NCBI RefSeq assembly: GCF_000003605.2
Contig: NW_003122410.1
Location: forward strand, 323,179 to 351,842
DNA length: 28,664 nucleotides
Source: Saccoglossus kowalevskii
Taxonomy: Eukaryota; Hemichordata; Enteropneusta; Harrimaniidae
Reading direction: 5' to 3'
This document shows positions 1 through 28,664 of this stretch, piece after piece. Under the pieces are notes generated by a model. It made no database searches and was not told the origin of the DNA. It saw only the letters and a program-made list of their open reading frames with translations. Each line of letters opens with the position of its first letter. The stretch's first letter is position 1. A program made the translations under genes and the position numbers.

Positions 1-90
1 CGTTGCTAGTCATGTAATATTATATGTTATAATATTCTTGAGAGGGGAGGCATGTCGCATACGACTTATTTACCACTTCCGTGTCACTGA

Positions 91-206
91 GAATGTTCTA
101 GAATCGTTCTGTGTCTGGGTGGAATATTCTAGATTTTTTTAGAAACTGGTTGAATAGGTAATAGAACACTGTAGGAGGCAATATAAGGTAATGGAACATT
201 CTAGAA
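91..206 (+). promoter_or_regulatory. Cluster of heat-shock-element-like sites
   Basis: Three matches to the heat-shock factor binding pattern (alternating GAA and TTC triplets spaced by 2 nt) lie within 116 bp. GAATGTTCTAGAA at 91-103 is perfect over three triplets, GAATATTCTAGAT at 122-134 has a changed third triplet, and GAACATTCTAGAA at 194-206 is perfect. A TATA box follows 66 bp after the last site, which is the usual order in a heat-inducible promoter. No heat-shock protein coding sequence follows. The promoter could belong to an LTR retrotransposon remnant: a possible LTR runs from a TG near 13 to a CA near 414. Function is inferred only. Confidence 0.5.
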
Positions 207-271
207 ATTTGTAGTAAGTTCCAGACTCATTATGTATGCTGATGTAATGGTCTATTTATAGACAGTGAGGG

Positions 272-280
272 TATATATAG
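272..280 (+). promoter_or_regulatory. TATA box
   Basis: The sequence TATATATAG is followed about 25-30 bp downstream by CAGCACTGAGTTCAGAT, which could hold a transcription start near 300. The heat-shock-like sites lie directly upstream. The region 300-610 contains no recognisable protein; its 72-codon open frame (391-609) starts at a non-ATG codon and looks random. Confidence 0.4.
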
Positions 281-682
281 GGGAGTTGTTCAGCACTGAG
301 TTCAGATCGGAGATCTCGTTGAATTGTATTGGAGTTTAAGTATCTAGTTATCGGAGTAGTGGAGTTTTACCGCGTTATTATACTTGATGTTTGCAGAGTA
401 TAATAATACCAGTACCAGTTGGCCCCATGTTCGTATTTTATCATCGCCGCCAGGGAAGTCTTTCTGTTACTGTTGCTATTTTGGTATTTGAACCATCACA
501 CCTGTACTATACCAATTACGGTAATATTACGTTGCATGTGACAAATAGTATGACATTATATCTAATCGGTGGTAGGAATTTGCAAGGCAGTTTATATAAT
601 TGTAAATAACACTGAACACGAAACACGCCAATCTCAATCTCACTGCCTTGCATTTCTTATTTAGTGAGAATCTATATTAATT

Positions 683-768
683 ATTTCAAGTAGCGAGTCG
701 ATTTTCAAGTAGTGGACACATTTTTAAGTAGCGGGTCAATTGTTAAGTAGTGGGCCGATTTTTTTTCA
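683..768 (+). repeat. Short tandem array, about 19-bp unit, 4 units
   Basis: Four degenerate units with the core TTTCAAGTAGYGGGYCRAT follow one another. The paralogous DNA near 22545-22580 has only one to two units, so the array changed length after the segmental duplication. Confidence 0.6.
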
Positions 769-895
769 AGCAGGAAAATGGAACTCAATGTCTGATTTGT
801 TGCCAGATAACAAGATCTATTCAATTAATTGTCAATCAAAATGGAACATGTTTTTTATAAATCTTAAAATCATGCTTGTATACAACAAAAACTAA

Positions 896-925
896 AGGAA
901 GGAAGGGAGGAAGGAAGGAAGGAAG
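896..925 (+). repeat. (GGAA)n microsatellite
   Basis: A run of GGAA/GGGA tetranucleotides. The paralogous site near 22668-22680 keeps only about three units. Confidence 0.8.
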
Positions 926-1139
926 CAATGATAGTTACTTAGTTGAATTACTGAAACCTATCGCCGCGATATAAGCGCAACAAAGGGGTCCGTTCCAAAA
1001 CTATGGTGGAAATATGTATATCACCGTGAACTTGAAATACGCCTAGTGTATTTTTTGACTTTCTGAATTCCAAACAATCGAATGAAATGTGTCTGAATTA
1101 TATAACTCTAGGTTTCTCTGTATGTCTTATCTCTTCTAG

Positions 1140-2334
1140 ATAGAAGTTGGTGAACTCAAGAAGTTATTCAAGGTGGTACTTCTCAACCAATTTTTGTACG
1201 CCCCTCCAATGGTGTGGGCGTACTACGTCAGCGCTATGTGGCGTGGATGTAGTATCAGTGGTAGTGATTTGCCGAGCGGCGGAAAGATATTGTATGATTT
1301 ACTCGCTTGTCTGATCTTTGCTGAAGTCATATTTTACTATTCGCACTGGTAAGCAAACTTTCCTATTGGTGCAATAAATCGACCATTCATCGATCGTGAC
1401 TGGTGAACATTAAGTCACGGACGAGAGACCAGTAACCAGACGGTCTTTAGAAAACTAAAAATTGTAATCGGCACCCTGAATGTTACCATAAAACAATCAT
1501 TGTTTCTTTTGCACAATTTATATTACGTCACACTCCACTCTAATTGAGGACCTTGACTCTGCTGAGGGCTGTATGCGTTATAATTTGTTTCTACGACCAT
1601 TAGCTTTATCTTTAAGAGTAATGTTTCTTCACAAGGGCATTGCATCATCCATTCCTGTTTAAACACGTACACAAACTCCACCATGAATGGACGGCTCCCA
1701 TTGGTCTAACGTGCATCTTCGCTCATCCAATCGAATTCGTGTTTTCAAACTTAATACCTGTGTTGGGTGGACCCATCGTGATGGGATCTCATCTGATGCT
1801 ACACTGGCTGTAGTTGGTGACTGTAGACTAGTGTATAACATTACTTTGAATCATAGTGGTTATCATTTTCCGATTAGTAGATCACCTGAAAATCACGACT
1901 TCCACCATTCAAAGTGAGTAAATATTTGTTTTCACAGTTGATATATATGTCAAGATATATGTCATGTGGTGTTTGCGATTTGATATGAAATGCGATTCAA
2001 TTCTTGTTATGTCAGATACGATGCAAATTCGATGAAATGTTATCGACGTGATATGATGTAATGTAGTGTAGTGTGATGCGATGTGATGTGATGTTATGTG
2101 ATGTTATGTGATGCGAACTGACGTGACACAATGCAGTGAAGATAAAAAAAACCCACTCAATTCTCATCGATACATTTGTTTCCTAGGTTCAACGGCAACT
2201 ATGGATCTACTGGAATAATGGATTGGTTACTTGGCACTGACGCCATTTTTAGAGACACCATCGCCTTCAAGCGACACAAGATACTGTTTGGAGCAACCCC
2301 AATGTCTGAGAAATACCCCGATACTAAAAGTTAG
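1140..2334 (+). pseudogene. FAXDC2-like fatty acid hydroxylase, disabled 3' copy (exons 5-7 equivalents)
   Basis: Three exons correspond to exons 5-7 of the intact gene at 15941-23987. They are 1140-1348 (209 bp, open, about 53 of 69 residues identical), 1636-1913 (278 bp) and 2187-2334. All splice sites survive (CTAG/ATAG start, gtaagc, ACAAG/GG, gtgagt, CCTAG/GT). The first histidine box (HWALHH, split across the first junction) and HKLHH are intact. The middle exon has TAG at 1811-1813 where the other copy has TGG, and a 5-nt insertion near 1826-1830 that shifts the frame. HSGYH and HDFHH are therefore preserved only in another frame. The last exon is otherwise open and stops at 2332-2334, two codons earlier than its paralogue. 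Exons 1-4 would lie left of the window. Such a protein would be a di-iron membrane hydroxylase if intact. The many conservative residue changes suggest it was functional for some time before it broke. Confidence 0.88.
2049..2115 (+). repeat. Degenerate GTGAT-type pentanucleotide repeat in the pseudogene intron
   Basis: Repeated GATGT/GTGAT pentamers lie in the intron between the last two exons. A homologous, differently sized array lies at about 23690-23760 in the paralogous intron, so it predates the duplication. Confidence 0.7.
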
Positions 2335-2490
2335 CAGTAGACAAAAAACAGACGTATGCAACTTTAACATCTTCAAGAAATGTTTTTATAACTTTAGCAA
2401 TCACTCGATCCTAGATTTTTCCGCGATAATGTTGTTGTAAGATTGCTGTATGGCATTTATGACATTATGTCGTTTCCATCGAGAGGGCTA

Positions 2491-3344
2491 TATACTTCGA
2501 TTCATATGACACGCCTGTTAAGACTTCAACAGTGTCCCCGAATTTTCTGTTATAAGTTATTACTGCATAATGTAAGACTATTTGTATTCATATTTTAGCA
2601 TCAAGTTGTTATCATGCACAATACCGGTCTGTTTTGTTCAATTATTTAGTGACAATGCACTAACATTAATCGCTGTTTTAACTTCTAATTACTAGTACAT
2701 TAAATCTTGCAAGCTTAGCACTTTACCTCGCTTTTTTCAGTAGCTTAGGTACAAACATTATGGGATATTTATATTTGGTAATATGGCCGAATCTGATTGA
2801 TTGAGTGGAAGTAGATATCATTCATTCACGGTAAATAAGGGAATTTAATCGCAGTCTGATTTAAACAACAGAGTCGATACTAGAAATTGCGTACACCCGT
2901 ATGCCTACGATTGTACTGTTATGGTGAACTGGACGTGTGGTAAAACAGTCTGAGACCAAAGTGTGTCATCGAATTTCGAAGAATTGTTTGGTATGACAGA
3001 TTAGAATTAGCTCTTACAACAACGTTGAGTTGCCGATTTATTCATAAACTTACATTTTGTATAACAAATCAACCAGTAACAATCGAAAATTGTTCTTTGG
3101 AAAAGGAAATTGAAGCTGTCTAGCAAATAAAAACAAAACATCAAGTCTAGTCACCATTTTTGCATGCAATGTATGGGTAGTTTGGTAAACAATTTCCAGA
3201 TGAAACACTTTCTATTGCATGTATTGTTTCGTAGTTTTTGCCAAGAATTATATGTCATTTCAATTAATTGGTAAGTGTTTAAAATTATTAGACGTGTTAT
3301 CAGAATCTAGTGTAAACTAATTATATAACCAAACCATTTAATAT
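2491..3344. other. Intergenic, no gene seen
   Basis: AT-rich DNA with no convincing open frame, splice-supported exon or long repeat. The paralogy with the 24-kb region ends near 2490. Confidence 0.5.
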
Positions 3345-4258
3345 TAGAAAAGAAGTGAAACAGGAATGTGTCATAACCACACTCTTTTTAATATTTGCAA
3401 TAATGATTTAAAAGACTCCCCCTTTCTAAATAATACAAAGGTTCACTCAATTATGTATGCTGATGATCTAATACTTATTTTCACCTCCCAGGCTGGTCTG
3501 CAGATAATGTTAAATACACAAAATAAATACTGTATAAAATGAAAAGTGGGCGCGAATCTAACATAAACGCAGGTTGTCATTTTCAGTTCATACATACATA
3601 CATACATAATGAGGAAACAATACCATTCATGGGAATAAATGAAAACATCAAATATGTATAATTATCTATGAATTGTTATTAAATCAAATGGGAGTTTCAA
3701 TGATACAATGTTACACTTAAAGCAGCCAAATAAATTCACATTATGAATAAGGTTATATTTGGAAAAATAGACATTGAACTAAAAACAATAGTATTTAACA
3801 TTTCTTTCGAACCTATTTTATTTTACGGATCAGAAATATGGGCATTAGATATTGTTGACAATATTAAACGGGACAAAACAACAACTGAAGAAATAAATAT
3901 TAAATTTTGAAAACAAATTCAAGAACAAGGTTCTGTATCATATCATTTAGAGCAGAGGTGGGTCAGTATCCACCTTTTCTCTGTGCAAAAATACAGGCAA
4001 TGAACTACTGGCTGCACATGAAGGAATTCCCAGATGATCATCTAAGAAAACATGCTTACATAGAGCAAAAATTACCCAATATTATCAAATATAAATGGTT
4101 GAATGCAATACAATCAATTTTACAATAAAACGCGCTAAATTTCATTCAAGAAAATTCTCTTAGTATAAAACAAAAAAATCAAATCAATAGCATCTTAAAA
4201 ATGCCTTTGGAAAGACAATATGTGAATTCATGGGGAGTTAGCGACATATTTAAATAAA
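3345..4258 (+). mobile_element. Decayed non-LTR retrotransposon (LINE), reverse-transcriptase C-terminal half
   Basis: Translating across stops and frameshifts gives a typical LINE reverse transcriptase tail. A diverged QGC-type motif and LFN..NNDLKD come first, then the catalytic YADD at 3456-3467 followed by LILIFTS. A downstream thumb-like part ends in N.T.TQVVIFS. Next come FEPILFYGSEIWALD (about 3809-3853), MNYWLHMKEFPDDHLR..AYIEQK (about 4000-4070) and KYKWLNAIQSIL (to about 4126), the conserved C-terminal arrangement of these elements. In-frame stops (for example after YCIK near 3540) and several frame changes show that it is dead. The 5' part (ORF1, endonuclease) is absent, consistent with 5' truncation. 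The clade is not determined. A (TACA)n tract interrupts it near 3589-3608. Confidence 0.85.
3589..3608 (+). repeat. (CATA)n microsatellite within the LINE remnant
   Basis: Five consecutive CATA units. Confidence 0.8.
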
Positions 4259-4341
4259 GCTAGACTGTAAAATGGTATACAAAATTTATAATTAGCAACC
4301 ATATTGAATCTGTAAATAGAAAAAGGTATACACACAACAAA

Positions 4342-4362
4342 ATTATTATTATTATTATTATT
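4342..4362 (+). repeat. (ATT)n microsatellite just 3' of the LINE
   Basis: Seven ATT units lie about 85 bp after the last LINE-like codons. They may mark the 3' tail of the retrotransposon, whose ends are often simple repeats. Confidence 0.7.
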
Positions 4363-5990
4363 GTTAATATTGAATTGGGGGATGGATGCTTAGGGTTTGA
4401 GTTAGTGTAAGAGGTGGGAATACTATAGTCATTCCTCAGCGTGTTCATCGTAACGAACGAAAATAAACTATTTATTTATTAAATAAGATTTTTTGGAGAT
4501 CAACAAAACCTTACATTTGTTTCCTACACTACCCTACCTGTACGTTAGTTTAATTTGACCAGTTAACATAATGTTATTCTTATACCTAGCAGTTGCTACA
4601 AATATGGTAGTATATGATTTATTACCAGTGCAGGTTGCATAATTCAGCAAGGAATCTACATGACAATTGTATCCAAGTAAAAACAAAATTAGGTGACCGG
4701 GCACCTTTTATTTTACATCCCTTTTATTCATTGTGTGGTACACCGCGTTTCATGAAGACGTTAATTTGTTTGATGGACATTTATATATTTAGTTATTTGC
4801 GGCAAATACGCTTGCTTTTTAGTTCCCGTTCGTACAGTAGTCCGAAAACGTAACTAGTAATTTCGGTGCTGTGTTTGTGTGCGTGCGCGTTTATCGTTAT
4901 ATTTTGGACATGCTTTGATAGATTCTATTCACATTTGATACACATACATGTCATGGAGGTATACATCGGCACATGAAGTTGTTTTGTGATTAGATCAATT
5001 TGGACCGTTTGGCAACTATTCTAGTCTTGACATTCACAATGTAAAAATATAGACGTCTTTGATTATTCATCTCTATTTTGTCAGCAGGCGATCAAAACCT
5101 GTATTCAAGGCCTTACAATGTTCTATTGCCTGCACATATGTTTAATTGCTGCTCTTTGAACACCATTGTCAACATATTAAGTAAGACTTGAGAGGTTCTC
5201 TTTTAGACTTCTTGGAGAAAACAACAATTTCTAACACCTAGTTCAGTTTGTAAATTTTAGTCTTGCCCAGATTAGGGATTTATTTATCAATAGGATTCTG
5301 TTATAGACGTCTCTGACCTACCTGCTTCACCCTACGAGTCTTTGATCTGACAGCGTTTATATTGTTATCAACTCTCTTATCCAGTAGTTGATGGCACCAC
5401 GTTCTGAGACCTACCTTGGGATGTTACGTCATCTGGGAAAGTTGTGTGTATTATATGGGTGTAATTATTGTCTTATTAACGTTACGTTAGGTATCCGGAA
5501 TCAGCACGTTCGCAAACTTTTTGAAAGACTGACTTTATTCACTTCCCAAAACACACTATATTACATGGAAGTTTGAGACCTTGAGGCGTGTACATGTAGT
5601 CAATCACACGAAGTACTTAACACGTCTTATATACTTGATTAATTGCTCGGTATATTGGTGAAGATGGCTGCCACGATATTTAGTTGTGCATATTAATGAT
5701 ACAAGTATGTACGATGTAGACACGTTTAACATTCCTTGTATTTTAAAAGACATAGTCATTAATGTTATTTAATGGTCGTTTCTTGTTGATGTTATGTAAT
5801 ACTTTTAATTTAAACATGTTAATGGAGAATTGGGTTAAGATGTATATCGTAGTGATTACACATGCCTCACAGCGAGCGGTGCTCTATCACTCACGAATGC
5901 AATATCAACCACTAATAATTTGATCAACCATAAATAAAATAACTCTCAACCACAAATGTAATGCAAATTTAATTAATCGATTATTTATTA
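4363..5990. other. Intergenic, no gene seen
   Basis: AT-rich DNA with only short random open frames (up to 79 codons, without recognisable motifs). I find no repeat longer than simple runs. Confidence 0.5.
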
Positions 5991-6500
5991 AAGAAATTAA
6001 CTCTACAAAGCTTTTTTTATTGGTCCAAGCGCAAAGCTAGGTTGTTCCCTATTTGTTTTTCAATAAAATAAAATATTATTTGAGTGTATAAATAGCGAAA
6101 GTCGGGTAGACTGCAAAATAAACAAACTATGTTGCCTGGTTCAGAACTGCAAAGAAATGTTGATATATTTTTAAGTTTAACCTGTGAGGAGGCCTTTCCG
6201 TTGTCGCTAGTAATAGCAACAGTGTTTGACAGAAACAGCATCAAAATAGATGTTGAATCATTTAACAGTACTGGGGGGTCTTCGTCTAAACGATCATTCT
6301 CGCTCGGAGACTTTCTTTGAGATTTATCGCAGCTACAGCCGAATGTGTGTGGTGGGACTATCTTTACGTACGTCACGGTATGGGAGATAGTGACTTTCAG
6401 TTTTGTTATCATTGGGTACACTGTAAATCTTGGAAACACTTTAATGTTTTTCATTAAAACACACCGTTTTATTTGAAAACACACAGTTCTAATTAGTTGT
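5991..6500. other. Overlapping unassigned open frames
   Basis: A 155-codon frame on the minus strand (6484 down to 6017) begins at GTG. Its first ATG is near 6457. On the plus strand a 63-codon frame (6129-6320) overlaps it. Both have protein-like composition in the same stretch, and they cannot both be informative. No domain is recognised, and I see no splice sites that settle a model. This may be a host exon, a repeat or chance. Confidence 0.2.
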
Positions 6501-7395
6501 GTTCACGTTACACGAAGTACGGGCTTTAAGCTGATTTAAGCTGATTTAGACTTATCTAGCATATTTGCATTTCGGCTAGACCCAATTGCGTCCACGCACA
6601 GGGAGGGCCAGTCGTTAGCACGGGCTAAGGGGCGCCATCAGTTGGTGACCTTTGGCAAGCCGCTATTTACGAACGAAAAAAGGATGACACGCGCGAGGTT
6701 CTATTTCTGCTACTGACAAGTTTCGTTCTAATTTTGAAGCGACGTGCACAGGAACGCGAGAGAAGACGGACCCAACTTATTTGGATGCACAGAAACAGTA
6801 TACAACGGCGTAACACGATACAGAGTTTTATTAATGCTTGTCGTTGACAGCGAACCAAATTTATTTTGTCTACGATTGGAGCTGCTGTACGCTCTACTAC
6901 AGCGACGCGATCAGTATGGAAGCCTGTACACTGAGCTCGGTTGCCATTTTGGGAATGAGAAAGTTGGATATATTTGATCACGTGCATAATGTTTTAGTTC
7001 CCGTTCAAAAAGATGTTATTGTTCGTTTCAGTTATTTACTCATCTGTTTTGAGGTGTAAATTTTCACAAATATTGGGTATTGTCCCGAAAGGTTTAAATT
7101 TCACTTATTCAGCTGCACATAAGTCAAGGAGACTTCTTCATGCGATTGATAATATCTTTTACAACAACTATACATGTCTGGTTTTTTTAAATGTTACACT
7201 CGAACTTACCTTATTAATGTATATATTTAGGAATAATACTTACTTGAGTATGTGATTTGTTTATTGTTTGTTATGATTACTGTACAATAGTGCAAAGTGC
7301 CTCATCATGAAACGCATCATTTGATATATTTTGTTTTCAAAAATGATAATGTTAATGATTTTTATCATGTTATCAGTGTAAATATATTTTAAAAT
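6501..7395. other. CpG-richer segment, then AT-rich DNA; no gene assigned
   Basis: Between about 6570 and 6930 the base composition rises in C and G with many CpG dinucleotides, unlike the flanks. It includes a tandem TAAGCTGATT pair near 6530-6548. This could be a promoter or first exon of an unrecognised gene, or part of a mobile element. The overlapping short frames on both strands show no known motif. Confidence 0.25.
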
Positions 7396-7438
7396 GTGTC
7401 TCTAATACGAGCACTTGTAAATATTCAGTTTGTGTTTT

Positions 7439-7600
7439 ACTTTTCAAAGGGTTGCGATGATAAACACTTTTTCAATACATATTCCTGGTGGACACTCTTT
7501 TCAAAATGTATGTCTAGTGAAATCACTTTTCAAAGAGTTGTGATAGTAAACACTTCATTAAAACATTTGTCTACGATTACAAACGTCTTATTAAAGTGAT
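7439..7600 (+). repeat. Two tandem units (about 87 bp) related to DNA at 21225-21320
   Basis: The motif ACTTTTCAAAGGGTTGCGAT at 7439 recurs, diverged, at about 7526, each time followed by GATARTAAACACTT. A further relative with the same order of motifs (TTTTTCAAAGTATGGCGATG) lies at about 21235-21320 inside intron 4 of the FAXDC2-like gene. This is probably a dispersed repeat family. No coding function is seen. Confidence 0.5.
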
Positions 7601-9987
7601 TACAGTAACCGAGTGACTTACGCATAACTTTGTTGACCGACATGGTCTTGTAGTTCGAACATATTCGAATATGCAAAACTTCTATGAGAAGCTGCTTTGT
7701 GCAGTGATAAGTAACGCGTATCGAACTGTGCGGAGTTCGAGACTGGGTATGACACGACTCAAGCGGATCAATGGGTGTTCGCCATATAGAACACGTGACC
7801 TGCAATTTTTCTTCCAATGCTCGTATCATTGTTTACACGTACCGTCCTCTTCTTCGCATTATTATGCATGTCTGCCTTTTATAAAAGAAGGTACACACCA
7901 TGTTCATTCATTAAAAACATAATTCACTAATCTAGGGTCAATATTGAATATTTGCTGTGAAATACAGAAACTTTAATAATCGCTGTTGTGTGGTCACTCA
8001 TGATGCGTTCTGTGCATATTTAAACCTAGTTCGATGAAGGGCGAAATAATCCTACCGGCAATAGTGCAGTTATCGATGCGTTGTTAACAACCAACTTCCC
8101 GGGTGACTCTGATTTTGAATAATATTTGTATAGCCGACGTCAGGGTTCGAAAATCAAAAAATAGGTTCGGTCAAGCAAAGTTTTTAATATGTAAATGGGA
8201 AATTTCGTTTATTTCTGTATTCATAAACAATTTTCAAAACCATCACATAAATATTCCGTACCATTTTACACTAAAATAATGATGATGTGGTCATTTGGCA
8301 CTTGGCAGTCAGCTACGAATACCACAAATAATGTTCGCGAACGATAAGTCTGGTACGCGGCCATTCTCCTTCCCAGAGTTCCTTGTGGTTAGATCACCGA
8401 AAGTATCTCTGCAATATATATCGATAGCTGATTTTTCTGTAAATGCACTGTCAAGGGTGAAATAGTTATAATTTACAAAAGAAAATAATTTCCTCGCGGA
8501 ATAACGGTTATTAAGGTGTTACTCGGTTCATCAAACTGACCGTCCTGTTGATTACCAGACAAAGAAATATAAAGAAACGAAAGCACTTAGGGGTATTTAC
8601 GGCTACCTACTGTCCGTTGGGTTTGAGAATCGAACACCTGCATGGCAATGTTTTGTTGGACGTCCTTGAAAGTAGTGCCACTGTAACGCATCAACCAATC
8701 AACGACAAGTATAATATCGCGTGGTGGCAGAGATATATTCGTAACAATAGAACTCTGCCTGGGAGATTGGTCAATCACCTCACTACGCACGGCCATTTTC
8801 CGCGGTTGTTTCATTTGAAACCGAACTAAAAAAAGTGGAAAAAACGTATGTGCCATCCGAACTATGTATTAATGTCAGATTTCAGTACAAACGTAAATAC
8901 GAATCATTTTTTCGCGGACTATGTTTTGCAAAGTATTGTTATTATAGTGAAATGGCGCAAGTTATACACCACAACCGGGAAGAAAAACGTTCTGTTAACG
9001 TATATAGTTGGGAAAGAAACATTAAAGACTAATTTCACTGAAAGGAGTCTCCTAACATTTCCGTTCATCTTGTATTATGGTGAATATTTCAATACTATTT
9101 CTGGCTTGAACGGGTTCGATTTTCCGCGTCAAACAGACATAGAACACAAAGGTTCTAGTAAGTTTATAAAGTTAGTCATTTATTGTACAATATACTGCTA
9201 TAGCATCTAGAAAATGTACATAGGTATATAGGTTCAGTGTGTACTGTCATTATTTCGGGTGTACACCATTTCCTGCATATAATACTTTTCTGCATATTCT
9301 ATTGCTGCATATTCACTGCATGAATTGTTGTATGTACCTGTTAAGATATAGTCAAAGAAATGGTCATTTTCATTTTTTTTACATACCAAAGGAAACATAG
9401 TTTGAAATTCTAAGGGGTGTATCAATAATAAAAAAAATAATCAGTGGCGTTTATCAGTTGTAAGAAAAACTTCCTTTTGTATCTCCCCTTCAGAATCATT
9501 TTACAAAACTTGTTATACCCTTCCCAATTCTAAATTCAGTCTTAGTATATACTATTATAATATAAATAAAATTAATACTGCTCTTGGGAAAGGGATACAA
9601 AAGTAATTCTTTCTGTTGTATCTTCTTCCACATTATAGGTTGGGTAAAATTTTGCAGAAATGTTATTAAATGACATTTTAGTATTTTTCGTGTGCTTTGT
9701 GTGTTTTTAAATTATCAATCACAAAATATGATGCAATTTATGCAGCTCCTATATAGACCAATATTTATTGATGCTGACATTGTGCTGTGGTCTGATGCAA
9801 TGTTGCCATTGGTGAATATTGGCATAGGAGCTTCATAAACTGTAACAGTGACAAAGTACATGTATTTTACATTGGTGCATTTGTTACTGTAGGAAACATT
9901 CATAATGAATGCCTTGGATGCCATACATGACAAGTTTTGATTGGTCTATAAAAGGATACCACCACTTTCATCGCAGGCCACATCCAG
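7601..9987. other. Intergenic, no gene assigned
   Basis: Contains short open frames, the longest being 120 codons from an ATG at 8848, with no recognisable domain or repeat content. A CpG-containing patch lies around 8590-8820. I cannot support a gene here. Confidence 0.4.
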
Positions 9988-10266
9988 ATGTTTTACTGGA
10001 TGTTGAAATTGAACATAATAACATATGATCCAAGTTCAATGTTAGTAAAAATGCCTCCTTTATGTAGAATACCTGGTCAGACAGGGCTGTCAATCAGACT
10101 ACCATCAAACCAGAGATTTCAACGTGGACAAGTACGTGACCGACCTGGTGGTGGGGCGGAACTTACATGCTTATATTACTTGAAGTACCATGAAATACCT
10201 AGAAGAAACATGGTAATGGAGGTATTTAACATATGTAGACAATTTCTGACTGATGAAGAACTGTAG
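9988..10266 (+). other. Unassigned 92-codon open frame upstream of the transposase
   Basis: The frame begins at ATG 9988 and ends at TAG 10264-10266. It has a basic, Gly/Arg-containing middle (RFQRGQVRDRPGGGAE) and no known domain. A possible acceptor (CTTATCTTCTGCAG ending at 10404) lies just before the transposase-like coding. This frame could be a 5' part of the same element or chance. Confidence 0.2.
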
Positions 10267-10429
10267 CGTATTGCCTTGTAAAAGGTAAATTTGCATTTTG
10301 TTATTAATCTATGAATTAAAGGGTTTTTAGCTGTAATTTGTAATGGGTCATTATGATTATTCCAACTGCAAATCTCATTGCCTAAATTGGCTTATCTTCT
10401 GCAGGTCTAACCATGACTGATTCATGTGA

Positions 10430-13400
10430 TCATCAATATATGCAACACCATATTGTCATTATGAGAATTTGAAGAACATGTGTAGAGTGTTTGGGAAAAG
10501 AATAACAAGCAGACGGAAAACTGAATGCCGGAAATACAAGATGGACTTGAAGGGTTTTTCTCTATTAAAATTGCAGATGATAAAAGTAATGTTCACCCAA
10601 ATGTTGTTTGTCAATCATGTGTTGTTGTTATTATTATTCGCTGTAGACCGAAGTCTAAACATGGAATATTATACCAACCTAATGTAAATGTTCATGTATT
10701 TGTACCTCACACTAGCCTGAACTGTGTTGTGTGCTTCAGCAGGAAGCGGGAACGTCCAGCTCTACGGCCACACCACCAAATGTTAAACGTCCCATCAATG
10801 AGGGCAATGACAATGAGTTACTGGTAGATTCTAATATTGAAAATGTCATGTCTGAACACACATTAGACACATGTGTCAAGAATATAGTACAGTGTGTTCA
10901 AGATGGTAATATGTCTTTAACACAGCTAATGGATTTAGCATTCACTCTTGGTTAAATCTCAAGCAAATGCCGTTTCTGAAGACTTCCTGTCTTTTAATCA
11001 AACATATGTTAATCTAAACTACTTGATTAATATTGACCCTGCAATTTGGTACAGTAACCGTAATCCCATTGTTTGTGCTTTCATTGATGGTGTTTCAAAT
11101 GACACAGAAAATGAATCATTGACATCCAAAAAAGTGTATTCTAAATTAAAAGCAGTGGAACCAATTTATCATGTAAATTTGACTAGGGCTATTTCACCAT
11201 TTGCATTTTCTGAAAGTCTGGTGAGTTATGCTATTTCTAACAGTAGAACTGTTGTTCAGTTACAAAGTGCTTCTCAGCCCACATGTACATACCCAAAAGT
11301 GCTTCAGGCCCAGGCATCTGAGCAACTAGTCTTGCCACCTGGTGATGTGGTGGTAGCTTTTGATAATGATCAAGTTGTAGGCAAATCTTATCGTGTTCGA
11401 GAAAATAACAAAGTTGAAGTCAGTGTACTCACAAGCATATGTTATGCACAGATTGATGCTGAAGGCACCAAAACTCAGATTTGAAACCAAGGATATGGTT
11501 CAACTATGAAAATTTTCCAAATGAAATTAAAACACTAATCTATGTTATATGTAGTAATGACTGTGATGAGTTTTTGAAAAAAAAATATCGGAAACGCATT
11601 ACAATGAATTGTTTATCCATCTAAGCAAAAGATTGGAAAAAGTAGTAAGTGAACAAATAAGTAATTCAGGAGTTTACACCGATAAAATTGATGAAATTGT
11701 TAATGAAAAACGCACTGCCCTCACTCACAAATATTGCCCATCTTGTCATTCCTTGGTGGGGAAAAAATATGTCCAATGTTAATATGAAGGAGGCTGCTGA
11801 GAGATTATTAGAGACGTGTGGCCACCCTGTTCAGAATACTAGTAGTGTTTTGGTAGAGACAGTAACTGAAATCAGACTAGACTTTATGCCTGTTGAAGGT
11901 AAAGATTGTTTTCAATCACAGTTTACTTTGATGAATCCCACTAGCATGAATGGTAGCTCATTCAGATATGACCATGTTAGCACTAACCACCCTGCCTCAC
12001 CACCACCTGTTGGTGTTCGAATCCAGTATTTGTAAATCCAAATTCTCATAAAAACATTGTAACAGTTCTCAGGCAAATTGGTACAACTGCTGGAATTAAA
12101 ACTTATGGAACAGGTTCTAGATATTGGCTAGCTGTATATATGGATGGGCTACCATGCATGCTTGCACATAAAGTTATTCGCAGTGTACACAAATGTGTTC
12201 TGTGTTCAGAGTCCTTTTTTGGCAATGATGAATTTGTGAAGCACTGTATTGTATCCCACAATAGTGAACATGCAGACTTCGTGTTAGAATTTGACTGGGT
12301 TTTGCTACGAATTGGCCCTGGGCACATGGAAATGAACATGACAAAATCATTTTTTGAGCTAAATTAGGAGGTTTTCATGTGCTCACTAGTTGAGATCATG
12401 GGGTTTAAATCAGAAAGGGCTCAGAAATATGCAAGGAAATGTTCAGAAAACCACATGGGCATTATCGGAATTTTTTTTTGATGGAACCACAGATGAGCTT
12501 TTGATACCCTATGTAAGAAAGTGTATGGGAAAAGGTTTTGATGCATCTGTAAAGGGGTTCTTCAGATTTTTAAATGAAGTAAAAGATCCAAATTATATGT
12601 ATTTAGCAGAACAGTGCTTCACATATTGTCAAGCAGTGGTAAATTACCGTGCTGGTGTGAGACGCAATAATGTGGATTTAATGAATGCAGCCAGATGTAA
12701 ATATTCCCCAGTCTTTCATGCTAGGGTGCACCCTAAATACAGATTTATTGACATTGCTGCTATGACAGACAGGTTACTGTATCAAAGTGAACTTGGTAAC
12801 TGTTTTGATAGGTGTGAGTCTGTATCTGTCTCTGGTGATCCCAGTAAAGGTGAAGGTTTAGATTTTGTACTAGAAAATTTTAACAAATTGAGTACATCAT
12901 GGATTACTGGTATGCCAACCACATAGATGTGGATAAACATTTTTCGAAATTTAAGCAAATTGTACAAGCTCAGATTGGCCACATTTCAAAATATGGGTAT
13001 CTCTGACCCTTCCAGTGGAAAANNNNNNNNNNNNNNNNNNNNNNNNNNNNNNNNNNNNNNNNNNNNNNNNNNNNNNNNNNNNNNNNNNNNNNNNNNNNNN
13101 NNNNNNNNNNNNNNNNNNNNNNNNNNNNNNNNNNNNNNNNNNNNNNNNNNNNNNNNNNNNNNNNNNNNNNNNNNNNNNNNNNNNNNNNNNNNNNNNNNNN
13201 NNNNNNNNNNNNNNNNNNNNNNNNNNNNNNNNNNNNNNNNNNNNNNNNNNNNNNNNNNNNNNNNNNNNNNNNNNNNNNNNNNNNNNNNNNNNNNNNNNNN
13301 NNNNNNNNNNNNNNNNNNNNNNNNNNNNCAGATTGGCCACATTTCAAAATATGGGTATCTCTGACCCTTCCAGTGGAAAAAGTGGTAAACGTCCCAGTCA

Positions 13401-13740
13401 AATTAATGAAATAAATGCCTGGCGAAGCTATCTGAGAAATGCAAAATACTGTCTGGATCCATTTGTAAACAGACCGCATGTAAGTGTGGATGGTAATCCA
13501 CTAGATAGCAATCTTGTGAAGTTTACCTCTTTGGCAATGCAAAAAAGAAACAAATTCATAGAATTGAAATTTCTTGGAAAGCCAGTATCAGATGACCGAA
13601 GTGGCAATTACCCTGTATTTGTCACTCCAGCTGAGTCATGTAAATATCATGATATCAAAAATCAAACTAAGAGTGTCATTGAACAACTTGTGTTGGCAAA
13701 CTTAGATTGTATATCAGATACCTACAATATACAGTTCTGA
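10430..13740 (+). pseudogene. DNA-transposon transposase with RAG1-like N-terminal zinc module (N-RAG-TP-like), degenerate
   Basis: The coding sequence is continuous but crosses frames. The first module (10481-10734) has CRVF-G, then VHPNVVCQSC, then FVPHTSLNCVVC. This order and spacing match the CxxCG...HP..fC..C...W.PH...C.vC pattern in the N-terminal, non-core part of vertebrate RAG1. One cysteine is Phe here. Later landmarks are FDNDQVVGKSYRV (first Asp at 11362), KYCPSCHSLVG, a C-x2-C-x12-H-x4-H finger (about 12192-12260), FDWVLLRIGPGHMEMN (about 12289-12336), RRNNVDLMNAARCKYSP, and GEGLDFVLENFNK. These are not RAG1 core. They look like a separate large transposase with candidate acidic catalytic residues. 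Lesions are frame changes near 10540, 10745, 10950, 11480, 11590, 11770 and 12012, TAG at 12365-12367 (probably a former Trp), a shift at the T9 run 12471-12479, and TAG at 12924-12926. It ends at TGA 13738-13740. Some shifts could be introns or sequence errors, but not all. No terminal inverted repeats were found by eye. Confidence 0.75.
12971..13380 (+). other. Assembly gap (306 N) flanked by an exact 52-bp duplicate
   Basis: The 52 bases at 12971-13022 are repeated without a mismatch at 13329-13380, either side of 306 Ns (13023-13328). Overlapping the two copies joins the reading frame of 12927-13022 directly to the frame ending at 13740, with no frame change. This is the mark of contig ends that overlap but were not merged. 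The true gap is probably zero or negative in length. Confidence 0.85.
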
Positions 13741-13787
13741 ATGGAGTAACGAGATCAAAAGATCTAAAAGTCTGATTATATTGATTT

Positions 13788-14882
13788 CTATAATGAAAAA
13801 TGTACCCTTGCTTGGGCAGGTGGTAGAGATTCGGGTATGGGTTCTCTTGTGAATGCAGGAATGAGCTCACTGGTGGATACTTGATATGTAGGTATGGTTT
13901 CACTGACGGATAGGAGGGATGCAGGTATGGGTTCATCACTGGTGGACGGTAGAGCTGTAGGTATTGGTTCACTGGCAGGTGGTAGAGATTTAGGTATGGG
14001 TTCACTTGTGGATGGCTGAGATGCAGGTATGGGTTCACTGGCAGGTGGTAGAGACTCGGGTATGGGTTCTCTTGTGAATGCAGGAATGAGCTCACTGGTG
14101 GATACTTGATATGTAGGTATGGTTTCACTGACGGATAGGAGGGATGCAGGTATGAGTTCATTTGTGGATGGCTGAGATACAGGTTTGGGTTCACTGATGA
14201 ATGGTTGAGATGTAGGTATGGGTTCACTGATGAATGGTTGAGATGCAGGTATGGTTTCACTGGTGGACGGTTGAGATGCAGGTATGGGTTCACTGATGAA
14301 TGGTTGAGATGCAGGTATGGTTTCACTGACGGATAGGAGGGGTGCAGGTATGAGTTCACTTGTGGACGGCTGAGATACAGGTTTGGGTTCACTGATGAAT
14401 GGTTGAGATGCAGGTATGGGTTCACTGATGGACGGTTGAGATGCAGGTAGGGGTTCACCGATGGATAGTTGAGATGACATTGATTGGGGTTCACTGGTGG
14501 ATGTGCAAGGTGATGACTGGTCAGTGGTAACTTCTTCCTCGTTTCCTAATATGTGTGTATTACATGGTAAAAATGATTCCATGAATTGCCTAAACTCTTT
14601 CTGAGGGGAAGGTTTAACAACTGGAACTGTGCCATCAACACATCTGCTGTCGCCTTTAGTTATTTTTAACCCATGTCCTTCAAAATCAGATACCAGATCA
14701 TTAGATCCATAGTATCGTGACATTCCACCATACTTTACTTTAACAAACACACTTGCACCAGTCAACTTAATATGAATATCATGTGCAGCACTCAATATAA
14801 CGTACTGCGGAAGCAATAGGCCTTGTGTCTGGAACGCAAGCGATAGTGCGCCATCAACGGAGCTGATGTGCGTAATGTGATG
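13788..14882 (-). CDS. Unknown protein with Ser/Pro-rich 11-residue C-terminal repeats (5' end incomplete)
   Basis: The open frame runs on the minus strand from just after a stop at 14883-14885 to TAG at 13788-13790. The first ATG in frame is at 14723-14721, but 53 open, protein-like codons precede it (including LLLPQYVILSAAHDIHIKLT), so an upstream exon or a non-ATG start is possible. The roughly 130 residues before the repeats are non-repetitive, with VFVKVKYGGMSRYYGS, KITKGDSRCVDGTVP and QKEFRQFMESFLP. The last 220 or so residues are about 18 units of the type SEPIPASQPSI. The protein is probably disordered there and rich in Ser, Pro and Glu. I do not recognise the family. Its stop lies 47 bp from the transposase stop, tail to tail, so it may be a second gene of the same mobile element. 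Other frames are also open across the repeat because the unit is 33 bp. Confidence 0.5.
   Translation of the reverse strand, partial: HHITHISSVDGALSLAFQTQGLLLPQYVILSAAHDIHIKLTGASVFVKVKYGGMSRYYGSNDLVSDFEGHGLKITKGDSRCVDGTVPVVKPSPQKEFRQFMESFLPCNTHILGNEEEVTTDQSSPCTSTSEPQSMSSQLSIGEPLPASQPSISEPIPASQPFISEPKPVSQPSTSELIPAPLLSVSETIPASQPFISEPIPASQPSTSETIPASQPFISEPIPTSQPFISEPKPVSQPSTNELIPASLLSVSETIPTYQVSTSELIPAFTREPIPESLPPASEPIPASQPSTSEPIPKSLPPASEPIPTALPSTSDEPIPASLLSVSETIPTYQVSTSELIPAFTREPIPESLPPAQARVHFSL
13816..14490 (-). repeat. 33-bp coding minisatellite with a nested 225-bp-offset duplication
   Basis: About 18 diverged 33-bp units, with GGTATGGGTTCACTG as a + strand core. Superimposed on this, 13816-13929 and 14041-14154 (114 bp) are identical except for one base, so a block of several units was duplicated recently. 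The 33-bp period keeps the minus-strand protein in frame. Confidence 0.85.
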
Positions 14883-14904
14883 TCACTTCTGGTTGCGCGA
14901 GGTG

Positions 14905-14912
14905 TGACGTCA
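14905..14912. promoter_or_regulatory. CRE palindrome TGACGTCA near the 5' end of the minus-strand gene
   Basis: A full CREB/ATF-type site, with a variant TGATGTCA about 25 bp closer to the gene. The surrounding 14820-14940 is CpG-richer than the flanks, as a promoter would be. No TATA box is evident. Confidence 0.3.
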
Positions 14913-14939
14913 CTCCATCTTCAAGGCGTCACAACAGAA

Positions 14940-15720
14940 ATGTAAGTGGTCTTTCTTAGTGTGGTAAATTGTGGAAATAATATTCATTTTCTATTGATCT
15001 CCGCTTCACTTGGTATATTTATCAACCTTAATACATCCAAGATTTGAATGAAGGTGGTTTGGTGTGGTATATCATTTGAATTTCCTATAATGTGTTATGT
15101 CCTCTAAAATGGGTTTTCTTCCTACCAAGATTATTATGTTCACTGAAAATTATAAATAATAATAACAAGGAATTAGTTACTCCATTAGTACGGTTACAAG
15201 GCAATATTGATAAAATGCATGAGCAGGCCATATTATTAGCACGTGGGCTGGCACGAAAACCCTTTTTTCAGTTTATTTTTATTTGTGCCATAATTCATTA
15301 TTTTTCAGAGCACCAAGATCAACATAACTTCATGTACTTTGTTACATCCCAACTTTATTCAGACACCCTGTTTATTTGCGGCAGCTGTTATACAAGAAAC
15401 GTTTTGGTTGCTTGCTTCACTCATTTATTTGATGCTAATGAATTTCTCGTCTCTTTACTGTTATCATTGTTTCATGTTTGATGAGACGTATGTTTGATAC
15501 GAAATTCACTGACCTCCTAACCATCCATAGTAAATATAGTGACTATGATGGAGGAAACGTGTGTGGGACGAAAGTTCGAATCAGCAAGCAAAATGACGCA
15601 TTTATTAGTATGTAGTAACAGACACTATAATATCGCTTGACTCTGTAATTATAATTTTCCAAATCATTAATTACACATAGGAAGAAGATGTAAAAAAGCC
15701 TTACCTTTCTGTTACTTCCG
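14940..15720. other. Intergenic, with one unassigned 129-codon frame
   Basis: A plus-strand frame (15092-15481) is open but starts at GTG. Its middle (LVRLQGNIDKMHEQAILL) looks like an amphipathic helix, but the ends look random. It could be a decayed exon of the nearby mobile element. No family is recognised. Confidence 0.3.
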
Positions 15721-15742
15721 TGTCCATCTCAGCCATGTGTGA

Positions 15743-15813
15743 AGGTCATACTAAGGGTCACAGACTCGTTCCGATTCATAATCACCCACAATGCATTTAA
15801 AGGTCAAAGGGGT
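15743..15813 (+). promoter_or_regulatory. Nuclear-receptor-type half-sites upstream of the FAXDC2-like gene
   Basis: AGGTCA (15743-15748) and GGGTCA (15755-15760) are direct repeats spaced by 6. AGGTCAAAGGGGT (15801-15813) resembles a DR1 element of the HNF4/PPAR/RXR kind, with a degenerate second half. They lie 130-200 bp before the start codon of a lipid-enzyme gene. This is inference from motifs only. Confidence 0.35.
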
Positions 15814-15940
15814 TGCAGCCTCATTTTGAAACAATTCCCAATTGGGAAGTGGGTTATCGTGTTTTCCAATCGAACTGTTGGAGCTACGTCACAAGACGTT
15901 CCACGTTGATAAGACGCGCACCACTGTACCACGTATTTCT

Positions 15941-18900
15941 ATGGGCTCTGAGCGCGCTGCTGAGGAACGCGGAACGCCGAGTGAAGAGCCGGTGAAAATC
16001 CGAGAAAAGAACAAGAACTCAACTTTGAAGTAATCATGAACAATCAAATTTATATACGTTACACACGCAAGGGTTATCTAATCGTGTCAAATCGGTAAGA
16101 AACTTGATTAAGTACAGATATAATGGCGCACTATCTAGTTTGTAATTTAATACAAATATTTTTTTTTAATATTTCAAAGCAGAAGGTATCACTTTTGTCT
16201 CACGCCCTTGATATAATCAATAGATTATTTTTTATTGGCAGAGCCTCAATGTTTGACACCATAGTCGTGTGGAGAAACATCACTAGGTTAGTTTTGTATA
16301 TCATGTGCAGTTATTTCACTCATTTCAACGGGAATTGCTATTGTAGTTCATATATATTTATGCGACAATTTATAAGAATTGTTTAACATGTAAGTCAATA
16401 TCCAAGCAGTATTTTGATAATATACTACATGAAGACAATAATGTAATCCATTTATTCCCTAAACATAACGAATCGTGGTACAGTTATTATGTTGAGTGCA
16501 ATTCTGAAACAGCTGTTTAGAATGTTATTTTGTTTTGTTCATTAAGCCCCCTTGGCCTTTCTGATCATGAACCTTGTAGATCCACGAATCACAGCAAGGA
16601 GCTAATAGTCACAGTCAGAACTGTGTGTGAGTGGACCTATAAAAAGGTGATTATAATGTCACTAAACACTGTACACTGTATCCGTCGAAAGATCCAGTGA
16701 AGCTGCAAGTTCCACTGCTAGGAGATCGAAACACGCATTCGAGTAACAAATCACAACAATGACATTTATAGAACACTAATTAAACGCCAAATTGAGAAAA
16801 AATTCTAGAAAACTATGTCAAAGTACAGAGCAGAGAAAAGAATAAAGAAATCCTATGAAAAAACTTACATGTCACGTATTTATTATATGTGTTTGTTAAC
16901 ATGCGTTCTGTATTGACGTATATTATTACATAGTCCCTCATATATTAGCATATAGTCAATTACCATTTGAAATTTAAATAACCAGCCTCGGTGCACATGT
17001 AAGCATAGAACAGTAGAGTATGCACATGCGCAGTTTAGACGACAGTGCACGGATATATTACTTGGTGTTGCCGCTTCATTGTTGTAAACACGATGAAAAT
17101 CTCAATGTCAAGCCACGGATTATTTGTGGATACATGGGACGGCATTTATCAGTTAACAGGCAAAAGCGATGTCGTAATGTTTTGCTTAGGTACGTATGCT
17201 ATTTGAATGTGACACCACAGTACATTGTTTGAGAACACACAATTTAGCAGCCACTGTATCATTTGAGGTAAAACTTATACATCACGGACAACACAGATCT
17301 GTTTTGTTGTATTGTGTCCAGTTTTCATTCATATTCAATTAAAACAATTCAACAGAAATATTTATTCGACAATTTGTCTATCATGTGTTTTTTGCTTTGT
17401 CAGGGTCATGGTTGGCGGCTTTTGTAACATATTGGGTCGTTAGTATACCACTACTGTGTGTGGATTTAACGCACAGACCTAGATTCATTTACCAGTATAA
17501 AATGCAGATGGATAAACCGGTAAGTGGTATATTTATATCACTTCTCTATATATTTATATATCAACGCTATATGTATATAAATAGTGTTTTTTTTTCAGAG
17601 AAAGAGTTGAAAAATAAAGAAAAAAAACTGATATCTGAGACGAACTTCCAGAACAACGCGTTTGTTTTTTTATCTGCTATGAATTGTATGATAATCGACC
17701 TCAAATTGTATACATGATACATGCCAATAGATAATTTTCCGCTCAATGAGATCCCATGTTATGCGTGAAAACAAAGGTCGTAGCGTCGTAGTGACGTCAA
17801 GACATTGCGCGGGATTCGCAAACGCGGAAGTATTTTTGAGGTATTTTCACGTTTTATAGTGTTTGTACACGCATTTGATGATGAACAATTTTGATAATGT
17901 AAGGGTAGCTCAACGACATATTACCCACTAAAAGATCGGTATGTCGATATTGAGTTATGGGAAAATAAATTCAAGTTCAAAATCAAAATCAAAATCAAAT
18001 CATTTGATTTTTGCATTCGGTCCCCGCTTTTCACACGAAATCTCGCAATGAACGGAAAATCGATTATTGTATATTGATTTTTGTAGTTCAAAGAGGTATG
18101 CTATTATAATAATGGTTTCGTTTCAAAAATGAAGTATCAATTCAGAATCTAGTATCACCAATTTTCATAAAGCGTTTAAGAGTTAATATAGTTAAATCAA
18201 TTTGAACAGATCTACACACAAATCTAAATTACTTTACCGACATTTTAACGTTTTTACCGCTTTTAATTTGTGCCAAACCTGATCTGAATAAGTCCAAAAC
18301 CCTGAAAAATAAAAATTCGCCGTGTGAAAATGATATTATTCGCTTAATATTTAATCATAATCAGAATAAATATTTACTCTAGGATTCTATTTAATTAACC
18401 AACTTGAATAAAAGCTCGTCATCATTTCAGAAATATATTGAGTTCAAAACTAGTAGCTTCGTGATGAGTGGCCTTCGCTGTAGGTAGATTTAGTAGCGGG
18501 TAGCTTTCCCGAGGAGTAGAGCTTTGTCACAGTAACTCGTCCTTCAATCGTTGTTGAGAATTAAAGTTTTATGTGTTTTTAACAACTGGTGTTATTCTGG
18601 GAATACCATCCTTAGGAGCTGCTCTGGCAGGTTTTTTTAAATGCGACTTTTGCTCTGATAATGTCCGTAATGTTATAGATCAAGAAACATTTGACCATTT
18701 ATAGAATAGACATTGCATCATGTATTCTTGTTATACTGCTTAGTGACATAATGTAAGTAATGATATTATTGGTGTTGAAGAAGGATAGTTGAATATTGTT
18801 TATTGAAATTAATAATCCCCAGAACATTTTTCCAATATAGATAAGAATGTTGGTATCACCCACCTCTGAAAACAAACTCTTAATACCACGCTGACGCGTT

Positions 18901-21900
18901 TGGTAACTATCCGGACCAGCAATCGAATTATCAATCTTCATGAAGGCTGTATTCTGTATTTCCATCTATTTGCTTAGTGGTCTGAAAGTGAATATTGTCA
19001 TGTTCAAGGGTGTGTTGTTGCGTACAGTGCTACAATCAAAGATGCGTTGAACAGAAATTCAATTTTGGGCTAGTGCCATTGTCAAATTTTGGAGAGTACA
19101 GGAGATGTTCCAGTAAGAAATGTTGATGCATATCAAAATCTTTTATTGGAACTTAACATGTTCGATGTTGCTATGTTTTTAGGCATACAACGAACTCAAA
19201 ACAAAATTCAAGCCTGCGTCCTTGAAATCTCGTTTTATCGCATTTACTTTTCCGAGCGTGAAAGGTAAATATAGAAACATTCCATTGCTGTTTTTGGTAA
19301 ATATAGATCATGTTCTTTTCAAGGATTTTGTTATGCAAATCGAACAATTTTAACAATTCGTTACTGGAACGTCTCCTACACTGTACATCATTGGAGTATT
19401 TTTATGTTTTTCATGAATAAAACACCTGTATTTTCTATCAAAACAGTAGTTTTTTTTAGTATTTTGTGATATGTGATTTAAACTTTTTAATTTGAAACAC
19501 TTCAAAAAGCTAAATCGCCAACGTTGTTTCAACCAAAAACATTTATAAATATTTAGCAAAGTGTTGATATATAAGGCAAATTTATATTCATAGGAGTAAT
19601 GTCAAACTGTTTTATTTGGAAAGACATCTGAAAACAAACATACATGCAATGTTTCAGCCTAAAAATACATGTTTCAAAAATTTGTATATATACAATATGT
19701 ACACAAGTTCATAGACTAATTAAAACAAAAGCGTTTTTTGGAAGCGCTTGGGAAAACAAACATACATGCTCAACCTAAAACATCCGACTATACATGTTTC
19801 ACAAGTGTATGTACCAAATACTTGTGTATGCATTCTACTTATGTATACAGCATATTTATCAGCAAAAACGCCCACACACCATTGTCAGCAAACATAATGT
19901 GCACCTAGCAATACATTTATTGATTTAAGTATTTTCAAAAAATAAACATTAATTAATGTAATTCGCCCATATGTCTACATTGTACGTTTCATAAATTCAG
20001 TGACAGATTGAACATACACGAAACTGTTATCAAAGCTCAAGTTAGTAAACTTAATGACGCAGCGCTGGCCAGGCGTGCGTAAATTCCCTGTGATCTAATA
20101 GATTCATTTTATATTGGCGGAACCTCAATGATTCCATCGGATGGTGATTAGTATACACCAGTTCGAATTTGCATGCAATCTAAATGAGCTATACCTGAGC
20201 CCCTGTAAGTATCTTAGAATATAACCATAATTATTTCACTATTATTTAGAAAATTTCATGAATACAATACAATATGAAACCAAATATTGAACAATAATTT
20301 AGGTTGCTCCTTTGTTTATGAGAAACTTTTTGTAAACTGGGTGTTTAAAATTAACACTCTTTGCGTGTTCAAGTAACAATAATTGGAACCAGGAGCACGT
20401 GGAAAGGTGGCAAGCTCTTCAAAGAAGCAACAACTGTTTGGAGCAATTGATTTTTAGATTTACTGAGAAAGACGAGATTCAGAAGATATCCTAAATGAAA
20501 TTGAAGGTATGGTGGTATTGTTACTCCATTATAAAACGTGTGGAAAAGGTGATTGATAGAGCCTACATCGGCAGCTGTGTACTGCGTAGTCATCTGCAGC
20601 GGCCTCCATTCATTTAATTATGTGCGGGTTGGTTCGGTACTTCATACAATTAAAGGACCAGAGAATTGCTTACTGGATAAATCCCTTGCCGACATATCTT
20701 GGAGTCATGAACTTATTTATCAAATAAAATTATACAAGAGAATTCGATAGGAAAATGCAGTTCTATTCGTGTATTTCTGATTCAAATATCACATTCATCG
20801 AATCTGTAATGATAATTGATTTTGTTACTGTATTTTTTTCAAACTGAAAAAATAAAGGTTTGGTAAGAAAGGACGAAATGATTTTACTGATATTATTTTT
20901 TCCGTTAAACATGGATTAGTGTCGTCGTCCCATGTGCCAGATAAGTCCTGATTAGGTAAATATATTTTTTAACATACCACACCGTTCCGTTTTAGAGATC
21001 ATTTTAAAAGTGGTGAAAAAAAAAACAATTTATTGGACGGACAGAAAAGTGAAATATGAATGAGATGGAATGGCTGAGAATGGGATTGGAATGGCAAAAT
21101 ATTGGGAACGTTAATTTATATCAAAGAACAACTTTAAGGATGTTATCTTATGTTATAGTTTATTACTCATCTGTTTTATATTTTGCTGATACAAGCACTT
21201 TTCAATATGTAGATTGCGTTTTGTGTAAAGGAATTTTTCAAAGTATGGCGATGATAAAAGGTTTTAATACATGTTTCTAGTGGAAACACATTTTAAAATG
21301 TGTGTTCAGTAAAATAAATAATAAATGACATTGTATCTAATTGGTGGTAGGAATTTGTTTGTGTTGCTGCAATTTTGTGCAGTTAACCATGTGATGTATG
21401 AGGTGGCTTTTCTATCCATAATAGTATTAATTTTAATATTTTCGAATATTTAAAACATATAGTATCTATCACATTTATATTTACATGTCATAAACAATTA
21501 CAGAAAGATTAATTACAGAACAAATTTCAAATATTTCAAATTACATTAGTTTCGTAAACTAAGCACAAAGCTATGTGTGTCAGACAACTCATTCATCAGG
21601 GATAGAACACAGTTATCTTCACCACAAACTTAATATAAAAATAAATTTGTATATGTTGACACGTTCATAACAATCCAGCTCAGTTTAGCCTGGATTTCCT
21701 ATTAACAATTTCTTGCAATAACTTTACATTGTAATCAAATTACTTATTTGACATATAGCTATGGATTCTACACATGGCAAGATTTATTTATATGTAGGGT
21801 CACAGGTATTACAGCTGTAAACATTCCAGACAAACTGGAATGCCTTGCCATATTTCTGAATTTATCAAAAAAATACAATTTCGTATCTGATATACATATA

Positions 21901-23987
21901 CATTCACTGCACTGAAGGGTTACTGACGAAATATTTTATAATGCAATTTCCTTTCTGTTTTTTTTTTAATTTGTAGTATTGCAATACATTATACATATCT
22001 TTATTTTATTGCTGGAAAAAGATGATTTCTTATCCATATTGAAAAATATTGTTCCGGGAAATATTAATTTCAATGAACAATATTCAACGCTTTTGTCTGT
22101 ATGTATGACACTAAGCAGTATAACAAGAATGCATGATGTACAGCCCGTTCTAGAAATGATCAAATGTCCCTTGGTAAGACACTAGAGGACAATAACCAGA
22201 GCAACTGCACACATCATAATGGCAAATAAATCAACAACATGTATGGTATTCCCATATTAACGCGTCTTGTTCATAACACTCAAAACATTTATTCTCCACT
22301 CCTACAAATGGGCCAGTTACTGTGAATGATACTAGGAAGGCCACTCACCACCAAAGCCGCTAATCGCGAAGATACTGGTATAAGGTAGCAATAATAGAAG
22401 GATTGTATTCGTCACACCCAAGAGCTTGGGACATACGATGGCACATATATACAATCGGTCGGCTACTTGAACAAACATTGGTCAACTACTCGGTCCGCAA
22501 CGTATACCTGAAACAAATGTTCTGCTACATGAAATTCTATATCAGCGAGCTGATTTTCAAGTAGCGGAAATGTTTGTTTTCAGGCAGGAAAATGGAACTC
22601 AATCTCAGATTTATTCTCATATAACAAGATCTATTCAATTAATCGTAAATCAAAATTTAACATGTTAAGGAAGGAAGGATAGTTAGTTAGTTGAATTACT
22701 GAAACCTATCGCTGCGATATAAGTGCAACAAAGGGGTCCGTTCCTAAGCTATGGTAGAAATATGTATATCACTATGAACTTGAAAATACGCCTTACTTGT
22801 AATTGCAATTATGTATGTTTTGACTTTTGTGAATTCCAATCAATAGAATGAGATATGTATTCATAGGTTATGTACTCTAGGTTTCGCTGTATGTCTTATC
22901 TCTACTAGATCGAAGTTGCTAAACTCAAGAAGTTATTCAAGGTGGTAATTCTCAACCAACTGTTTTATGCCCCTCCAATAGCGTGGGTGTACTACGTCAG
23001 CGCTGGGTGGCGTGGGTGTAGTGTCAGTAGTAGTGACTTGCCGAGCGGCGGAAGGATACTGTTTGATTTACTCGGTTGTCTGATCTTTGTTGAAGTCACA
23101 TTTTACTACTCGCACTGGTAAGCACGCTTTCATTGATCGTGATATCAGTTAACGTCACTGGTGAGCGTCACGGGCGAGAGACCAGTCTTTAGAAAACTAA
23201 CCATTTTAATCGGCACCCTGAATGTTATCATTAAACAATCATTGAATATCCCCATCTTATAAGAATAATGTTTCTCCACAAGGGCATTGCATCACCCATT
23301 CCTGTTTAAACACGTACACAAACTTCACCATGAATGGACGGCTCCTATTGGTCTAACGTGCATCTATGCTCATCCAATCGAATTCGTGTTCTCAAACTTT
23401 ATACCTGTGGTTGGTGGACCCATTGTGATGGGGTCTCATCTAATGGTACATTGGATGTGGTTAGTGATTGTAATGTATGCCATTACTTTGAATCATAGTG
23501 GTTATCATTTTCCGATTACTAGATCACCTGAAAATCACGACTTTCACCATTCGAAGTGAGTAAATAATTTTGTTTTTGTTTTCACAGTTGATATATATGT
23601 CAAGATATATGTCATGTGGTGTTTGCGATTTGATATGAAATGCGATTTAATTCATGTCATGTCAGATACGAATTCGGTGAGATGTAATGATGTGATACGA
23701 CGCGGTATGATGTGATATAATGTAGTGTGATGCGATGTGATGTGATGTGATGTGATTGAATATGAACTGACATGACACAATGCGATGAGATGATAACAAC
23801 CACTGAATTCTCTTCAATACATTTGTTTCCTAGGTTCAACGGCAACTATTCAGCTACTGGAATAATGGATTGGTTACATGGCACTGACGCCATTTTTAGA
23901 GACACCATCGCCTTCAAGCGACACAAGATACTGTTTGGAACAACCCCAATGTCTAAGAAATACCCCGATACTAAAACTTTGCAGTAG
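15941..23987 (+). CDS. FAXDC2: FAXDC2-like fatty acid hydroxylase domain-containing protein, 7 exons, 320 aa
   Basis: Coding exons are 15941-16029, 16242-16286, 17113-17189, 17404-17519, 22909-23117, 23283-23555 and 23834-23987. Their sum is 963 nt, all junctions are in phase and all introns are GT..AG. The protein is a multi-pass ER membrane di-iron oxidase of the fatty acid hydroxylase / sterol desaturase superfamily. Histidine boxes are HWALHH (178-183), HKLHH (191-195) and HDFHH (264-268), plus HSGYH (250-254). Hydrophobic segments lie at about 72-92, 120-141, 158-175 and 224-248. Exon 4 has VDLTHRPRFIYQYKMQ, the family's VD.TGKP....Y.IQ signature. Exon 7 has GIMDWLHGTDAIF, matching the vertebrate C-terminus. 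Human FAXDC2 is about 333 residues. The start at 15941 is the first in-frame ATG, with weak context at -3. The first membrane helix of vertebrate FAXDC2 is not evident near residues 30-70, so the 45-bp exon 2 may be imperfect or a small exon may be missing. Substrate is unknown; FAXDC2 has been linked to sterol metabolism. Confidence 0.85.
17760..17850. promoter_or_regulatory. CpG-dense patch with CRE site in intron 4
   Basis: About ten CpGs in 90 bp within a CpG-poor intron, including a perfect TGACGTCA at 17792-17799. It could be an internal enhancer or alternative promoter, or the edge of a mobile element. Confidence 0.25.
17991..18011. repeat. Perfect 21-bp inverted repeat
   Basis: AAAATCAAAT, one C, then ATTTGATTTT. 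It follows a short TCAAAA tandem run. Cruciform-prone; no function evident. Confidence 0.7.
18711..18850 (-). repeat. Inverted repeat, left copy (pairs with about 22020-22145)
   Basis: Its reverse complement matches 22020-22145 at roughly 80 percent by eye. Shared stretches include the segment reading CACTAAGCAGTATAACAAGA on the strand of the right copy, and ATTAATTTCAAT. The copies lie about 3.2 kb apart within intron 4. They may be two insertions of one repeat family or the ends of one element. Confidence 0.7.
19612..19835 (+). repeat. Diverged tandem duplication, about 125-130 bp unit
   Basis: The order of motifs GGAAGACATCTGAAAACAAACATACATG, then CCTAAAA, TACATGTTTCA and TTTGTATATA recurs from about 19740 with substitutions and small length changes (abridged here to key words: GAAAACAAACATACATG and TACATGTTTCA). 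No coding content is evident. Confidence 0.5.
20098..20145 (+). repeat. Echo of exon 2 and its acceptor inside intron 4
   Basis: TAATAGATTCATTTTATATT, then GGCGGAACCTCAATG, resembles the branch/acceptor region and first codons of exon 2 at 16215-16250 (AATAGATTATTTTTTATTGG, CAGAGCCTCAATG). The AG acceptor is lost (GG) and the downstream sequence diverges. It may be a relic of internal duplication, or chance. Confidence 0.3.
21225..21320 (+). repeat. Fragment related to the 7439-7600 repeat
   Basis: Shares the ordered motifs TTTTCAAAG..GCGATGATAAA, then TCTAGTGGAAACAC, then TTTTAAAATGTGTG with the repeat near 7.45-7.55 kb. Just after it, 21325-21355 also resembles 547-580 (ACATTRTATCTAATYGGTGG). 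Confidence 0.45.
22020..22145 (+). repeat. Inverted repeat, right copy (pairs with 18711-18850)
   Basis: See the left copy. The short open frame here (21979-22185) and the one on the minus strand at 18699-18965 share a SSITR-HD peptide only because of this repeat, so neither is taken as a gene. Confidence 0.7.
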
Positions 23988-24135
23988 ACAAAAACAGCTG
24001 TATACAACTTTAACATCTTCAAGAAATGTTTTTATAATGTTAGCGATCACTTGATCTTAGATTTGTCCGCAATAACGTTGTTGTAAGATTGCAGTTGACA
24101 TTTATGACATTATGTTGTTTCAATAGAGAGGGTCA
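22540..24135 (+). repeat. Segmental duplication, copy 2
   Basis: Direct repeat of 650-2490. It holds exons 5-7 of the intact gene. Homology ends near 24135, exactly where the 63-bp minisatellite begins. Confidence 0.85.
23690..23760 (+). repeat. GTGAT-type pentanucleotide repeat in intron 6
   Basis: Counterpart of the array at 2049-2115, with different unit order and length. Confidence 0.7.
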
Positions 24136-24137
24136 TA

Positions 24138-25296
24138 AGTATCAAAATAGTGGCACATATAATTTAGTTGTCGGGAACTGTTATACTTCACTATAGGGAT
24201 GGTACCAAAATAGTAGCACATATGATTTAGTTGTCGGGGACTGTTATACTTCACTATCGGGATGGTACCAAAATAGTGGCACATATAATTTAGTTGTCGG
24301 GGACTGTTATACTTCACTATAGGGATAGTACCAAAATAGTGGCACATATAATTTAGTTGTCGGGGAGTGTTATACTTCACTATAGGGATGGTACCAACAT
24401 AGTGGCACATATAATTTAGTTGTCGGGGAATGTTATACTTCACTATAGGGATGGTACCAAAATAGTGGCACATATAATTTAGTTGCAGGGAACTGCTATA
24501 CTTCACTATAGGGATGGTACCCAAATAGTGGCAAATATAATTTAGTTGCAGGGAACTGCTATACTTCACTATAGTTATGGTAACAAAATAGTGGCACATA
24601 TAATTTAGTTGTCAGGAACTGCTATACTTTACTATAGGGATGGTACCAAAATAGTGGCACATATAATTTAGTTGTCGGGGACTGTTATACTTCACTATAG
24701 GGATGGTACCAAAATAGTGGCACATATAATTTAGTTGTCGGGCACTGTTATACTTCACTATAGGGATGGTACCAAAATAGTGGCAAATATAATTTAGTTG
24801 TCGGGAACTGTTATACTTCACTATAGTCATGGTACCAAAATAGTGGCACATATAATTTAGTTGTCAGGAACTGCTATACTTCACAATAAAATTGGTACCA
24901 AAATAGTATTATTCTGTTGTCTGTTATTATTCGATATAGGATTGGTACAAAAATGGTGGCATGTATTATTCTGTTGCCGGGATCTGTTATTATTCGATAT
25001 ACGATTGGCACAAAAATAGTGGCATGTAATATTCTGTTGATGGTATCTGTTATTATTCGATATAGGATTGGTACAAAAATAGTAGCATGTATTATTCTGT
25101 TGTCGGGATCTGTTATTATTCGATATACGATTTGCACAAAAATAGTGGCATGTAATATTCTATTGTCGGGATCTGTTATTATTCGATATACGATTGGTAC
25201 GAAAATAGTGGCATGTATTATTCTTTGGTCGGGATCTGTTATTAATCAATATACGAAAGGTGCCAACATAAGAGTGTGCATTCTTTTGTTGTCACA
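24138..25296 (+). repeat. 63-bp minisatellite, about 18 units in two subfamilies
   Basis: Units start at GGTACC-like sites every 63 bp. Twelve units run without any length change from 24138 to 24893 (subfamily A, with ACTTCACTATAGGGAT). After a shortened 50-bp unit, five more full units and a partial one follow at 24944, 25007, 25070, 25133, 25196 and 25259 (subfamily B, with TGTTATTATTCGATATA). Because 63 is divisible by 3, long stop-free frames appear on both strands (for example 24599 down to 24120, and 24917-25330). They are artefacts of the period. Confidence 0.92.
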
Positions 25297-25639
25297 TGAC
25301 CCCCCAACAAATCATAATTCCTTTTGTTAATGTACTGATCATTGCATTATCAGATTCCCGGGGAATTATTCGAAATTGTGCATAGTGAAGCCATACCTAC
25401 CTTGCCAAAACCAATGTATTGTATGCATTGCGCGTTGTGTTGGCCACATTGTTTCTAACCCCTGCCAAATGGGCTTCAGCTTTATTTCCCACTCTTTATC
25501 TCCTCCACTAGCTGGCTAGTTTGCGGGATTTGTCCACCCATGTTTTGTGATATATGCTAATACAGTTGTGTTGTTGCAATGGATGGGAACTGTTTTATTC
25601 TATACTTCATCTAGAAAGCAATCTAGTGCCCTCCCAACA
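25297..25639. other. Spacer, nothing recognised
   Basis: Non-repetitive DNA between the minisatellite and the minus-strand coding remnant. No open frame of note. Confidence 0.4.
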
Positions 25640-27420
25640 TATTAGGTATGTTTATGTGAAGCTGTGCTTTCCAAGGGAACCACTCCCCATTCTATTTTCA
25701 AGGTGTCCATGACCAGTGTTATAGCCGGAGTTGATGGAGCAATCTGTTATCTCCGTCTTATGTTGGTTAAGTCCATCCACTTGAGGGCAGTCAAGCTTTG
25801 TGAGGTCCATGATATATTCATGTGGCGACCCACACAACTGGAGTGTGTACCTGGACAAGCATACCCTTGAGAGCTGTTTGAGGCACAAGGCCTCTCATAG
25901 ATGAAGCCATTTCCACAAAGCTCATTAATTGTCCGATCTGTGCAGATGTGCTTGCTTGCAAAAAGTGTGGCTGTCGGGTCTCTCAACCTGAAACACTCCC
26001 AAGAATACATTCCCGGAAATACTAAATGTGGAATATGATTGTTTGAAGGATGTGTACTAAAATAACTGCTCTTGTATCAACCAGATATTGATAGAATGGA
26101 TTCACATTGTTGGCCTGCTGTGCAGCCACAAAACTGGCACTGCCATTAATTTTGGAAAAAACCTGTGAGGCTACAATGGGCAAACATTGAACTAATATGT
26201 TGAATCAAATGTATGAGATTGAGTGATATCAGGAAATCCTCTGATGTACACAGCAGTGTACCTCTGTTGGGGTCACCACCATGAAATGCTCTGAGAGAAT
26301 ATACTGATTCAGTTGGCTTGGGTCTATATTGTTCTTTATTGTTCACCAAAAATATGGGAGAATAACACAGAAAAGTCAGGCACTGCTGCCATTTGCCAAT
26401 AATTCTCTCACTTCCTGGAAAATCATGCCTACCATTACTCTTGGCGGAGCCATTGACACTGGTGATGTAGTCAACTGAAGCTTTCTGGCTAACTTGATCT
26501 TGCAGCTGTGCTTGACTACTGAAAGGTCCCACAGGGTCATTGTGATAGTTAGCCAGTTTGCTACGATAACCAAACAATTTAACGCCACAGGAAGTAAGGG
26601 TTGAGAAACAAAATGAATTCTTTAATACATACCACTGAAAACACCTGACCCCAACCACATCCACCTCAACGATCATTTCCTTGGCTGCTATGATTGTTCC
26701 TGCATTCCCCTCTACCAGACTGTCATTATTGGGCATTCTGACCCTATGAATGAGATTGTTGTTCGTGTGTATGTGTCTTCAGTTTACCATATTTAGAACA
26801 CATATTATATTGGTGCATCTATGCCTAGCATCATTGGTTCTGGCAGTATGGTTGACTGCTGCCTCTGTTGAGGCCCTCATAATGGCAAGCTACTTAGGCA
26901 GCACTGGTTCAAACTAATTCCTTATATTTGGTCCCATTGAATCAAAATAGTTTTGCATTCCCCTGTTCAGTAAATATCCTTTCACCATAAATACAACTTT
27001 CTGGGTGATGTTAGCCATGTAAAAAAAGGGACACGTTATGATCAGCAAATTCTTGTATTGTCCATTGAGTGCCGGCTTAAAGCCAGAGACTGCTGCAGCA
27101 CTTGGTAAATCAGGTAAATCAGAAAAATGCAACTAATGTGGAAATTAAAATTTCTTTAACACCATGCCCAAGGTTAGACAGTCTTCCTTGCAAAAGAATG
27201 GTACATCTGGGCCCACCAACAGTACTGGATCATATGGTACAGGGTCTCCTTTACAATATGGTTTGTCACCAGAAATACAGTACTGATGTTCCCACTTGTA
27301 ATCTAATGGTGCTTTGGCGTGGTGTTGAATTTGCAACCCTACCTAATATCCCTGCCCTCTGCTCGACGAATGAATCAACAGCAGGTGGCAGTGGTACAAC
27401 AGTGGCTCTACACTGAGATT
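25640..27420 (-). pseudogene. Unidentified coding remnant, minus strand, frame-broken
   Basis: Several consecutive minus-strand frames have strongly protein-like composition and follow one another with frame changes. 27336-27145 includes YCISGDKPYCKGDPVPYDP. 27132-26914 includes CPFFYMANITQKVVFMVKGY and LNRGMQNYFDSMGP. 26736-26146 (196 codons, the longest) includes NDSLVEGNAGTIIAAKEMIV, SVDYITSVNGSAKSNGRHDF and SLRAFHGGDPNRGTLLCTSE. An overlapping frame near 26190-26060 has VFSKINGSASFVAAQQANNV. 26010-25747 is cysteine-rich (ICTDRTINELCGNGFIYERPC). I do not recognise the family. It could be a decayed mobile-element gene or an intron-containing host gene whose splice sites I could not fix. Composition is less AT-rich than the flanks. 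Confidence 0.35.
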
Positions 27421-27429
27421 ATTGTACCA

Positions 27430-28664
27430 CCTCAGTCATCTCATATACTTATCTATCCCAAGAATATTTCTATTTGGGCTACATTTTTTGAGTAGACTTG
27501 ACACATCAGAAAATATAGAACTAAACTAAAGGGCACTGGACCCCACACATGATCTATTTTATTGTCATATTGGATGATCCCATGTTTATACTAAGTTTGA
27601 AAGAATCCCATACACACGACCAATATCTGGTTTCAGAATGATAGAAATATCTAATTTTTTTCAGCACAATGTATATACCGGTATATACATATTGATATAT
27701 TCCGGTATATCACAAGATGTTTGATGCATGTGTACAGTTAGAATGTTAGCAGTCCTGGCATGTTAACGATGCAGCTGGAGATGCACGCTTGAATACACAC
27801 ACAAAAATCAATCCCAATCAGTTCCCATTTTTAAACAAAACAATGTGCCATAACAACCCACTATGTATGATGCTCATATTAAGTTTTTATCTGCCTTTAC
27901 ACTGCTGGGAAATTTGTGTAACCATGCCAACCACAATTAGTGTACACCATGAACCTATGTCAAACTGTAAGCCCCTAATTTGTGCTACACATGAACAGTT
28001 GTTATTTAATTATTAGATATAAATCATAGAGATCAAAGCTTTATGCTTCAATCAAGTTTAAATTTTTAAAGCAAACATTTTGTAGAATATAAACACAACA
28101 CAATGTGGTATTGCAAGAAGCAGAAATAATATATTTTTGTCTCATAGGTGTACAAACTATATTATTTGCCCAATTAAAGAATCTAACACTGCAATTTCAA
28201 ATATTATAGAATTTACCATAGTACAGAGCAATTTAATATATAGCATGCTTGAAAATAAACAATGCACCATCTTACTTATCATCTCACTCATTTGGAAAAT
28301 ATTGCGAGTTCAAATATTATAATATTGTTGACAATATCCATAATGCTGACATGATCACATGCTTTACTACAAAGTGAACAACACTGACAAGGGTACAAAA
28401 GAGAAACGTTATTTCTAGATTAAGTATAAATTTATAATCACACTATAATTCTTGTTATACTGTATGGTACCTTTGTAATACAGTTTTATAATATTTTTGT
28501 TATTATTATTATAACAAAATACACGATATAGTCACGCAATAATCAGAAAACTGAAAAAGTGGTAATACAGTTACTAAAAAGTCATAAATCATTGTTACGG
28601 GTACTGAAGCCATTGATACCATACACTTTCATTTTTCTGTATAGTATTTCCAAGTTCCTACAAT
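27430..28664. other. AT-rich intergenic DNA, no gene seen
   Basis: Only short random frames. Besides the palindrome at 27669-27690 it contains a perfect 9-bp-arm hairpin, TTTTGTTAT / ATAACAAAA, at 28495-28519 with a 7-nt loop. Confidence 0.5.
27669..27690. repeat. Perfect 22-bp palindrome centred on ACCGGT
   Basis: The arm ATGTATATACC is followed by its exact reverse complement. A second, imperfect CCGG-centred palindrome (GATATATTCCGGTATATC) lies about 6 bp further on. Function unknown. Confidence 0.8.

Follow-up and report, generated by a model that had tools for sequence, protein, structure and literature searches.

A RAG1-N-like zinc module beside a transposase-like protein in Saccoglossus kowalevskii: probable remnant of a DNA transposon

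We report here that a stretch of 28,664 nucleotides from the hemichordate Saccoglossus kowalevskii (contig NW_003122410.1, positions 323,179 to 351,842 of the forward strand; hereafter the window) probably harbors the remnant of a decayed DNA transposon, in which a zinc module of the "Chapa" type, related to the N-terminal part of RAG1, is joined to a putative transposase that, judged by our searches, is of neither the RAG1-core/Transib nor the P-element kind. The copy is dead, having frame changes, stops and one lost cysteine.

The module comprises about 85 codons at 10481-10734 on the forward strand, and reading of the sequence places one frame change inside it, between the first and the second motif. 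The motif order given in a preliminary description of this DNA, made from the sequence alone, is present: CRVFG in frame 2 (10481-10524), followed in frame 1 by HPNVVCQSC and PHTSLNCVVC (10549-10734). The frame-1 piece matched Pfam RAG1_imp_bd (PF12560) at 8e-07 (29.4 bits, cut-off 23.3) over profile positions 149-212 of 284. RAG1 chains were also the top matches of the module in the PDB, at 0.0022 and 0.0063 (21.2 bits to RAG1), and the kinship with the RAG1 N-terminal family that had been proposed at the outset was thus borne out by profile search. A shorter trim of the module matched RAG1_imp_bd at 3e-06 (27.4 bits), and a 97-residue read-through that includes the frame-2 piece scored slightly below the cut-off (8.3e-05, 22.7 bits), so the score varies with trimming. 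Judged by these profiles, the window module is related to the non-core region of RAG1. It is very improbable that cysteines and histidines fell into this arrangement by chance in noncoding DNA. The broken frames, and a first motif in a frame different from that of the rest, would fit such an origin, but the Pfam match still stands at about 3.5e-05 after multiplication by the 44 listed frames. Moreover, none of eight shuffled copies of the module (nine were made) matched RAG1_imp_bd, the best chance match to any Pfam family being 0.006, and the pattern HP..CxxC..H..CxxC, which occurs once in the six frames of the window, was absent from all 200 sequences of the same length generated by a first-order Markov model.

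As in RAG1 (PDB 21wb, 6oem and 9jpu), HP..xCxxC and PH...CxxC follow each other in the same order in the window, with CRxxG in line upstream. Unlike in RAG1, no RING region was seen in the window element, no RAG1 core was detected, and the first CxxC is CxxF. This last replacement had been noted before and is correct in the sequence: CRVFG sits opposite CRICG of RAG1, with Phe for the second cysteine and in a different frame from the remainder of the module. Here "LKNMCRVFGKRITSR" of the window aligns with "LRHFCRICGNRFKSD" of RAG1 at 1.3 bits only, and the first motif by itself has almost no support from the sequence comparison. The three N-terminal zinc motifs are well conserved in most of the RAG1-like proteins newly found in PMC7204232, according to that paper. 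Structure prediction of the module from its single sequence was unusably poor (mean pLDDT 37.5).

Transposase-like pieces adjoin the module at once on the same strand. From 10716 to 13737, overlapping forward-strand frames form a chain that is readable as one long protein with frame changes and stops; with the first motif included and the stop as its end, this amounts to about 970 codons after subtraction of an N run and one doubled flank. The chain begins with a linker between the module and the transposase-like part (10716-10952, frame 0), which has no Pfam match and no RING finger by eye. The next piece (10939-11481) matches only itself in the genome and contains AFDNDQ, whose Asp at 11362 is, by eye, a candidate for the first catalytic residue. 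It is followed by a piece with CPSCHSLVGKKYVQC (11570-11779, frame 2), with Pfam matches below threshold only, and by a piece at 11661-12032 (frame 0), which has no Pfam match and looks coding, by eye, in its later part only. The piece at 11987-12364 contains, by eye, a candidate second Asp at 12143 (YMDGLPC), a C2H2-like finger from 12194 and GPGHMEMN from 12314, and its matches in Pfam and PDB are weak C2H2 matches only. A further piece at 12390-12923 continues the previous one from about 12480, again by eye. Inside the transposase-like part, 306 N at 13023-13328 are flanked by 52-base copies (12971-13022 and 13329-13380). Because these flanks are identical, the N run is probably an artefact of scaffold joining, probably without missing sequence. 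The C-terminal end lies at 13330-13737 and is closed by a stop at 13738-13740.

The preliminary description had also held that this downstream region lacks RAG1 core motifs, and our searches agree. The RAG1 core (PF12940) had no match in the downstream pieces scanned with Pfam, in which a distant core could escape since the pieces are broken, and PDB searches of four downstream pieces returned neither RAG1 core nor Transib chains. Nor was a P-type domain detected, with no TNP-like Pfam match in the window pieces. Because Pfam, and PDB for four pieces, name no transposase family for the downstream pieces, the label "transposase" is drawn from layout and is tentative. The two Asp residues (11362 and 12143) are candidate RNase H residues assigned by eye, and structure prediction of one transposase piece from a single sequence was too poor for use (mean pLDDT 41.4). 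We infer that the pieces once formed one frame and encoded a transposase. The C-terminal part would then have been a cut-and-paste enzyme of the DDE/D RNase H type, cutting at the element ends. The N-terminal module would bind zinc and may have aided DNA binding, self-pairing of the enzyme or nuclear entry, a role suggested by the position of the module and by the family name, which refers to importin binding.

The remnant could be a Chapaev or Chapaev3 (CMC) element with a decayed Chapaev transposase, which is compatible with the transposon reading preferred here and would name its superfamily; we regard this as possible, at clearly less than an even chance. In PMC4411706, the Chapa domain is placed in Chapaev, Chapaev3 and RAG1-like transposons, with a truncated RAG1 N-terminal form in TransibSU, and is stated to be in no other known transposable element. 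The Chapaev and Chapaev3 elements described there resemble the window element in having a RAG1-N-type zinc module on a transposase that is only distantly related to Transib. Chapaev hallmarks are CAC...GTG termini and target duplications of 3-4 bases (PMC4079192). Neither was found in the window, where the search was confined to 9000-18000, and by eye no RING finger follows the module, though just two Chapaev subgroups carry one. Within the same limits, beyond which the ends may lie if they are not lost, local alignment of 9000-10480 with 14850-17000 for terminal inverted repeats scored 26 at best (maximum of 60 shuffles, 32), and an 18-base ungapped terminal-repeat scan with a target-duplication check gave nothing that exceeded 20 shuffles.

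N-RAG-TP is reportedly a sea-slug element that goes back to Panchin and Moroz in 2008. It resembles the window element in that PMC8355894, PMC2996935 and PMC13337447 present it as a transposable element carrying sequence similar to the N terminus of RAG1. In two of these sources (PMC8355894, PMC13337447) it is the element that donated the N-terminal part of RAG1. That the window contains N-RAG-TP or a close relative would also agree with the preferred reading as a transposon remnant, and we give it the same tentative standing as a Chapaev origin. Compared by description only, the Aplysia element differs from the window element, as it is said to consist entirely of RAG1 N-terminal-like sequence (PMC8355894), whereas the window has a long transposase-like part.

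As far as the genome search shows, there is one decayed copy. The preliminary description had proposed a genome-wide search for intact relatives. A similar module exists on a second family, and four transposase pieces, the C-terminal one taken from 13366, each match themselves alone in the 572-Mb genome, counts that are lower bounds. A PF12940 profile search of the whole genome gave 0 candidates, a result of little weight since no control genome gave a signal either. The corresponding PF12560 search at E <= 0.001 was insensitive, finding nothing and missing the window module itself. Four pieces and one alignment had no relatives in viral_contigs, nor had the single piece tried in genome_contigs; these collections are viral and prokaryotic and the results carry little weight. 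Upstream of the module, 9223-10074 is repeated on another contig (C1690:20624-22257) in blocks of 69-85% identity, and an open frame of that copy leads into N over 4.5 kb or more. We considered this contig as an empty site and rejected it: the likeness ends at 10074, before the module, a 40-residue piece past this break showed no likeness to C1690 above shuffles, and the other side runs into N. Because the likeness stops there and N lie beyond, the repeat provides no element boundary.

The module search of the genome returned one weak second place, C2949:1059201-1059374 (L003; 31% identity, E 0.0756), inside a 357-codon open frame that carries CRLCGG, HPPFICGTC and FHSHSLACKVC. The L003 protein had 22 matches in the genome at E <= 0.1, itself included and some of them pieces of one copy, and 15 at E <= 0.001; seven of the 22 overlap the module (residues 31-117). 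Loci of this second family (L003, L004, L043, L048, L050, L051 and L052) lie on contigs C2949, C1630, C3768, C4066, C3427 and C1737. The match L043 falls within a frame of 610 codons, in which an RNase H domain of the P-element type was recognized (Pfam TNP-like_RNaseH_N, 1.1e-27; P transposase 6p5a, 0.0048). P-type sequence was present in all five stretches examined around the matches, including that of L043, and in four of the five (L048, L050, L051 and L052) likeness to the L003 module lies upstream of it on the same strand. The L049 stretch has P-type sequence without a module part. L004, the stretch that contains the intact 357-codon module frame, has only the middle part of L043, with no RNase H part within 10 kb, and among the second-family loci no single intact protein with both the module and the P-type part was seen, frames often being broken. 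A narrow literature search found no P-type transposase described as carrying a module of this sort. This association is the fresher point compared with the window element, and its modules may equally be called ZAD.

Aligned pairwise by hhalign, without a database, with a two-row profile of L003 and L048, the window module gave a probability of 94 and E 1.3e-07. In the PDB, a five-row profile (A3), in which the window module is combined with four second-family module pieces, picked out three RAG1 sequences (2e-06 to 8.2e-05), the next match being at 0.27; a two-row profile of second-family modules without the window row (A4) had RAG1 in third place at 0.13. Against RAG1_imp_bd, the best row of A3 scored 1.8e-06 and is the window row by elimination. 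Scanned singly, three of the five rows match, namely the window trim at 27.4 bits, L003 at 21.1 and L048 at 16.7 (cut-off 23.3); the L051 and L052 pieces gave no match at E <= 1. For the whole L037 frame (361 codons, L048 copy), RAG1_imp_bd was not among the matches at E <= 0.1. By these comparisons, the window module has good links to both RAG1 and the second family, and the link between the second family and RAG1 is weaker.

The two families share a similar zinc module, and neither tblastn nor hhalign matched the window pieces to the P-type protein of the second family. The L043 protein did not match the window in tblastn at 1e-3. Since tblastn at this threshold, with the L003 and L037 proteins, missed even the window module, it is too blunt for a distant transposase likeness. 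Seven window pieces, the module included, gave E 0.15 to 0.48 with L043 in hhalign of single sequences, compared with 3.6e-32 for the positive control.

The second family also bears on whether the module is a ZAD (zf-AD, PF07776) finger, with a likeness to RAG1 that reflects shared zinc-finger chemistry. The CRxC ... PxxxCxxC layout of ZAD is common to the L003 module, which, when trimmed, prefers zf-AD (4.9e-06, 27.1 bits, cut-off 28) to RAG1_imp_bd (2.7e-04). The untrimmed L003 frame, however, puts RAG1_imp_bd slightly ahead, at 1.1e-04 (22.4 bits, a little short of its cut-off) versus 2.2e-04 for zf-AD (21.9 bits, cut-off 28). The window module itself matched RAG1_imp_bd in every Pfam scan and zf-AD in none. 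In addition, the window match takes in PH...CxxC, a motif that falls past the zf-AD stretch of L003 (residues 2-59 of 101). We consider the ZAD explanation unlikely for the window module.

The preliminary description further proposed that the window bears on how RAG1 acquired its non-core half. Any special bearing is weak, as the copy is single and decayed, the module is about as similar to the L003 frame (21.9 bits) as to RAG1 (21.2 bits), and the module is already tied to Chapaev transposons through the published Chapa domain (PMC4411706). Alone, the window copy is little more than one further carrier. Published answers on the origin of the non-core half invoke one donor transposon (N-RAG-TP) or a Chapaev-like ancestor. 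The presence of modules on what seem to be two unlike transposases speaks for shuffling of the module rather than for a special bond of the window element with RAG1. It is conceivable, though in our judgment a little short of an even chance, that zinc modules like those of RAG1-N and ZAD are mobile parts that have been joined by unlike transposase superfamilies of one genome, the window type and the P-element type. If true, this would exceed the published limit of the Chapa domain to Chapaev and the kin of Transib, and capture of the RAG1 N-terminal part by shuffling would become directly testable. Should several unlike transposases, the P type included, carry related modules, the donor need not be a single element, and the route of the module could be read from a module tree set against a transposase tree.

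Downstream of the remnant, a convergent open frame on the minus strand (13788-14882, 364 codons) has no Pfam match. A 33-base minisatellite (13853-14476) with SEPIPASQPS-type repeats makes up much of it, and some 300 bases outside the repeats, near 14480-14796, resemble protein-coding sequence by eye. As a candidate RAG2-like partner this frame was set aside, given that the 33-base unit keeps it open, a dispersed repeat takes in its first 30 residues and it lacks a Pfam match. The dispersed repeat (14797-15084, about 290 bases) matches 19 other places in the genome; 18 of these matches have one end at 14794-14797 and a variable other end, as in 5'-truncated retroelements. Elsewhere in the window, 730-2492 and 22544-24137 form a direct duplication, about 21.7 kb apart, in blocks of 80-97% identity. 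A piece of a fatty acid hydroxylase (23269-23559, 8.7e-12) lies in the second copy, and an array with a 63-base period occupies 24013-25307.
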